The position numbers and the translations under genes are program-made. From assembly GCA_902628375.1 (NCBI GenBank), contig CACOMS010000002.1, positions 21,403 to 85,402 on the forward strand: a stretch of 64,000 nucleotides of DNA, given 5' to 3'. Below are positions 1-64,000 of this stretch, one piece after another. Each line of letters opens with the position of its first letter. Within the stretch, counting starts at the first letter, position 1. The notes under the pieces are model-generated. The model was not told the DNA's origin. It saw nothing but the letters and a program-made list of their open reading frames with translations, and searched no databases. The DNA is from an uncultured SAR86 cluster bacterium (GTDB lineage Bacteria > Pseudomonadota > Gammaproteobacteria > Magnimaribacterales > Magnimaribacteraceae).

Positions 1-459
1 GCGGGATTAAAGCCTGCCATGGATCCAGGAATCTCTGTCTCTAGGGTTGGTGGTGCAGCACAAGTACCTGTTATTAAAAAACTTGGAGGTGGAATAAAAA
101 CCGCACTGGCTCAGTACAGAGAATTGGAGGCATTTGCGCAATTTGCTTCTGATTTAGACGAAGCATCAAAAAACCAGTTGGATCATGGAGTGAGGGTAAC
201 TGAACTAACAAAGCAAGATCAGTATTCACCAATGACGGTTGCAGAGATGGGCCTAGTTCTCTACGCGGCCAACGAAGGTTATCTGGCTGATATAGAAGTA
301 GAAAAGATTAAAGACTTTGAAAAATCTCTTATTTCTTACATGAACTCAGAATACAAAGATCTCATGGACTCTGTGTCTGAAACTGGAGATTACAACGACG
401 ACATCGCCGCAAGCTTTAAAGAAGGATTAGACAAGTTTATTTCAACTCAAACTTGGTAA
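1..459 (+). CDS. atpA: ATP synthase F1 subunit alpha, C-terminal part
   Basis: This is the 3' end of the F1 alpha subunit gene; the reading frame is open from base 1, so the gene continues left of the window. About 152 residues remain. They include the nucleotide-domain end [13 protein letters not shown] and the helical C-terminal domain ([32 protein letters not shown]), both typical of bacterial AtpA. The alpha subunit alternates with beta in the catalytic hexamer of F1 on the inner face of the membrane. atpG starts 6 bases after the stop, as in the usual atpIBEFHAGDC operon. Identification is secure; only the left boundary is missing. Confidence 0.97.
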
Positions 460-465
460 GTTTTT

Positions 466-2725
<2,260 letters not shown>

Positions 2726-2727
2726 TA

Positions 2728-3141
2728 ATGGCATCAATTACTTGTAACATAGTCAGCCCAGAAGGCGAGCTTTTCTCAGGAGAAGTAGAGCAACTGACAG
2801 CAGAAGGTGGCGAGGGAGAGATAGCAATAACTCCAAGACACGCACCTCTGCTTACAAGTTTAAAGCCTGGCCCAGTCAAACTAACCCTAGAAGGCGGGGA
2901 AGAGGAGGTCTTTTTTGCCTCCGGTGGTTTTCTAGAAGTTCAACCCGGAGAAATAACCCTTTTAACTGATGTTGCAGAAAGAGCTGATGGCATAGACGAG
3001 GCAGCGGCAGAAAGAGCAAAAGAGCTGGCAGAAAGGGAATTAGAGGACCAAAAATCAGACCTAGATTACTCCTTGGCAGCCGCACAATTAGCAGAAGCTG
3101 CCGCCAGATTAAAGGCCCTCCAGAAGCTTAGAAAAAAATAA
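2728..3141 (+). CDS. atpC: ATP synthase F1 subunit epsilon
   Basis: The epsilon subunit caps the gamma shaft and can inhibit ATP hydrolysis. The 137 residues comprise an N-terminal beta sandwich (CNIVSPEGELFSGEVEQL, then GEIAITPRHAPLLTSLKPG, both canonical) and a C-terminal Ala/Glu-rich helical hairpin (about 90-137). It is the last gene of the atp operon. A weak hairpin (GCTC-GATAA-GAGC followed by TTTT, about 3162-3178) lies in the 54 bases before glmU; it may reduce rather than stop read-through. Confidence 0.96.
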   Translation: MASITCNIVSPEGELFSGEVEQLTAEGGEGEIAITPRHAPLLTSLKPGPVKLTLEGGEEEVFFASGGFLEVQPGEITLLTDVAERADGIDEAAAERAKELAERELEDQKSDLDYSLAAAQLAEAAARLKALQKLRKK

Positions 3142-3195
3142 GCTTAAAACTAAATATTTGCTCGATAAGAGCTTTTGATATAAAAAAGAACCATC

Positions 3196-4551
3196 ATGAA
3201 GGTAGATTTTGTAGTTTTAGCAGCAGGCAAGGGAAAGCGCATGGGGCAAGGAGACTTGCCCAAAGTTCTTTTGCCCCTGGCGGGCAGACCTATTGCCCAA
3301 CATTTACTTGATACTGTCTCATCAATGAAAGAGTCCGCCGTAAGAATGGTGGTGGGCTATAAAGCTTCTCAAGTCAGGTCATCTCTTAAAGTTAAAAGAA
3401 ACACAAAATGGGCAACGCAAAAAAATCAATTAGGCACCGCACATGCCGTCAAACAAGCGGTTCCTTATCTTCGAAAGGGGTCAGTGGCTGTAATTTTATA
3501 TGGAGATGTTCCGCTGGTTTCTCTAAAGACCCTCAAAAGCCTGATTAGAGTAACCACACCTAAATCAATAGGAGTTTTAACTTTTCAAACAGAAAATCCA
3601 AAGGGTTATGGAAGGATTATCCGTGGAGACGATAAAAATATTGCGGCTATTGTGGAAGAAAAAGATGCATCTTTAGCGGAAAAGGCAATAACAGAGGTAA
3701 ACTCAGGAATAATCTCGGTTCAGTCTTCCATCCTGGGACCTCTTTTGGACAAAATAAACAACAAAAATGCTGCCAAAGAATATTATTTAACAGACATAGT
3801 TTCTGTGGCTACTAAAGAAGGTATATCAGCAATCCCCCTGAGATTAGATAACGCTAATGAGCTTCTGGGGGCCAACACACCACTAGAACTTCATAATTTA
3901 GAAAGGATATACCAAGAAAGCCAAGCCAATAAATTGATCGAAGGGGGCGTTAATGTTGCTGATGCTAGTCGAATAGATATAAGGGGCGCCCTAATGGCCG
4001 GAAAAGGCTCTTTCATTGACATAAACAATATTTTTGAAGGCGATGTTGAGATTGGAAAGGCCGTAAAGATAGGCCCAAACTGTTTTATAAAAAATTCTAA
4101 GATAATGGAAGGAGCGGTAATTAAACCAAACACCGTTATTGAAGACTCTATAGTAGGCCCAAATAGCAAAGTCGGCCCTTTTGCTCGAATCAGAGGAGGA
4201 ACCAAATTAGATGCATCTAGTGAATTAGGGAACTTTGTGGAGGCCAACAGGTCCCAAGTAGGCGCACTTACAAAAGCGAAGCATCTAGCGTATTTAGGCG
4301 ATACAACCACAGGAGCATCGGTCAATATAGGTGCCGGTACAATAACTTGTAATTATGATGGAAAAAATAAGAATAAAACCAAAATCGAAGATGGAGTTTT
4401 TGTGGGGTCTAATACCTCTATAGTAGCCCCTATAACCCTGTCAGAAGGATCATATACGGGCGCTGGTTCTGTGATAACTAAAAATGTTCCTAAACATAGC
4501 CTGGCCATAGGAAGAGCAAAGCAAAGCAATATTAAAAGGAAGAAAAATTAA
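3196..4551 (+). CDS. glmU: Bifunctional GlmU: glucosamine-1-P acetyltransferase / GlcNAc-1-P uridylyltransferase
   Basis: Makes UDP-GlcNAc for peptidoglycan and LPS: the C-terminal half acetylates GlcN-1-P and the N-terminal half transfers UMP. The 451 residues show the nucleotidyltransferase signature LAAGKGKRMG (about 8-17), a K of LPKVLLPLAGRP, and GTAHAV (about 82). The C-terminal left-handed beta-helix (from about 230) contains hexapeptide repeats, RGGTKLD, LGNFVE, and NIGAGTITCNYDG with the acetyltransferase His/Asn region. In many gammaproteobacteria glmU and glmS directly follow atp, as here; glmS overlaps its stop by one base. Confidence 0.97.
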   Translation: MKVDFVVLAAGKGKRMGQGDLPKVLLPLAGRPIAQHLLDTVSSMKESAVRMVVGYKASQVRSSLKVKRNTKWATQKNQLGTAHAVKQAVPYLRKGSVAVILYGDVPLVSLKTLKSLIRVTTPKSIGVLTFQTENPKGYGRIIRGDDKNIAAIVEEKDASLAEKAITEVNSGIISVQSSILGPLLDKINNKNAAKEYYLTDIVSVATKEGISAIPLRLDNANELLGANTPLELHNLERIYQESQANKLIEGGVNVADASRIDIRGALMAGKGSFIDINNIFEGDVEIGKAVKIGPNCFIKNSKIMEGAVIKPNTVIEDSIVGPNSKVGPFARIRGGTKLDASSELGNFVEANRSQVGALTKAKHLAYLGDTTTGASVNIGAGTITCNYDGKNKNKTKIEDGVFVGSNTSIVAPITLSEGSYTGAGSVITKNVPKHSLAIGRAKQSNIKRKKN

Positions 4552-6386
4552 TGTGCGGAATAATTGGAGCAGCCACTAAGGAGCCCTTAGCAGACAAGTT
4601 GATTCAGGGTCTGTTCAGACAAGAATACAGAGGGTATGACTCTTCTGGCTTAGCTGTTTTTTCTGAGGATTCCAATCAAATAGATTTAATAAAAAAAGCA
4701 GGAAAGGTTTCTGAATTAAAAGCTGCTTTACAAGATTACCCCCTAAGCGGCGACACAGGAATAGCTCATACGCGCTGGGCAACACATGGACTTCCTGAAG
4801 AGAAGAACGCACATCCACACCACTCTAATCAAGAGGTATATGCCGTACATAACGGCATAATAGAGAACTACAAGGAAATAAAAACCACTCTTTTGGCCTT
4901 GGGATATAAATTTACCTCTGAAACAGACTCAGAAGTTATTGGCCATTTAATCCATGCGAAGCTACAACAAGGTAACTTAGATCTGATTTCAGCAGTACAA
5001 GAAGCAATAAAAGACCTAAAGGGCGCTTTTGCTTTGGGCGTAATTCATAAAGATGAACCCCAGGTTGTTGTATCTGCTAGAAAAGGAAGTCCGCTTGTAT
5101 TGGGAAAGAGCAATGATGCAAACTACATTGCGTCTGACCAATTAGCGCTTTCTGACTTTGTTGAAGAATATATTTTTTTAGAAGAAGGAGATACTTCGAG
5201 AATAACCCCAAATGACATAAGAATATGGAATGAGGAAGGAACGGAAGTAAATAGACCTGTTGTTGTTGCTAAATCTACTGAAGGGCTGGTTGATAAAGGC
5301 GACTACAGACATTTCATGCAAAAAGAGATCCAAGAGCAACCAGTAAAAATAAGCGAGCTTATGATGGGACATCTTACAAAAGAAGGCGTGAGTGCAAATA
5401 TATTTGGCCCAACTGCGCCAGAGGTATTTTCTAAGGTAAACCATGTCCAGATAGTTGCTTGTGGAACAAGCTATCATGCTGGGCTAGTTGCCAAGTATTG
5501 GATGGAAGGCATAGCAGGAATTTCTTGTAGTGTAGATGTTGCTAGTGAGTTTAGATACAGAAATGTTGTAGTCAAAGAAGGGACTCTTTTTGTCACTCTA
5601 TCTCAATCAGGCGAAACCGCAGACACACTGGCCTGCTTAAGAGATCTAGGTGATTCTGGATACATTTCTAGCTTGGCCATATGCAATGTGCCCACTAGTT
5701 CACTGGTAAGAGAATCAGATTTAGTTTTTTTAACTCGAGCGGGGCCTGAAATAGGCGTGGCCTCAACCAAGGCATTCACCACACAGCTTTTAAGCTTGTT
5801 GATGTTAACTCTGGTCCTAGGAAGAGAGCACGGATTATCTCAGGCAGCAGAGAATTCTATTAATAACTCTTTAAGAGACCTGCCAAGATTACTCGAGGAA
5901 GTGATGGCTTTAGAGCCCGAGATAATTAAGATGGCCGAAGATTTTGATGACAAAGAACATGCATTATTTTTGGGTAGAGGAATCCACTATCCAATAGCCA
6001 TGGAAGGAGCACTAAAGCTAAAGGAAATATCTTACATTCACGCTGAAGCTTATCCGGCAGGTGAACTAAAGCATGGACCTTTAGCTCTAGTAGATGAAAG
6101 TATGCCGGTTGTAGCAGTAGCACCAAATGACGACTTGCTGGAAAAGCTTCACTCAAACCTAGAAGAAGTAAAGGCTAGAGGGGGAAAGCTCTATGTATTT
6201 GGACACACTGATGCCTATCATCAAGGCTTTGCAGAAAAGTTTATTGAGCTTCCAGAGGTCCCAGAATTAATAGCACCTTTAATTTATACCATTCCTCTTC
6301 AGATGCTTTCCTACCATGTAGCAATCCTTAAGGGTACGGATATTGATCAGCCTAGAAATCTAGCTAAGTCAGTAACGGTGGAGTAG
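4551..6386 (+). CDS. glmS: Glutamine--fructose-6-phosphate aminotransferase (isomerizing)
   Basis: Converts fructose-6-P and glutamine to glucosamine-6-P, the first step of the hexosamine pathway. The protein is 611 residues, the usual length. It starts MCGIIGA, so Cys2 becomes the N-terminal nucleophile of the class II amidotransferase domain (1 to about 240); HTRWATHG is present. Two SIS domains follow, with CGTSYHAG, TLSQSGETADT and the C-terminal ending PRNLAKSVTVE whose Lys binds the sugar. The ATG overlaps the last base of glmU (TAATG), indicating translational coupling. No riboswitch or ribozyme is possible in this arrangement. Confidence 0.97.
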   Translation: MCGIIGAATKEPLADKLIQGLFRQEYRGYDSSGLAVFSEDSNQIDLIKKAGKVSELKAALQDYPLSGDTGIAHTRWATHGLPEEKNAHPHHSNQEVYAVHNGIIENYKEIKTTLLALGYKFTSETDSEVIGHLIHAKLQQGNLDLISAVQEAIKDLKGAFALGVIHKDEPQVVVSARKGSPLVLGKSNDANYIASDQLALSDFVEEYIFLEEGDTSRITPNDIRIWNEEGTEVNRPVVVAKSTEGLVDKGDYRHFMQKEIQEQPVKISELMMGHLTKEGVSANIFGPTAPEVFSKVNHVQIVACGTSYHAGLVAKYWMEGIAGISCSVDVASEFRYRNVVVKEGTLFVTLSQSGETADTLACLRDLGDSGYISSLAICNVPTSSLVRESDLVFLTRAGPEIGVASTKAFTTQLLSLLMLTLVLGREHGLSQAAENSINNSLRDLPRLLEEVMALEPEIIKMAEDFDDKEHALFLGRGIHYPIAMEGALKLKEISYIHAEAYPAGELKHGPLALVDESMPVVAVAPNDDLLEKLHSNLEEVKARGGKLYVFGHTDAYHQGFAEKFIELPEVPELIAPLIYTIPLQMLSYHVAILKGTDIDQPRNLAKSVTVE

Positions 6387-6405
6387 AAGGAAACAGTGAT
6401 TTAAT

Positions 6406-6855
6406 GTGAATAAGATAAAACAAATTTATAAATTATCTTCAGTATTATTTTTTATATCTTTTTCCATTCACGCAAAAGAATTTCAAATCTATGGCGGAAG
6501 CGGACATGATGTTTTTCTGGGTTGCATAGGATGTAGTGAATATAGTTCAGACTCAATTTGTAATGGGTATGGCACTTATGGCAATGAATATTCTGCACAA
6601 GGAATGTTTAACGAGTATGCTGGATTTGGCAATGAATACTCCAGCAATAGTCCATGGAATGAGTATTCCTCTAGCAATGATGTCCCTGTTTTGGTAGATA
6701 AAGAAGGAAACTTCTATGGATATTTCACTATAAATAAATACAGGTCAAACGCAGTAGATTTTGCAGGAGAAATGTATAAATGGTTTGAAAAGCATGATGG
6801 CGATATAGAGAAAGTAAGAAGAGAATTATGTAGTTTCTTTGGTCAAGGATATTAA
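6406..6855 (+). CDS. Secreted hypothetical protein with Asn-Glu-Tyr-Ser repeats
   Basis: A 149-residue protein from a GTG start (RBS-like GAAGGAA about 13 bases upstream). It begins with a basic, hydrophobic signal-like segment ending near FSIHAKE. Residues about 33-95 hold short repeats around NEYS or NEYA (CSEYSSDSICN, YGNEYSAQGMFNEY, FGNEYSSNSPWNEYSS), alternating with CN/GFG turns, then a mixed C-terminal domain ending in a short acidic helix. Small proteins with this CSEY/WNxYS pattern occur as hypothetical proteins in several proteobacteria; no function is known to me. It stands alone after glmS. Confidence 0.7.
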   Translation: MNKIKQIYKLSSVLFFISFSIHAKEFQIYGGSGHDVFLGCIGCSEYSSDSICNGYGTYGNEYSAQGMFNEYAGFGNEYSSNSPWNEYSSSNDVPVLVDKEGNFYGYFTINKYRSNAVDFAGEMYKWFEKHDGDIEKVRRELCSFFGQGY

Positions 6856-6959
6856 TGAAATGGAAGACAAATTTGTCAAATTCTACAAAAGTTTTCATAA
6901 AGCATTTCATGGCAAAAAATCAAATCACTGTTTTGTTCAAGTCAGTCACTGCGGAATAA

Positions 6960-7478
6960 ATGGATAAAAAATACAAAAAATTATTTCAAACTGTATGTGA
7001 AGCGCGAATTGATGCGCCCAAGGAAGCATTTAATCTTCATGACTGGGTTTTTACTCTATCAGATAAAGATTATCAATCCACAGCACGTGGGCATATTGGC
7101 GCCGGATCGAGCATTCATACTGATGGAACACAAACTTCTGTCAATGTGGAAAGTGTAGGAGGAGGTTTATTGGTTCAACACTATGTTGCAGAAGTTAAAG
7201 AACCTGATCACGTTAAGATGGTATCGCTTACTGATCTTTATTTAGCGCCCTTTATAAGAATTGTTATTAAGGTTACATGGGAAATGCGTCTAATTGCTGT
7301 TTCTGACAATGAATGTAAATTCCAAAATACTGTATTGGTAGAACACCCTAATTTCATTATGAAAATTTTCTCTGCTCTAGCATTAACCGGTTATTTTGTG
7401 CGAAAACATAATGAAGAAGAAACTCCATTGTTTGCTCAAAACTTATATAAAAGAACATTTGAAGGAAATAAAGGTTAA
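6960..7478 (+). CDS. Hypothetical protein, possibly SRPBCC-like
   Basis: A 172-residue protein without signal peptide. The pattern of long amphipathic strands (STARGHIGAGSSIHTDGTQ, GGGLLVQHYVAEVKEPDHVK, FQNTVLVEHP) followed by a C-terminal helix ending with NLYKR recalls START/SRPBCC ligand-binding folds, but I see no diagnostic motif. The predicted membrane-like stretch FIMKIFSALALTGYFV near the end is moderately hydrophobic. It is the last gene before the first repeat junction (about 7484), so it probably marks the left edge of the mosaic region. Function unknown. Confidence 0.65.
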   Translation: MDKKYKKLFQTVCEARIDAPKEAFNLHDWVFTLSDKDYQSTARGHIGAGSSIHTDGTQTSVNVESVGGGLLVQHYVAEVKEPDHVKMVSLTDLYLAPFIRIVIKVTWEMRLIAVSDNECKFQNTVLVEHPNFIMKIFSALALTGYFVRKHNEEETPLFAQNLYKRTFEGNKG

Positions 7479-7495
7479 GGGTCGGGTTAATTCCA
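7479..7495 (+). other. Left arm of the A1 palindrome
   Basis: GGGTTAA (7484-7490) and CCACT (7493-7497) pair with AGTGG and TTAACCC at 7506-7523. It is the only A copy with such an extended left arm and marks the left border of the mosaic. Confidence 0.5.
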
Positions 7496-7713
7496 CTCTG
7501 TTACAGTGGAGTAGTCTTAACCCACCCTTTGTTTTCACCCCACATTCTGCGGGGGTTTTAAAAACCTCTAAAATTTAACCCCGGTAAAAGTTACCTTAAA
7601 AATTTCACCTATTTTTTCGTGTTAGCGGAAGTTATGAGGGATTAATAAGACTTGTTGCGGTCCCTTATGCGGGTTTATGGGACATTCATAAGAAGTTATG
7701 GCAGAATATTTTT
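7496..7713 (+). repeat. Repeat A copy 1 with junction core
   Basis: First of four A repeats (others near 9711, 10401, 15014). It opens with the 20-base core CTCTGTTACAGTGGAGTAGT (7496-7515), then CTTAACCCACCC, the hairpin-prone ACCCCACATTCTGCGGGG, GGTAAAAGTTACC, the pair AGGGA/TCCCT, and ends GTTATGGCAGAATATTTTT just before the start codon of the MORN protein. Its core also forms a palindrome with bases to its left: GGGTTAA (7484-7490) pairs with TTAACCC, and CCACT with AGTGG. It overlaps no plausible gene. Confidence 0.85.
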
Positions 7714-9012
7714 GTGTATAAACTTTTTCCTATCTTATTTTTATTAATTCTTACCTCTTGTTCGAAACCCGAAATACCATCACACCGACTCATCGAGAAT
7801 GGTGGAATATTTTATGAGCGAGACTCTAACGAACCATTTACTGGTTCATCTGTTAACCATATCGATACTAAGTTATTTTCTAAAACTTATCTTGAGAATG
7901 GAATAATCGTAAAAAAAGAAACTTTTCATCCTAACGGGAAACTCCACACCGTTGAAAATTTTAATGAAGGAGAAGAGGGTAGTAAGGTTCAAGTTTTTGA
8001 CGAAGAAGGAACGGACATTTCAGACGAAACTTACCTAACTTACTGGGGAAATGGGTTAGTTAAGGTTAGGGGTCATTATATAAATGGTAAAAGAGACGGT
8101 CTCTGGGAAGAATTTGATTCAATGGGTAATTCTGTTAGAAGAAACCACTGGAGAGATAATAAATTGTTACCCATAATCGATTTCGAAAAAATACAGTTAA
8201 GAGAAAATATACCTTTTTTAGCAAACTCAAGAGAACCCTTTTCAGGAATTATTAGATTTAAAGAGTCCCCATATAAAGGAGTTAGACTTCAAGAATTTAA
8301 AGATGGAAAACCTGAAGGGTTTGTAGAATGGAGACATGAAGAAGAAAAAGGTGGACACATAGCATATTATGCTAGTTATACAAAAGGTCCTTCCTATAAC
8401 TTTGAAACAAAATATATTGAAGGAACGAAACCATATTACAAAGAGGGACTTTTCTATCATTGGTTCGATGAAAATGGAAACAAACAAGTAGAAGGTAGTG
8501 TTCAAGACGGACTTCAACTATATACAAGGTACCATGAAAGTGGAGCAATAAAAGGCAAGGGACAAAGCAGGTTTTATCCTGAAGATGGTTGGTATGAGGA
8601 TGGAGTACAAATTGTATATTATGAAAACGGTCAACTTAGGTCAGAAGAACTTTATGATAAGGGAGTTCCGGTTTCAGGAAAGAAGTTTAGTGATTCAGGA
8701 ATGGATATCTCAAACGGCGAAGGTCTTGGTTATGAAGATACAAGTTATTACCCACAACAAGGTTATTACTTAAATGGTTTAAGAGATGGAAAATGGGAAG
8801 ATGAAAGAGGGGCATTTAATACTTATCAAAAGGGAATATTAGAGGGTCCTTCAGTATATAAAACGGATTCTGAATGTACTTGGATGGTTGGATCATACAA
8901 AAAGGGACTGAGGGAAGGTGAATGGATAGAGTACACTTATGGAAATTGTATGGAAGATGGTGACCCGAGTGAATTGACTTACTTCGAGAATGGGGAGGAG
9001 GTTGAGAGATAA
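7714..9012 (+). CDS. MORN-repeat (YwqK-type) lipoprotein
   Basis: A 432-residue protein starting GTG immediately after repeat A. The N-terminus LFPILFLLILTSCSKP has a lipobox (LTSC), so it is predicted to be lipidated and exported. The rest is made of MORN_2-type repeats of 20-25 residues with the pattern Y-x-NG-x-x-x-G-x-W-x-E (for example GHYINGKRDGLWEEFDSMGN at about 116-135, GYYLNGLRDGKWEDERG near 349, GSYKKGLREGEWIEYTYGN near the end). Proteins of this type include YwqK, listed as an antitoxin-like component in Bacillus, but most are of unknown role. No toxin partner is adjacent. There is no Shine-Dalgarno at the start. Confidence 0.8.
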   Translation: MYKLFPILFLLILTSCSKPEIPSHRLIENGGIFYERDSNEPFTGSSVNHIDTKLFSKTYLENGIIVKKETFHPNGKLHTVENFNEGEEGSKVQVFDEEGTDISDETYLTYWGNGLVKVRGHYINGKRDGLWEEFDSMGNSVRRNHWRDNKLLPIIDFEKIQLRENIPFLANSREPFSGIIRFKESPYKGVRLQEFKDGKPEGFVEWRHEEEKGGHIAYYASYTKGPSYNFETKYIEGTKPYYKEGLFYHWFDENGNKQVEGSVQDGLQLYTRYHESGAIKGKGQSRFYPEDGWYEDGVQIVYYENGQLRSEELYDKGVPVSGKKFSDSGMDISNGEGLGYEDTSYYPQQGYYLNGLRDGKWEDERGAFNTYQKGILEGPSVYKTDSECTWMVGSYKKGLREGEWIEYTYGNCMEDGDPSELTYFENGEEVER

Positions 9013-9053
9013 AAAAGAGCAACTCTAGACAGTTCATAGAAAGCAAACAAGTG

Positions 9054-9144
9054 ATTCATGCAACCAAACCCCAACTCCTTCAAACACCGCAGAAATAGTG
9101 AAGAATTATGGGTGGGGTAAGAACAATCCGTTACCGTCGAATGA
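9054..9144 (-). repeat. Repeat B copy 1 with degenerate junction core
   Basis: First of three B repeats (others 13029-13120 and about 15958-16048). Read on the plus strand it runs from ATTCATGC through CACCGCAGAAATAGTGAAGA and GGGTGGGGTAAGAAC to a core variant ATCCGTTACCGTCGAATGAA. The reverse complement of its GGGTGGGGTAAGAAC/ACCGCAG part matches the outer part of repeat A (CTTAACCCACCC ... TTCTGCGGGGG), so it is marked minus relative to A. The last bases supply the ATG of the next gene. Confidence 0.8.
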
Positions 9145-9695
9145 AAAAGCAACTTCTTATAACTTTTTCAATATGTTTTTCATTTTTAGTAAATGCTCAA
9201 GAATCATTGCTAGGCATAAATTCAAGTGACGACGAATTTAAAAGAAGTACGTGGATCACAACAAAAAGGTTGTACGCAAACGAATACTATCAAGATGCGA
9301 ATGTCTGGTTATTTTTTGGAATAAGTCATTTTTGGAAAGAAGAAGGAATAGAAGACGATTTATATGTGTTCTCTGTTCAGGGCAACGTTGCTTTCGCAAA
9401 CGCAAATGAATCTCAAATTTATTTCTACGATAACAATTCAAACCGTTTTGAGTTTGCTGAGGCATATATGAGCGAGTATCAACGAGGCGATACACCATAT
9501 GGTTACAGGATGGGTATAGGTTGTGGAAAAAATTTTAAATATAACTGTATGAATTATTTCAAAACAATGGAAGACAAAGAACTAGTTTGGAGATTTTATA
9601 ATGGCAGCAGAAAAATTGCAGACATTGAAATACCAAAGTCATTTCGATCTGCTTTTATTGCGTATTTTGATGAAGTTCAAAAAACATACAAATGA
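9141..9695 (+). CDS. Secreted hypothetical protein
   Basis: A 184-residue protein beginning MKKQLLITFSICFSFLVNAQ, a clear signal peptide with a likely cleavage after VNA. I choose ATG 9141 rather than the in-frame ATG at 9108, because the latter lies in repeat B and would add 11 residues before the signal peptide. The mature part is aromatic and charged (ISHFWKEEG, YFYDNNSNRFEFAEAYMSEY, GIGCGKNFKYNCMNYF with two Cys). I recognise no family. It occupies its own segment between junction cores at 9126 and 9711. Confidence 0.65.
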   Translation: MKKQLLITFSICFSFLVNAQESLLGINSSDDEFKRSTWITTKRLYANEYYQDANVWLFFGISHFWKEEGIEDDLYVFSVQGNVAFANANESQIYFYDNNSNRFEFAEAYMSEYQRGDTPYGYRMGIGCGKNFKYNCMNYFKTMEDKELVWRFYNGSRKIADIEIPKSFRSAFIAYFDEVQKTYK

Positions 9696-9710
9696 ACCTT
9701 GCTACGACAA

Positions 9711-9927
9711 CTCCGTTACAGTGGAGTAGTCTTAACCCACCCCTTATTTTTACCCCACATTCTGCGAGGGTTTTCAGTCCCTTTAAAATTTAACCCCGGT
9801 AAAAACTACCTTAAAAATTTCACCTTTTTTTCTTGTTAGCAGAAGTCATAAGGGGTTGATATGATTTGTTGCGGTCCCTTACGTGTGTTCATGGGACAAT
9901 TAAATTGAATTGTGGCAGAATATTTTT
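9711..9927 (+). repeat. Repeat A copy 2 with junction core
   Basis: Second A repeat. The core CTCCGTTACAGTGGAGTAGT (9711-9730) is followed by CTTAACCCACCCC, ACCCCACATTCTGCGAGGG, GGTAAAAACTACC and the pair TAAGGG/CCCTTA, ending GTGGCAGAATATTTTT at the start codon of the next gene. Compared with copy 1 the middle hairpin keeps GGTA/TACC although the loop changed, which hints at conserved structure. No B repeat closes this unit; the next junction is A copy 3. Confidence 0.85.
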
Positions 9928-10407
9928 ATGAAAAAGTTGTTGATATTAATTTTTGTTTTAATTTTGAGTTCTTGTTCTCAAGAATTTAATGAGCAAGAAT
10001 TTAATGGGAATGAGATTGTTAAAAAGGATGGTCTTGTTTGGCACTATTCATCCACTGAACCTCTTACTGGGAAAGTTGTGTCGTTCCACGAAAACGGTCA
10101 AATAAAGGAGGTAGGAAACTACATAAACGGAGAAAAAGACGGTCTCCATGAGGTTTTCCACGAAAACAGTAAATTACATAGAAGAGGAAACTACATAAAC
10201 GGAGAAAAAGACGGTCTCCATGAGGAGTACCGGGAAGACGGCATGAGACAGTACATGTTTCACTGGAAAAACGGAGAATTGGACGGCCGCCAGGAGTACT
10301 TCGACCAATGGGGAGATCTCCGTCTTAGGGAAACTTGCGAGGACGGAGTTTGTGTTAGATCGGAAGACCAAAGGGGATATGTAGGGGATAGGAGATATAG
10401 GGAGTAG
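9928..10407 (+). CDS. Short MORN-repeat lipoprotein, C-terminus ended by repeat A3
   Basis: A 159-residue lipoprotein. The start ATG 9928 directly follows repeat A2 and gives MKKLLILIFVLILSSCSQ with lipobox LSSC. MORN_2 repeats follow, two of which are a near-perfect 72-bp (24-residue) tandem duplication: the segment with NYINGEKDGLHE is encoded at about 10113-10153 and again at about 10185-10225. The last residues (GYVGDRRYRE) lack MORN character and the stop codon lies in the GGAGTAG that begins repeat A3, so the original C-terminus may have been replaced at that junction. Function unknown, as for its larger relative at 7714. Confidence 0.75.
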   Translation: MKKLLILIFVLILSSCSQEFNEQEFNGNEIVKKDGLVWHYSSTEPLTGKVVSFHENGQIKEVGNYINGEKDGLHEVFHENSKLHRRGNYINGEKDGLHEEYREDGMRQYMFHWKNGELDGRQEYFDQWGDLRLRETCEDGVCVRSEDQRGYVGDRRYRE

Positions 10408-10606
10408 TCTTAACCCACCCTTTATTTTTACCCCACATTCTGCGGGGGTTTTAAAAACCTCTAAAATTTAACCCCGGTAAAAGTTACCTTAAAAATTTCA
10501 CCTATTTTTTCGTGTTAGCGGAAGTTATAAGGGGTTGATATGACTCGTTGCGGTCCCTTATGTGTATCAATAGGACATTTACAAGGAGTTATGGCAGAAT
10601 ATTTTG
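10391..10606 (+). repeat. Repeat A copy 3, core 5' half degenerate
   Basis: Third A repeat, clearly homologous to copy 1 from GGAGTAGTCTTAACCC (10401) to GGAGTTATGGCAGAATATTTT (10606); the body from ACATTCTGCGGGGG to TTAGCGGAAGTTAT is nearly identical to copy 1. The core reads GATATAGGGAGTAGT, only partly matching the CYGTTACAGTRGAGTAGT of other copies. It starts inside the last codons of the short MORN gene. It leads straight into the HNH nuclease start. Confidence 0.85.
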
Positions 10607-11407
10607 ATGTTAAAAAAGTCGAACCTAGATGTAACTAAGACCCGAAAACTTTTTCTTAGATATAAACTAACTGCAGAATTTTTATCACCCACTCAAACAG
10701 GTCTTACTAAGTCATATATGGATGCGATTATTGATTTTAGTAATTTTTTGAAAAAACATAAAATTCATGATTTTGACAAACAACAACAGGGACAAGCACA
10801 CAAGGTAACCATTAATCCAAGTTCTAAATATTATTACAATAACTCTTTAATTTATAAGGAAGTTGCATTCTTTAGACCGATGTCTAAAAAAGGCGATAAA
10901 AGAATTCGCATAGAAAAATTAGACCATCACTGCAAACCCCATGATTTACTTGCATTTGTTCTAATTGGCAATCAGATCGAAATAATAAATTGCTCATCTA
11001 TAAAAAACCTTGCAAATTTTTTATATCAAATAACAGTTTCAAATAATATCGCAATTTATTCATCTCAAAAAAAACCAACCCCTCCAAAAGGAAAGAAAAA
11101 ACCAAAAAAAATAAACTCCTCCTCAACAAGTTACTCAAGAGATCCAGCGGTAGAGGCATTTGTTTTAAATGCAAGTCTTGGAAAGTGTGAGTCTTGTAAT
11201 ATGAATGCACCTTTTATTAGAAGTAGCAATAATTCTTATTATCTAGAAATTCATCATATTAAAAGGTTAGCAGACGGAGGTTCAGACACTGTTTCAAATG
11301 CAGTCGCAGTATGCCCAAACTGCCACAGGGAATTTCACTATGGAGTTAATATGCATAAACTAAATAATCAGATATATAGAAAGGTAAAAAGGTTAATTAA
11401 AGAATAA
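10607..11407 (+). CDS. HNH endonuclease, probable restriction enzyme
   Basis: A 266-residue protein; ATG 10607 follows repeat A3 (an in-frame TTG lies one codon earlier). The C-terminal 95 residues form an HNH nuclease with a zinc-binding pair: CESC at about 198-201, LEIHHIKRLADGGSD with the catalytic His, SNAVAVCPNCHREFH with the N and final H and the second CxxC. The N-terminal 165 residues are unlike anything I know and may bind DNA; a basic Pro/Lys hinge (PPKGKKKPKK) joins them. The gene faces a C5-methyltransferase with one base between the stop codons, so a type II restriction-modification pair is the natural reading. A stand-alone modification-dependent nuclease is the alternative. Confidence 0.82.
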   Translation: MLKKSNLDVTKTRKLFLRYKLTAEFLSPTQTGLTKSYMDAIIDFSNFLKKHKIHDFDKQQQGQAHKVTINPSSKYYYNNSLIYKEVAFFRPMSKKGDKRIRIEKLDHHCKPHDLLAFVLIGNQIEIINCSSIKNLANFLYQITVSNNIAIYSSQKKPTPPKGKKKPKKINSSSTSYSRDPAVEAFVLNASLGKCESCNMNAPFIRSSNNSYYLEIHHIKRLADGGSDTVSNAVAVCPNCHREFHYGVNMHKLNNQIYRKVKRLIKE

Positions 11408-11408
11408 A

Positions 11409-12686
11409 TTAAGACAAGGTATTTATTATTTTTTTAAAATGCATGCCAACTTCATATGCTAATTTTACAGGTACAGCATTGCCTATTTGAGTATATTTAG
11501 GGACCTCTCTTTCAAAAATGGATTCCCTAGGGTTGCCTGCTCTTCTTATGCCTCCAGTAGTTCTTTTGCCAGCAAATTGATACCAATCAGGAAAAGTTTG
11601 AAGTCTTGCCCACTCTCGAACAGATGGTGATCTTGCCTGAGAGTAATGGACAAAATCATCTGGAAGTGATGTCACCGTGATAGTTGGTCCTTTGTTGCCC
11701 CAATTCTTTGGAAGAATTCTTTGAGCAAACTTTTTTGTTTTCAAGTGCTCTGGTATTTCACCATTATTCTCAATCATATAAGCAAATTTTTCTCTTATCC
11801 TTTTAGAATGATTGCTATATTCGTGTTCAGTTAAAGGGTCGCCTTTTCTAAAAATAGTTCTTTTCTTTGTTCGAATCTCTTCTTGCCAAAAAGTTTTGGG
11901 TTCAGAGGGGTATGAATTAGTTGCACCACCGTACTCAAAGTTTTTATCAACAATATCAGAAAATATATCTTCAATATGAGGATAATCAAACTCAGGCATT
12001 GGAAGAAAACCACCATCCAACGCATCAAGAATATCATTCTTATCTGAATAAATATCTGATCTAACACCAATGATCAAAACACGAGGTCTATTTTGTGGAA
12101 CTCCATAATCTTTAGCATGCACAAGTTTATATTTAACATTGTAATCTGGTACGTTTTTAAATGTTTTTAGAACATCTTTAAAAATTTCTCCTTTAACTCC
12201 ATCTTTTGTCCACCTTGCGGACATCAAACCCTCTACATTTTCAAAAAGAAAAATCTTAGGTTTAATTTGATGAACGAAAAATGCCATATCTTGGTATAAA
12301 TGGTTAGACGGGAGTTGTTTTTTATCCACCGAATAAGATCTTCTAATTCCAATTCCTGAAAATCCTTGGCACGGAGGTCCTCCAGCAACAACATCGACAG
12401 AATCTTTTTTAAAGTCTCTGTTAAATTCTTTCTTAAGATCTTTAAATAAAGTCTTGAAGAATTCTTTGTTTGAAATTACATCTTTAATATCTTGCGAGTA
12501 GAATTTATTCCTAAGATGCGGGAACTCCTCATCCCTATTAGTTAAATAAGTTTCCAAAGCATCTTTATTTAACTCATTCACATAAAGCGGGAAGAACCCC
12601 GCTTTTTCAAGACCCAAAGATAACCCGCCACAACCAGCAAACAAATCAATATATGTGGGGGTTTTCTTCTTAAGTTTCATAAACAA
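11409..12686 (-). CDS. DNA (cytosine-5-)-methyltransferase
   Basis: A 425-residue Dcm-type enzyme that methylates cytosine at C5. Motifs in order: I DLFAGCGGLSLGLEKAGF (about 14-31), IV GGPPCQGFSG with the catalytic Cys (about 103-112), VI FENVEGL, VIII QNRPRVLIIG, a target-recognition region of about 130 residues, IX RSPSVREWARLQTFPDWY, X QIGNAVPVKLAYEVG. All catalytic motifs are intact. The start may be Met1 or Met3 (MKLKKK). It converges on the HNH gene, forming a restriction-modification pair located between repeats A3 and B2. The recognition sequence cannot be read from the protein. Confidence 0.93.
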   Translation of the reverse strand: MFMKLKKKTPTYIDLFAGCGGLSLGLEKAGFFPLYVNELNKDALETYLTNRDEEFPHLRNKFYSQDIKDVISNKEFFKTLFKDLKKEFNRDFKKDSVDVVAGGPPCQGFSGIGIRRSYSVDKKQLPSNHLYQDMAFFVHQIKPKIFLFENVEGLMSARWTKDGVKGEIFKDVLKTFKNVPDYNVKYKLVHAKDYGVPQNRPRVLIIGVRSDIYSDKNDILDALDGGFLPMPEFDYPHIEDIFSDIVDKNFEYGGATNSYPSEPKTFWQEEIRTKKRTIFRKGDPLTEHEYSNHSKRIREKFAYMIENNGEIPEHLKTKKFAQRILPKNWGNKGPTITVTSLPDDFVHYSQARSPSVREWARLQTFPDWYQFAGKRTTGGIRRAGNPRESIFEREVPKYTQIGNAVPVKLAYEVGMHFKKIINTLS

Positions 12687-12768
12687 GTTCTATTTATAAC
12701 TTAATTTGACGAAATTTTCCAGGTATTGTTTAATGAAATTTGCATCAAGAGCAGGATTAAATTCCTCT

Positions 12769-12794
12769 CCAACCTGCCAACTCCGGCAAGGTGG
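12769..12794. other. Imperfect hairpin upstream of the 64-residue gene
   Basis: CCAACCTGCC and GGCAAGGTGG (8 of 10 positions complementary) flank a 6-base loop in the 148-base gap between the methyltransferase start and the small gene at 12835. The gap must hold the promoters of both divergent genes. The hairpin could be an operator or a 5' leader structure. No T-tract follows, so it is not a terminator. Confidence 0.35.
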
Positions 12795-12834
12795 AAAGAA
12801 TGATGTGGTTAACCAACAAACATAGGAGTACAAA

Positions 12835-13029
12835 ATGAATTACAAAAAGATAAAAATTAATGAATCATCATATGTAAAACTTTTTGATGATGACAGATTT
12901 GAAGTTCACTGTTCTGCTCAAGGACCACTTGGAGCAAATGTTTATCATTTTAAAGGAGGTCTCCTTGAGTGGAAGCAAAGGAGGAGTTATGCTGGTGTAT
13001 CTAAGAAATATAAAGCAACTTATGAGTAA
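12835..13029 (+). CDS. Small hypothetical protein within the restriction-modification segment
   Basis: A 64-residue protein with a good RBS (AGGAGT, 6 bases before ATG). It is mixed alpha/beta in character (KINESSYVKLFDDDRFEVHC, VYHFKGGLLEWKQRR) with a basic C-terminus. No helix-turn-helix is apparent, so it is not an obvious restriction-modification controller (C protein). It lies divergently from the methyltransferase gene and just before repeat B2, whose first bases overlap its stop codon. Unknown function. Confidence 0.6.
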   Translation: MNYKKIKINESSYVKLFDDDRFEVHCSAQGPLGANVYHFKGGLLEWKQRRSYAGVSKKYKATYE

Positions 13030-13120
13030 TTCATGCGACTAAATCTCAACCCTTTTAAATACCGCAGAAATAGTGAAGAATTATGGGTGGGGTAAGAACA
13101 CTCTGCTACAGTAGAGTAGT
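13029..13120 (-). repeat. Repeat B copy 2 with intact junction core
   Basis: Second B repeat: ATTCATGC, ACCGCAGAAATAGTGAAGA, GGGTGGGGTAAGAAC, then core CTCTGCTACAGTAGAGTAGT (13101-13120). The middle is identical to B1 over ACCGCAGAAATAGTGAAGAA and TTATGGGTGGGGTAAGAAC. With repeat A3 it brackets the HNH/methyltransferase segment. Its core shares ACAGTAGAGTAGTTT exactly with the solitary core at 13561. Confidence 0.85.
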
Positions 13121-13148
13121 TTACAAAAGTAAATAAGCAGGAGTTGGA

Positions 13149-13538
13149 ATGGTTATAAACAACCAAGTTTTCATTAGAAGGTTTGTTATCTTTACATTTT
13201 GTGTGACTGCAATTCATTTCATCTTAGAAAGTCTATACACAATACAATTTGGACAGTCATTTTTAGGACTCCTGCCTGACTTAATTGCTGACGCACTTTT
13301 AGTAACAGGTGGCGTACTAGTTTTAAAAAACTCAAAAGCGATAGGCATTTTGTGCGGGGCATGGGGGTTTACTTTTTGTTTACATTATCGATCTTGGGCA
13401 TGGAGATTTGAGTCAGTGCAAGACGGTTCTGCAACAACAGTTGATGAAATAACAATGATTGTTTTGGCATCCACTATGTTTATCTCAATACTCTGCTTTA
13501 TTCTGACTCTATTAATGTGTTTGCCAAAAAGAAATTAA
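13149..13538 (+). CDS. Small integral membrane protein, unknown
   Basis: A 129-residue protein with three to four membrane segments (FVIFTFCVTAIHFILESLY at about 12-30, FLGLLPDLIADALLVTGGVL, AIGILCGAWGFTFCLHYRSW, MIVLASTMFISILCFILTLL). RBS GCAGGAG lies 6 bases before ATG. It sits alone between two exact 15-base copies of ACAGTAGAGTAGTTT (13107 and 13567), so it forms its own segment. I do not recognise the family. Confidence 0.7.
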   Translation: MVINNQVFIRRFVIFTFCVTAIHFILESLYTIQFGQSFLGLLPDLIADALLVTGGVLVLKNSKAIGILCGAWGFTFCLHYRSWAWRFESVQDGSATTVDEITMIVLASTMFISILCFILTLLMCLPKRN

Positions 13539-13560
13539 TATTATTTACTGTTGTAAAACA

Positions 13561-13580
13561 CTTAATAACAGTAGAGTAGT
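13561..13580 (+). repeat. Solitary junction core
   Basis: CTTAATAACAGTAGAGTAGT matches the last 13 bases of the B2 core exactly and continues with TTT in both places. No A or B flank accompanies it. TACTGTT at about 13548 pairs with AACAGTA here, giving a 7-bp stem. It separates the small membrane protein from the amine oxidase, 460 bases after the B2 core. Confidence 0.65.
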
Positions 13581-13613
13581 TTTAAATCGTTATCCAGTAA
13601 GCAGTTTTTATTA

Positions 13614-14987
13614 ATGAAGATTTTTATAAGAGTTCTATTTGCATATATTTTATTGCAACCCGTTTATGCTTTTTCTGAAAGCGAAGGGTTAAAAATACTG
13701 GTTGTTGGGGCAGGAATATCAGGACTGGGCGTGGCAAGAGATTTACATGACTCTGGTTATAAAGTAACTGTTCTTGAGGCTAGAAATAAAATTGGCGGAA
13801 GAATAGACACAGATAGATCATTGGGGTTTCCGATAGAAAGAGGTGCTAATTGGATTCACAGTAATGAGTTAGAAAATAATCGCCTCATGTCCATAAAAGA
13901 AGAGCTGGGGCTAAAAACATATATAAGCCCCTTAACTGCTTATGATGGCGTTAAATTGTTTGACAAAAGTGGAAATGTTATAAATCTAAAGAAAGAAGAT
14001 TTAGAAAAAATTGAATTTAGGATAGGGTTGGCTGCCTACATTGCTTCATACATTAAACCTTCGTCAAATCTGGAAGATGTAATAGATTTCTTAAAACGCA
14101 TAGGCTTACTGTCTTTTGCTCCTAATGCACTTCTACAAGCCATTCACCAAACTTTAGAACTAAGCGCCGCTGAAGATTCGAGGAATATGCCAATCGGTGT
14201 CTTAATAGAGGAAGCAGAATATGCTGAGAGCGCTGGAAGTGATGAAGAGGTGCTTGGGGGCTTTGATCAAATTACAAATCATTTATCTCAGAATTTAGAT
14301 ATTAAATTGAACACCCCAGTAACAAAAATTGATTATTCATCTAAAAAGATAAAAGTATTTACCGATGAGCAGGCTTACGTTGCTGATTCAGTGGTTGTGA
14401 CTGTTCCTCTTGGTGTTTTACAACAGAACCTTATCGAATTTGTTCCGGAGTTGCCTGAAAAAAAGAAAGATGCAATTAGCAATATAAATCTAGGAAATGT
14501 AAACAAGGTTATTTTAAGATTCCCATACAAGTTCTGGGGAGACGACAAAATGTTTTTCATTGAGCGAGAGAACAGAAGTGCCTTTTCAACCTGGTTCAAT
14601 AACGAGGTAATAGTAAATGAACCAGTTATCTATTCCATTATTTCAGGAGACTACTCAAGAGAACTCGAGAAGAAGTCAGATGAATATGTAATTGAAGAGG
14701 CAATGAAGCCTTTAAGGGTAGTTTATGGAAAAGATATTCCAAATCCAGATTCATTCTTAATCACAAGATGGGGGCTAGAGCCATACATACTGGGATCTTA
14801 CTCAACAGCTGGATACAATCAAGATGACTTAACACTGAGAACTGAATTAGCTAACCCAATTGAAAATAAAATATTTTTTGCTGGCGAGGCAACAAGCGTT
14901 AATGAATACGGCTTCACGCATTCCGCTCTAGATACAGGCTTAAGAGAAGCCAAAAAAATTAAAGAATTATATCCTTTAGATCTATAA
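13614..14987 (+). CDS. Exported flavin amine oxidase (FAD-dependent)
   Basis: A 457-residue flavin-containing amine oxidase. A signal peptide (MKIFIRVLFAYILLQPVYAF) precedes the dinucleotide-binding loop VVGAGISGLGVARDL (about 30-44), VLEARNKIGGRI with the Glu that binds ribose, and the family signature ERGANWIHS. The C-terminal flavin-binding motif FFAGEATSVNEYGFTHSAL is intact. Likely substrates are polyamines or monoamines, oxidised in the periplasm to aldehyde, ammonia and hydrogen peroxide; specificity cannot be read. Although between junction cores, it has neither an A leader nor a visible RBS. Confidence 0.85.
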   Translation: MKIFIRVLFAYILLQPVYAFSESEGLKILVVGAGISGLGVARDLHDSGYKVTVLEARNKIGGRIDTDRSLGFPIERGANWIHSNELENNRLMSIKEELGLKTYISPLTAYDGVKLFDKSGNVINLKKEDLEKIEFRIGLAAYIASYIKPSSNLEDVIDFLKRIGLLSFAPNALLQAIHQTLELSAAEDSRNMPIGVLIEEAEYAESAGSDEEVLGGFDQITNHLSQNLDIKLNTPVTKIDYSSKKIKVFTDEQAYVADSVVVTVPLGVLQQNLIEFVPELPEKKKDAISNINLGNVNKVILRFPYKFWGDDKMFFIERENRSAFSTWFNNEVIVNEPVIYSIISGDYSRELEKKSDEYVIEEAMKPLRVVYGKDIPNPDSFLITRWGLEPYILGSYSTAGYNQDDLTLRTELANPIENKIFFAGEATSVNEYGFTHSALDTGLREAKKIKELYPLDL

Positions 14988-15013
14988 TCTCACCCAATAA
15001 CGCTTTTAAAACA

Positions 15014-15225
15014 GTCCGTTACAGTGGAGTAGTCTTAACCCACCCTTTGTTTTTACCCCACATTCTACGGGGGTTTTCAGTACCTCTAAAATTTAACCCC
15101 GGTAAAAATTACCCTAAAAATTCCACCTATTTTTTCGTGTTAGCGGAAGTCATGAGGGACTGATATGACTTTTTGCGGTCCCTTATGCGTGTTTATAAGA
15201 CATTTATAAAAACTTATGGCAAAAT
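15014..15225 (+). repeat. Repeat A copy 4 with junction core
   Basis: Fourth A repeat: core GTCCGTTACAGTGGAGTAGT (15014-15033), then CTTAACCCACCC, ACCCCACATTCTACGGGGG, GGTAAAAATTACC, the pair AGGGA/TCCCT, ending near CTTATGGCAAAAT. Unlike copies 1-3 it does not abut a start codon; the next gene begins 27 bases later with its own RBS (AAGGAG). With B3 it brackets the genes at 15253 and 15608. Confidence 0.83.
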
Positions 15226-15252
15226 CATAACTTAAATACAAGGAGAAACTTA

Positions 15253-15606
15253 ATGAGCGAAAAAATTTATTACGCTGCTATGTTCAGGAGCAGACCTTTT
15301 ACATTTATTATTGGGTGTATGTTTATATTCCCCCCACTATACTGGTTTCTTTTGGCAAGATCTGAAAAGATAACTTTCAGTGATGGTAGGATTATTTATT
15401 CAAGAGGACTATTAAGTAAAAATGATACCGAGTGTGATCTTAATAGGGTTTCTTCAGTTCAAGTAAGACAGTCAGTGGGTCAAAGGATATTTGGTGCTGG
15501 GGACGTAGTAGTAAATACCGCAGGAGATGTTCCAGAAATAGAAGCATTAGGTTTTGCTAATCCAAATGAAATAAAGAAGGCAATAGACGAAGCAAGAAGA
15601 TCATAA
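15253..15606 (+). CDS. Bacterial PH-domain (bPH_2/YdbS-type) membrane protein
   Basis: A 117-residue protein. A transmembrane segment (about 14-33, FTFIIGCMFIFPPLYWFLL) is followed by a bacterial pleckstrin-homology domain: ITFSDGRIIYSRGLLSKNDTECDLNRVSSVQVRQSVGQRIFGAGDVVVNTAG is the classic bPH_2 pattern (strand, I-x-x-V-x-V-x-Q, R-x-x-F-G-x-G-x-V). It ends with a short helix. The domain is probably cytoplasmic, near the membrane; the biochemical role of the family is not known. RBS AAGGAG sits 9 bases before ATG. It is the first gene after repeat A4. Confidence 0.82.
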   Translation: MSEKIYYAAMFRSRPFTFIIGCMFIFPPLYWFLLARSEKITFSDGRIIYSRGLLSKNDTECDLNRVSSVQVRQSVGQRIFGAGDVVVNTAGDVPEIEALGFANPNEIKKAIDEARRS

Positions 15607-15607
15607 T

Positions 15608-15922
15608 TTGAAAAAGTCTTTAAAAAATACTGTCTTTTCAGACTCCGATCAAATAAGCACCCTCAAAGGGTGCTTATTTATTTTAATAACTCAATTTCTT
15701 TTATTAATTCTTACAATTACATTTGCGTATTTAATATATATTAGTTCCGGATTTATAAAGTCTTTCTCTATCGCAGCGCTCATAACTAATATTTGTTATC
15801 ACGGGGTTGCCTTATTTAATGATCTTGATGATTTTGGAGAGTATAGAGCAATGAGAGGCGTTCTAATTTGGTATGCGACTGCAGTAATAGTAATTACAAC
15901 TTTTATAGAGATAGTCTTTTGA
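15608..15922 (+). CDS. Small membrane protein spanning a terminator-like hairpin
   Basis: A 104-residue reading frame from TTG 15608, one base after the preceding stop. Three hydrophobic segments (GCLFILITQFLLLILTITFA, the AALITNICYHGVALF region, GVLIWYATAVIVITTFIEI) suggest a real membrane protein. Its codons 15-24 overlap a perfect 12-bp hairpin (15651-15679). No better in-frame start exists downstream for a long way. Either the hairpin attenuates expression, or the start is wrong. Family unknown. Confidence 0.55.
   Translation: MKKSLKNTVFSDSDQISTLKGCLFILITQFLLLILTITFAYLIYISSGFIKSFSIAALITNICYHGVALFNDLDDFGEYRAMRGVLIWYATAVIVITTFIEIVF
15651..15679 (+). terminator. Perfect 12-bp hairpin, terminator-like
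   Basis: AAATAAGCACCC (15651-15662), loop TCAAA, GGGTGCTTATTT (15668-15679), followed by ATTTTAATAA. The stem is perfect and the 3' side is T-rich, which would serve as an intrinsic terminator for the PH-domain gene that ends 45 bases upstream. It lies inside the next reading frame. Confidence 0.6.
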
Positions 15923-15957
15923 ATGAATCATTTATTTTTTAAGAGAAATATAGGGAT

Positions 15958-16048
15958 TTTATACGACCAAACCTCAACCCTTTCAAGCACCGCAGAAATA
16001 GTGAAGAATATAGGTTGGGTTAAGAACACTCAATGACTATAGAATGAA
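15958..16048 (-). repeat. Repeat B copy 3 with degenerate core
   Basis: Third B repeat: CGACCAAACCTCAACCCTTT, CACCGCAGAAATAGTGAAGA, AGGTTGGGTTAAGAAC, then a poor core CTCAATGACTATAGAATGAA. The arms CTCAACCC and GGGTTAAG pair in 7 of 8 positions. The ATG of the next gene lies in the last bases, exactly as in B1 (both have GAATGAAAAA). With A4 it brackets 15253-15922. Confidence 0.78.
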
Positions 16049-16511
16049 AAATATAATCATAGCAACCCTCTTTTTATTAATGACACCCTTCATGAAGGCT
16101 GATAACCAACGTACCAAGGTTGATGCTTTGTTAGACGGGCTTCATCAGGACGCGCATGAAGCTAATTTTGAAACCTACTTTGCTCGTTACAGTTCAGATG
16201 CAGTTTTTTTAGGTACAGACAAAACAGAGCGCTGGACCATAAAAGAATTTAAAGACTACGCAAAACCGGCATTTGCAGATGGACATGGATGGACCTACTC
16301 AGTTGTGGAGCGTAACTGGGAAGGAGAAGGCAGTACAAGGTGGTTCGATGAAATTCTATTCAATGAAAAATTAGGGCACTGCAGAGGGACAGGTGTAGTC
16401 GAGAAGAAAAACGGCGAATGGAAAATAGCTCATTATGCTTTAACAATGCTCGTACCCAATGCTATCGCGAGAGAGGTTGGTGCGCAGACGAAAGAAGCCG
16501 ATAAGCTTTAA
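16044..16511 (+). CDS. Exported NTF2/SnoaL-like protein
   Basis: A 155-residue protein with a signal peptide (MKNIIIATLFLLMTPFMKA). The mature part is an NTF2-like cone fold of the SnoaL/DUF4440 sort: helices with DALLDGLHQDAHEANFETYF, strand SSDAVFLGTDKTERW, then RGTGVVEKKNGEWKIAHYAL, the typical final strand pair. Family members bind small molecules or have no known activity. The start codon is in repeat B3 and there is no Shine-Dalgarno. A small protein gene follows after 13 bases. Confidence 0.8.
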   Translation: MKNIIIATLFLLMTPFMKADNQRTKVDALLDGLHQDAHEANFETYFARYSSDAVFLGTDKTERWTIKEFKDYAKPAFADGHGWTYSVVERNWEGEGSTRWFDEILFNEKLGHCRGTGVVEKKNGEWKIAHYALTMLVPNAIAREVGAQTKEADKL

Positions 16512-16524
16512 AAAAAGGAATACG

Positions 16525-16671
16525 ATGGATAAAAAGTTATTAATTTCACAATCAATCATGTGGGCATCCGCGATTCTTGTTGTTGCAATAGTTGACGAAA
16601 AACAATTTGCATCTTTATTGCTTATTATTTTGGCAGCAGTTTCTTTAATGAACCTTAGAAAATCAGAATGA
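16525..16671 (+). CDS. 48-residue membrane peptide
   Basis: From ATG 16525 with an RBS AAGGA seven bases upstream. Residues about 6-22 and 27-42 are hydrophobic, giving two short membrane segments separated by VDEKQF; it ends NLRKSE. The frame stays open upstream to 16459, overlapping the SnoaL gene, but the RBS favours this start. No family recognised. It lies between the NTF2-like protein and the dehalogenase in the same direction. Confidence 0.6.
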   Translation: MDKKLLISQSIMWASAILVVAIVDEKQFASLLLIILAAVSLMNLRKSE

Positions 16672-16690
16672 GTTAAGGTAGATTATTTAG

Positions 16691-17794
16691 ATGAATAGTT
16701 TTTTAGCAAAGACACTCCTAATTTTTTCTTTCTCTATTTTAAGCCCTTTGTTTATATCAGAAGAGATAAGAGAAGGAGTTTTGAGAACCCCAGAAGATAG
16801 ATTTGAAAATCTAAAAGATTATCCCTTTCAGCCAAACTACATAAATATTGATGGACTAAGAATTCATTATTTGGATGAGGGCCCCAAAGATGCAGATCCT
16901 ATAATTTTATTTCATGGAGAACCCACTTGGAGCTATCTATTCAGAAAAATGATTCCCGTATTAACAACAGCAGGGCATAGAGTAATAGTTCCCGACATGG
17001 TTGGTTTTGGAAAGTCAGATAAATTTAAATCGAAGCATGACTATAGTTATAAACATCACATAGATGTGATGAAAGAGCTGGTTGTAAAACTAGATTTAAA
17101 AAATGCCACTCACTTTGGTCAAGACTGGGGTGGTTTGGTTGGCTTAAGAGTAGTAGCAGAATTGCCCGATAGATTTGCAAGAGTTGTTGTTTCGAATACC
17201 GGAATGGTTGCCAGAGACGGATTCTCTGCAGTACTTCTTGAGTACATGACTAAGTTAACTGTTTGGTGGAATGGCTCTGTAACGTTTGATGAATTACGAA
17301 GTGAAGCACGTCAGGCTCTAATGTCAGAAAACCCCACCCCTCAACAAGGTGCTGCTATGTTTACAAAATGGATGGCCCATTCATATTATGCGGAAGACAT
17401 GGACATAGCTGGAATTATAGAATTTCTAGGTCGAGTGCCATTAGATGAAGAAGAAAGAAGGGCCTATGAAGCGCCTTATCCAACAGGAGAATATAAAGCA
17501 GGAGCTCATGTATGGCCTTACTTAATACCCACCCAACTGCAAGAGAATGAAAAATATTGGAAAAATGTATATGAGAAATGGGATAAGCCATTCCTCGTAG
17601 CTTTTGGAGGCGAAGAGAGAATAACCATTAGAATGAAAGATGATTTTATAAATCGAATTCCCAACCCAACCGTTATTACCCTAGGTGGCGCAGGGCACTT
17701 TGTTCAGGAAGATGTTGGGCCTGAATTAGCTCAAATTATGAATGACTTTATAGCAGGAAAAGAGGTTTCAGATTTAGTCATATCCCAGGATTAA
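16691..17794 (+). CDS. Haloalkane dehalogenase-family alpha/beta hydrolase, probably exported
   Basis: A 367-residue protein resembling the HLD-I (DhlA) branch: LRTPEDRFENLKDYPFQPNY and YLDEGP near the N-terminus, HGEPTWSYLFRKM (about 75-87, oxyanion and halide-site Trp), GQDWGG with the Asp nucleophile and second Trp (about 145-150), and GAGHFVQED with the catalytic His. At the place where DhlA-type enzymes have the catalytic acid Asp, the sequence reads GGEERIT, so a Glu may serve. It also has an N-terminal hydrophobic segment (LAKTLLIFSFSILSPLFI) that the cytoplasmic homologues lack, suggesting export or anchoring. Activity on organohalides is plausible but not certain. RBS TTAAGG lies before the ATG. 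Confidence 0.8.
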   Translation: MNSFLAKTLLIFSFSILSPLFISEEIREGVLRTPEDRFENLKDYPFQPNYINIDGLRIHYLDEGPKDADPIILFHGEPTWSYLFRKMIPVLTTAGHRVIVPDMVGFGKSDKFKSKHDYSYKHHIDVMKELVVKLDLKNATHFGQDWGGLVGLRVVAELPDRFARVVVSNTGMVARDGFSAVLLEYMTKLTVWWNGSVTFDELRSEARQALMSENPTPQQGAAMFTKWMAHSYYAEDMDIAGIIEFLGRVPLDEEERRAYEAPYPTGEYKAGAHVWPYLIPTQLQENEKYWKNVYEKWDKPFLVAFGGEERITIRMKDDFINRIPNPTVITLGGAGHFVQEDVGPELAQIMNDFIAGKEVSDLVISQD

Positions 17795-17828
17795 TGCCTA
17801 AGGATGACTTCAAGTTAAGGAAAAAATT

Positions 17829-18197
17829 ATGAACAAATCCCTAAAAGGAGGTTGTTTTTGTGGCTCAGTTAGATACAGCTTCGAGGATGATGACTACCCT
17901 TCTTCAAATTGCCATTGTTCAATGTGCAGGAGCATTTCAGGTGCAGCTTTTGTTTCATGGATGGCAGTTCCAAAAGATCGCTTCAAATACACTAAAGGAA
18001 AACCAAAAAAATTAGAGTCTTCTTCTCATGGGTCTAGATATTTTTGTAAAGAATGTGGAACACCTATTGTTTGTCTTCTCGAGGAATACCCAAAAAGCAT
18101 TTACATCACTATTTGTAGCCTTGATAGGCCTGAAGAATACGAACCAAAAGGGGATATTTATAAGGAAGACAAACTTCCTTGGGAATTTAATTTTTAG
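17829..18197 (+). CDS. GFA (CENP-V) family zinc-binding protein
   Basis: A 122-residue protein of the glutathione-dependent formaldehyde-activating enzyme family. Zinc ligands are visible in order: GGCFCGSVRY (about 7-16), NCHCSMCRSISGAAF (about 27-41), and FCKECGTPI (about 73-81). Members bind zinc and either condense formaldehyde with glutathione or have other roles. The family name should be read as a fold assignment. Good RBS (AAGGA) before ATG. Its last codons overlap the stop of the convergent XRE gene by about 11 bases. Confidence 0.85.
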   Translation: MNKSLKGGCFCGSVRYSFEDDDYPSSNCHCSMCRSISGAAFVSWMAVPKDRFKYTKGKPKKLESSSHGSRYFCKECGTPIVCLLEEYPKSIYITICSLDRPEEYEPKGDIYKEDKLPWEFNF

Positions 18198-18405
18198 GTA
18201 ATTCGAATATATCTTCTATTTTGCAATTTAGAGTTTTTGCAATTTTTAATGCCAGAACAGTTGAAGGGACATAAATGCCATTCTCTATGGCGTTAATACT
18301 TTTTCTAGATACATCAGAGCTTTCAGAAAGTTCTAACTGAGTAAGCCCTGCAGACCTTCTTAATTCTTCTAGGTTATTTAGTAGTTTTTTATGGTTTTTA
18401 CCCAA
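18187..18405 (-). CDS. Small XRE-type transcriptional regulator
   Basis: A 72-residue helix-turn-helix protein of the Cro/C1 (XRE, HTH_3) family: LRRSAGLTQLELSESSDVSR (about 16-35) is the HTH with the recognition helix SRKSINAIENG, followed by VPSTVLALKIAKTLNCKIED. Such 70-residue YozG-like regulators often sit beside the small membrane-protein gene they control. Here the neighbour is the 82-residue membrane protein whose start is 2-3 bases upstream, in one leftward operon. The operator is unknown. Confidence 0.88.
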   Translation of the reverse strand: MGKNHKKLLNNLEELRRSAGLTQLELSESSDVSRKSINAIENGIYVPSTVLALKIAKTLNCKIEDIFELPKN

Positions 18406-18407
18406 AG

Positions 18408-18656
18408 CTAGTCCTTTGACCTATCCTCAAAATCCCTAACAGCACTAGAAATTTTTTCAGCCTCGTGTTTATCAAATTCTTTGCCCAAGAATTTATCTAA
18501 AACAGAACTAAAAAGAAAACCTAAAACAAAAGCAACAGCAAAACTTATTTCCCAAGACACTCCCCAGTAATAAAGTACTGAAAAGTTTATAAAACCTACT
18601 CCAACTCCAAGTGCATTAGAAGTTTCAGATCTATTTACTAGTATAAATTTCTTCAA
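18408..18656 (-). CDS. Small membrane protein paired with XRE regulator
   Basis: An 82-residue protein with two membrane segments (ALGVGVGFINFSVLYYWGV and ISFAVAFVLGFLFSSVL) and a charged C-terminal tail EAEKISSAVRDFEDRSKD. The tail resembles those of the two other membrane proteins of this cluster (EEINKAVEEYEKK and EKINKAVHRFEKK). Transcribed with the XRE gene. Membrane proteins paired with XRE regulators of this size are often of unknown function. Confidence 0.72.
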   Translation of the reverse strand: MKKFILVNRSETSNALGVGVGFINFSVLYYWGVSWEISFAVAFVLGFLFSSVLDKFLGKEFDKHEAEKISSAVRDFEDRSKD

Positions 18657-18667
18657 TTTCTTATCCT

Positions 18668-18748
18668 TTAGCCGTTAAGAAATCTCCAATACATAAACAT
18701 CAAGAAGAAGATGACAAACCAAAGCATAAAGTTATTTTTTTTAGTCAT
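18668..18748 (-). CDS. 26-residue single-membrane-span peptide
   Basis: MTKKNNFMLWFVIFFLMFMY is followed by WRFLNG and a stop. It has an AGGAA Shine-Dalgarno seven bases before ATG and lies in the 100-base gap of the leftward cluster of membrane proteins. Basic N-terminus, one hydrophobic helix, basic end: a typical small membrane peptide. It is too short for family assignment. Confidence 0.5.
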   Translation of the reverse strand: MTKKNNFMLWFVIFFLMFMYWRFLNG

Positions 18749-18757
18749 TACTAGTTC

Positions 18758-19153
18758 CTATTTCTTCTCGTACTCTTCTACTGCTTTATTTATTTCCTCA
18801 GATGTATTTGGATAAAGATATCCAGCTATCAAGCTTCCCACTCCTATGGCTGCAACCAAAAGGCCAACCCCTTCAAACAGACGCCCCATAACAACAAAGC
18901 CAAGAAGGTAAAGACCAATGCCCACAAAAATAGTTATTATTCCACCTCTGCGATAATCTATAGGTTCCTTTTTCCTTTCATCTAAAATAGTCATTAACTC
19001 CTCTAATTTAGCAGGGTCGTCTATGCTCTTTGCTATTTCAGTAATCGTTTCATTTTTATTTTTCACTTCATGATACTGCCAGTAAAAGACTGCTAGCGGC
19101 ACAATGACCCCAACAGAGATTCCAGCAAGCGGTATTAATGTTGAACCTTCCAT
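18758..19153 (-). CDS. DUF6249-like membrane protein
   Basis: A 131-residue protein with one N-terminal membrane segment (ISVGVIVPLAVFYWQY), a cytoplasmic helical linker NETITEIAKSIDDPAKLEEL, a segment ending RRGGIITIFVGIGLYLLGFV, and a third span (GVGLLVAAIGVGSLIAGYLY), then the tail SEEINKAVEEYEKK. This architecture (loop with DDP, Arg-Gly-Gly before the second span) fits the DUF6249 group, commonly found in marine bacteria. Function unknown. Second gene of the leftward cluster. Confidence 0.72.
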   Translation of the reverse strand: MEGSTLIPLAGISVGVIVPLAVFYWQYHEVKNKNETITEIAKSIDDPAKLEELMTILDERKKEPIDYRRGGIITIFVGIGLYLLGFVVMGRLFEGVGLLVAAIGVGSLIAGYLYPNTSEEINKAVEEYEKK

Positions 19154-19161
19154 AATTTCTC

Positions 19162-19380
19162 CTATTTTTTTTCAAAGCGATGGACCGCTTTGTTAATCTT
19201 TTCACTTTCTTCTAGATAGAAATAACTAGCAAAAATACATACCAATCCGGTTGAGATAAAAACCAACCCCATGCCAGTAAATAAAATTCCCAAGGGGTCA
19301 TACAACATAACGCCAAATAAACTTAATCCAAGCCCTAGATGCATTATTAAATTTCTTTTATTGCTTTTAGCGAAGCTCAT
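19162..19380 (-). CDS. Small membrane protein, start uncertain
   Basis: A 72-residue version starts MSFAKSNKR; in-frame ATGs at 19395 and 19419 would add 5 or 13 residues. Two hydrophobic spans (LGLGLSLFGVMLY and ILFTGMGLVFISTGLVCIFA) are followed by the tail SEKINKAVHRFEKK, close in sequence to the tail of the next gene. The first gene of the leftward cluster, divergent from the merC-like gene. Unknown function. Confidence 0.65.
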   Translation of the reverse strand: MSFAKSNKRNLIMHLGLGLSLFGVMLYDPLGILFTGMGLVFISTGLVCIFASYFYLEESEKINKAVHRFEKK

Positions 19381-19474
19381 GTGTTTCTCTTTCATCAGAA
19401 TGTAACGTAAACTTACCATAATAAGATAGAGAAGTAAAGGTTACACTACTATAAATAAAACCTTTCAAATAGGA

Positions 19475-19491
19475 AGTTATTTTGAATAACT
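19475..19491. promoter_or_regulatory. Palindrome in the divergent promoter region
   Basis: AGTTATT-TTG-AATAACT is a perfect 7-bp inverted repeat in the 176-base gap between the leftward membrane-protein cluster and the rightward merC-like gene. The size and symmetry suit an operator bound by a dimeric regulator such as the XRE protein encoded at the end of the cluster, or a metal regulator. No T-tract follows it. Confidence 0.4.
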
Positions 19492-19556
19492 ATAGCTTGT
19501 AGAAATTATTAAACCTGTTAATCTTCTTCTCCCTTTTTTTGATTTAAGAGACAGGA

Positions 19557-19958
19557 ATGCTAATAGTAACAAGATACCTGAGCGACAAGTTAGCCATAAC
19601 ACTTTCAACAGCATGTGCTATTCACTGCCTAATGGTTCCTTCTTTTTTAATTGTAACTTCTGGGTTTTTTACAATATCGATCCATAATGAATTAATACAT
19701 TATCTGCTTATATCTCTAGCTGTTCCTATAAGTCTTTTCGGACTGAACTCAGGGCTAAAGAAGCACAATAAGCCCTCTTTCTTTTACATAGGTATCACTG
19801 GACTTGCCATTCTAGTTAGCGCCATTTTTATTGGAGAGAGCATGTTTGGTAGGTTTGGAGAACAAATATTATCAGTAGTGGGCTCAACAATAGTTGTTTA
19901 TGCACACTTTAGAAACTACCGAACCTGTAAAGAGATTGACTGTTTATGCCATGAATAG
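19557..19958 (+). CDS. MerC-domain membrane protein
   Basis: A 133-residue protein with four membrane segments and the MerC features: ACAIHCL (about 19-25, a Cys pair in the first span) and a Cys/His-rich C-terminus CKEIDCLCHE. MerC family proteins are inner-membrane proteins, some carrying mercuric ions and many of unknown metal role. A 3' fragment of this gene (from about codon 63) is duplicated at 22928-23138. An RBS-like GAGACAGGA precedes the ATG. There is no mer operon around it. Confidence 0.83.
   Translation: MLIVTRYLSDKLAITLSTACAIHCLMVPSFLIVTSGFFTISIHNELIHYLLISLAVPISLFGLNSGLKKHNKPSFFYIGITGLAILVSAIFIGESMFGRFGEQILSVVGSTIVVYAHFRNYRTCKEIDCLCHE
19742..19954 (+). repeat. Direct repeat, left copy (3' end of merC-like gene)
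   Basis: About 210 bases, from ACTGAACTCAGG to TGTTTATGCCATG, recur at 22928-23138 at roughly 95% identity by eye. The left copy belongs to the intact gene. The two copies bracket the sugar islet. Confidence 0.85.
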
Positions 19959-20048
19959 AGATTTGAAAAAAAACAGCTTAGTTTGCAATTTAAAGGTATT
20001 GAGGATGTTTATAGTTAATTAAAAACAAAATAGTCATTAATTTGAAAC

Positions 20049-20987
20049 ATGAGCAAAACAGATAAGGCCAACTGCGAAGAGCCCCTGGTAAGCGTGGTAA
20101 TGAACTGCAGAAACGGACAGGCGTATTTGCATGAATCTTTAGGCTCTATAATCGACCAAACTTACTCTAATATTGAGGTTATTTTTTTTGATAATAACTC
20201 AACAGACAACAGTTTAGAAATAGCTTCAAAATTTGGAGATAAAGTTAAGATATATAGTTCATTAGAAGACTTAACTTTAGGCCAAGCTAGAAATGAAGCT
20301 TTGGAATTAGCTAATGGAGAATACATAGCTTTTTTAGATGTAGATGATAAGTTTCACCCTCAAAAAATAGAGAAGCAAATTTTTTCTTTAAAGAAGAACA
20401 ATAAACTATGGGGCTTTGGGTCATATGGGACCATAGACCATCATGGAGAGGTCTTAAAAAACAAAATAAACATCTCGATTCCTAAAAACACCGAAAGCTT
20501 TGTTAGTTTGCTAACTAACTATAGGGTAAATTTTCAGACCCTTATTTTCCATAAAAAGATACTTGAAGAGCTTTCCCCTCTATTTCCTGCAGAGCTTAAG
20601 GTCATTCCAGATTTCTGCTTGGCAATGAAATTGGCTTCTTTTTACGAACCAGATGTTTGCTCAGATCTTTTATCTTACTACAGAAGCCACCCTGGACAGC
20701 TGAGACACAAGACCTTGGATCTCATTGAATCTGAATATTTATTTACCATTGAGCAACTAGAAGAGATTAATAAGAATAATAAGAAAAGAACTCAACTTCT
20801 TCGGAGATGGAAAGAAAAATCTCATTATTTTCAGGCAATCAATTCGATAAATAAAAATAAAATAAATGAAGCAAAGTTAGGCTTCAAAAAAGCCAGAAAT
20901 GTATCTTCCAGTTTTTACTTGGTTTGGCTATTTTCCATTTTAGTTCCTTTTGGACCAAGAATAATTTATAAAATCCTTAGGGGATAG
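20049..20987 (+). CDS. Family 2 glycosyltransferase
   Basis: A 312-residue GT-A enzyme. The N-terminal Rossmann-like domain has VSVVMNCRNGQAYLHESLGS (about 14-33), VIFFDNNSTDNS, RNEALELANGEYIAFLDVDD with the DxD motif (about 97-99). The C-terminal part is helical, with a final hydrophobic stretch that may contact the membrane. It would transfer a sugar from a nucleotide sugar to a lipid-linked or surface acceptor. First gene of the islet, rightward; spacing of 183 bases to the next gene, in which I see nothing definite. Confidence 0.88.
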   Translation: MSKTDKANCEEPLVSVVMNCRNGQAYLHESLGSIIDQTYSNIEVIFFDNNSTDNSLEIASKFGDKVKIYSSLEDLTLGQARNEALELANGEYIAFLDVDDKFHPQKIEKQIFSLKKNNKLWGFGSYGTIDHHGEVLKNKINISIPKNTESFVSLLTNYRVNFQTLIFHKKILEELSPLFPAELKVIPDFCLAMKLASFYEPDVCSDLLSYYRSHPGQLRHKTLDLIESEYLFTIEQLEEINKNNKKRTQLLRRWKEKSHYFQAINSINKNKINEAKLGFKKARNVSSSFYLVWLFSILVPFGPRIIYKILRG

Positions 20988-21170
20988 CTTAAGTTGTTAA
21001 GAGGCAACGGAAAAAAAGAATAACTTCCTTTAACGAAATAAGCACCAAAAAATTTCTCCTATGCAAAAAGAAATTAAAAAAACCATAAATTTCTATTCAT
21101 GGCCTATAATATTTCTTAAATTTAAATACCAATAATTTTAAGAGTTAAAACAAAAAACTAAGGAGGAGAA

Positions 21171-21941
21171 GTGAAAGCAGTAATTCTTGCAGGTGGCCTT
21201 GGTACTCGTTTAGCTGAACTTACTGGGAATATTCCAAAGCCCATGGTGCCCATAGGAAACAAGCCTATTATTTGGCATATTATGAAAATTTATGCGTCTC
21301 ATGGAATCAATGAATTTGTTATATGTGCTGGGTATAAAGGCTATATGATCAAAGAGTATTTTTATAATTATTTTCTTCATCAAGCCGATATAAAGGTGGA
21401 ATTAAAAGATAACAAATGTACTTTTATTAATAATCAGTCTGAAGACTGGAGCGTAACAATTGTTGATACTGGTTCTCATACACAGACAGGGGGCAGATTA
21501 AAGCGCATAAAGAAATATCTTGATTCTGATGAGCCATTTTGTTTTACATATGGAGATGGTATAGGCGACATTGATATATCAGCGACAATAGAAAAGTATA
21601 ATTCAAATGACGTTACAGCTCTTCTTACCAGCTATTCTCCAACAAATAGGTTTGGCTTAATCGAAACTTCTGGAAATAAAGTTGTTGAATTTACTGAAAA
21701 ACCAAAATCTTCTGAAGCTATGATAAACGCAGGTTTTTTTGTCTTATCACCGAAAGTTATTGATCTTATTGAAGATGATTCTACTGTGTGGGAGCAATTT
21801 CCTTTGAATGAGTTAGCTAAAACTAGGAATCTAATTTTTCATGAACACAAAGGATTTTGGCATCCAATGGATACTTTACGAGATAAAAATATGCTTGAGA
21901 AAATGTGGCAAGATGGCAACGCAAAGTGGAAAATTTGGTAA
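21171..21941 (+). CDS. rfbF: Glucose-1-phosphate cytidylyltransferase
   Basis: A 256-residue enzyme that makes CDP-glucose from CTP and glucose-1-P, the entry to CDP-3,6-dideoxyhexose sugars. MKAVILAGGLGTRLAEL at the start is the nucleotidyltransferase loop; IPKPMVPIGNKPIIWHIMK, FTYGDGIGDID (about 124-134) and FWHPMDTLRDK near the end match RfbF. RBS AAGGAGGAG lies directly before the GTG start. Neither the CDP-glucose 4,6-dehydratase (RfbG) nor RfbH is obvious next door, except the epimerase-like gene that follows. Confidence 0.9.
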   Translation: MKAVILAGGLGTRLAELTGNIPKPMVPIGNKPIIWHIMKIYASHGINEFVICAGYKGYMIKEYFYNYFLHQADIKVELKDNKCTFINNQSEDWSVTIVDTGSHTQTGGRLKRIKKYLDSDEPFCFTYGDGIGDIDISATIEKYNSNDVTALLTSYSPTNRFGLIETSGNKVVEFTEKPKSSEAMINAGFFVLSPKVIDLIEDDSTVWEQFPLNELAKTRNLIFHEHKGFWHPMDTLRDKNMLEKMWQDGNAKWKIW

Positions 21942-21982
21942 TGAAGAATCTCAAGATAGAAATATAGGAGACATATTCTAAA

Positions 21983-22909
21983 TTGAGCAAAAAAAGTTTA
22001 CTTATTACTGGTGGATTAGGGAATTTGGGATCATGGATTCTGGAATCTGCTTTAGACAATTTTGATGTAACAGTTCTTTCTCGTAAGCTTAGAAAATTAA
22101 ATATCAATAAGAAATATAATCTTTTAATTGCAGATCTTGCTGATCCAGAATCACTATCTAAATCTCTTAAAAATAAAAAATTTGATTATGTTATTCATGC
22201 AGGAAGTGTAAATGATGGATTCATAGAGGGGTATCAAGACCTATCATATAAAGTTAATAGTTTTGGAACTCTAAATTTATTAAATGCATTAAAACTCGAA
22301 AATCTGAAGCATTTTATCTATCTCTCAACATTTCAAGTCTATGGAGCATACAAAGGTTTAATCAACGAAGATACTGTTCCTAGTCCTAAAAATGATTATG
22401 GTCTATCTCATTTATTAGCAGAATATTTTTTATCTATTCATATGCCTAAATCATCTTTCAGCATTATTCGACTAACAAATAGCTATGGCTGCCCTAAAGA
22501 TTTAGATAGTTCCAAATGGTATTTAGTCCTAAACGATCTGAGTCGACAGGCATTCATGAATAGAACAATACAGCTTACTGGAAATGGGAAGGCAATAAGA
22601 GATTTTATATGGATGGGTGATGTTGTAGAAGCTATTTTAGAATTGATAGCATTGAAGCCAGAAGATGATATCTATAACATCTCGCAAGGAAGAATAACCT
22701 CGATGCAAGAAGTTGCAGAAATAGTACAAAAGGCATATAAGGAATATTCTGGAGAATCTATTCCAATAAAGACTAACGAAGATGATAATAGTTTGCCGGA
22801 TACAACTTTGAAAGTCACCTCAAGGAAAATAAAGAAGAGAATAAATCTTTCAAGTAATGACAGGATGAAAGAGGAGGCCATTAAAATTTTTAGATTTTTA
22901 GAGGACTAA
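21983..22909 (+). CDS. NAD(P)-dependent epimerase/dehydratase (extended SDR) with YxxxH
   Basis: A 308-residue extended SDR protein from a TTG start (RBS TAGGAG about 12 bases upstream). The nucleotide-binding loop is GGLGNLGSW (about 9-17). The catalytic Tyr motif reads YGLSHLLAEY where nearly all members have YxxxK, so the catalytic Lys is replaced by His. LTGNGKAIRDFIWMGDVVEA is the usual nucleotide-sugar binding region. It probably modifies a nucleotide sugar made with RfbF, or has lost catalytic power. Last gene of the islet before the merC fragment. Confidence 0.82.
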   Translation: MSKKSLLITGGLGNLGSWILESALDNFDVTVLSRKLRKLNINKKYNLLIADLADPESLSKSLKNKKFDYVIHAGSVNDGFIEGYQDLSYKVNSFGTLNLLNALKLENLKHFIYLSTFQVYGAYKGLINEDTVPSPKNDYGLSHLLAEYFLSIHMPKSSFSIIRLTNSYGCPKDLDSSKWYLVLNDLSRQAFMNRTIQLTGNGKAIRDFIWMGDVVEAILELIALKPEDDIYNISQGRITSMQEVAEIVQKAYKEYSGESIPIKTNEDDNSLPDTTLKVTSRKIKKRINLSSNDRMKEEAIKIFRFLED

Positions 22910-22927
22910 TTTATGAATATTTTCCTT

Positions 22928-23138
22928 ACTCAGGACTTAAGAAGCATAATAAGTCCTCTTTCTTTTACATAGGTATCACTGGACTTGCCATTCTAGTTAG
23001 CGCCATTTTTATTGGAGAGAGCATGTTTGATAGGCTTGGAGAACAAATATTATCAGCAGTGGGCTCAACAATAGTTGTTTATGCACACTTTAGAAACTAC
23101 CGAACCTGTAAAGAGATTGACTGTTTATGTCACATTTA
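22928..23138 (+). pseudogene. Fragment of merC-like gene (right copy of direct repeat)
   Basis: Bases from ACTCAGGACTTAAGAAGC to TGTTTATGTCAC repeat the last two-thirds of the gene at 19557. Read in the old frame they encode SGLKKHNKSSFFYIGITGL and, later, NYRTCKEIDCLCH followed by a stop, without start or first membrane spans. About ten base differences to the left copy suggest an event that is not very recent. It ends 36 bases before the next gene. Confidence 0.85.
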
Positions 23139-23174
23139 AGCTCATCTAGTTTTTAGTTACGGTAAACTGTCCTT

Positions 23175-24563
23175 ATGGCTTTTAAAGAAAAAGTATTAGA
23201 AGATCTGAGGTCTTTCTTGCCAGATGAGGCTTTATTATTAAATGAAGAAGCAACTTCAAGACAGGCTGGCGGTCTTCATACAGAAGAGCCAGTAAATGCA
23301 AAATTGATAGTAAGACCTAAATCAACAGAGGAAGTATCTAAAGTCTTATCAATTTGTAACAAAGAAAAACAGTCTGTAGTTGTTCATGGAGGTTTAACGG
23401 GCTTAGTCTACGGAACTAGGACTTTTCCAGATCAATTGATCTTGTCTCTAGAAAGGATGAATGAAATAAACGAAGTAGATGTTGTAGGCAGAACCATGAC
23501 TTGTCAGTCTGGAACTACTTTGCAAAATATACAAGAGAAGGCCGAAGAGCAAGGCATGATTTTTCCGTTAGATCTAGGCGCTAGAGGGTCTTGTTCTATT
23601 GGTGGAAATATATCTACAAATGCAGGTGGTAACCGAGTTATAAGATTTGGAATGACAAGAGATTCGGTTCTTGGTATTGAGGCAGTAACTCCAGACGGGG
23701 CCATTCTTTCTTCTATGAATAGAATGATAAAGAACAATGCGGGTTATGACTTGAAACAAATGTTCATTGGTACCGAAGGAACTCTGGGTGTGGTAACAAA
23801 ATGTGTGTTGAGATTAAGAGAGGCACCAAAGAGCCAAAACACAGCTTTAGTTGGCATTGAAGATTTCACCTCAATTTTGAAATTCCTAAAACATATAGAT
23901 TCTGGCTTAGGGGGCAACATGAGTGCTTTTGAAGTTATGTGGAAAAGTTTTTATGACATGGTGACAAACACACTACAAGAAAACTCTTTGCCTTTAAAAC
24001 CAACCATGCCTTATTACGTTTTAGTCGAATCAATGGGATCAGATCAAACTAAAGACGAAGAACACTTTGAAGCTCTTTTAAGTGAGGCGCTGGATAAGTC
24101 ATTAATATCTGACGCAGTTTTAGCGAAATCAGAGAAAGAAAGAAAAGGACTTTGGGCATTAAGAGATGATGTAGAAAAACAAGCTCAGTTTGGGCCCACT
24201 CTAATGTTTGACGTTAGTCTGCCAATAAGCCATATGGAAGAATATGTATCAAAGGTTAGAAAAAACCTAAATCAACACTGGGATCAATCTCACTTTATCG
24301 TGTGGGGTCATTTAGCCGATGGAAATCTTCATTTAGTGGTTGGAGTAGGGGATTTAAAAAGTGAGACAGTAAGGAAAATTGAAGAATCAGTTTATGGCCC
24401 TCTGCAGCTCATAGGTGGATCGGTATCCGCAGAGCATGGGATAGGCCTAGAAAAGAAGCCTTATTTGCACTTAAGCAGAACCAATGAAGAAATAGATTTC
24501 ATGAAATCTTTAAAGAAAACCTTTGATCCAAATGGAATTTTAAATCCAGGTTTAATTTTTTAG
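23175..24563 (+). CDS. FAD-linked 2-hydroxyacid dehydrogenase (GlcD/D-LDH type)
   Basis: A 462-residue flavoprotein of the VAO family. N-terminal FAD_binding_4 domain: VRPKSTEEVSKVLSICNKE, VVVHGGLTGLVYG, MTCQSGTTLQNIQEKAEEQG, then LGARGSCSIGGNISTNAGGN (about 135-154) and IGTEGTLGVVT. C-terminal cap: WGHLADGNLHLVVG with metal-binding His, and SAEHGIGLEKKPYL near 420. These fit glycolate oxidase subunit D, D-lactate or D-2-hydroxyglutarate dehydrogenase. The substrate cannot be decided; no glcE/glcF neighbours. Confidence 0.88.
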   Translation: MAFKEKVLEDLRSFLPDEALLLNEEATSRQAGGLHTEEPVNAKLIVRPKSTEEVSKVLSICNKEKQSVVVHGGLTGLVYGTRTFPDQLILSLERMNEINEVDVVGRTMTCQSGTTLQNIQEKAEEQGMIFPLDLGARGSCSIGGNISTNAGGNRVIRFGMTRDSVLGIEAVTPDGAILSSMNRMIKNNAGYDLKQMFIGTEGTLGVVTKCVLRLREAPKSQNTALVGIEDFTSILKFLKHIDSGLGGNMSAFEVMWKSFYDMVTNTLQENSLPLKPTMPYYVLVESMGSDQTKDEEHFEALLSEALDKSLISDAVLAKSEKERKGLWALRDDVEKQAQFGPTLMFDVSLPISHMEEYVSKVRKNLNQHWDQSHFIVWGHLADGNLHLVVGVGDLKSETVRKIEESVYGPLQLIGGSVSAEHGIGLEKKPYLHLSRTNEEIDFMKSLKKTFDPNGILNPGLIF

Positions 24564-24578
24564 GTAATTTTTAAAACC

Positions 24579-25442
24579 CTACTCTTCATAGGTGGAGTCA
24601 GCCAGTAATACTTCTGCAGCCGCAAGCGACATTTTAGAATTGCTGTGCCCTACACCTTTGATTATTTTGTAATTCCAATTAAATTCTAGATCATGTTTTT
24701 TAGCCACATCAGATGAAGATATAAAAAAATTATTGGCCCTTTGAAATCTATTTTTCCCTTGTTTATTAGCCCCTTTGGATTGATTAACTGACGAGGTTAT
24801 TTTTGTATCTTTAGATCCGATTAAGACTGATAATTTCATTTTTAAAAATCTCCTCAAGTTATCTGAGCTAAGTTTTGATGGCGGCTCTTTAATTCCATAA
24901 GGAAATTTCCACCCTCCTAAAAAGGTGTACCATCCAGCATTTGCGGCCACAGCTTTTTTTATTTTTGGCATATCTGACATCAATAAATATCTGTGAACAA
25001 ATTGAGCCCCACCCGAGTGTCCATAAATCATGTATTGATCAGTCTTAACATTAAATTTGTTTCTATAAAAATTAAAAAGCAAATCTATAGATCCGTTTAA
25101 GTAAAGCTTTGTGTCTGATTTTATTTTTCCACCAGAAGAAGACATTTGCAGGGTGTTGTAATTTGGAAAGGTCGACTTAATGAACTCTGGAGCAATCAGG
25201 ATTACGTTCTTATTGTTTGTTAGGCTTGCCCATACCTCTATATAGCCGTCAGCGTTCCTACTATTCCCATGAATAATAAATAATATTTCAGTTTTATTAT
25301 TTATTTCCTTGGGCAGCTTATAAAAGATATTTATAGGAGGTTTTTCCCAATCAGAAAAGATAACCCTTTCAATATCAGAAGAAAATACAGGCAAGGCCAA
25401 CAGAAAATATAGAGAAGAAAAAAATGCTCTAAAAAGATTCAT
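24579..25442 (-). CDS. Exported alpha/beta hydrolase (PHB-depolymerase-like esterase)
   Basis: A 287-residue protein with a signal peptide (FFSSLYFLLALPVFSS). LFIIHGNSRNADGYIEVWAS is the strand-turn with the oxyanion HG, and MIYGHSGGAQFVHRYLL holds the nucleophile Ser in GHSGG (about 143-147); GVGHSNSKMS near the end supplies the His. The GxSxG with HSGGA recalls the short-chain PHB-depolymerase and feruloyl-esterase-like families. Leftward gene, convergent with the preceding dehydrogenase (15 bases between stops). Confidence 0.78.
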   Translation of the reverse strand: MNLFRAFFSSLYFLLALPVFSSDIERVIFSDWEKPPINIFYKLPKEINNKTEILFIIHGNSRNADGYIEVWASLTNNKNVILIAPEFIKSTFPNYNTLQMSSSGGKIKSDTKLYLNGSIDLLFNFYRNKFNVKTDQYMIYGHSGGAQFVHRYLLMSDMPKIKKAVAANAGWYTFLGGWKFPYGIKEPPSKLSSDNLRRFLKMKLSVLIGSKDTKITSSVNQSKGANKQGKNRFQRANNFFISSSDVAKKHDLEFNWNYKIIKGVGHSNSKMSLAAAEVLLADSTYEE

Positions 25443-25466
25443 CTTTATTCAATTGTAAATATAGCT

Positions 25467-26765
25467 CTAGGCTAGGAAGATAAATTTTGACAGAAACACC
25501 AGAGTTAAAAACCAAGCCCCAGAAGAAATCTCTTTGAAACCGCTCGTGGCCATTTTCAAGGCTACATATGCAATAAAGCCTAGGGCTATACCGTTAGCTA
25601 TAGAGAACGTTAAAGGAATCATAACAATTATGATCAAGGCAGGTAGAAGCTCTGTTGAATCTGACCAATTTAATCTATCCATTCCGCCAAGCATTAGTAT
25701 GGCGACATAAATAAGGGCTCCAGCAGTAGCATAGGCTGGAACTATTGCAGCAAGAGGGGAAAAGAAGAGTGCAATCAGGAATAATAGCCCAACAGTTATA
25801 GCAGTTAATCCCGTTCTTCCTCCGGCTTCAACTCCTGCAGAGCTCTCAACGTAACTTGTCACGGGCGAGCACCCAAAAACAGTACCTATAACACTTGAAG
25901 TGCTATCAGCCTTCAATGCCCCATCAAGCCCTTCTGCATTTCCAGATTCATCAATTAAATTTGCTCTATTTGCTACGCCCAATAGAGTACCAGCTGTGTC
26001 AAATAAATTAACAAACAGAAAAGACATGATAATGCTAATCATCGCCAGATCTAAAGCGCCCATGATATCTAGTTTCATGAAAGTTGGAGCAATCTCGGGA
26101 GGCATGGAAATTAAACCATTCAATTGAATTAGTCCTAAAAATACACCAATAAAAGTTACTGTCATCACTCCAATAATGATCGCTCCAGTAACTTTACGCA
26201 CTGCAAGCATAGAAATTAATAGAAATCCCAAAGCGGCAAGAAGCGTTTCAGTTTGAGAAAAATCTCCAAGACTTAGGAAGGTTGCATCATTTGAGATAAT
26301 AATTCCTCCATTTCTCAAGCCAATAAAGCCTATAAAAAGCCCCACTCCTGCTCCCATAGCAACTCTTAAGTTTAGAGGGATACTATCTAGCATCCATCGT
26401 CTTAAGGGGGTTACGCTCATAATTACAAAAAGAACTCCAGCTAAAAATACTGCCCCCAGGGCTATTTCCCAGGAATATCCCATTTCACCAACAACTGTGT
26501 ATGTAAAGAATGCATTAAGCCCCATTCCAGGAGCTAGACCTACAGGCCAATTAGCATAGAGCCCCATTGCAAAACAAGCTATGGCGGCTGCTAGGCAAGT
26601 TCCTACAAAGCTCGCACCAGGATCCATGCCACTTGCTGCCATCATTTGTGGGTTTACAAAAATTATATAAGCCATTGTGATGAAAGTAGTTAAACCTGCC
26701 ATTAGCTCTTTACTAACAGTGGTCCCGTGAGACTTCAACTGGAAATAATCTTCTATGAATTTCAT
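25467..26765 (-). CDS. NCS2 purine permease (AzgA-like, adenine/guanine/hypoxanthine)
   Basis: A 432-residue membrane transporter. MKFIEDYFQLKSHGTTVSKE is the family N-terminus, so I take the ATG at 26765 rather than the in-frame ATG six codons upstream. TTFITMAYIIFVNPQMM, GLAPGMGLNAFFTYTVV, SIIMSFLFVNLFDTAGTLLG and SSVIGTVFGCSPVTSYVESS are characteristic AzgA/GhxP motifs of the NCS2 fold with about 13 spans. It would import purine bases by proton symport. The leader on this strand (26780-26865) can form alternative hairpins. Confidence 0.92.
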   Translation of the reverse strand: MKFIEDYFQLKSHGTTVSKELMAGLTTFITMAYIIFVNPQMMAASGMDPGASFVGTCLAAAIACFAMGLYANWPVGLAPGMGLNAFFTYTVVGEMGYSWEIALGAVFLAGVLFVIMSVTPLRRWMLDSIPLNLRVAMGAGVGLFIGFIGLRNGGIIISNDATFLSLGDFSQTETLLAALGFLLISMLAVRKVTGAIIIGVMTVTFIGVFLGLIQLNGLISMPPEIAPTFMKLDIMGALDLAMISIIMSFLFVNLFDTAGTLLGVANRANLIDESGNAEGLDGALKADSTSSVIGTVFGCSPVTSYVESSAGVEAGGRTGLTAITVGLLFLIALFFSPLAAIVPAYATAGALIYVAILMLGGMDRLNWSDSTELLPALIIIVMIPLTFSIANGIALGFIAYVALKMATSGFKEISSGAWFLTLVFLSKFIFLA

Positions 26766-26811
26766 GCTTATAAGGTTAATCATACAGATTAGAAATGCAA
26801 TAAAAAAAGAG

Positions 26812-26863
26812 TTGCACCAAGGTATTTAACAAATAAAAAAGATGCACTCTTTAGGTGCAAAAT
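26812..26863 (-). promoter_or_regulatory. Possible attenuator in the purine permease leader
   Basis: On the minus strand, TTGCACC (26854-26860) can pair with GGTGCAA (26812-26818), which is followed by CTCTTTTTTT; alternatively AAAGAGTGCA pairs with TGCAACTCTTT, and TGCAC with GTGCA followed by TCTTTTTT. These overlapping, mutually exclusive stems with T-tracts, 50-100 bases upstream of the permease start, resemble transcription attenuation. I see no clear purine riboswitch aptamer. Confidence 0.35.
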
Positions 26864-26956
26864 TTAGAAAAATTCATTGTAATTAAGGCATAGAATTTGT
26901 TACTGGTTCTGTTAAGATTCTAATCTTTAATTTAAACAATCCTAAAGGTACAAAGA

Positions 26957-29284
26957 ATGAAAAAATTCGACTCAAAAGGAAAGCTTTTTCTTAGCACAAT
27001 AGCACTATTTGTAAGTGTAAATTTGGTCTCAGAATCACTTATAGAAGAGGTTGTTGTAACTGCTGAAAAGCGAGCAGCAAGTTTGCAAGATGTTTCTAAG
27101 TCAGTTACTGCCCTAACTGAAGAAGAACTTGAAACGAAAAATATTGTTGATTTTGTAGGCCTTAGCGCAATTGCACCAGGGGTGACAGTAGCTAAAAATG
27201 AAGGATATAAGACTGTTATTTCTATCAGAGGGGTAGGGGATGAAACAAATCAAAATGCTATAGCCGCTCCTTCTGTTGCCTTGCATATGGATGGAATCTT
27301 TGTTGCCTCTAAATTCTCACTTCGAACCGATTTTATTGACCTTGAAAGAATAGAAGTTCTTAGAGGTCCTCAAGGTACATTATTTGGTCAGAACTCCACC
27401 GGAGGGACCATTAATGTTATTAGTAAGAAACCAACCTTAGACGAAGTATCAGGAAAAGTAGATCTTACTTTAGGAGACTATGGACTTACTAAAACTAGAG
27501 GTGCAGTTAATTTACCTCTTTCTGATACTGTCGCAACAAGAATGTCCTTTGTTATAACAGATAGAGATGGATTTACTGACAATATAGTGACAGGACAAGA
27601 TCTAGATGACGCTAATCATGTTAGTTTTAGATCTGATTGGATTCTAGAACTTTCTGATTCGGCAAGCTTACGAGTTTTTGGCCAGTATTTCGATGCAGAT
27701 AATAATGGTGCCGCAATGAAAGGACTCGATGATGCTACTTCAGATCCTAGAAAATTAGCACAAGACTCTAGATCAGAATATGAGCTTTCATCTGAAATAA
27801 TTGGAGCAATATTAGACGTAGAGTTAGGTTTTGCGGGCTTAAAGATTCTTGCAAGTAAACAAGAAGATGACATCTATGTAATGCGAGATAATGATCGCCA
27901 TAATTTAGGTGATGTTCATGCTTCTGGTCCATTAGCAGGCATTCCTTATATTCCGGCTGAATATAGACCTGAGACCTCGGTAGTAGACACAACAACTTTT
28001 GAAGTTAATTTAATTTCTAATGAACCTTTAAATGGAAAGATAGACTGGATATTAGGGGCTTTATATTTTGATCACGAAATAGCTAACTCTATTTATGAAG
28101 TTAAAGACGTAAACAATATTAAGCAAGTTGATCAAATCGACGGAGTCTATACTCCATACGTTCACGATCCAGTTTGTGCTACGGATCCATTTGCGGGAGT
28201 TTGCTTTGCAGCTTATGACGCCGAATTAGGTTTTGTATCAGAAGCTTACCCCACAAGAGAGTCTAAATCTTTATATGGCCAAGCAACTTATAACGTAAGA
28301 GACGACATGCGCTTCATATTTGGCCTTAGATATACGGAGGATTCTTTTTCAAGTGATGTAACAAACTTCTTTGGTTTGCAAACTTATTTAATTGAGGACG
28401 AGATAGATGAAACAACTGGAAGGATAGCGATCGAGAGAGACATAGACGAAGACACTATGATTTATGCTTCTTACACAAAAGGCTTTAAACCAGGAGGAAG
28501 TAATCTTACTTTTGGATATCCTGAAGACGATGAAGGGTTTGGCGCCCAACCAGCTCCACAGTTAATCTTTCCTCTATTTGAAAGTGAAATTATTGACGCC
28601 TATGAATTTGGTATAAAAACAGATCTTCTAGAAGGAAGAATGAGAGCAAATATCTCAGCCTTCTCTTATGATTATGAGAACCTTCAGTTTCAGTCAACAG
28701 ATCCAGATATTTACAGAGGAGGTGTAGCAAACATCCCTGAGTCAGAAATGAGCGGACTTGAGCTAGAATTAATAGGAGTGCTTTCGGACTCTCTAACCAT
28801 GGACTTAAGAGTTGCTTTTTTAGACACAGAAATAACAGCTGACTACGAAGCCTTAGACAATATCAAGGCAGAACGTTATTTCTTCGGAGAAGAACCTCTT
28901 AGATATGCCCTTAGAGAAAACATAAAAGGCAATCAGTTAGCGAAGAGTCCAGAATTCACAGCCAACCTAGGCTTGCAATATGTTACTGAACTAGAGTCTG
29001 GTAGAACACTTAGATCAACCGCAGAGCTAATACACAGAGGAGACTTCCAACAACGAGTATTCAATAGTCCATTCGTTGATAAAGTAGATGAATATACTGT
29101 ATTAAACTTCACGGCCAGCTTAGACCTTAATGATGATAATTGGGGACTAGACTTAATGTTACTTAATGCAACTGATGAAGACGGTATGAACTCAGCTATG
29201 ACAGATGTATTTGGAGTAGCAGGAACAGGTATAGAGCTAATTCCTCCAAGACAAGTCATGGGTCGAGTTAGTTACGAATTCTAA
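26957..29284 (+). CDS. TonB-dependent receptor
   Basis: A 775-residue outer-membrane receptor. After a signal segment (LFLSTIALFVSVNLVSES) a TonB-box-like stretch IEEVVVTAEKRA leads to the plug domain (about 40-160, with PGVTVAKNEGYKT, IRGVGDETNQNA, LERIEVLRGPQGTLFGQNST and TGGTINVISKKP) and then a beta-barrel ending GRVSYEF. The aromatic final residue is standard for barrel insertion. Plug-type family ('xxxVLRGPQGTLYG') is typical of marine sugar, vitamin or siderophore receptors; substrate unknown. Confidence 0.93.
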   Translation: MKKFDSKGKLFLSTIALFVSVNLVSESLIEEVVVTAEKRAASLQDVSKSVTALTEEELETKNIVDFVGLSAIAPGVTVAKNEGYKTVISIRGVGDETNQNAIAAPSVALHMDGIFVASKFSLRTDFIDLERIEVLRGPQGTLFGQNSTGGTINVISKKPTLDEVSGKVDLTLGDYGLTKTRGAVNLPLSDTVATRMSFVITDRDGFTDNIVTGQDLDDANHVSFRSDWILELSDSASLRVFGQYFDADNNGAAMKGLDDATSDPRKLAQDSRSEYELSSEIIGAILDVELGFAGLKILASKQEDDIYVMRDNDRHNLGDVHASGPLAGIPYIPAEYRPETSVVDTTTFEVNLISNEPLNGKIDWILGALYFDHEIANSIYEVKDVNNIKQVDQIDGVYTPYVHDPVCATDPFAGVCFAAYDAELGFVSEAYPTRESKSLYGQATYNVRDDMRFIFGLRYTEDSFSSDVTNFFGLQTYLIEDEIDETTGRIAIERDIDEDTMIYASYTKGFKPGGSNLTFGYPEDDEGFGAQPAPQLIFPLFESEIIDAYEFGIKTDLLEGRMRANISAFSYDYENLQFQSTDPDIYRGGVANIPESEMSGLELELIGVLSDSLTMDLRVAFLDTEITADYEALDNIKAERYFFGEEPLRYALRENIKGNQLAKSPEFTANLGLQYVTELESGRTLRSTAELIHRGDFQQRVFNSPFVDKVDEYTVLNFTASLDLNDDNWGLDLMLLNATDEDGMNSAMTDVFGVAGTGIELIPPRQVMGRVSYEF

Positions 29285-29354
29285 AGCTAGTTTAGAATAA
29301 AAGGCGATTTGAACTGTGCTATCATCAAGCACAGTTTAATCGTAATTAAATTCC

Positions 29355-29927
29355 ATGGAAAAGCTCTACATTAAATCAGAAGAATTAATAGAAGATTCAT
29401 TCCAGCTAGCCTGGAGAATTTACGAGAGTGGTTATAGGCCTAATCATATTATAGGTGTTTGGAGGGGCGGCACTCCCATAGGAATAGCAGTTCAAGAGCT
29501 ACTGGAAGTCTTAGGGGTTCAATCAGATCATATTGCTATCAGAACGTCTTCCTATTCTGGAATGGGACAACAAAATAAAGAAGTCAAAGTTTATGGCCTA
29601 AACTACATGATAGAAAAACTTAAAGCAGAAGATTCTTTATTAATAGTAGATGATGTTTATGATACAGGCCTCTCTATACAGCAAATAATCACTGATTTAA
29701 AGGAAGCACTAAAAGACGATTCACCAGATATAAAGGTTGCAACGCCTTACTTCAAACCAAAAAATAACAAAACAGAGTCTAATCCTGATTATTACTTACA
29801 TGAAACGGACCAATGGCTGGTATTTCCTCATGAATTAGAAGGCTTAACCAAGGAAGAAATCAAAACCAATAAACCAGAGCTTAAAAAGCTCATTAGTAAG
29901 ATAACTCCTTTATTAAAAAACAAATAA
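29355..29927 (+). CDS. Purine phosphoribosyltransferase-like protein
   Basis: A 190-residue type I phosphoribosyltransferase. The PRPP-binding motif LLIVDDVYDTGLS (about 95-107) has the two Asp residues, and VWRGGTPIGI near 35 is the PPi loop region. The WLVFPHELEG segment is typical of the xanthine/hypoxanthine/guanine branch (HptA/XprT-like). It would salvage a purine base with PRPP, and it lies near a purine permease at 25467, although another gene and strand separate them. Confidence 0.85.
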   Translation: MEKLYIKSEELIEDSFQLAWRIYESGYRPNHIIGVWRGGTPIGIAVQELLEVLGVQSDHIAIRTSSYSGMGQQNKEVKVYGLNYMIEKLKAEDSLLIVDDVYDTGLSIQQIITDLKEALKDDSPDIKVATPYFKPKNNKTESNPDYYLHETDQWLVFPHELEGLTKEEIKTNKPELKKLISKITPLLKNK

Positions 29928-29938
29928 CAGATATAACT

Positions 29939-30385
29939 ATGAAAACTAAGATACCCCCACCAATAGTAACTCTTGTCAGTGCATTAGTAATTTTCTTTTC
30001 AAGAGAATTGTTCCCAAACTATGTTTTTGAGTATCAAAGCATGTTGAGCATAGCGATTTTTATCTCTGGGCTTATGATATTGTTAAGTGCTGTTTCTTTA
30101 TTCAAGGAAAAAGAAACAACCGTAAACCCAATGAGTCCTGAAAAAGCTTCTAGCCTTGTTGTAGATGGAGTTTTTAAGTACACAAGGAATCCAATGTATC
30201 TAGGCATGTCAGTAGTGCTTCTCTCTATCTCAATTCAATTTAACCTTATAGGAGGCCTATTAATAATTTCTTTATTTGTGGCATACATAACAGTTTTTCA
30301 AATAATTCCCGAAGAAGAGGCCATGGAAGAAAACTTTGGAGAAGAATACCTTTCTTTCAAAAGAAGCACTAGGCGTTGGATTTAA
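29939..30385 (+). CDS. Isoprenylcysteine carboxyl methyltransferase-like membrane protein
   Basis: A 148-residue protein with four membrane segments. GVFKYTRNPMYLGMSVVLLS (about 77-96) is the R-N-P-x-Y-L-G motif of the ICMT/PEMT family and EEEAMEENFGEEYLSFKRST is the matching C-terminal SAM-binding part. It probably methylates a lipid-like or protein substrate; function in bacteria is not established. ATG 12 bases after the preceding stop. Confidence 0.85.
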   Translation: MKTKIPPPIVTLVSALVIFFSRELFPNYVFEYQSMLSIAIFISGLMILLSAVSLFKEKETTVNPMSPEKASSLVVDGVFKYTRNPMYLGMSVVLLSISIQFNLIGGLLIISLFVAYITVFQIIPEEEAMEENFGEEYLSFKRSTRRWI

Positions 30386-30457
30386 TATGAAAAATTACCT
30401 TCTAAGCCTTATTAGTAGGACTCTTATGGTATAAATCATCTTATATAGGAGAAAAAT

Positions 30458-30826
30458 ATGTCTGATAGAGAACAAATAGAAGCAGGAGTTCAGCTTTACT
30501 TTGATAGCATGTATGAGTCGAGTGCAGATAAAGTAAAAGAAGCTTTTCATGAAAATGCAATGATTACAGGATATTTACATGGAAGTTTAGGCGAAATGAC
30601 AGTTAATGATTTTGCTGACTTTGTGACTGCACAACAGCCATCTCCAAAAGAAAAAGGAGAAGAGGTTCTTCTCGAAATAGTATCTTGTGAGATTGCTGGT
30701 CAAACAGCTTGTGTTATGGTCAGAGATGGCTATCTGGGTATGACTTTTTTAGATACATTGTCTTTTCTTAAGGTAGACGGACGATGGAAAATCTATAATA
30801 AGTTGTACCATGTAGAAAAAGATTAA
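30458..30826 (+). CDS. NTF2-like protein, lumazine-binding type (Lumazine_bd_2)
   Basis: A 122-residue soluble protein. The sequence EQIEAGVQLYFDSMYESS, AFHENAMITGYLHGSLGEMT and LGMTFLDTLSFLKVDGRWKI match the NTF2-like Lumazine_bd_2 pattern (helix, curved sheet, ending DGRWKIYNKLYH). No enzyme activity is established for this family. RBS AGGAGAAA. First of a run of three or four small proteins of related fold. Confidence 0.8.
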   Translation: MSDREQIEAGVQLYFDSMYESSADKVKEAFHENAMITGYLHGSLGEMTVNDFADFVTAQQPSPKEKGEEVLLEIVSCEIAGQTACVMVRDGYLGMTFLDTLSFLKVDGRWKIYNKLYHVEKD

Positions 30827-30844
30827 CTAAAAAGGAGAAAAATT

Positions 30845-31240
30845 ATGTTTAGTCATGTAATGGTAGGTGCTAACGATATAGAAGCATCAAAGAAATTTTA
30901 CGATGAAGTTTTAGGGGTTTTGGGATGCGAGCCAGGCGTCTTGTCAGTAAACCCAACAGGACACAAGCGATACATGTATTTTGTAGATGGAATCATGTTT
31001 TTAATTTCAGAACCCATAGATGATCAAGATGCTAGTCATGGAAATGGTAGCACCATTGGTTTTAGTGCCAATGATCCAGAGATGGCCGATGCTTGGCATG
31101 AAGCAGGAATTAATAGCGGAGGGACTACTTGTGAAGATCCTCCTGGACCAAGAGAGGGAATGGGAATGAAGTTTTATTTAGCATACTTGAGAGACCCTTC
31201 AGGAAATAAACTGTGTGCTATTCACAATATGAATTCATAA
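30845..31240 (+). CDS. Glyoxalase/bleomycin-resistance (VOC) family protein
   Basis: A 131-residue VOC protein. VMVGANDIEASKKFYDEVLG at the N-terminus (the beta-alpha-beta start with a metal-binding His before it, FSHVMV) and FYLAYLRDPSGNKLCAI at the C-terminus (the usual metal/Glu region) are typical. VOC members include glyoxalases, dioxygenases and resistance proteins; the substrate is unknown. RBS AAAGGAGAAA. Confidence 0.85.
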   Translation: MFSHVMVGANDIEASKKFYDEVLGVLGCEPGVLSVNPTGHKRYMYFVDGIMFLISEPIDDQDASHGNGSTIGFSANDPEMADAWHEAGINSGGTTCEDPPGPREGMGMKFYLAYLRDPSGNKLCAIHNMNS

Positions 31241-31253
31241 AAAGGACAAAAAA

Positions 31254-31745
31254 ATGAACAGAAATATATTATCAATCACTTTTGTCTGCTTGGTCTTCTT
31301 GGCCTCTTGCTCTTCGCAAAATCAAAACAAACAAAGTGAAGCTAACATAGAAATAGTGGATAAATTCTTTGCAACTGTACTGACAGAGCCAGAAAAAACG
31401 AAGGACCTAATCCATGAAGATTTTAAGTTTGAATTTATGGGCATTTCTTCTTTATCTGGAGTAATTTATAACAAAGAAGAATATTTTGATGTATGGCTAG
31501 GGGAGGTAATCCCTCAAGTTTTACCTACAGGAATAGAGTTAACTATAGTCGGTAAAATAGCAGATGATGAAGGTGTTGTTTTTCAAGTTGAGGGAGAGGC
31601 AGAAGGTATTAACGGCGAATACAACAACAGATATGCCATGGTTTTCAAGATTAAAGATAACAAAATAATTTCCTTTGAAGAATACACTAGTGATTTACTT
31701 GTAGAGACAAGACTATATAAAAAAGAAGTAGTAGATCAAAAATAA
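31254..31745 (+). CDS. NTF2/SnoaL-like lipoprotein
   Basis: A 163-residue protein with a lipoprotein signal (FVCLVFLASCSSQNQN, lipobox LASC), so exported and lipidated. The mature part begins with a helix NIEIVDKFFATVLTEPEKTK and alternates strands ending MVFKIKDNKIISFEEYTSD, an SnoaL/NTF2-like ketosteroid-isomerase-type fold. RBS AAAGGACA. Role unknown. Follows two other small globular genes, likely one operon. Confidence 0.78.
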   Translation: MNRNILSITFVCLVFLASCSSQNQNKQSEANIEIVDKFFATVLTEPEKTKDLIHEDFKFEFMGISSLSGVIYNKEEYFDVWLGEVIPQVLPTGIELTIVGKIADDEGVVFQVEGEAEGINGEYNNRYAMVFKIKDNKIISFEEYTSDLLVETRLYKKEVVDQK

Positions 31746-31751
31746 TTTAGG

Positions 31752-32723
31752 ATGAGCAAGGCCTACCCAATAGCCATAGCAGTTAGCTTAATTTATCTGG
31801 TGCTCTATGTAATCCTAGGGGTTACAGGGGTTCTTTTTTATTTAGAGACTGATGCTGAGCCCATCGGCTCTATATCAGGCTGGTGCGAAAGGGTGACAGC
31901 AGGTATTTTTAGGGAAAATGCAAATGCACTTAGTAATCTAGGTTTTATGATCGCTGGATTATTAATGTTTAAAAAATTAACCAACGATGAAGCCACGAAT
32001 AGTTCTAAGAATAACTTCACAAGTTTAAACAAACTAAGCGTTCTTTATGCAGGAGCTGCTATTTATTTAGGGCCTGGTTCTATGCTTATGCACGGTACCC
32101 ATACAGAGTGGGGTGGTTGGGCAGACAATTTAAGCATGGTCATGTATATCCTTTTTCCCTGGCTATATAACCTAAAAGAAATGGGAAGGTGGAGCTCCAA
32201 TAAATTTCTTCAAGTATATTTCTCTATAGTAATTGTTTATGCAGTGGCCAGGTGGTTTTTAGGAGGAAGATTAGGAATAGGGTTGGACTTATTTGGTTTG
32301 TCTATAGGTCTTTGGGTTATTTCAGAGACTCTTTATAGATTCTGGTCTCCGATGTTTAGGTGGGCATCTGGTTTAATAGGTTTTGTTGTTGCAGCGGTTT
32401 TTGGCATTACACCGATGGAAATATTTTCAGATCTTGAAACTTTTTGGTGGGTAATCTTGTTTTGGATACCTGCAATATTTGCTTCTGAAAAACCTAGAGT
32501 GGAAAGAACCTATACTCCTTGGTTTTTTATGGGCATGGCGTCTTATATGATTGCCTTTGCTATTTGGCTTCAAGGTCAACCTAACAACCCTTCAATTTTT
32601 ACTGAACAAATGTGCAATCCAGATTCTTTAATACAACCACATGCAATATGGCACCTATTAACGGCATATGCTACGTGGTGTTTCTTTATGTTCTTTAGAA
32701 CAGAGAAGCAGATAAGTCAGTAG
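31752..32723 (+). CDS. Ceramidase-like (CREST) membrane protein
   Basis: A 323-residue protein with about seven membrane segments. WCERVTAGIFRENANALSNLG (near 37-57), GPGSMLMHGTHTEWGGWADNL (with H...H...D) and QPHAIWHLLTAY (with H and H near the end) match the zinc-ligand pattern of alkaline ceramidases and the wider CREST family. A hydrolase acting on amide or ester bonds of lipids in the membrane is plausible. The glucose-6-phosphate isomerase gene follows after 8 bases. Confidence 0.8.
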   Translation: MSKAYPIAIAVSLIYLVLYVILGVTGVLFYLETDAEPIGSISGWCERVTAGIFRENANALSNLGFMIAGLLMFKKLTNDEATNSSKNNFTSLNKLSVLYAGAAIYLGPGSMLMHGTHTEWGGWADNLSMVMYILFPWLYNLKEMGRWSSNKFLQVYFSIVIVYAVARWFLGGRLGIGLDLFGLSIGLWVISETLYRFWSPMFRWASGLIGFVVAAVFGITPMEIFSDLETFWWVILFWIPAIFASEKPRVERTYTPWFFMGMASYMIAFAIWLQGQPNNPSIFTEQMCNPDSLIQPHAIWHLLTAYATWCFFMFFRTEKQISQ

Positions 32724-32731
32724 GAGTTTTT

Positions 32732-34081
32732 TTGAGATCCTTTAAAGAACTTATTTCTTCCAGTATTCCTACTGAGGATAACGTTATACAGAGCAAGGAA
32801 TCAATCGGACCAGTTCTTTTTGACCTTTCTTCCCAGAAGATACCTGAGTCCTTTTATCAGAATTGCATGTCTTTTTATGAAAAAAACCTTACAAATAAAT
32901 TTAGAGATATTTATGAAGGGAAAGAAGTAAATCTTAGTGAGAATAAATCAGTAAGCCACTTCGAATATAGGAAACCCATCGAGGACCGTAACCAAGAATA
33001 CTTAAGGCATCAGAATGAGATGCTAGAGAAATCTAAATCTCTAAAGAAGGATATAGATGGGCCTATAGTCTTTTTTGGGATAGGTGGGTCACAATTAGCA
33101 CCCTCCTTTTTGCACGAATCCTTGATGACCCACTTGGAGCATGAAGTTATTTTTATTACCGGAAGTGATTCTGACGAATTTAATGAAAAACTTAGAGGGA
33201 AAGACCTATCTGAGTGTTTATTTATAGTTGTTTCAAAATCATTTTCAACGATAGAAACATTAGATGCATACAAAAAAGTAACCAATTTAAATTATTTGGA
33301 AAGGACTTATGCGATAACAGCATCTCCCTTAGAGGCAAAAAAAATAGGCATTCCAGAAAAGAATATTCTGGAATTTAATCCCAATACAGGGGGAAGGTTT
33401 TCTGTTTGGTCTCCTGTTAATTTTTTAATGCCACTACTTCTAGGCGAAGATTCCTACACTTCATTCTTAGAAGGAGGAAATTTGGTAGATAAGGAAATTC
33501 TAGAAAGAAAAGAAGAAAGTATTATTTTGGCTCTTTCTATCCAAGATATTTTTTATAACAATGTCTTGGGTGCTCAAACAAACTTGATTCTAAATTACGA
33601 CTGGAAGCTTAGATCTTTTTCTAAATATGCCCAACAAATAGAAATGGAATCAAATGGTAAAAGAGTAGACCTTAATGGAAATAAGATTGAACACCAATCT
33701 AACGCTATTGTGTGGGGAGGGTATGGGCCAGAGTCGCAGCATTCTTTTTTTCAGCAGATTTATCAAGGAACAAAAAACTATAATATTTATATCATTGCTT
33801 CAATAAAGGATAAAAATAAGCTCAATTTTTCGCAATACCTAGGTCAAGCAAAATCTTTGGAAGAGGGCACCTCTGAAAATATTGAATCTTTTAAGGAAAG
33901 TGAAAGTAAAGCATTTACTAAAATAGAACTAGATGACATTACACCTAGGTCTCTAGGTGTATTGATGGCCTCATGGGAGAACAAAACTATTTTAAATAGT
34001 CTTTTTTGGAATATTAATGCGTTTGACCAATGGGGAGTTGAGCTTGGCAAAGAAAACACAAAAAATTTTACAACTAATTAG
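32732..34081 (+). CDS. pgi: Glucose-6-phosphate isomerase
   Basis: A 449-residue isomerase from TTG 32732, preceded by AGGAG. VFFGIGGSQLAP (about 112-123) is the phosphate-binding SIS element, TGGRFSVWSPVNFLMP holds the signature Glu region, and ESQHSFFQQIYQGTK has the ring-opening His. The length is about 100 residues shorter than enterobacterial Pgi (about 549) and closer to the Bacillus-type enzyme. No signs of truncation. Confidence 0.92.
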   Translation: MRSFKELISSSIPTEDNVIQSKESIGPVLFDLSSQKIPESFYQNCMSFYEKNLTNKFRDIYEGKEVNLSENKSVSHFEYRKPIEDRNQEYLRHQNEMLEKSKSLKKDIDGPIVFFGIGGSQLAPSFLHESLMTHLEHEVIFITGSDSDEFNEKLRGKDLSECLFIVVSKSFSTIETLDAYKKVTNLNYLERTYAITASPLEAKKIGIPEKNILEFNPNTGGRFSVWSPVNFLMPLLLGEDSYTSFLEGGNLVDKEILERKEESIILALSIQDIFYNNVLGAQTNLILNYDWKLRSFSKYAQQIEMESNGKRVDLNGNKIEHQSNAIVWGGYGPESQHSFFQQIYQGTKNYNIYIIASIKDKNKLNFSQYLGQAKSLEEGTSENIESFKESESKAFTKIELDDITPRSLGVLMASWENKTILNSLFWNINAFDQWGVELGKENTKNFTTN

Positions 34082-34090
34082 GTTGTAAAA

Positions 34091-34108
34091 AAGGGCCTTT
34101 CGGCCCTT
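34091..34108. terminator. Bidirectional intrinsic terminator
   Basis: AAGGGCC-TTTC-GGCCCTT, followed by CTTAATTT on the plus strand and by TTTTTT on the minus strand. It lies between the convergent pgi gene and the secreted protein gene, and serves both. Confidence 0.9.
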
Positions 34109-34121
34109 CTTAATTTAATAT

Positions 34122-34724
34122 CTACTTAGGACCTGATTCAGGCTGATAATCATAATAACCCTCTAAAGGGATCATTAAATGAACATAAGGTGTTCCAGCA
34201 AACATTACGTAAGGAGCGCCCGTTGTATAGTCAGTTGATTGCCCATCTAATGATGATGGATCTTTAGGCATAAGCATAATGTGGGCCCCAGATTCTATAA
34301 AGTGTTTATGGCCAGCATCCTTCTGAGCATCGGTATAAGGAATAAAATTATCTACTCCCAGGTCTCCATGTATCATCCAGATCCATCCATCTGCTTCAAG
34401 TTGAGGGACTTCATTTGCCTTGTAGGCATCTGCCCATGCTATAGCATTCTTATCTGAACAAGCTGCTACACTTGAATGTGGGTCTTTAAAGCCTCTTTCG
34501 GGCATAGGCATGAAAGGTTCGCACCTCCATCCATTGGTTCCTTCTCTTATAACCTTCCCAGATGCACCTATAACAGTTGCATGATCTCCTATGAATGAAG
34601 GAGCCGCACTTGTATAAGCCCAGATTTGCCACCTTTCAGAGGCATGTGATCCATAAGGCTCTGCAGAAGAGACGGAAAGAGAAACTAAAAGTGTAAAGAT
34701 AGTTGTTAATGTAATTTTTAGCAT
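34122..34724 (-). CDS. Exported hypothetical protein, conserved type
   Basis: A 200-residue secreted protein (signal ILTTIFTLLVSLSVSSAEP region, cleavage near SSA). The mature protein contains APSFIGDHATVIGASGKV, GWRCEPFMPMPERGFKDPHS, ACSDKNAIAWADAYKA, then GVDNFIPYTDAQ and SGAHIMLMPKDPSSL; the His, Cys and aromatic clusters suggest an enzyme or a small-molecule-binding domain. I know the pattern as a conserved hypothetical of proteobacteria and planctomycetes but cannot name a function. It is single and leftward. Confidence 0.72.
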   Translation of the reverse strand: MLKITLTTIFTLLVSLSVSSAEPYGSHASERWQIWAYTSAAPSFIGDHATVIGASGKVIREGTNGWRCEPFMPMPERGFKDPHSSVAACSDKNAIAWADAYKANEVPQLEADGWIWMIHGDLGVDNFIPYTDAQKDAGHKHFIESGAHIMLMPKDPSSLDGQSTDYTTGAPYVMFAGTPYVHLMIPLEGYYDYQPESGPK

Positions 34725-34806
34725 ATTTTCTCCTAAAAAATATTTAAAGAATTAATCTATATGATTAAGAACAAGATGTAAAATATCTGTCGTAAGGAGT
34801 TAGAAA

Positions 34807-35979
34807 ATGGATATTGATTTAAGTGCAGAGGATCTAGAGTTTAAACAAGAAGTCAGAGACTTTTTTGAAGAAAACCAAATGAAACCAGGAGAAGATTATT
34901 TCTCATGGAGGCTAGAATGGTTTAAAAAAGCTAGGGAAAAAGGGAACTGGGATGTTCCTAAATGGCCTGAAAAATTTGGAGGACCAGGATGGACGCCAAC
35001 TCAGCATTACATTTGGGAGCAAGAAACAGCCAAAGCAACTATTCCTTTTGACCTTCCATTTGGTCTCGGAATGTTGGCTCCAATCTTAATGAGTTATGGA
35101 ACTGAAGAACAAAGAGAAAGGTTCCTTCCTGATATAAGAGACAGAAAAGTAAATTGGTGTCAGGGTTATTCTGAACCGGGAGCCGGATCAGATTTAGCGA
35201 ATCTAAAAACAAAAGCAGTACTATCAGAAGATGGAACACATTATGTAGTTAATGGATCTAAGATATGGACAACATTAGCTCATATGGCGGACTGGATATT
35301 CTGCCTTACTAGAACGGACGACTCAGGAATAAAACAACAAGGAATAACTTTTCTTCTTTTTCCAATGAAGCAGGAAGGAATTGAAGTAAAACCCATTATT
35401 ACTTTAGGAGGCTCTCACACAGTAAATACCGTGCACTTCACAGACGTTAAAGTACCTGTAGAAAATAGAGTAGGAGAAGAAGGCAAGGGGTGGACTTATG
35501 CAAAAGGTTTGTTAGAGCATGAGAGAACAGGCTTAGCAGGACTTTCAAGATCTTTGGTGGCCTTAGAGAAGTTAAAAGATAATGCTCAATCTATAACAAG
35601 GGGGAATGGAACCTTAATGGATGACTCTGGCTATAAATCCAAGATAGCCGAATTAGAAATAGATCTTATGGCAACTGAATATACTGAACTTAGAAGCCTT
35701 GCAAGTGCATCTGCCGGTGAAGAATTAGGTCCTGAATCGTCGATACTTAAGCTGAAAGGAACAGAGATACAACAAAGAATTCAGAAATTGACGGTTGAAG
35801 CTAGTGGAGTTTTTGCTTCTGCTTGGGGAGATAAACCTGTAGGTCCACATTTTTCCAAGGGCGGAATGGCAGGCTATTTAAATAGCCGTTATTACACTAT
35901 TTATGGAGGAGCAAGTGAGGTACAGAAAGACGTAATAGCTAAAAATGTACTTGGCCTAACAAGGAGTAAAACAAAGTGA
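34807..35979 (+). CDS. Acyl-CoA dehydrogenase
   Basis: A 390-residue flavoprotein for alpha,beta-dehydrogenation of an acyl-CoA thioester. EFKQEVRDFFEENQ (N-terminal helix), WCQGYSEPGAGSDLANLKT (about 117-135, FAD binding), DYVVNGSKIW-like segment HYVVNGSKIWTT, GGSHTVNTVHFTDVKVP, and NSRYYTIYGGASEVQKDV at the end are typical. RBS AAGGAG. Overlaps the second dehydrogenase gene by 4 bases (GTGA), suggesting the two form a heterodimer or act in succession. Confidence 0.92.
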   Translation: MDIDLSAEDLEFKQEVRDFFEENQMKPGEDYFSWRLEWFKKAREKGNWDVPKWPEKFGGPGWTPTQHYIWEQETAKATIPFDLPFGLGMLAPILMSYGTEEQRERFLPDIRDRKVNWCQGYSEPGAGSDLANLKTKAVLSEDGTHYVVNGSKIWTTLAHMADWIFCLTRTDDSGIKQQGITFLLFPMKQEGIEVKPIITLGGSHTVNTVHFTDVKVPVENRVGEEGKGWTYAKGLLEHERTGLAGLSRSLVALEKLKDNAQSITRGNGTLMDDSGYKSKIAELEIDLMATEYTELRSLASASAGEELGPESSILKLKGTEIQQRIQKLTVEASGVFASAWGDKPVGPHFSKGGMAGYLNSRYYTIYGGASEVQKDVIAKNVLGLTRSKTK

Positions 35980-37106
35980 ATTTTGAATTATCAGAAGAGC
36001 AAAAAATGATTCAACAAAGCGTAGAGCGCTTTGTCCAAGAGAATTATGACCTCCCCACCAGGGTTAAGTTGTCTGGTGATGGAGTGGGCTTCAGTAAAGA
36101 ATACTGGAATTCAATGGCAGAACTGGGCTGGTTAGGTCTTCCGTTTAGCGAAGACGACGGTGGTTTTGGAGGAAATCAGATAGATGTAATTGTAATCATG
36201 GAGCAGTTTGGAAGGGGTTTAGTGCTAGAGCCTTATCTCTCAAGTGTTGTTATGGCGGGAGGAGCAATTAAAAGAGGAGGAAGTGATAAGCTTAAGCAAG
36301 AGTTTCTTTCTTCTCTTATAGAAGGCTCCAAGCAATTATCCTTTGGCTATGCAGAATTACAAAGTAGGTTCGATTTGGATGATGTTGCTACCACAGCAAA
36401 GAAAGAAGGAGACACCTATGTAATAAATGGGCAGAAGTCTATGGTTCTAAATGCAGAGTCAGCCGATGCAATAGTTGTATCTGTCAGAACAGATGGAGCT
36501 CAAGTAGATAAAAATGGAATTTCTCTTTTTCTAGTAGACGCAGATAGTAAGGGAGTTGAAATGGAAAGCTTTCCTACTGTGGACGGTCTAAGAGCTTCAG
36601 AGATATCTTTTGAGAATGTTGAGGTTGATTCCTCTAGACTCATTGGACCCATAAACGAAGGCTTCGGGATACTACAAGAAGCAACCAATGATGCAATATT
36701 AGCATTATGCGCAGAAGCTGTTGGTGCCATGGAGGTTTTGTATAAAGATACAGTTGAATATACTCAACAACGAGAACAGTTTGATCATCCACTGTCTGAT
36801 TTTCAAGTTTTACAACACAGGATGGTGGATATGTTCATGGAATATGAACAATCTAAATCAATGTTATTGAGGGCTACATTAGAAACAGTCCAAGATCCTA
36901 TTGCGGCCCAAAAGACCATACATGGTCTTAAATATTTAGTAGGTAAATCAGGCATTTTTGTAGGAGAAAATGCAGTGCAGTTGCATGGAGGTATGGGCGT
37001 AACAGAAGAGCTTAGGGTCGGTCATTATTTTAAAAGACTTATAGTTATTGATTCTATTCTTGGAAATACAGACTTCCATTTACATAAATTTACTAATTTT
37101 GATTAA
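35976..37106 (+). CDS. Acyl-CoA dehydrogenase, second of a pair
   Basis: A 376-residue acyl-CoA dehydrogenase-like protein from GTG 35976, overlapping the first by 4 bases. SFGYAELQSRFDLDD appears where the first gene has EPGAGSD, so the FAD region is divergent and the partner may be catalytically different. The C-terminal VQLHGGMGVTEELRVGHYF is typical. Paired large/small acyl-CoA dehydrogenases of this kind (as in steroid or bile acid side-chain degradation) work as heterodimers. Confidence 0.9.
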   Translation: MNFELSEEQKMIQQSVERFVQENYDLPTRVKLSGDGVGFSKEYWNSMAELGWLGLPFSEDDGGFGGNQIDVIVIMEQFGRGLVLEPYLSSVVMAGGAIKRGGSDKLKQEFLSSLIEGSKQLSFGYAELQSRFDLDDVATTAKKEGDTYVINGQKSMVLNAESADAIVVSVRTDGAQVDKNGISLFLVDADSKGVEMESFPTVDGLRASEISFENVEVDSSRLIGPINEGFGILQEATNDAILALCAEAVGAMEVLYKDTVEYTQQREQFDHPLSDFQVLQHRMVDMFMEYEQSKSMLLRATLETVQDPIAAQKTIHGLKYLVGKSGIFVGENAVQLHGGMGVTEELRVGHYFKRLIVIDSILGNTDFHLHKFTNFD

Positions 37107-37881
37107 TCAAACTGAGTTTTGGGCTAATACGCCATGGGGCGATGGAAAAGAGAAATATAGACTTGGTCTTAAGCCAATTTCTTTGCAAGAATGGTTTGAA
37201 GGACCTCCAGATGAAGAGCTTCTAAAGCACAAGACGAACCTCCTGCAGAATAACTATAAAGAGGTTGTTCAAACTGAAAAAGGTTCTGAGCAGGCCCAAG
37301 AAATTTTGGCTAATGTTTTGGGAGTGGAAAACTCTTACTATCCTGACTTTATTGCAGATTGCAGCTTAAAAGTTCAGGATGATCTTTGTTTGATAGAATC
37401 AAACACTCCCCAAAAGTTATTGGCCGCCTCTGTGTGTTCTCCTAGTTATTGGAATTTGAAGGATAAAATAGGAAAATCTTTAAGAGATGTGCATAAACCC
37501 GTCAAGACTCTGAATAAAAAAATTGGTGATCCAATAGAAAAATTTATTTCTAAGTCTCCAAAATTAAAACCTTTTGTTAGACAAAACTGGTTTATACATC
37601 AAGACACCATTAGGCTTCATTTAAAAGAAGAAAAGATTTCTAATTTGAACCCAGAAGATTGGTTCATAAGATCAGAAAGAGAAACCATATGTAAAATTCA
37701 TGAAGAATATTCTCTTTTTTCAATTAACGTCAAGTTTCAGCCTCTTAAGCTTGTTCATCAATACCCGTCTCAGAAGGATGCATTACTCAAAAGCATTATC
37801 AGCCTTGATGAAGAAGAGACGAAGTATTTTGGCGGAGAAGAAAAAAGGACATTACTTGTAGAGTATTTAGAGAGAACTTAA
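37099..37881 (+). CDS. DUF3445 protein, heme-dependent oxidative N-demethylase-like
   Basis: A 260-residue protein. YRLGLKPISLQEWFEGPPDE near the N-terminus, VQDDLCLIESNTPQKLLAAS (about 93-112), RQNWFIHQDTIRLHL and RSERETICKIHEEYSLFSIN match the DUF3445 family, which includes a subunit of dimethylamine monooxygenase in methylated-amine degraders. It would oxidise a methylamine or related compound with heme. The proposed TTG 37099 overlaps the preceding stop by 8 bases; ATG 37048 is in frame but would overlap more. No other dmm genes are near. Confidence 0.8.
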   Translation: MINQTEFWANTPWGDGKEKYRLGLKPISLQEWFEGPPDEELLKHKTNLLQNNYKEVVQTEKGSEQAQEILANVLGVENSYYPDFIADCSLKVQDDLCLIESNTPQKLLAASVCSPSYWNLKDKIGKSLRDVHKPVKTLNKKIGDPIEKFISKSPKLKPFVRQNWFIHQDTIRLHLKEEKISNLNPEDWFIRSERETICKIHEEYSLFSINVKFQPLKLVHQYPSQKDALLKSIISLDEEETKYFGGEEKRTLLVEYLERT

Positions 37882-37886
37882 TAAAA

Positions 37887-39275
37887 ATGAAGAATAGTAA
37901 AAAGATAGTAGTTAGTATTTTATTTCTAATATTGATGAGCTGTGGAGGTGGTGGTAGCTCTGATGGGGATACAAATTCAATTCCTTCTGTTCCAAATCAA
38001 ACAAATGACCCCTTCGTATGGGAAACAGTTAACCCAGAAGATGTAGGTCTTGATTCTGTAAAAATTCAATCAGCTTTAGATTATGCTCTTCAAGAAGGGG
38101 GATTAACTCAGTCTTTAGTTATTATAAAAGATGGGAAAATCGTAGGTCAGGCATATAGAGGGATGACCAGTAATGAAGCAAATGCTCTATCTGCAGGATT
38201 AACTGATACACCTGCTCAGATTCTACTTGATTGGTACGGTACAAGAGATATGTCTAGTTTGGCAACGTCGTGGTCTACCGCAAAATCATTCACTAGTATA
38301 TTAATTGGTATAGCTATAGATCAGGGACTTATAGGTTCAATCAATGAGAGTGCTTCAAATTACCTAACTGAATGGCAAGGAGACAATAGAGAATTTATAA
38401 CAATTAGAAACCTCTTAGACATGAGATCTACACTCACACCCACATGCGGAGACAGAACAACCACTTCTCTGTATCCATGCCAAGCATGGGCTAGCAGTGG
38501 TGGAGCTTTAGTATATGCAGATGACCAGCTATCTGCTTGTATTCAGGCTCAAGTCGCTGATTCAGGTAGTCAGCCTTGGTACAACGGAGAATGGCAGCCC
38601 GGTAATTTTTATTACTCTAATTGCGACACACAGCTTTTAGGAGAGATCTTATTTAGAGCTACAGGCCAGGACCCATTTACATACGCTAGTACTCATTTAT
38701 TTTCTAAACTAAATATGAATGCTTTCTGGTGGAGGGACAATACGGAGGTTGGCCAGGCTAATGGCAATTACTTAACATATTGCTGTTTAGATGCTACAAC
38801 ATCTGATTTCGCTAAATTCGGTCAAATGATCTTAAATGGAGGCGAACTAGGCGGACAGAGGATCGTATCTCAAAACTATATAGACATGATTAAAAATATT
38901 ACGATGGATTCAAATGTTGGAAATTTTAGTTATGGGCTTAAGTTTTGGACGATTAGCACCAGTAATGTTCTAAATTCTTCAGGAGAATCTACTGCATTTC
39001 CTCCAGCAAATACAATTTACTCTACCATTGGATTTGATGGTCAGTACATAGCTATAGATTTTGAGAATAATATGATTATTGCAAGAAATAGTTTTTATCA
39101 TCCAATAGAAAATATCAGCACTGATAGAAAGATGAAACTCACATATGGATTTTTAGAACAATCTAATTGGACTGCAACAGTCCCTGCTGGATTAGGTTCA
39201 AATTACAATTCACCTACTGGAAACACTTTTTCTATCCAACAACTTTTACTTAAGGTTAATGAGTCATTAAAATAA
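37887..39275 (+). CDS. Beta-lactamase-like serine hydrolase lipoprotein
   Basis: A 462-residue exported lipoprotein (SILFLILMSCGGGGSSDG, lipobox LMSC). The S-x-x-K motif is STAKSF (about 132-137), followed by the class C-like YSNCDTQLLG (YxN) and a later segment TIYSTIGFDGQYIAID in which the usual HxG motif is FDG, as in some esterases. The family includes class C beta-lactamases, D-aminopeptidases and esterases. A beta-lactamase function is unlikely from context. Confidence 0.85.
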   Translation: MKNSKKIVVSILFLILMSCGGGGSSDGDTNSIPSVPNQTNDPFVWETVNPEDVGLDSVKIQSALDYALQEGGLTQSLVIIKDGKIVGQAYRGMTSNEANALSAGLTDTPAQILLDWYGTRDMSSLATSWSTAKSFTSILIGIAIDQGLIGSINESASNYLTEWQGDNREFITIRNLLDMRSTLTPTCGDRTTTSLYPCQAWASSGGALVYADDQLSACIQAQVADSGSQPWYNGEWQPGNFYYSNCDTQLLGEILFRATGQDPFTYASTHLFSKLNMNAFWWRDNTEVGQANGNYLTYCCLDATTSDFAKFGQMILNGGELGGQRIVSQNYIDMIKNITMDSNVGNFSYGLKFWTISTSNVLNSSGESTAFPPANTIYSTIGFDGQYIAIDFENNMIIARNSFYHPIENISTDRKMKLTYGFLEQSNWTATVPAGLGSNYNSPTGNTFSIQQLLLKVNESLK

Positions 39276-39287
39276 TCACCTTATTCT

Positions 39288-39878
39288 ATGGCTAAAGAAG
39301 AACAAACCCCGGAACACCTTAGGTCTAATAGATCTAAGATCTCCCAGTGGATTGGGAGGACCGTATTAAAAAGTATGGGCTGGAAGGTAGCAGGTTCTAT
39401 ACCTAATGAAAAAAGAATCTTAATTGTTGCAGCTCCTCATACTTCTAATTGGGACTTTGTAATTGGTATGGGTGCTCTTTTAGGATTAAATGCAAAGATA
39501 AGGTGGATAGGCAAGCACACTTTATTTAAACCTGGAATTAGTTGGTTCTTCCGTTGGCTTGGAGGAATACCTGTAAATCGTAAAAATCCTGCTTCGTTTA
39601 TTGAAGACATCAGTAACATGATAAAAAAAGATAGAGGCTTAATGATCGGAGTGGCACCAGAAGGAACCAGAAAAAAAATCAACAGATGGAAGACAGGGTT
39701 TTTGAGGATTGCTAAAACTACTCAATCAAAGATTCTATTCATATCAATAGATGCACCTTCAAAAACTATAAAGATAGCAAGTACTTTATTTACACCAACA
39801 GAAGATAAAGAAAATGATCTTGAATTTGTAAAGAGCTACTTCAGAAATTTCAAAGGGATCAATCCTGAGCAGTCTTAA
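39288..39878 (+). CDS. 1-acyl-sn-glycerol-3-phosphate acyltransferase-like protein
   Basis: A 196-residue PlsC-family protein. The catalytic HTSNWD (H-x4-D, about 49-54) and VAPEGTRKK (about 120-128, the EGTR phosphate-binding motif) are intact, with LGGIPVNRKNP between. No extended membrane anchor, unlike classical PlsC. It would acylate a lipid precursor. Its end overlaps by 4 bases the stop of the convergent hydrolase gene. Confidence 0.88.
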   Translation: MAKEEQTPEHLRSNRSKISQWIGRTVLKSMGWKVAGSIPNEKRILIVAAPHTSNWDFVIGMGALLGLNAKIRWIGKHTLFKPGISWFFRWLGGIPVNRKNPASFIEDISNMIKKDRGLMIGVAPEGTRKKINRWKTGFLRIAKTTQSKILFISIDAPSKTIKIASTLFTPTEDKENDLEFVKSYFRNFKGINPEQS

Positions 39879-40855
39879 TCTTCAATTTTTATTAAGAAAT
39901 CTATAAGAGCATCTCCAACATCTGTTGGCTGCCTATAGGTAATGTCATGTGTACCTTCTTCAATTGTCACAAGCTTACAATGAGGTATACATTTGATTAA
40001 CTGATTACTTCCATCATAGGGCACAACTCCGTCTTTAGTCCCCCAAATCGCCAATGAAGGAATATTTTTCTTCCCAAGAGAGGTGTACATTTCTCTAACA
40101 TCAAAAAGATTAAAATTTCTAACAGTGGATAACAGGGACTCAGTAAAACCTTTGAAAGCTAGCTGTTTATTAAAGTTATAAAGGAACTCCTCCTCGTTTA
40201 TAGAGAGTGGATCATCACTATATGAGGTTTCTGACATCCTTCCTACTCCATATATCTTGTCACTAAACACATGCCAAAACCACTCTCCAATCAAAGGGTA
40301 AGTAGACCAGCTATTTATTCCAGATGCTGTAATTCTAAAACCAGCTGGAGCTAAGAAAGAAGTACTCTTTACCATCTTAGGATTATCGTTTGCAAAATGG
40401 CCTATTATTGGCCCTCCCATGGAATAGCCCACAAGATGCACTGGACTATCAATATCTTGGCTTTCAATTAATTCCTTTAAAGTTTCAACATAAAGTCCTT
40501 TATCATAGTTAGTGAAAGGCCTTTCTGACCAACCCCTTCCAAAATGATCATATACAAGTAAATCAATTCCGTGAGATGTTAATTTTTTTATTAGGCCTTT
40601 CCAGACAAAACTAGGAGTAGAAAATCCGTGCACCATAACCATGACTTCTCTTGGTCGCGCAGTAGTTTCACTTTTATACCACCTATAATAAATATTTCCT
40701 CTTTTCACTTTAACCCAAGAGCCTTCAGAGGGAAGATCAGAGGCTTGAATCTTTTTTAATGGTAAAGTTTTTCGTAGATAGGGAATGCATATAATCAAAA
40801 GGACGAATAAGACAATAGTTGCTGAAGTCAATAGTATAATTTCCATAAGATTCAA
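39875..40855 (-). CDS. Membrane-anchored alpha/beta hydrolase
   Basis: A 326-residue hydrolase with an N-terminal membrane segment (IILLTSATIVLFVLLIICI). VMVHGFSTPSFVWKGLI has the oxyanion HG, LVGYSMGGPIIGHFAND the nucleophile Ser (GYSMGG), and GTHDITYRQ the final His, GTKDGVVPYDG the Asp. A lipase or esterase-like activity on the inner membrane is likely. Diverges from rlmN; the gap of 26 bases holds a short promoter region at most. Confidence 0.85.
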   Translation of the reverse strand: MNLMEIILLTSATIVLFVLLIICIPYLRKTLPLKKIQASDLPSEGSWVKVKRGNIYYRWYKSETTARPREVMVMVHGFSTPSFVWKGLIKKLTSHGIDLLVYDHFGRGWSERPFTNYDKGLYVETLKELIESQDIDSPVHLVGYSMGGPIIGHFANDNPKMVKSTSFLAPAGFRITASGINSWSTYPLIGEWFWHVFSDKIYGVGRMSETSYSDDPLSINEEEFLYNFNKQLAFKGFTESLLSTVRNFNLFDVREMYTSLGKKNIPSLAIWGTKDGVVPYDGSNQLIKCIPHCKLVTIEEGTHDITYRQPTDVGDALIDFLIKIED

Positions 40856-40881
40856 TTGAAGAATACATCATTAGTAAAAAA

Positions 40882-41991
40882 ATGAAACATAACTTGCTAG
40901 GTATGAGCTTAGAAGAGCTAGAAGCATTCTTTATTTCTATAAAGGAAAAGTCTTTTAGGTCAAAGCAAGTTTTTCAGTGGATCCATCAGAAAGGTGAATC
41001 TGACTTTCATAAGATGACAAATCTTTCTAAAGATCTTCAATCAAAATTATCTGAACTTTGTATGATTGAAGCACCTGAAATCCTTTATGAGAAAGATTCG
41101 GTTGACGGAACAAGAAAATGGGTTTTGAGTGTTGGCGATGGCGATTTAGTTGAAATGGTACTAATACCAGAAGGAAAGAGGGCAACTCTTTGTGTTTCAT
41201 CACAAGTAGGATGTGCTGTTGATTGCAGTTTTTGCGCAACAGGAAAGCAAGGATTTTCAAGAAATCTGAGCACTTCTGAAATTATCGGTCAGCTTTGGGT
41301 AGCAGAAAACTCTTTTGGATATCCTAGGGAACACTCGGACAAAAAGGTAACTAATATAGTGATGATGGGAATGGGTGAGCCGCTTTTAAATTTTGAAGCA
41401 GTCACTTCTGCAATGAAACTTATGATGCATGATAAAGCTTACGGTTTATCCAAAAGAAAAGTCACACTTAGTACATCAGGCCTTGTTCCTCTAATTGATA
41501 AACTTTCAGAAGTTACTGATGCTGCACTTACTATATCTTTGCATGCTCCAAATGATCGGTTAAGAGATGAGCTGGTTCCAATTAATAAGAAATATCCCAT
41601 TGATGAGCTACTTGAGTCTGTAAAAAGATATGTGAGTAAATGTGGAGATAAAAGAAAAACGACTATTGAATATATCTTAATCAACCAGGTAAATGATTCT
41701 CTAGAGAATGCTGAAGAACTAAGTAATTTATTAAGAACATTGCCTTGTAAGATAAACCTTATACCTTTTAACCCTTTTCCAGGATCCTCTTATAAACGCC
41801 CTTCGAGCATGAGAGTGCAAACATTTAAGAAAAAACTTCAGAAAGAAGGGTATATAACGACTATAAGAACAACCAGAGGAGAGGACATAATGGCTGCTTG
41901 TGGCCAATTAGTTGGTAAAGTTAATGATAGAACTAGGCGTAAAGAACGATCAAAAAAGGACCCGGCACGAATACAAACAAAATCACTATAA
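40882..41991 (+). CDS. rlmN: 23S rRNA (adenine-2503-C2)/tRNA methyltransferase
   Basis: A 369-residue radical-SAM enzyme methylating A2503 of 23S rRNA and A37 of some tRNAs. The radical-SAM cluster Cys motif is CAVDCSFC (111-118). N-terminal ELEAFFISIKEKSFRSKQVF is the RlmN/Cfr accessory domain; KVTLSTSGLVPLIDKL, TISLHAPNDRLRDELVP and the late Cys in MAACGQL (the methyl-carrying Cys) are in place. Isolated in its neighbourhood but joined to a monooxygenase gene that starts on the next base. Confidence 0.96.
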   Translation: MKHNLLGMSLEELEAFFISIKEKSFRSKQVFQWIHQKGESDFHKMTNLSKDLQSKLSELCMIEAPEILYEKDSVDGTRKWVLSVGDGDLVEMVLIPEGKRATLCVSSQVGCAVDCSFCATGKQGFSRNLSTSEIIGQLWVAENSFGYPREHSDKKVTNIVMMGMGEPLLNFEAVTSAMKLMMHDKAYGLSKRKVTLSTSGLVPLIDKLSEVTDAALTISLHAPNDRLRDELVPINKKYPIDELLESVKRYVSKCGDKRKTTIEYILINQVNDSLENAEELSNLLRTLPCKINLIPFNPFPGSSYKRPSSMRVQTFKKKLQKEGYITTIRTTRGEDIMAACGQLVGKVNDRTRRKERSKKDPARIQTKSL

Positions 41992-43140
41992 ATGAAGTTA
42001 AAGATAGCTATAGTTGGTGCAGGAATATCAGGCCTTACTGCAGGAATTCTTCTAAAAAAACTGGGTCATGATGTATCCATCTTTGAAAAATCTAGTTCTA
42101 TTTCTGAATATGGAGCAGGAATCAATTTATCAAGGAATGCCACAATATTATTAGAAAGGAGTGGCCTCCTAGAAGGATTAAAGGATATAAGCCAATACCC
42201 TTCTAGATCAATAATAAGAAATTATAAAGGTTCAAAAGAGATAGCTTCAAAAGATCTGAAGGGTTTAATAACTTGCGATAGAAGAGAATTAGTAAAGTTT
42301 TTGTCTAATACTTTTATTGACCAAGAAGGAGATTTACATTTATCAAATGAAGTGTATGAAGTTAATGCATCAACTGGTGAATTGTCATTTAAAAACAAAA
42401 AAAAGGAAAAAGCAGATCTAGTATTGGCTTGTGATGGAATTAAGTCCCTAGCTAAAGTTAATAATTTTAAAGAAATTGAAGCTAAATTCTCAGGCTATGT
42501 AGCTTGGCGAGGAATTGTAGACATAGAGAACCTGCCAAACCTAAAGAAGCTTAAAGATATTAATATTTATTATGGGCCAGGTGCCCATGTTGTCCATTAT
42601 CCCATTGGACAAAAAGGGAAGATTAATTTTATTGCCATTCAATCCTCACCAGATTGGCTAGGAGAATCGTGGAGAACTCAAGGAAAGAAAGAAGACCTTC
42701 TAGAAGAATTTAAGGATTGGGATAAAGACATACTTAGGCTATTTAGTAATTGCAGTAAAGTTTACAAATGGGGTATTTTTGATCGCAAGCAATTAAAGAG
42801 ATTAGTTGATTCTAAATTAGTTCTAATGGGTGACGCAGCTCACCCTATGGTTCCTTTTATGGGTCAAGGTGCATGTATGTCTATAGAAGATGCATATATT
42901 TTTTCTAGGCTACTTGAAGACCATCCAGAAAATCTGAATAAAGTCTTGGACGGTTATCAAAAACTTAGATTAAAAAGGGTAAGCTGGATGCAAAAAAGAT
43001 CTAGAATACAAGGCAAGTTCAATCATGTTTCTAACCCGCTCATAGCTAAAATTAGAAATCTAGCTACTAGATCGCTAATATCAAGAAATATTGAAGGTAT
43101 ACATTCTTACGACGCAGATTTGGAGTTGTCTAAGCTTTAG
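41992..43140 (+). CDS. FAD-dependent monooxygenase (PHBH/salicylate hydroxylase type)
   Basis: A 382-residue flavoprotein. IAIVGAGISGLTAGILLKKL is the N-terminal FAD loop, KADLVLACDGIKSLAK the DG motif, and RLVDSKLVLMGDAAHPMVPF (about 269-288, GDAAH) the second FAD-contacting motif. Aromatic hydroxylation with NAD(P)H is the typical reaction, substrate unknown. It starts directly after rlmN and converges with the MazG-like gene, overlapping its stop by 4 bases. Confidence 0.88.
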   Translation: MKLKIAIVGAGISGLTAGILLKKLGHDVSIFEKSSSISEYGAGINLSRNATILLERSGLLEGLKDISQYPSRSIIRNYKGSKEIASKDLKGLITCDRRELVKFLSNTFIDQEGDLHLSNEVYEVNASTGELSFKNKKKEKADLVLACDGIKSLAKVNNFKEIEAKFSGYVAWRGIVDIENLPNLKKLKDINIYYGPGAHVVHYPIGQKGKINFIAIQSSPDWLGESWRTQGKKEDLLEEFKDWDKDILRLFSNCSKVYKWGIFDRKQLKRLVDSKLVLMGDAAHPMVPFMGQGACMSIEDAYIFSRLLEDHPENLNKVLDGYQKLRLKRVSWMQKRSRIQGKFNHVSNPLIAKIRNLATRSLISRNIEGIHSYDADLELSKL

Positions 43141-43550
43141 AGGTCGCCTTTAGCTCTTACTTCGCTCTGATTAATTGTAAATTGTTCTCCGTATCTGGCT
43201 TCTAATTTTTTTTGATTTTCTAAGATAACCTCAACTGGATCAAGTCCCAAAGACATGCATGCAGTTACCCAATACCACATAATATCTCCCAACTCTCTTT
43301 TCATATGAAATATATTGTCTTCGTTGGCCGGCTTTCCCTGAAGAAACATTTTTTTCACTATTTCTACAAACTCTCCTCCCTCACTGCTCAGACCAAGAGC
43401 TGCTGTCATCAACCTAGGTACATCTATATCTGATTCATCATGTATAGACTGAAGTGAGCTCTTTAAAGCTTCTATATCTAAACTAGGATCACTAGTGACT
43501 TTTGTTACAAAATCACAATAAGTCTCAAAAAATTTATCTGCTTCTGACAT
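43137..43550 (-). CDS. MazG-like nucleotide pyrophosphohydrolase
   Basis: A 137-residue helical protein. LGLSSEGGEFVEIVKKM (about 49-65, ExxE) and MKRELGDIMWYWVTAC (about 83-98, ExxD) are the metal-binding pairs of the all-alpha NTP pyrophosphohydrolase (MazG/phage-type) fold. It would hydrolyse a nucleoside triphosphate to monophosphate, possibly removing unwanted nucleotides. Leftward, converging with the monooxygenase. Confidence 0.85.
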   Translation of the reverse strand: MSEADKFFETYCDFVTKVTSDPSLDIEALKSSLQSIHDESDIDVPRLMTAALGLSSEGGEFVEIVKKMFLQGKPANEDNIFHMKRELGDIMWYWVTACMSLGLDPVEVILENQKKLEARYGEQFTINQSEVRAKGDL

Positions 43551-43675
43551 ATCTGTAATGTCACATATAATAACTTAAGATCCACTTTAAAACATGTTCT
43601 TTGATAAACATTTATGGGACATAAAATAAGTCATTTTAAAACTCTATTCATTTAAAAAATTAGTAAAATATCAGA

Positions 43676-45835
43676 GTGGATGTCTCCTATATTTTTCAAA
43701 ATCTAAATAATGCACAAAGGGAAGCTGTATCTTCCGAATCTCAAAGCCTTCTAGTTTTAGCAGGCGCTGGTTCTGGAAAGACAAGAGTAATAGCGCATAG
43801 AGTTGCTTGGATAGTAAAGGCCCTTAATATTAGCCCTCAATCTCTCCTCACAGTTACCTTCACTAATAAAGCGGCAAGAGAGATGAGAGGAAGAATAGAA
43901 GAGATACTCGAAGATCAATTGGGAGATTTTTGGTGTGGAACCTTTCACGGAATCTCTCATAGGATTTTAAGGAGGCACTGGGAAGAGGCTGGTTTAAGAA
44001 AAGAATTTGCTATTTTAGATAGCGAAGATCAGCTTAGGGTTGTTAAGAGAGTCTGCAAGTCTTTACAAATTGATGACTCTAAATGGCCTGCCAAGCAAAT
44101 TCAGTGGTATATAAATAAAGAAAAAGATGAGGGCAGAAGACCTGAAGACGCTGAAACCGGAGATTACTTTAGTGAACAAATGACCAATATCTACTCAGAA
44201 TATCAAGCTTTATGCAATCAGGAGAGTTTAGTTGATTTTGGTGAGCTTTTATTAAGAACTTACGAATTAATTGATGGAAACGAAAAAATATTGAATCATT
44301 ATAGGGCCAGATTTAAACACATCTTAGTAGACGAATTTCAGGATACAAATGAAGTTCAGTACAAATTCCTTTTGTTATTAAAGGGCAATGAAAACAACAT
44401 TTCTGCTGTAGGAGATGATGATCAATCTATTTACGGTTGGAGAGGTGCAAAAAGCGACAACATTAATAGATTTACTAAAGATTTAAAAAACACCCAGGTT
44501 GTTAGATTGGAGCAGAATTATAGGTCAACACAAGTCATATTGGATGCAGCAAATTCTGTTATACAAAATAACTCAGGAAGGATGGGCAAAGATTTATGGA
44601 CAGAAGAAAAAGAGGGAGAAAAAATATCAGTTTATTCTGCCTATAATGAAGACGACGAAGCTAGGTATGTAGTAGGCACAATTCAAGATTGGATAGCACA
44701 AGGCAATAATCTTGATGAAGTGGCAATACTTTACAGGTCCAATGCTCAATCTAGGGCCTTAGAGGAGGCTATTTTAAGAGAGTCACTTCCTTACAGGATT
44801 TATGGAGGTCAAAGATTTTATGAAAGAGCAGAAATCAAAAATGCCATGGCATATATTAGATTAGTCTTTGGGAAAGAAGATGATGCCGCTTTTGAACGAG
44901 TAATAAATATTCCCCCTAGAGGCATAGGAGCAAAAACACTCGATATCATTAGAAATAAAGCAAAAGGAACTAAACAGTCTTTATGGATGGCATCTCAAGA
45001 GCTTATAGATCTAGAAGAGCTCCCTCCTAGGGCTATGCAATCTGTTCAAGGTTTCATTTCTGATATGTATTCTCTTTCCTTAGAGGTAAAAGAAATGGAT
45101 TTAAAAGGGCTTGTAGACTTTATTATTGAAAGAAGTGGTTTAATTGATTATCACAAAAAGGAAGCAGGTGAGAAAGGAAGAACTAGGGTAGAAAATTTAT
45201 CCGAATTGGTAAGTGCAGCTGACGATTTTATGGTTCCTGCACAAGAAGAAGAAATATCAGAACTTAAATCATTTATAGACCATGCCGCATTAGATGCAGG
45301 AGATGCACAAGCAGAGGAACATGAATCAGCTATTCAGCTAATGACATTACACTCTGCAAAAGGGTTGGAGTTTCCTTTAGTTTTCATTACTGGATTTGAA
45401 GAAGGCCTTTTCCCTCATAGACTTTCTATAGAGGAACCAGGTCAATTAGAAGAAGAAAGAAGGTTGTGTTACGTGGGAATGACAAGGGCAATGAAGAAAT
45501 TACACATTGTTCATTCTGAAATGAGAAATTTACATGGTTCAGAAAACTTTAATTCGGTTTCAAGGTTTTTAAAGGAAATACCCGAAGAGCTATCTTTAGA
45601 AGTTAGAACTGGAGGGAGCATTCCAAGATTGAAACAAAAAGAAAGGTCTTATATTCCAGGTGATGTACCAAATACAGAATTTAAAATAGGCCAAAGAGTG
45701 TTTCATGATTCTTTTGGAGAAGGAGTGATATTAAATTATGAAGGACAGGGCCCTAATGCAAGAGTAGAAGTGAATTTTGATTCAAGCACCACCAAATGGC
45801 TCATGGTAGAGTATGCAAACTTAAAGGGGATTTGA
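43676..45835 (+). CDS. uvrD: DNA helicase II
   Basis: A 719-residue superfamily 1A 3'-5' helicase used in mismatch and nucleotide excision repair. The GTG start is the first codon before MDVSYIFQNL, as in the family. LNNAQREAVSSESQSLLVLA leads to Walker A AGAGSGKT (about 31-38); motif Ia AVTFTNKAAREMR, II DEFQDTNEVQ, III DDDQSIYGWRGA, V MTLHSAKGLEF, VI VGMTRAMKKL. The C-terminus ends in the QRVFHDSFGEGVILNYEGQG domain that binds RNA polymerase in UvrD. Standard length and complete. Confidence 0.95.
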   Translation: MDVSYIFQNLNNAQREAVSSESQSLLVLAGAGSGKTRVIAHRVAWIVKALNISPQSLLTVTFTNKAAREMRGRIEEILEDQLGDFWCGTFHGISHRILRRHWEEAGLRKEFAILDSEDQLRVVKRVCKSLQIDDSKWPAKQIQWYINKEKDEGRRPEDAETGDYFSEQMTNIYSEYQALCNQESLVDFGELLLRTYELIDGNEKILNHYRARFKHILVDEFQDTNEVQYKFLLLLKGNENNISAVGDDDQSIYGWRGAKSDNINRFTKDLKNTQVVRLEQNYRSTQVILDAANSVIQNNSGRMGKDLWTEEKEGEKISVYSAYNEDDEARYVVGTIQDWIAQGNNLDEVAILYRSNAQSRALEEAILRESLPYRIYGGQRFYERAEIKNAMAYIRLVFGKEDDAAFERVINIPPRGIGAKTLDIIRNKAKGTKQSLWMASQELIDLEELPPRAMQSVQGFISDMYSLSLEVKEMDLKGLVDFIIERSGLIDYHKKEAGEKGRTRVENLSELVSAADDFMVPAQEEEISELKSFIDHAALDAGDAQAEEHESAIQLMTLHSAKGLEFPLVFITGFEEGLFPHRLSIEEPGQLEEERRLCYVGMTRAMKKLHIVHSEMRNLHGSENFNSVSRFLKEIPEELSLEVRTGGSIPRLKQKERSYIPGDVPNTEFKIGQRVFHDSFGEGVILNYEGQGPNARVEVNFDSSTTKWLMVEYANLKGI

Positions 45836-45838
45836 CAT

Positions 45839-46942
45839 ATGAAAATAAAGTTAAGAATTATAGTTTTAGGTCTAGTGAGTTTATTTTTAGCATCTTGCTC
45901 AAATGATAGTGCTGAGCAGAGCACTGCTGAAGTTCTAGAAAATAATAAAACTTATGAGTGGACAATGGTAACAACTTGGCCAAAAAACTTTCCTGGCGTT
46001 GGTATGGCGCCAGAGAACTTTTCCAAAATGGTAGATGAAATGAGTAATGGGAGATTAAAGATAAAAGTTTATGGTTCTGGAGAATTGGTTCAGGCGTTTG
46101 GTGTCTTTGATGCAGTATCTCTAGGAACCTACCAGGCAGGGCATGGAGCTTCTTATTACTGGACAGGTAAGGTGAAGTCGTCACAATTCTTTACGGCAGT
46201 ACCTTTTGGACTAACAGCCCAGGAAATGAATGGATGGATACATTATGGAGGCGGAAAAGAGTTGTGGGAAGAAGCATATGAGCCCTTTAACTTAATTCCC
46301 TTTGCTGGAGGGAATACAGGCGTTCAAATGGCTGGGTGGTTTAAAAAAGAAATAAACTCATTGGAAGATATCGAAGGAACAAAAATGAGAATTCCAGGGG
46401 TTGCAGGAGAGGTATTTACTAGAGCTGGAGGGGAGACCGTTCAGCTAGCAGGAAGCGATATATTCTTAGCTCTCCAACAAGGTGTGGTAGATGCCGCTGA
46501 ATGGATAGGCCCTTATAATGATTTAACCTTTGGTTTTCACCAGGTTGCTGATTTTTATTATTACCCTGGGTGGCATGAACCTGGAGCCACTTTAGAAATA
46601 ATTATTAATAAAGATGCATATATTGAATTACCAAGCGATCTAAGGGCTATAGTTAAGTATGCAGCAAGGGCGGTTAATCAAGATATGTTAGATGAATATA
46701 CTGCAAATAGTTATAGAGCTCTAGAAGAGTTAGTAGAGAAGCATGATATAGAGTTAAGAAGACTCCCAGAAGACGTTCTGATCGAACTTAGAAAAATTTC
46801 AGAAGATTATATGCAAGAATTTATAAAAGGAGATGAAATGGCTACAAAGATTTATAACTCCTACTCTAAATACAGAGAGGAAGTCGTAAATTATCATCGA
46901 ATCTCTGAAAAGGCTTATATCGAAGCCAGAGAACTTGAATAA
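45839..46942 (+). CDS. TRAP transporter substrate-binding lipoprotein (DctP-like)
   Basis: A 367-residue periplasmic binding protein with a lipoprotein signal (LVSLFLASCSNDSA, lipobox LASC). YEWTMVTTWPKNFPGVGMAP, GELVQAFGVFDAVSLG, AVPFGLTAQEMNGWIHYGGG, and DAAEWIGPYNDLTFGFHQVA (about 219-238) match the TRAP family type annotated as 'mannitol/chloroaromatic compound' binding. The matching permease pair is 6 kb away on the other strand (52936-54802). lipB starts within the last codons. Confidence 0.88.
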   Translation: MKIKLRIIVLGLVSLFLASCSNDSAEQSTAEVLENNKTYEWTMVTTWPKNFPGVGMAPENFSKMVDEMSNGRLKIKVYGSGELVQAFGVFDAVSLGTYQAGHGASYYWTGKVKSSQFFTAVPFGLTAQEMNGWIHYGGGKELWEEAYEPFNLIPFAGGNTGVQMAGWFKKEINSLEDIEGTKMRIPGVAGEVFTRAGGETVQLAGSDIFLALQQGVVDAAEWIGPYNDLTFGFHQVADFYYYPGWHEPGATLEIIINKDAYIELPSDLRAIVKYAARAVNQDMLDEYTANSYRALEELVEKHDIELRRLPEDVLIELRKISEDYMQEFIKGDEMATKIYNSYSKYREEVVNYHRISEKAYIEARELE

Positions 46943-47555
46943 AGGGCTACTAAAAATAAGAGAGCTTGGAAGGCAAGACTTTGTTGATACTTGGTCTTCT
47001 ATGATGAACATAGTCTTATCTAAAGGAAAAGAAGATAGTGATGAAGTATGGTTTTTAGAGCACCAACCAGTTTTTACCTTAGGAATATCAGACTCAAATA
47101 ACAATTTCCTAAAGAATACAGACATACCAGTCATGAGAACAGATAGAGGGGGCAAGGTCACTTATCATGGACCAGGTCAGTTGGTGATCTATTTTATATT
47201 CAACCTAAGAAGGCTTGGCTGGGGGCCTAAAAAGATGATCTTTGAGCTTGAAGAATTAATAGTGGAGCTATTAGATACATATGGAATTAATTCTGAAAGA
47301 GGGGAGATACCAGGAGTGTTTGTTGAAGAAAAGAAAATAGCCTCTATTGGAATAAAAATAAAAAGAGGTTTTACCTATCATGGTATGAGCCTAAACATAG
47401 ATATGGATTTAGAGCCTTTTTCATCAATTAATCCTTGTGGGGTATCGTCAATGAAAGTTACACAACTAAAGGAATATACTGATATTGGTCTCCACCAAGT
47501 CACAAAAGACTTAAAGAATCTAGTGAAATTAAAATTTGAGAATCATTTTGAATAA
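46935..47555 (+). CDS. lipB: Octanoyl-[acyl-carrier-protein]:protein octanoyltransferase
   Basis: A 206-residue enzyme moving octanoyl from ACP to lipoate-dependent proteins. The start is TTG 46935, overlapping the binding-protein gene by 8 bases. DRGGKVTYHGPGQLVIYFIF (about 72-91, His and Gly residues) is the LipB signature, IASIGIKIKRGFTYHGMSLN holds the catalytic Lys (about 135-154), and NPCGVSSMKVTQL the catalytic Cys. lipA follows at its stop. Standard length. Confidence 0.95.
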   Translation: MNKGLLKIRELGRQDFVDTWSSMMNIVLSKGKEDSDEVWFLEHQPVFTLGISDSNNNFLKNTDIPVMRTDRGGKVTYHGPGQLVIYFIFNLRRLGWGPKKMIFELEELIVELLDTYGINSERGEIPGVFVEEKKIASIGIKIKRGFTYHGMSLNIDMDLEPFSSINPCGVSSMKVTQLKEYTDIGLHQVTKDLKNLVKLKFENHFE

Positions 47556-48504
47556 TCTTATTCCAGTAAAAAATATTTCTAAAGAAGGAGTAGTGTCAAT
47601 TAAGAATGGCATAAAACCTAATATCAATTCTGAAGTTGAAGTAGAAAGAAAACCAGATTGGATAAGGTTAAAGCTGAAAGAAAATAGAAGATTCAGTTCT
47701 GTAAAGAACCAAGTAGAAGGAAGGAGACTTAATACTGTTTGTGAAGAGGCAATGTGTCCCAATATTAATGAGTGCTGGAATAATGGCACAGCAACCTTCA
47801 TGCTCCTGGGATCAGTTTGCACAAGGGCTTGTAAATTCTGTTCTGTTGATACCGGAAACCCCAGAGGAAGGTTAGATGAGCTAGAGCCAGATAATGTAGC
47901 TAAATCAATAGAAGAGATGAGAGTTAAATATGCTGTCTTAACTTCCGTTAATAGAGATGATTTAGATGATGGAGGGGCGGGGCATTTCTCAAATACCATA
48001 AGAGCAATAAAAAAAAGAACTCCCGATGTAGATATAGAGGTTTTATGTCCTGATTTTAAAGGAGACTTAGTTGCTTTAAAGAAGGTACTAAGTTCTGGGC
48101 TACAGGTTTTTGCTCAAAATTTGGAAACTGTAAAGCGCCTCACACAACCAGTAAGAGACCCAAGAGCAGGATATGAACAAACTTTATTTGTTTTAGAAGA
48201 AAGTAAGAAATTGTTTCCAAAAGTAATAACTAAGACAAGTTTGATGTTAGGTCTCGGGGAAACGCATGAAGAAGTTATAAACAGTATTAAAGATATAAGG
48301 GACTCTGGAGTAGATGTCCTTACTTTAGGGCAGTATATGAGGCCTACTAAAAATCATCTTCCAGTTAAGAAGTGGATAAGGCCTAGCGAATTTGAAGAAT
48401 TGAAGTATTTCGCTGAAAGTTTGGGTTTCATGATGGTTTTTTCTGGGCCTTTAGTTAGGTCATCATATAGAGCTGATTTATTGCAAAAACATTTAATCAA
48501 ATAA
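47548..48504 (+). CDS. lipA: Lipoyl synthase
   Basis: A 318-residue radical-SAM enzyme that inserts two sulfurs into octanoyl groups. CEEAMCPNINEC (CX4CX5C) and CTRACKFC (CX3CX2C) are the two iron-sulfur cluster motifs. The end KHLIK follows the YRADLL. TTG 47548 is the likely start, overlapping lipB; TTG 47536 is four codons earlier in frame. RBS not obvious. Completes the endogenous lipoylation pathway with lipB. Confidence 0.94.
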   Translation: MNNLIPVKNISKEGVVSIKNGIKPNINSEVEVERKPDWIRLKLKENRRFSSVKNQVEGRRLNTVCEEAMCPNINECWNNGTATFMLLGSVCTRACKFCSVDTGNPRGRLDELEPDNVAKSIEEMRVKYAVLTSVNRDDLDDGGAGHFSNTIRAIKKRTPDVDIEVLCPDFKGDLVALKKVLSSGLQVFAQNLETVKRLTQPVRDPRAGYEQTLFVLEESKKLFPKVITKTSLMLGLGETHEEVINSIKDIRDSGVDVLTLGQYMRPTKNHLPVKKWIRPSEFEELKYFAESLGFMMVFSGPLVRSSYRADLLQKHLIK

Positions 48505-48535
48505 AAGATTATTTGCTCTTTCCCTTTGGTACAAT

Positions 48536-48982
48536 TTGCAACCAAAATTTACACCCAAAACATTGAGCGATCCTAAAGAAGACATACATGTCGCTAACGA
48601 GACATCAAATCCACTTGCAAAATTAATGTGGGTTTCTCTAGGGTCGCTGTTTGTTGGCTTAGGGGCTATTGGTGTAATTGTTCCCGGTCTTCCAACCACT
48701 CCTTTCTTAATTCTTGCAGCTGCATGTTATATAAGATCTTCGCAAAGGCTTTATGATTGGCTTATCAGCAATAAAAGATTCGGACCTTATTTAAAGGATT
48801 ATAGAGAAGGGAAAGGGATACCTAGAAAAGCAAAGAGATTGGCTGTTGTAATGATAGTTGTATTTGTAAGCTTCTCTGTTGTTTTTGGTATAGAAGACCT
48901 AACACTAAAGATAGTGGTAGGTCTTCTGGGTTTGATAGGCCTCTTGTATGTTTTGTTTAAAGTTCCTGTAGCAAAGGATTAA
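48536..48982 (+). CDS. DUF454 (YbaN) family membrane protein
   Basis: A 148-residue version (TTG start; another TTG at 48563 would shorten it by 9). LMWVSLGSLFVGLGAIGVIV then PGLPTTPFLILAAACYIRSS (about 52-71) and the RLYDWLISNKRFGPYLKDYR segment are the DUF454 signature, with further membrane spans near 104-142. The family is inner-membrane with unknown role. Its last codons run into the stop of the TonB receptor on the other strand (4-base overlap). Confidence 0.85.
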   Translation: MQPKFTPKTLSDPKEDIHVANETSNPLAKLMWVSLGSLFVGLGAIGVIVPGLPTTPFLILAAACYIRSSQRLYDWLISNKRFGPYLKDYREGKGIPRKAKRLAVVMIVVFVSFSVVFGIEDLTLKIVVGLLGLIGLLYVLFKVPVAKD

Positions 48983-51171
48983 AAAGTATATTTAAACGAA
49001 GCTGAAATACTTCTACCAGATTGGCCATAAAGGTCTAATTCATCATCATTCGCAGGTAGTCTAGAGACAGAAGCCCAACGATGGTATTTTTTATCTGTTA
49101 AGTTTTCGATAGCAAGACCAAAATTAAGATTTTCATTTGGTCTATAGAAAGCGAATAAATCTATAAGTCCATATCCTGAAATTGCTACTCTAGGATCACA
49201 TGAATTATTTAAGCAAACAGGCTCAAAGTCATCATCACTTCTTTCTACTAAAGAAAACATTGTTTTCAATCCAAAGACTTCATTAGTAGAGTTCCAATTA
49301 AGACCCAATACCATTTCTTTGGGGTCTACTTCAGCTAAAGACACAACTTCGCCATTACTTTTAATTTCATCTCCTGAGCTTGAAGAAAGTGCTAAGTTTA
49401 ATGAGAAGTTGTCTGAAACTCTTTTTTGTAGATCTAATTCAAAGCCATTTATTTCAACATTATCCACATTGTTGTATTGATAGATGCCAAGGCCTGTTTG
49501 GCTGAATCCAATTACTTCATAACGAATAAAGCCATCAACTTTATTTCTATATAGAGCCATTTCCCATGAAAGATCATCTTTGTTTCCTCTTAATCCAATC
49601 TCATAACTTTTACTTGTTTCAGAGTCTAGATTTGGATTAGGCACTACAGTGTAGTAAAGGAGGTAATTAGTAAAAACTATATTGGAGTTTTCATAATTAG
49701 GAGCTTTAAATCCTTCAGCGTATTGAGCATAACCTGTTAGCTGATCATTGAAGTCATAGAGATATCCAAGCTTTAAAGAAAAAGCATCGTCTTTAATATT
49801 ATTAACTTGGTAATTTAAGATATTTGCATTTTCTAATAGTGCATCAGGCTTTGGATTTAACTCATATTCATCGTATCTAAAACCTAAATTTAATATTTGG
49901 TTCGAAGAAATTGATATTCGATCATTAAAAAATAAGGCCTTTCTTTTGGTTTCTGAATCAGGAAATGTTTTATTTGGATAAGTTTCTCCATCAACAGTAT
50001 TAGTGGGTATATTTGTAATTAAGTTAATCTCAGTAAGCATTCTAGGTCTTTCTGTATCAGTATCATTAAAATCAAGGCCATAAACCATTTGATGCATACC
50101 ATTAGTTTTGAAGGCTTCAAAAACAAAACCATCAATAGACTGATTAAAATCAAAGTCTCTTATTCTCATTGAAGGTGTAGGTGCTGCTTGCATGCCATTG
50201 TAAAAAGATACTTGATTCTGGACAGTAATTTGGCTTTGCTCTGTCTCTTGAGAGTATATTGATATATTCGCTTGATCATAAAATGCATTGCCTTTAGCTG
50301 TATCTAATCTGACGGTAAACCTTTCTCTTGTTCCTTCATCGTCACCAGCTGATGAGCTTATAGATCTAGGGCTAGGGAAGTAGACAAATCCCTGCTCAGA
50401 ATTAATTTCCCATTTTCCTTCCCATTCTTGGATATCAGCTACTAAAGAAATTTTAAGATTTTCGTTAGGTTTACTTATAAATTTAGCTATCAAACTTTGT
50501 TGTTCTGCTTCTAAAGGATTTGCTCCCATAGAAAATCCATCATGAATCTCAATTTCTTCTAGCTTTCTATCAACCAATTGAATTAAGCCTTCGTTTGAAT
50601 CCCCTGAATAGGCAACTAATAAATTAATCTTTTCCTGGTTATTAGCACCGTCATAGGCTGTGCTAACTGAGAGATATCTTTCTCCAGGCTCAGCAAGGTC
50701 AGAAGGATCTTTGGTGAAGTAAGCAACCGTACCTGCTAACCCATCTGAACCATACTCAACTGAGCTTGGTCCCTTAAGTATTTCTACCTTTTTTAATAAA
50801 TCTGTATCTACCGTATCTCTTCCATAACCTACATAAGAGTCAGAAATTCTAACTCCATCAATTAGGAATATACCTCCCCCTTGAATTCCTCTTATTTGTA
50901 CATCTTCAGTGAGAGCCCTTCCATATTGGCTTTCTTTTTGAGATGAAACTCCTGGAATAAATCTAACAAGCTGTTCCAAACCATCAATCATCTGGAGTTC
51001 AATATCAGCTTGGGAAATTGACGTAACTGAACCAATTACTTCACTTGCTAGTGTTGGTGTTCTGGACGCTACAACCACAATTTCTTCTTCTATTTCTTCA
51101 TTTGCCAAGCCACTTAATGAAAAGGGAGAAACAATAGTTAATAAAAAAAGTAACTTTAAATTTTTATGCAT
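48979..51171 (-). CDS. TonB-dependent receptor, probable heme/iron type
   Basis: A 730-residue outer-membrane receptor. A signal peptide (LKLLFLLTIVSPFSLSGLA) precedes EEIEEEIVVVASRTPTLASE, the TonB-box and plug start, then IRGIQGGGIFLIDGVRISDS and LKKVEILKGPSSVEYGSDGL (about 123-142). The barrel ends ASFKYTF. The plug pattern resembles TonB-hemin/transferrin/siderophore receptors. The neighbouring gene across the divergent promoter encodes a His-containing membrane protein, and hemH follows, favouring heme. Confidence 0.88.
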   Translation of the reverse strand: MHKNLKLLFLLTIVSPFSLSGLANEEIEEEIVVVASRTPTLASEVIGSVTSISQADIELQMIDGLEQLVRFIPGVSSQKESQYGRALTEDVQIRGIQGGGIFLIDGVRISDSYVGYGRDTVDTDLLKKVEILKGPSSVEYGSDGLAGTVAYFTKDPSDLAEPGERYLSVSTAYDGANNQEKINLLVAYSGDSNEGLIQLVDRKLEEIEIHDGFSMGANPLEAEQQSLIAKFISKPNENLKISLVADIQEWEGKWEINSEQGFVYFPSPRSISSSAGDDEGTRERFTVRLDTAKGNAFYDQANISIYSQETEQSQITVQNQVSFYNGMQAAPTPSMRIRDFDFNQSIDGFVFEAFKTNGMHQMVYGLDFNDTDTERPRMLTEINLITNIPTNTVDGETYPNKTFPDSETKRKALFFNDRISISSNQILNLGFRYDEYELNPKPDALLENANILNYQVNNIKDDAFSLKLGYLYDFNDQLTGYAQYAEGFKAPNYENSNIVFTNYLLYYTVVPNPNLDSETSKSYEIGLRGNKDDLSWEMALYRNKVDGFIRYEVIGFSQTGLGIYQYNNVDNVEINGFELDLQKRVSDNFSLNLALSSSSGDEIKSNGEVVSLAEVDPKEMVLGLNWNSTNEVFGLKTMFSLVERSDDDFEPVCLNNSCDPRVAISGYGLIDLFAFYRPNENLNFGLAIENLTDKKYHRWASVSRLPANDDELDLYGQSGRSISASFKYTF

Positions 51172-51222
51172 TATATTATTTTCCTATAGGTTGGGTGTAT
51201 TGGGCGGGGCTATTATATTTTC

Positions 51223-51240
51223 GTTAAGAGTCGTTATCAA
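51223..51240. promoter_or_regulatory. Repeated hexamer in the divergent promoter, possible Fur-like site
   Basis: TCGTTAAGAGTCGTTATCAA contains TCGTTA twice with 10-base spacing; on the minus strand GATAACGA resembles the first 8 bases of a Fur box (GATAATGA). It lies between the receptor gene and the heme-related membrane gene, where an iron regulator would be expected. Only part of a 19-base Fur box matches. Confidence 0.3.
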
Positions 51241-51302
51241 TAAATAAATTTGACTTTGTGAGACATTTTGAGACAAAATTTAATCTTAATTTTCTAATAT
51301 TT

Positions 51303-51941
51303 ATGCCCAAACTTTATAACTCAATAAAAATTGATCAAGGTCTAAAGATAGGCTTAAGGGATCCAGATGGACCTGAATGGTTTGTGGACATGACATACGA
51401 TAGAAATAAGAGAACATGCAGAAAACTTGGATTGAAATATCAAGAGAACAGCAATAAAAATAAAGAAGAGGCTATTGTTGCAGCAAAAAATTTCTATCTT
51501 AATTTTCTTAAAGAAAAAGAAGAAAACTTAAGTCTAAAATTGCCCCAAAGACTTACTAGAATATTTACCTTATGCCTTTTTTTGTTATGGGTTTCCGGAG
51601 TAGCTTGGTTAATAGCCGAAATAAATTCAGAACAATCCAAAAACACTGTAACCTTAAAAAATTACTTAATGGTCTTACATGGATTATTCGTGATACCTGC
51701 ACTTATAGCCTTTGGAGGGTTAATTTATTCTCATTTTCCAAGCGGAGAAAAAATTAAGAAAAAAAAGAGATCTGGAATGTCACTCTCTTTATTTCTCGGC
51801 TTTCTTATTATTACAGGAGCATCTTTATTCTATTTAGAAGGTTCCTACATTAGGTTTCTAACAAGTTATTCTCATGCCCTTTTTGGAATAATCTTACTAC
51901 CAATAATTTTTTGGCATTATAGAAAAAGATCAATAAACTAG
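51303..51941 (+). CDS. Four-span membrane protein with paired His (heme-linked candidate)
   Basis: A 212-residue protein from ATG 51303 (a GTG 45 bases upstream, in frame, would add 15 residues). A charged N-terminal domain (about 1-85) precedes four hydrophobic spans: TLCLFLLWVSGVAWLIAEI, MVLHGLFVIPALIAFGGLIYSHF, LSLFLGFLIITGASLFYLEG, YSHALFGIILLPIIFWHYRK. His in spans 2 and 4 (LHG, YSH, SHA, WHY) would suit two heme b ligands, as in cytochrome b561-like proteins or ferric reductases. hemH follows 9 bases later in the same direction. Confidence 0.65.
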   Translation: MPKLYNSIKIDQGLKIGLRDPDGPEWFVDMTYDRNKRTCRKLGLKYQENSNKNKEEAIVAAKNFYLNFLKEKEENLSLKLPQRLTRIFTLCLFLLWVSGVAWLIAEINSEQSKNTVTLKNYLMVLHGLFVIPALIAFGGLIYSHFPSGEKIKKKKRSGMSLSLFLGFLIITGASLFYLEGSYIRFLTSYSHALFGIILLPIIFWHYRKRSIN

Positions 51942-51950
51942 ATCCCCTCT

Positions 51951-52895
51951 ATGAAGGGAAATTTACTTATAAATCTGGGGTCTCCCAAACAGCTTAGCAT
52001 AGAGTCTGTTAAGGACTATCTTAAGGAGTTTCTTAGTGATGATTTAGTTATAGATTTTCCTAAACCCATACAAAAATTTCTAGTTAAGGGAATAATTGTG
52101 CCTTTAAGGCACAGGAAGACATTTGAATCTTACAAAAAGATCTGGACTGATGAGGGGTCTCCTCTGATTGTAATATCTAAAAAGCTAGCACAAAGAGTTC
52201 AAGACGAAACAGGAATAAAGACTGAAGTTGGAATGAGATATAAGGAGCCTTCAATAAAAGATGCTCTAAATAATTTAATAAACCAAGGTTGCGAAGAAAT
52301 AAGAGTATTACCTTTATACCCTCAATTTACTGGTTCCTCATCCTTAACTTCTATAAATAAAGTTAAAGAGTTAAAGAAAGAGCTAAATAGCAAAAGCATC
52401 AACTACATCTATAAAGAATCCTTCTACAACGACCAAAATTACATTAAGTATTTAACAGAGAGCATTTCTGGGAAAATACCAGATAATATAGATTATTTAT
52501 TATTTAGCTTTCATGGCCTCCCGAATAGACAAGATACTCAATTTGAACCTTCTTATAGTAGCCAATGCAAGGAAACTTCTAGGCTAGTAGCTGAAAAATT
52601 AGGATTCTCCGAAAAGCAATGGGGAGTGTCTTTTCAATCAAGATTAGGCCCGGGCTGGACTAAACCATTTACAGACAAAGTTTTGTCTAACTTGCCTAAC
52701 GAAGGTAAAAAAAATCTAGCAGTTGTTAGTCCTGCTTTTTATGTGGACAACTTGGAGACATTGGAAGAATTATCTATAGAAGGCAAGAAGACTTTTTTAG
52801 ACTCTGGAGGAGAAGAATTTACCTATATAGACTGCTTAAATGATTCTGATTTTGGAGTAAAGGTTATTGCGAGTCTTTTAGAAGAAATGAACTAG
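51951..52895 (+). CDS. hemH: Ferrochelatase
   Basis: A 314-residue enzyme that inserts ferrous iron into protoporphyrin IX, the last step of heme synthesis. NLGSPKQLSIESVKDYLKEF at the start is the family N-terminus, EVGMRYKEPSIKDALNNL the porphyrin-contacting region, YLLFSFHGLPNRQDTQF the active-site His (about 184-189), and SFQSRLGPGWTKPFTD the conserved signature. The C-terminal NLETLEELSIEG has the Glu needed for metal. Adjacent to a heme-binding-like membrane protein and TonB receptor. 40 bases follow before the convergent TRAP gene. Confidence 0.95.
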   Translation: MKGNLLINLGSPKQLSIESVKDYLKEFLSDDLVIDFPKPIQKFLVKGIIVPLRHRKTFESYKKIWTDEGSPLIVISKKLAQRVQDETGIKTEVGMRYKEPSIKDALNNLINQGCEEIRVLPLYPQFTGSSSLTSINKVKELKKELNSKSINYIYKESFYNDQNYIKYLTESISGKIPDNIDYLLFSFHGLPNRQDTQFEPSYSSQCKETSRLVAEKLGFSEKQWGVSFQSRLGPGWTKPFTDKVLSNLPNEGKKNLAVVSPAFYVDNLETLEELSIEGKKTFLDSGGEEFTYIDCLNDSDFGVKVIASLLEEMN

Positions 52896-52935
52896 ATTCT
52901 TTATCCACTTCTACAAATATTAATTCTTATCCAAT

Positions 52936-54312
52936 TTACGAGTAAATTAGATTAGGCAGAAATGTGACCAGCTGCGGGAAGGCAGCCAAAACAAGCAAAA
53001 GTCCTAATTGGATTACAATAAAAGGAATCACCCCTCTATATATAGAAATAGTTTCTATTTCAGGGGGGGCAACTCCTCTCAAGTAAAACAAAGCAAAACC
53101 AAAGGGAGGCGTCAGAAAGGAGGTTTGTAGATTTATCGCTATCATTATTCCTAACCAGATTGGATCAACTCCATAAGCCATAACAATAGGACCTACCATA
53201 GGTATTAATATAAATATTATCTGTATGAAGTCTAAGATGAAGCCCATTAAGAAAATAACTACCATCACAACCAAGACAATACCTATTACACCTCCGGGTA
53301 TCTGAGAAAAGATACTTGTAATTAACTCATCTCCTCCAAAACCCCTAAAAACTAGAACAAAAATAGATGATCCAATTAATATCATAAATACCATAGAGGT
53401 GATCTCAGTAGTGCCCTCTACAGCTTCCGTTAAATTCTTTTTATTTAACTTTCCTTTAGATAGTGCCAGTAAAATTGCACCAAAAGCTCCTACGCCTGCA
53501 GCTTCAGTTGGTGTTGCGATACCTGCTAGTATTGAACCAAGAACGGCCACTATTAAAAGAAGAGGCGGAGCTAAGTTAGTAAGTACAAGTTTTAAGGTGG
53601 TGCTTTGATTAGATTTTTCTACTTCATGAGCGGGGGCAGCCATCGGATTTAAATAAGATTTAATAATTACATAAGTTATATAGCTGAATACCAATATCAT
53701 TCCAGGAACTATTGCTCCTAAGAATAAATCACCTACCGATACAGTTTTTGCTGAGAAATTACCTATGCTTAACTGAGATTGTTGATAAGCAGAAGAGAGT
53801 ACATCCCCCAAAATCACAAGCGCTACCGACGGAGGAATAATTTGTCCTAGTGTGCCCGTTGCACAAATTGTTCCTGTAGCTAAGCTATGATCATAATTCC
53901 TGCCTAGCATTATGGGAAGAGATATAAGGCCCATTGCTATAACAGTAGCTCCTACTATTCCTGTACTGGCTGCTATTAATGCTCCAACTAATATCACTGA
54001 AATAGCTAGACTCCCTCTAAAGCCTCCTATTATTTCAGCCATATTTCCGAGTAAATCTTCTGCTAAGTTAGACTTCTCTAGTAATACCCCCATAAATACA
54101 AATAAAGGCACAGCTACCAAATTCATGTTTGTCATATCGCCATATAGTTTTATAGGGATTGCTCCTAAAAGGGCAGGCTCAAATACGCCAAATAAAATTC
54201 CTATACCAGCAAAAAGAAGAGATGTGCCAGCTAAAGTAAAGGCAACAGGGAAGCCAGCCATAAAAAATAAGCAGATGACAAAGAACATCAGAAGAGGAAT
54301 GAGCTCAACCAT
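52936..54312 (-). CDS. TRAP transporter large permease (DctM)
   Basis: A 458-residue membrane protein with about 12 spans. GIVGATVIAMGLISLPIMLG, GTLGQIIPPSVALVILGDVL, GAIVPGMILVFSYI, and PTEAAGVGAFGAILLALSKG are diagnostic TRAP-M motifs; IAINLQTSFLTPPFGFALFY is the last substrate-binding region. It forms the sodium-driven permease with the small subunit whose stop overlaps its start by 8 bases. The family type matches the binding protein at 45839. Confidence 0.93.
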   Translation of the reverse strand: MVELIPLLMFFVICLFFMAGFPVAFTLAGTSLLFAGIGILFGVFEPALLGAIPIKLYGDMTNMNLVAVPLFVFMGVLLEKSNLAEDLLGNMAEIIGGFRGSLAISVILVGALIAASTGIVGATVIAMGLISLPIMLGRNYDHSLATGTICATGTLGQIIPPSVALVILGDVLSSAYQQSQLSIGNFSAKTVSVGDLFLGAIVPGMILVFSYITYVIIKSYLNPMAAPAHEVEKSNQSTTLKLVLTNLAPPLLLIVAVLGSILAGIATPTEAAGVGAFGAILLALSKGKLNKKNLTEAVEGTTEITSMVFMILIGSSIFVLVFRGFGGDELITSIFSQIPGGVIGIVLVVMVVIFLMGFILDFIQIIFILIPMVGPIVMAYGVDPIWLGIMIAINLQTSFLTPPFGFALFYLRGVAPPEIETISIYRGVIPFIVIQLGLLLVLAAFPQLVTFLPNLIYS

Positions 54313-54802
54313 CTTTAAGTCTCATAAAGTTTTTTAGTGTTTCTGAAATACTTTGTAAAAAAAGTAAAACACAAACAACCAACAGGAGTGTTTTTTGTAA
54401 ATAGACAAGAGGAATTCCATCTGGCTCAGGTGATCTTTCCATTATTTTCCAAGAAAACTCTACAAATCCCCAAGAATATATAAATACTGTTATACAAAAG
54501 GGCATAAGAAAAATTAGATTTCCTATGACGTTTACCAATGCTTTTGTTTTGTTAGAGAAATTTCTATAAAAAATATCTACTCTTACATGCGAATCTCTAT
54601 TAAGAGTAAAAGCAGCTCCAAGGAGAAAAAGAGCGCCATGAAGGTAGAGAACTACATCCTGCAAGAAAACAGAGCCCATATTGAGACCATATCTCAGCAG
54701 AACAACTAAGCAGGTTACCAGGACCATTGCTCCTACAAACCAAGAAGAAAACTTACCTATTGCCTCAGAAAGGCTATCTAGTCTAGAAGTCAGTTTATTC
54801 AC
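54305..54802 (-). CDS. TRAP transporter small permease (DctQ)
   Basis: A 165-residue protein with four spans. ISEAIGKFSSWFVGAMVLVT-type start (SEAIGKFSSWFVGAMVLVT), LQDVVLYLHGALFLLGAAFT and SHVRVDIFYRNFSNKTKALV (about 70-89) are TRAP-Q characteristics. It precedes dctM in the leftward operon with an 8-base overlap. Its start lies 44 bases from the divergent acyl-CoA dehydrogenase. Confidence 0.9.
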   Translation of the reverse strand: MNKLTSRLDSLSEAIGKFSSWFVGAMVLVTCLVVLLRYGLNMGSVFLQDVVLYLHGALFLLGAAFTLNRDSHVRVDIFYRNFSNKTKALVNVIGNLIFLMPFCITVFIYSWGFVEFSWKIMERSPEPDGIPLVYLQKTLLLVVCVLLFLQSISETLKNFMRLKDG

Positions 54803-54845
54803 AATTATGCAGAATATTATTTATAATTTAATTGAGGTAATTTAT

Positions 54846-56054
54846 ATGGATTTACATTTTTCACAAGAGGAACTTGATTTCCAGAGTTCAGTTAAAGATT
54901 GGCTAAAGGATAATTATCCTGAGGATATGAGAGAAAGATATTCCAATAGCCCTAATGGACATTTAACTAGAGAAGAACATATGAGATGGCAAAAATCTCT
55001 TTACGAAAGAGGTTGGGCAGGAATAAATTGGCCAAAAGAATATGGTGGTGCAGAGTTTACGGCCGCTCAAAAATACTTATTTAATAAAGAAATGGCTGCG
55101 GCGAATGCTCCATCAGTAGTGGCTTTTGGAGAAAAGATGGTTGCTCCTGTGATAATGGCATTTGGAAGCGATGAGCAAAAGAGTAATTATTTACCCGACA
55201 TACTATCTTCTAAGGTTTGGTGGTGCCAAGGCTACTCAGAACCAGGCTCAGGGTCAGACCTTGCTTCGCTGAAAACAAAAGCTGAAGATAAAGGTGATCA
55301 CTACCTAGTAAATGGAGCTAAAACGTGGACTACTATGGCGCAATATGCTGACATGATTTTCTGTTTAGTCAGGACTTCTCAAGAAGAAATCCCTCAAAAG
55401 GGGATATCTTTTCTCTTAATTGATATGCATTCTCCAGGAATTACTGTTCAGCCAATTGTAACTTTGGATAAAGCTCCAGATGGGGATCAGGAAATTAATA
55501 CTGTTTTTTTTGAAAATGTAAAAGTCCCAAAAGAAAACCTAATAGGCGAAGAAGGAAAAGGGTGGACCTATGCTAAATATTTATTGGAATTTGAAAGAGG
55601 CAACGGTTACTCATCAGAACTCTATGAGCAACTAAATAGAGTTAGGAAAGTAGCAGGAACTATTAGTGCAAATGGTATTCCTCTAAGTGAAGACGATGAA
55701 TTTATTAAAAAAACATCTGAGGTTGAAGTTCAAATAAATGCCATGGAGGCTACGGAGCTCAGAATACTTGGTAGTTTATCTGCAGGACAGAATGTTGGAC
55801 CAGAATCCTCCTTGCTTAAAACCAGAGGAACAGAAATTGGTCAGTTAATAACAGAAATGGCTGTAGAAGCAGTCGATTATTATGCAATTCCTTTTAATAA
55901 TCCTGGTCCAGGAAGCAACGAACTCCCTATAGGGAGTGCTTTTGCTAATACTTCTGCTCCAAGGTATTTTAATTATAGAAAAGCTAGTATTTATGCTGGC
56001 TCTAATGAGATTCAAAGGAATATAATGGCGAAATTAGTATTAGGACTGACATGA
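54846..56054 (+). CDS. Acyl-CoA dehydrogenase
   Basis: A 402-residue flavoprotein. I start at ATG 54846 (RBS GAGGTAA 5 bases upstream); the frame is open further left, opposite dctQ, but without family similarity. MDLHFSQEELDFQSSVKDWL, WWCQGYSEPGSGSDLASLKT (about 124-143) and EINTVFFENVKVPKENLIGE match the acyl-CoA dehydrogenase family, and IYAGSNEIQRNIMAKLVLGL is the usual C-terminus. Close to the protein at 34807 by motif pattern. yaaA overlaps it by 4 bases. Confidence 0.92.
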   Translation: MDLHFSQEELDFQSSVKDWLKDNYPEDMRERYSNSPNGHLTREEHMRWQKSLYERGWAGINWPKEYGGAEFTAAQKYLFNKEMAAANAPSVVAFGEKMVAPVIMAFGSDEQKSNYLPDILSSKVWWCQGYSEPGSGSDLASLKTKAEDKGDHYLVNGAKTWTTMAQYADMIFCLVRTSQEEIPQKGISFLLIDMHSPGITVQPIVTLDKAPDGDQEINTVFFENVKVPKENLIGEEGKGWTYAKYLLEFERGNGYSSELYEQLNRVRKVAGTISANGIPLSEDDEFIKKTSEVEVQINAMEATELRILGSLSAGQNVGPESSLLKTRGTEIGQLITEMAVEAVDYYAIPFNNPGPGSNELPIGSAFANTSAPRYFNYRKASIYAGSNEIQRNIMAKLVLGLT

Positions 56055-56824
56055 TTACTCTTCTCTCACCTGCAAAAACTTTAGATTATGAATCACCTTT
56101 ACCAGTGAAAGACTTTAGTGTTCCTGGAAATTTAAGACAGTCAAAGCAATTGATAAAGGCACTTAGAAAGAAAGATCCTCAAGATTTATCAGACCTTATG
56201 GGCCTTAGTGAAAAATTAGCCAACTTAAATTTTGAGAGAAACATGAACTGGGAGCCCCCAGTAAAACATTCTGATGATATTAGACAGGCAATATTTGCCT
56301 TTAAGGGTGATGTATATACTGGTTTATCTGCTTATTCTTTAAAGAAATCAGATATCAATTTTCTTGATAAGCATGTAAGAATTCTCTCAGGGTTATATGG
56401 GATTCTGAAACCCCTAGACCTTATGTCTCCTTATAGACTTGAAATGGGCACAAAACTTGAAACTTCAGAAGGAAAGGATCTTTATGAGTTTTGGGGACAA
56501 GAGATAACTAATTCTATCAATGAATCTATCTCTACTCATAAAAGCAAATACATTCTAAATTTAGCTTCAGTTGAATATTTCTCTTCAGTCAGAAAGGACT
56601 TATTAAATGGAGAGGTAATCAGCCCAGTATTCAAAGACTATAAAAATGGCAAGTATAAGATAATCAGTTTTTTTGCTAAGAAAGCAAGAGGCTCAATGAC
56701 TAGGTATCTTGTTGAGAACAGAATAGATTCCCCAAAAGATATAAGCGGGTTTGATTATGATGGGTACAAATATTCAAAGTCAGAGTCAACTGAATACTCC
56801 CCCGTATTTTTAAGAAAAGCTTAA
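56051..56824 (+). CDS. yaaA: Peroxide stress protein YaaA (DUF328/UPF0246)
   Basis: A 257-residue protein of the YaaA family, which lowers free iron and protects DNA under hydrogen peroxide stress. ITLLSPAKTLDYESPLP starts the protein; AIFAFKGDVYTGLSAYSLKK (about 77-96), LDKHVRILSGLYGILKPLDL, PYRLEMGTKLETSEGK and SFFAKKARGSMTRYLVEN are signature regions. Start ATG overlaps the previous stop (ATGA). Converges with the isomerase gene. Confidence 0.94.
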   Translation: MITLLSPAKTLDYESPLPVKDFSVPGNLRQSKQLIKALRKKDPQDLSDLMGLSEKLANLNFERNMNWEPPVKHSDDIRQAIFAFKGDVYTGLSAYSLKKSDINFLDKHVRILSGLYGILKPLDLMSPYRLEMGTKLETSEGKDLYEFWGQEITNSINESISTHKSKYILNLASVEYFSSVRKDLLNGEVISPVFKDYKNGKYKIISFFAKKARGSMTRYLVENRIDSPKDISGFDYDGYKYSKSESTEYSPVFLRKA

Positions 56825-57672
56825 GAAGGTATTTCGCCGTCTAAGTATCTTCTTCTAGGTAATAGGTCTTCAAATTCAGGATCTTTATTTTCAGCTTTTG
56901 CTTTAAAAGCAACTGACATTTCATCTCCTATACCCATGGCATTATTCCATAAAGCTATGTGATTAAGAGATTCCTCTGTAGTGTGATCTCTTCCATAATT
57001 TAAAGATTCTTTAGTTCCTGCTATGGCTAGAGGTCCTTTAGAAGCTATATCTTTAGCAACCTCCATAACGCCTTTCATCATATCCTCTTTGCTTTCAAAT
57101 ATTTTATTTACTAGGCCGTGCTTAAGCGCCTCTTCAGGCACAAATCTTCTTCCTGTATAAGCCAGTTCTCTGACTATTCCTTCAGGGACTAGTCTTGGTA
57201 TTCTTTGAAGAGTACCAACGTCGGCTGCCATGCCTATATTGATTTCTTGTATACAGAAGAAAGCATCTTTGGTGCAATAACGTAAGTCTGTGGCGGTAAC
57301 TAAGTCCATACCACCTCCGACACATGCCCCCTGGATAGCAGAGATAACTGGCATTCTTGCTTTTTCAAGACAGCTAATAGTGTGTTGCAGATCCAAAGTA
57401 ACTCGATAGGCAGACTCACTTAACATTCCCTTGTGTGTATTAGGCATAGAGTCTGAAGGAGCAAAGTTTGCTAGATCCATACCAGCACAAAAGTGCTTAC
57501 CTTCACCAGACAACACTATTACCCTGGCAGAAGCATTATCTGAAAGAGTTTCTACAAGATGAGGCAGTTCCGACCAGAAAGCTTTATTCATAGAATTAAA
57601 TTCATCCGGTCTATTCATTCTCACATGAGCAACTTTGTCTTTTATTTCAAAATCAAAACAGGTGTAATCCAT
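56821..57672 (-). CDS. Enoyl-CoA hydratase/isomerase, Delta3,5-Delta2,4-dienoyl-CoA isomerase type
   Basis: A 283-residue crotonase-fold protein. GEGKHFCAGMDLANF (about 55-69) and GACVGGGMDLVTATDLRYC (about 115-133) form the oxyanion hole. CIQEINIGMAADVGTLQRIP (about 139-158) closely resembles the dienoyl-CoA isomerase (ECH1) segment with its Glu and Asp pair (QEINIG and AADVG), so isomerisation of 3,5-dienoyl-CoA is likelier than simple hydration. RBS AAAGGAGAAA; a 53-residue gene precedes it, 11 bases away. Confidence 0.87.
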   Translation of the reverse strand: MDYTCFDFEIKDKVAHVRMNRPDEFNSMNKAFWSELPHLVETLSDNASARVIVLSGEGKHFCAGMDLANFAPSDSMPNTHKGMLSESAYRVTLDLQHTISCLEKARMPVISAIQGACVGGGMDLVTATDLRYCTKDAFFCIQEINIGMAADVGTLQRIPRLVPEGIVRELAYTGRRFVPEEALKHGLVNKIFESKEDMMKGVMEVAKDIASKGPLAIAGTKESLNYGRDHTTEESLNHIALWNNAMGIGDEMSVAFKAKAENKDPEFEDLLPRRRYLDGEIPS

Positions 57673-57683
57673 TTTTTTCTCCT

Positions 57684-57845
57684 TTAGTTAATAATTTCTC
57701 TTAGTTTTTTAACGTTTATTTCTAGTTCATCAACTAAGTTTAAAGTTTCATGAACAGATAAAGCGCTTTTTTTATTTCTACTCATCCTCATTAAACCTTT
57801 AGCAAGTGCATCTAGATGTTTGTTTATTTCCTCGTTATTTTCCAT
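57684..57845 (-). CDS. Small soluble helical protein (53 residues)
   Basis: MENNEEINKHLDALAKGLM starts a 53-residue, highly charged helical protein; LNLVDELEINVKKLREIIN is its coiled-coil-like end. It lies directly upstream of the dienoyl-CoA isomerase gene (11 bases), in the same direction, probably co-transcribed. No RBS better than AGATAA. No family recognised. Confidence 0.55.
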   Translation of the reverse strand: MENNEEINKHLDALAKGLMRMSRNKKSALSVHETLNLVDELEINVKKLREIIN

Positions 57846-57921
57846 TTATCTTTTACCTTCTTTTGATATGCACATTGTAAAAGAAAATAACTTGCTCACA
57901 AGTTAAAGTAGAATAATAGCC

Positions 57922-58722
57922 ATGAACGTTAATGATTTAGCTTATGAGGTTAAAAATATAATAAAAGAGGCTTCTAGCAAGGTAATGGAAATATATTCCT
58001 TAGAAGACGTAGAAATTATTGATAAGCAGGATGGCTCCCCAGTTACTAAAGCAGATTATGAATCTAATGAGATAATAATTAAAGGCTTGAGAGATTTAGA
58101 TCCAAATATCCCAATACTTTCTGAGGAAGGCAGTCAATTAACAAAAGAAGAACGCGAACTCTTTTGGATGATAGATCCTCTAGATGGAACCAAAGAATTT
58201 ATCAATAAGAATGGCGAATTTACAGTAAACATAGCTTTGATTCACAAGGGCGAACCTATTTTGGGTTTGGTTAGTGCTCCTGCAATTGATGAAACCTTTA
58301 TAGGAATAAAAGGAGAAGGGTCTTTTAAGATAAGTGGAGAACGTGAAAGCAAAATCAAACCTTCATCTGTAGGAAAAACTTTAAGTGTTACGATAAGCAG
58401 AAGCCATCAATCACAAAAAGATAAAGATTTCATTAACTCTGCTAAAAAATCCTTTGAAGGCATAAATAAAATAGAAACCGGAAGCTCCTTAAAACTATGT
58501 AGGGTAGCTGAAGGTGCTGCTGATATTTATTGCAGATTTGGCCCAACCTATCAATGGGATATTGCAGCCGGGCAGGCGGTAGTGACTTCTTCTGGAGGTA
58601 AAGTGAATTCGCTAGAAGGAGACTCTCTTACTTATAGATTTGATCCAGAAAAGAAAAATCCAGAATTTTATTGTATTGGAGATGTTTCTTATGATTGGAA
58701 AAGTCTTATTTCATCTTCTTGA
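57922..58722 (+). CDS. cysQ: 3'(2'),5'-bisphosphate nucleotidase (CysQ)
   Basis: A 266-residue magnesium-dependent phosphatase of the inositol-monophosphatase superfamily. PILSEEGSQLTKEE (Glu pair of the metal site), FWMIDPLDGTKEFINKNGEF (about 87-106, DPLDGT) and YQWDIAAGQAVVTSSGG (late Asp) are the signatures. It recycles 3'-phosphoadenosine-5'-phosphate from sulfate assimilation. A promoter must lie in the 76-base gap upstream. Confidence 0.92.
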   Translation: MNVNDLAYEVKNIIKEASSKVMEIYSLEDVEIIDKQDGSPVTKADYESNEIIIKGLRDLDPNIPILSEEGSQLTKEERELFWMIDPLDGTKEFINKNGEFTVNIALIHKGEPILGLVSAPAIDETFIGIKGEGSFKISGERESKIKPSSVGKTLSVTISRSHQSQKDKDFINSAKKSFEGINKIETGSSLKLCRVAEGAADIYCRFGPTYQWDIAAGQAVVTSSGGKVNSLEGDSLTYRFDPEKKNPEFYCIGDVSYDWKSLISSS

Positions 58723-58723
58723 A

Positions 58724-59686
58724 TTAAGCTATTTCTATAACGATTTTCCCAATATTTTGGTTGTTTAGCATAAGCTTATGAGCGTCTTCAATTTCTGAAA
58801 TGTTCATGGTTTTGAAAATGACTGGTTTAATTTCATTTTTTTCAATTAGAGGCCAGACCTTACTTTCTAGATCCTTCATTACTTGACCTTTAAGCTCCTT
58901 GTGCCGTGCCCTTATCGTCGAGCCTATAATTTTTTGTCTCCTCATCATTAAATGACCAAGATTTATTTCACTTGTTATTCCTCCCATCAAACCTATGATG
59001 ACTAACTTACCTTCTAGGCCAAGTATTTTCTGGTTATTGGAGAAATAATCTCCGCCAACAGGATCAAGAATTAAATCAAAACCACTTTTAACCCAAGAAT
59101 TTATTTCTTCAAATGCTCCTTCTCCTCTAACAACCCCCTGTTTGCTACCTAGTTCTAAGCAAAATCTCAATTTTTCTTCGCTGCCTACTGTTACAAATGA
59201 ATTAGCTCCAAACGAACTACAAAGCTGTATCGCAGCAGTTCCTATGCCACTGGCCCCAGCATGGAGCAGTATGTTTTGTCCTTGTGATAAGTTTCCCTCT
59301 AGAAATAAGTTAAGCCAACAAGTGGCAAAAACTTCTGGCAAGGAAGCAGATTCTATTAACGATAGATTGGTTGGAGTTTTTATAGCCTGAATTGATGGAC
59401 AGCATACATATTCTGCGTATCCGCCTCCAGCTAGTAGAGCACAAACCTCTTCGCCAATTCTATTTTCGCTTACATTTTCTCCAACTTTTACTATTATTCC
59501 AGAACACTCTAAGCCCAAAATATCAGTTTCTCCCTCTGGTGGAGGATAATTACCAGCTCTTTGAGCTAGGTCAGCTCTATTAATGGCAGTAGCTGAGATT
59601 TTGATCAGCACCTCATCTTTCTTAGGTTCTGGTAACTTTATTTCTTCCCAAACAAGGGAGCCTTCAACAATTTGTATAGCTTTCAT
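58724..59686 (-). CDS. NAD(P)H-quinone oxidoreductase (PIG3/Qor type)
   Basis: A 320-residue zinc-free member of the medium-chain dehydrogenase superfamily. TAINRADLAQRAGNYPPPEG (about 33-52), LGLECSGIIVKVGE, LLHAGASGIGTAAIQLCSSF (about 141-160, NADPH loop AGASGIG), and LILDPVGGDYFSNN match PIG3-like quinone oxidoreductases. It ends 2 bases from the convergent cysQ. Detoxification of quinones is the likely role. Confidence 0.88.
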   Translation of the reverse strand: MKAIQIVEGSLVWEEIKLPEPKKDEVLIKISATAINRADLAQRAGNYPPPEGETDILGLECSGIIVKVGENVSENRIGEEVCALLAGGGYAEYVCCPSIQAIKTPTNLSLIESASLPEVFATCWLNLFLEGNLSQGQNILLHAGASGIGTAAIQLCSSFGANSFVTVGSEEKLRFCLELGSKQGVVRGEGAFEEINSWVKSGFDLILDPVGGDYFSNNQKILGLEGKLVIIGLMGGITSEINLGHLMMRRQKIIGSTIRARHKELKGQVMKDLESKVWPLIEKNEIKPVIFKTMNISEIEDAHKLMLNNQNIGKIVIEIA

Positions 59687-59793
59687 AAAAGGACTTTATT
59701 CTTGTTTACTTCTAGTAGATTTGTCTAGTAAAAAAATTTATAAAAGAGCAATTTTGTACAATTTTCATCCAAAAATGTAAAATTCGGCGAAAT

Positions 59794-60684
59794 ATGACTA
59801 AAAACGAAGAGAAGGAAGTAAAAAAACCTGGAACAGCTTTACAGGAGATAAATCTATCTTCTCCTGGAGCTAACCTTGAGTCATACATAAACTCAATTCA
59901 TGGAATAGGCATACTTTCTCCTGAAGAAGAGAAAAAACTTGCAGAGGATCTTTATTATAGAAACGATGTAGATGCAGCAAGAAAATTAGTTTTAGCTCAT
60001 TTAAGATTTGTAGTTCATATTGCAAAAACTTATAAAGGATATGGACTTTCTGAAGCAGACCTAATCCAAGAAGGTAATATTGGTCTCATGAAAGCGGTTA
60101 GGAAATTTAACCCTGAAGAAGGAGTTAGGCTTATTTCTTATGCTGTTCATTGGATAAGAGCGGAAATACACGAATATGTTTTGAGAAACTGGAAGATAGT
60201 TAAGATCGCAACCACAAAAGCGCAAAGAAAATTATTTTTTAATCTAAGAAAAAAGAAGCAAGGACTTTCCTGGCTTACAAACTCTGAAATAGAAGACATA
60301 GCTGATGATTTAGGTGTTAAACCTGAAGAAGTTAGAGAAATGGAAAAAAGAATGAGTGGAATCGATATGTCATTCGATCCTCCATCCGAGGCTGATGAAG
60401 ACGAAAATTATTCACCATCGAGCTATTTACCTGATGAAGAAAGTGATCCACAGCAAATCGTTGAAAAGGAGATAGATTCTCAAGTTAATACAAAATACCT
60501 ATACACTGCAATTAAAGAACTTGATGAAAGAAGCAAAGGAATAATCTTTGATAGATGGCTTTCTGACGAGAAACTTACTTTACATGAATTAGCAGAAAAA
60601 TATGGAGTTTCAGCTGAAAGAGTTCGCCAAATAGAACAAAATGCCATGAAGAAAGTTAAGCAATCACTAACAATTGAGCAGTAA
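59794..60684 (+). CDS. rpoH: RNA polymerase sigma-32 (heat shock)
   Basis: A 296-residue sigma factor. Region 2: LVLAHLRFVVHIAKTYKGYG, LIQEGNIGLMKAVRKFNPEE (about 90-109), RLISYAVHWIRAEIHEYVLR. The RpoH box QRKLFFNLRKKK (about 144-155) identifies sigma-32. Region 4: LHELAEKYGVSAERVRQIEQ, the DNA-binding helix-turn-helix. Upstream, 107 bases with no clear promoter motif visible to me. Followed 9 bases later by thiS. Confidence 0.95.
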   Translation: MTKNEEKEVKKPGTALQEINLSSPGANLESYINSIHGIGILSPEEEKKLAEDLYYRNDVDAARKLVLAHLRFVVHIAKTYKGYGLSEADLIQEGNIGLMKAVRKFNPEEGVRLISYAVHWIRAEIHEYVLRNWKIVKIATTKAQRKLFFNLRKKKQGLSWLTNSEIEDIADDLGVKPEEVREMEKRMSGIDMSFDPPSEADEDENYSPSSYLPDEESDPQQIVEKEIDSQVNTKYLYTAIKELDERSKGIIFDRWLSDEKLTLHELAEKYGVSAERVRQIEQNAMKKVKQSLTIEQ

Positions 60685-60693
60685 TAGGATTTA

Positions 60694-60894
60694 ATGCAGA
60701 TCTCAGTAAATGGAGAAGAGATGGAAGTTTCTTCAGGATTCACAATAGGCAACCTTTTAAATATGCTAGAACTCACGCCAGAAAGACTTGCCGTAGAAAG
60801 GAATGGTATGGTTATTTCCAGAAAACTACTAACTGAAACCATCTTAGAAGAAGGAGATAAATTGGAAATAGTTAAAGCTATAGGAGGAGGGTAA
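60694..60894 (+). CDS. thiS: Sulfur carrier protein ThiS
   Basis: A 66-residue ubiquitin-like sulfur carrier for the thiazole of thiamine. [20 protein letters not shown] starts the beta-grasp; the C-terminus ends AIGGG with the Gly-Gly that is adenylated and thiocarboxylated. Directly upstream of thiG. Start ATG, nine bases after the rpoH stop. Confidence 0.93.
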
Positions 60895-60898
60895 TCCC

Positions 60899-61681
60899 CT
60901 GGAAGATAAAAAGTTAATAATAGGGGATAAAGAATTCTCATCCAGGCTTTTGGTAGGTACAGGAAAGTACAGAGACTTTAAGGAAACTAAGGAAGCAATT
61001 ACCGAAACAGGTGCTCAGATAGTTACTGTTGCAATCAGAAGGACAAACATAGGCCAAGAGAAAGAAGAAGAGAATATTTTAGATTTCTTAGACCCAACTA
61101 TTTTTACCATACTTCCTAATACAGCTGGATGTTATAACTCAGAAGATGCTGTCAGAACATGCCATCTAGCAAGAGAATTACTCGATGGACACAAGTTAGT
61201 TAAACTAGAAGTATTGGGAGACAGCAAAACACTTTATCCAGATATGCCGCAAACTTTGGAAGCCTCTAAAAGACTTGTTGAGGATGGATTTGACGTTATG
61301 GTTTACTGTTCAGATGACCCTATACTCGCTAAAGAGCTTGAAGATATAGGCTGTGTAAGTGTAATGCCTTTAGCTGCTCCTATTGGTTCAGGTTTGGGTA
61401 TATGCAATCCATATAATATTGAATTGATACTTAGTAACGCAAAAGTACCCATTATTGTGGATGCAGGTGTTGGCACTGCCTCTGATGCTTCGATAGCCAT
61501 GGAATTAGGGTGTGATGGAGTTCTTATGAATACAGCAATTGCTAAAGCTAAGAATCCATACTTAATGGCTAGAGCAATGAGAAAAGCAGTTGAATCTGGA
61601 AGGGAAGCATTTTTAGCTGGAAGAATGGAAAAGGTTTATCTCGGAAGTGCTTCATCTCCTTCAGAAGGGCTTATTAAATAA
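60899..61681 (+). CDS. thiG: Thiazole synthase, CTG start
   Basis: A 260-residue (beta/alpha)8 enzyme that builds the thiazole ring with Thi[21 protein letters not shown] (the GTGKY loop), [40 protein letters not shown] and [20 protein letters not shown] (about 193-212) are standard. The family N-terminus ([20 protein letters not shown]) begins before any ATG/GTG/TTG; the frame has a stop at 60881-60883. A CTG at 60899 fits, with AGGAGGAGGG 7 bases upstream. The first TTG (60950) would remove the first strand. Overlap or gap with thiS is 4 bases. Confidence 0.9.
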
Positions 61682-61687
61682 ATCAAA

Positions 61688-62374
61688 ATGAGCCTCTTAG
61701 GTCGCGAAGCAGGTACTAGAAGTTTTGTGATACGAAATGGAAGAATTACCCGTTCTCAAAAGAAAGCCTTAGAAGAACTATCAGATTCATATTTGTTAGA
61801 AGAAGACCTAACATCTCTGAATAAATCCACCTTTTTTCAAGAAAATAAAGACCTAGTTCTGGATATTGGATTCGGCTCAGGTGAGAGCCTAATACACTTA
61901 GCTACTAACTTCAGAGAAAAGAACTTTTTAGGGATCGAAGTTTATTTGTCTGGAATTGGCGGAGTTCTAAGAAATGCTAAGGAAGAGAATCTTACTAATA
62001 TCAAGATCATCAATGGAGATGCAGAAGATTTCCTAACCAATAAACTTAAAGGGATAGCTTTTAGTTCTATTCTTTGCTTATTTCCAGACCCATGGCCTAA
62101 AAAGAGACACCATAAGAGAAGGTTGATAAAAGAAGATTTTGTCCATACTCTAAAAACTGTAACCAAGCTTAATGGTCAAGTGATGTTTAAGAGTGATTGG
62201 CAGGATTATTTTGATTCAGCAGAAGAAATTTTTTTAAAGAGTGACTCATGGGAGGAGGTAAATGAACATGAATATAATGAAGAGTTTAAAAAACTCCCTC
62301 AGACTAGGTTCGAAAGAAAAGCAATTCGAGAGGGGAGAAGAATAAATTACTCAGTTTTTAAAAGAATAGGTTAG
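61688..62374 (+). CDS. trmB: tRNA (guanine-N7-)-methyltransferase
   Basis: A 228-residue SAM-dependent methyltransferase modifying G46 of tRNA. VLDIGFGSGESLIHLATNF (about 57-75, SAM loop) and LFPDPWPKKRHHKRRLIKED (about 137-156, the TrmB signature) are clear. RTRSFVIRNGRITRSQKKAL-like N-terminus fits. thiG-trmB order is common in gammaproteobacteria. Converges with rdgB, overlapping by 4 bases. Confidence 0.95.
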   Translation: MSLLGREAGTRSFVIRNGRITRSQKKALEELSDSYLLEEDLTSLNKSTFFQENKDLVLDIGFGSGESLIHLATNFREKNFLGIEVYLSGIGGVLRNAKEENLTNIKIINGDAEDFLTNKLKGIAFSSILCLFPDPWPKKRHHKRRLIKEDFVHTLKTVTKLNGQVMFKSDWQDYFDSAEEIFLKSDSWEEVNEHEYNEEFKKLPQTRFERKAIREGRRINYSVFKRIG

Positions 62375-62943
62375 GCTAGTTTCATCATTAGCTTTTTCCA
62401 TGCAGCTGAGCGGTGACTAATTTTGTTTTTTTCTTCTTTTGTTAGCTCAGCTAAATGTGAGTTTAGATGAGGTATAAAAAAAATAGGGTCATATCCAAAC
62501 CCATGACTTCCTGACTCTGCTATTGCTATTCTTCCTTCAAGAGTACCTTCAGCAGAAAGAGGATCTTTATTTTGTTCTAGAAAAACGAGGCAACACCTAA
62601 ACCTTGCAGTCCTATCTTCTTCTTTGGTTTCTTTCATAATATTGAGAAGTTTCTTATTATTTGCTTCATCAGTCCCTTCAGAAGAGAATCTTGAAGAAAA
62701 TATGCCAGGTTGGCCATTCAAGCAATCAACTTCAAGCCCTGAGTCATCTGCTAAAGCAGTCAATCCAGTCACATCAAGAGCATGTTTTGCCTTAATTAAA
62801 GCATTTTCATAAAAGTTATTGCCTGTTTCATCAGGGGAAGATGTGCTTTCTGAAAGCATGGTAAATTCATAATTACTTTCTTGAGCTAAATAAAGGAATT
62901 CTTTGAGCTTACCTTGGTTTTTGGTAGCAATAACTACTTTCAT
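62371..62943 (-). CDS. rdgB: XTP/dITP pyrophosphatase
   Basis: A 190-residue nucleotide-sanitising enzyme of the Ham1 family. [20 protein letters not shown] begins the protein; TALADDSGLEVDCLNGQPGI (about 61-80) and FSSRFS, then HGFGYDPIFFIPHL and ISHRSAAWKKLM at the end are signature motifs. It removes dITP, XTP and similar non-canonical nucleotides. The start overlaps metW by 4 bases. Confidence 0.95.
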   Translation of the reverse strand: MKVVIATKNQGKLKEFLYLAQESNYEFTMLSESTSSPDETGNNFYENALIKAKHALDVTGLTALADDSGLEVDCLNGQPGIFSSRFSSEGTDEANNKKLLNIMKETKEEDRTARFRCCLVFLEQNKDPLSAEGTLEGRIAIAESGSHGFGYDPIFFIPHLNSHLAELTKEEKNKISHRSAAWKKLMMKLA

Positions 62944-63533
62944 ATTTTTCTTGATACCTGATAAGTAATTAACTCCCCAAAAAAGTTGGGGAAAATATTT
63001 TTAAACAAAAAGCTTTCTTTATTGCTGTTGATCACTGTTTTTTTGTCTATTGATATTTCTAATTTTTCACATAAGGATTCAAAATCTTTAATGGTACATA
63101 AATGAATATTTTTAGTGTTATACCATTCCTGTGGAAGGGCATTTGTCTTTGGCATTCTTCCCAAGAAAAAAAGGCCTAGTCTTGATTTCCAATGAGCGAA
63201 ATTTGGAAAAGTGACTATGGAGCTTTTACCAATTCTGGTTATTTCCAGCAGAGCTTGTTCTGGATTTTCTAAAACTTGTATGGTTTCACTAAGTAAAACG
63301 TAATCATAAGATTTACTTTTAAAGTTCGTAATACCTTCATCTATGTTTTGCTCTATGACATTTATTCCTTTGTCTATACAAGACTGTATATTTTTTGGAT
63401 CTATTTCTACTCCCAAACCTTTAACGTTCTTCTCTAGAGACAATATTTCTAGTATTGATCCATCTCCACAACCGAGATCAAGAATACTTGTATCCTTGTT
63501 TACCCAATTGATAATAACTTGATTACTTTTCAT
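62940..63533 (-). CDS. metW: Methionine biosynthesis protein MetW
   Basis: A 197-residue SAM-methyltransferase-like protein. [20 protein letters not shown] (about 16-35) is the SAM loop and [20 protein letters not shown] the family segment. [20 protein letters not shown] is the MetW signature. In proteobacteria it acts with MetX in homoserine acylation. Its start overlaps the metX stop by about 11 bases, as usual for metXW. Confidence 0.95.
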
Positions 63534-64000
63534 TGCTTTCTAAAAATGAATTAATTGCATTCACGTATCTCTCTTGTGGAAACAAAAATGAGTCATGGCC
63601 CAGATCTGAATCTATATTTAAATATGTGACTTTTTTTTCTGCAGAAATTAGGCCGTTAACTAATTCCTTGGATCTAGCAGAAGAAAATCTCCAGTCCGTT
63701 GAAAAGGAGACAATTAGGGTATTTGCTCTTATCGGCTTAAAAGTTTCTACCAAGTCTCCATCATGTTTACTTGCTGGATCGAAGTAATCTAATATTTTTG
63801 TCATCAATAGGTAAGTGTTAGCATCAAAACTTCTTGAAAATGAATCTCCTTGATGCCTTAGATAGCTTTCAACTTGGAAATCGACATCAAAGCCATAACC
63901 CAATTCTTCTTCTTTCAAATCTCTATCAAACTTTTCTTTCATGGACTCGTCTGATAGATAAGTTATATGACCTACCATTCTCGCCAATCTCAGGCCTCTT
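63523..64000 (-). CDS. metX: Homoserine O-acyltransferase MetX, C-terminal part
   Basis: The 3' 159 codons of a MetX-type acyltransferase; the gene continues beyond the right edge. [20 protein letters not shown] is the family helix motif, [20 protein letters not shown] (about 94-113) holds the catalytic Asp, and [11 protein letters not shown] holds the catalytic His. The alpha/beta-hydrolase fold transfers acetyl (or succinyl) from CoA to homoserine. It overlaps metW, typical of the metXW operon. Confidence 0.93.

Follow-up and report, generated by a model that had tools for sequence, protein, structure and literature searches.

In staphylococci and enterococci, SCC and ECC elements are inserted by large serine recombinases at the 3′ end of a conserved gene, with duplication of that end, and their att sites are approximately 50 bp long, have dyad symmetry in the circle and accompany variable cargo (PMC6222049). 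The cassette array that we describe here, which is known from its sequence, resembles these elements in its insertion with duplication at a gene 3′ end, its dyad att sites, its candidate large serine recombinase and its variable cargo. However, the array targets glmS and not rlmH, has no ccr pair (ccrA/ccrB or ccrC), is built of mostly one-gene cassettes in arrays of up to about ten with arms that differ between cassettes, and its integrase is absent from nearly all genomes of the order in which it occurs. With chromosomal integrons the array shares an ordered, one-orientation arrangement of mostly single-gene cassettes at a fixed chromosomal site, but it has no IntI, at the level of the core motif it shows no attI or attC boxes, and recombination takes the 3′ end of a host gene as its core, with serine-integrase geometry. 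Among streamlined aquatic bacteria, Ca. Methylopumilus has flexible islands with 20-bp tRNA-Lys repeats (PMC10872708) and Ca. Actinomarinales has tRNA cassettes (PMC7771536). As in these additive flexible islands, the small cassettes at glmS are marked by direct repeats of a host-gene 3′ end, although here the target is a protein gene, and inverted arms, a crossover and a candidate serine integrase can be defined. By its defining genes the array is neither an integron nor an SCC. It is integron-like in function, its site geometry and candidate enzyme are as in SCC/ECC, and ecologically it belongs with the additive flexible islands of streamlined aquatic bacteria. In the open-access literature, we found no earlier description of serine-integrase cassette arrays at glmS. 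We consider it highly probable that the repeat studied here, repeat A, forms the conserved left terminus in one small non-autonomous cassette family, which lies in tandem at the glmS 3′ end and would be moved in trans in the manner of a serine integrase, with the inner part of the repeat acting as a leader.

Repeat A and the cassette array at the 3′ end of glmS

The window, the whole 64,000-nt stretch of DNA analysed, holds repeat A four times (7508-7722, 9722-9936, 10401-10615 and 15026-15240). These four copies had been noticed in a sequence-only reading, and the repeat is far beyond chance, with four 18-nt boundary matches observed and 0.01 expected. Also borne out is the earlier observation that three copies end exactly at a start codon (A1 at GTG 7714, A2 at ATG 9928 and A3 at ATG 10607), each at a fixed 16 nt after a conserved ATG/GTG-GCAGAATATTTT motif; the end of A4 is not at a start codon. 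A2 has only 62% identity in the ungapped register because of a deletion, compared with 84% when gaps are allowed. Two features were absent from that first reading, namely the copy of the glmS 3′ end before each repeat A and a matching right-end repeat. The sequence TCYGTTACAGTGGAGTAG, which is the glmS end, directly precedes A1, A2 and A4, and a decayed form precedes A3. At the opposite (right) end of the A units is the second repeat family, D3, which terminates in GGGTGGGGTAAGA, the inverted counterpart of the TCTTAACCCACCC with which repeat A begins. In the genome to which the window belongs (a 1.13-Mb draft, 67% complete), repeat A is confined to the glmS array, the features of which are listed in Table 1.

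Table 1. Features of the glmS cassette array in the window
Feature	Position	Strand	Details
glmS, attachment gene	4551..6386	+	ORF; 67-73% identity to GlmS of 19 same-family genomes
glmS end			...AAG TCA GTA ACG GTG GAG TAG; TCA GTA ACG GTG GAG TAG = S V T V E stop
Core site 0, glmS 3′ end	6369..6386	+	TCAGTAACGGTGGAGTAG
Cassette 1	6387..6959	+	ORF 6406-6855; terminal core TCAGTCACTGCGGAATAA 6942-6959; end repeats AAACAGTGATTT
Cassette 2	6960..7514	+	ORF 6960-7478; terminal core TCTGTTACAGTGGAGTAG 7497-7514; end repeats pair poorly
Repeat A1, left end module	7515..7713	+	Inverted terminal repeat TCTTAACCCACCC 7515-7527, then conserved putative leader up to GTG 7714
Cassette A1 cargo	7714..9012	+	MORN_2-repeat lipoprotein-like protein
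Cassette A1, conserved right end	9050..9144	+	GGGTGGGGTAAGA 9110-9122; spacer ACAA; core TCCGTTACCGTCGAATGA 9127-9144
Cassette	9145..9729	+	ORF from ATG 9141; terminal core TCCGTTACAGTGGAGTAG 9712-9729; end repeats unrecognisable
Repeat A2	9730..9927	+	Precedes MORN_2 protein 9928-10407; right end lost, decayed core 10390-10407 left
Repeat A3, left end of restriction-modification cassette	10408..10606	+	
Cassette A3 cargo	10607..12686		HNH / type IV restriction-like nuclease 10607-11407 (+); C5-cytosine methylase 11409-12686 (-)
Cassette A3, right end	13025..13119	+	Core TCTGCTACAGTAGAGTAG 13102-13119
Non-A cassette	13120..13579	+	ORF 13149-13538; end repeats TTTACAAAAGTAAATAA / TTATTTACTGTTGTAAAA; core 13562-13579
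Non-A cassette	13580..15032	+	Flavin amine oxidase 13614-14987; core TCCGTTACAGTGGAGTAG 15015-15032
Repeat A4, cassette left end	15033..15226	+	bPH_2 protein 15253-15606; ORF 15608-15922
Cassette A4, right end	15953..16047	+	Decayed core TCAATGACTATAGAATGA 16030-16047

The array was followed through 35 same-family genomes (20 with glmS at the set threshold) and 203 genomes of the order, and repeat A also through 369 genomes from other orders of the class. The core TCNGTNACNGTNGARTAR (SVTVE-stop), which copies 18 bp of the glmS 3′ end, marks the boundaries of every cassette, and the direct repeats of the host gene end found there restore glmS. In the 517 kb of DNA that bears arrays, a requirement for at least 13 of 14 fixed bases gives 170 cores, all of them on the glmS strand. 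In the same-family genomes examined, short core-ending units lie directly 3′ of glmS, and a few loci have a glmS core copy alone. Repeat A itself is found in 30 of the 203 order genomes, in four families; of 20 order-level loci that carry it, 19 have glmS and every one has two or more cores. The 369 class members sampled from outside the order yielded no copy of repeat A. The gene order is atp-glmU-glmS. Variable cassettes are found at one fixed locus with direct repeats, as in an additive flexible genomic island. They form arrays of up to about ten, and their median length is 601 bp. In 110 of 120 non-A cassettes and 24 of 27 A cassettes, the longest ORF has the same strand as glmS, and some cassettes have no recognisable arms or cores.

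The cargo of A cassettes comprises MORN-repeat lipoproteins, small exported or membrane proteins and defence-type genes. In addition to the HNH / type IV restriction-like nuclease and C5 methylase of the window, A cassettes carry a type II restriction-modification pair (loci L214 and L225) and a PADLOC candidate defence protein (L211), and a non-A cassette carries a type I restriction system, as judged by inspection (L064).

Cassette ends and the crossover point

In every cassette, one arm directly follows the core, and its inverted counterpart is separated from the next core by 4 nt. The arms are diverse in sequence (GTTTGAACAGAGAATT, TTCACAACAGTAAATT, TCTTAACCCACCC, GTTTAATCGGTCTTTC and others), and both ends within one cassette match. 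In 139 distinct cassettes, the arms pair at 8.91 of 15 positions, compared with 5.63 (sd 0.17) for permuted ends, which reached a maximum of 6.35 in 10,000 trials; at registers other than 4 nt, pairing is 4-5 of 15. Pairing also exceeds its permuted counterpart in 68 dissimilar end pairs (7.43 vs 4.87, maximum 5.75) and in the A cassettes alone (13.18 of 22 vs 10.88, maximum 12.43). Arm sequence varies among cassettes and complementarity is kept, and the genuine base-pair covariation, as judged from these alignments, is that between left and right cassette ends, which is a feature of a recombination site. The histogram of arm pairing is bimodal, with about one third of cassettes having poor arms, and therefore includes decay or mis-called boundaries. 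The A cassettes have in common a left shell of approximately 190 nt and a right shell of 85 nt around unrelated cargo. Because the 85-nt right shell is shared, cargo may also swap by homologous recombination between shells.

Eight families of cassettes are represented in several genomes, where their neighbours differ; a 1104-bp family, for example, is present in four genomes and a 186-bp family in three. In the left core, wobble positions 3 and 6 track the neighbourhood (identity 0.125), and positions 9, 12, 15 and 18 track the cassette (0.63, 0.75, 1.0 and 1.0). The right core is reversed, with 0.88 and 0.75 at positions 3 and 6, and 0.5, 0.38, 0.5 and 0.25 at positions 9, 12, 15 and 18. From this switch in inheritance, the exchange can be placed after core position 6 and before position 9, where A7 C8 is nearly invariant. 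The dyad axis of the right arm, 4-nt spacer, 18-bp core and left arm falls at 7.5, in agreement with the crossover interval, which is an independent measure. The attP deduced from the linear sequence is dyad-symmetric with a central crossover, and AC would be the exchanged dinucleotide. Since the bases at positions 6 and 9 are free to differ between partners, the required identity is approximately 2 bp. Serine recombinases need about 2 bp of identity, and tyrosine recombinases need 6-8 bp. The geometry of the cassette site, as it appears from these comparisons, is that of a serine integrase. For A118-type integrases, the attP half-site is 25 bp long with a distal 9-bp zinc-ribbon motif (PMC3783163), and the cassette arms, when measured from the axis, coincide with the distal part of such a half-site.

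The candidate integrase and proposed movement in trans

Full-length large serine recombinases are present in 3 of the 203 order genomes. In one of these (G159), the recombinase is encoded by a 6.0-kb element that lies between the glmS core and a second core (locus L249, 3913-9941, minus-strand coordinates), and this is the only one of the 203 genomes in which a serine integrase element was found at glmS. The arms of the element, GTTTAGTCGGTCTTTC / GTTTAATCGGTCTTTC, are as in the A cassettes of L214 and L220; the left arm is identical to both and the right end is 1 of 25 bases off that of L214. Only the arms are common with repeat A, and the inner sequence of the element differs. The integrase ORF (L249 8261-9916, 551 aa) is intact, with matches to PF00239 and PF07508 and a weak zinc-ribbon match. 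It matches a PHROG integrase family and, by sequence, the YokA, TP901-1 and phiC31 integrases of known structure, with YokA and TP901-1 being closest. We infer that the G159 integrase is the best candidate for an enzyme that could move A cassettes in trans. The element also encodes a Rep with a filamentous-phage gpII domain (PF23343); no coat or assembly gene was recognised in it, and it is possibly a phage satellite.

The serine integrases of G154 and G163 (26-28% identity to the G159 protein) were rejected as drivers at glmS because they are not beside glmS cores, as were the broken remains of a serine recombinase at the end of a G004 contig, which have no core nearby. No drivers for the remaining arm types were found in the 203 order genomes, the window's genome, at its 67% completeness, yielded no serine recombinase, and none above the cut-off was found in same-family genomes. 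IMG/VR and phage collections gave no match to repeat A, its arms or the driver. Small proteins with PF07508 only are often encoded in the first cassette after glmS (L064 5135-5404, L070 134-487 and L078 278-472; also in L228, L234-L238, L240 and L241), and may be directionality factors or serine integrase remnants.

In the mechanism that we propose, a circular cassette would carry an attP consisting of a core that re-encodes the last GlmS codons, flanked by inverted repeats, one directly at the core and the other after a 4-nt spacer. Recombination between this attP and the glmS core would take place at the central AC, as with large serine integrases, and would therefore leave GlmS intact and duplicate the core. 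The integrase would be supplied in trans by rare autonomous elements such as that of G159. The first 13-22 nt of repeat A would be the left attP arm, and the remainder would most likely be an expression leader that sets the cargo start codon, in preference to a structured RNA. Such a mechanism would give tiny-genome bacteria a route to gain or swap single genes, including restriction systems, while sparing the essential glmS, and would explain a repeat class that otherwise resembles regulatory RNAs. With an att core, arms, a crossover and a candidate integrase supplied, the mechanism is therefore testable in a standard laboratory host. More broadly, we lean towards an order-wide, integron-like capture platform, in which glmS is the acceptor, integrase-less one-gene cassettes are shuffled in trans by rare helpers with filamentous-phage-type replication genes, and arm types reflect groups served by different integrases.

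It is doubtful, though compatible with the cassette explanation, that the conserved inner part of repeat A serves a satellite element as a signal for replication, packaging or transfer. The relation of the G159 Rep to filamentous-phage gpII and the shells that A cassettes keep around unrelated cargo would both suit such a signal. However, the G159 element matches repeat A in its arms only, repeat A is absent from the IMG/VR and phage records searched, and a signal of this kind would not need a fixed distance to start codons.

It is improbable that the array is an integron or integron-like system in which a tyrosine recombinase recognises folded single-stranded ends, despite its short single-gene cassettes, their one orientation and arms that keep pairing rather than sequence. 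No IntI-like gene was found in the arrays, and the crossover lies between freely varying wobble bases, with about 2 bp of identity and a serine integrase at the site. The tyrosine recombinases that were found in the family (PF00589 matches) are XerC/XerD-sized proteins and scattered divergent integrases away from glmS cores. In a motif comparison, as distinct from an attC covariance model, the core TCNGTNACNGTNGARTAR at the 170 sites lacks the GTTRRRY of attC R boxes (GTTRRRY/RYYYAAC). Three divergent tyrosine recombinases of 450-490 aa (L162 6610-8031, L164 7763-9127 and L166 7061-8530) adjoin, at a distance from glmS, stretches of genes for small exported proteins and may belong to another type of island.

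The inner part of repeat A and the weakest alternatives

Following the arm, repeat A contains a conserved TGGCAGAAT-like box, and in 18 of 26 copies an ORF starts precisely 6 nt beyond it; the median for the first ATG-initiated ORF is 199 nt in A cassettes vs 41 nt in others. Judged by fixed spacing alone, the inner part of repeat A is likely an expression leader that fixes the position of the cargo start codon. On the simplest reading, it would hold a conserved promoter, and the untranslated leader would be very short or absent; a generic promoter scan of repeat A gave no excess over shuffles.

The sequence-only reading had proposed a structured leader with three hairpins, in which stem conservation with base changes pointed to an RNA or single-stranded DNA that must fold. 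The leader part of this proposal is plausible given the spacing of the box, but the structure is unsupported. The listed hairpins can be drawn in all four window copies, and across the larger set the stems are drawable in most copies, with 82-92% of cells paired. In 27 full copies from four families of the order (mean identity 86% over approximately 200 nt), however, the named stems have 85.9% of cells paired vs 85.2% in shuffled alignments, and 4 pairs are changed on both sides vs 2.4, a value reached by 95 of 500 shuffles. The enlarged alignment, which the earlier reading had itself named as the check on folding, therefore yields no covariation beyond shuffles, every measure being inside or close to the range of the shuffles, and the conservation of stems through base changes does not hold there. 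The fold energy is ordinary (z -0.21 as RNA and 0.24 as DNA), no Rfam family matches repeat A, and the third stem and alternative stems vie for the same bases. Selection on three hairpins in a cis-regulatory RNA or single-stranded DNA would fit the order-wide conservation of the segment immediately before the start codon, but we hold it to be very improbable, and for the three named stems a structured RNA is largely refuted.

Tn7-like or other DDE insertions with the cores as target-site duplications are extremely improbable, since, although glmS is the classical Tn7 target, the insertion point coincides with the stop codon, the repeat spans 18 bp, and each half of the core has its own inheritance, which changes over at position 7-8, a pattern that a target duplication would not give. 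The array thus resembles Tn7-like elements in having its target next to glmS and differs in position, duplication length and core-half inheritance, and judged from site geometry its membership among them is unlikely.

Two further features of the window were observed. A SAM-I/IV riboswitch (12737-12833, + strand, E 2e-12) lies within the restriction-modification cassette A3, where it precedes a 64-aa ORF of no assigned family and adjoins the DNA methylase, a SAM user. A 205-nt duplication with 96% identity joins 19747-19951, which is part of a MerC-like gene (19557-19958), and 22928-23132, a fragment near a sugar-nucleotide gene.
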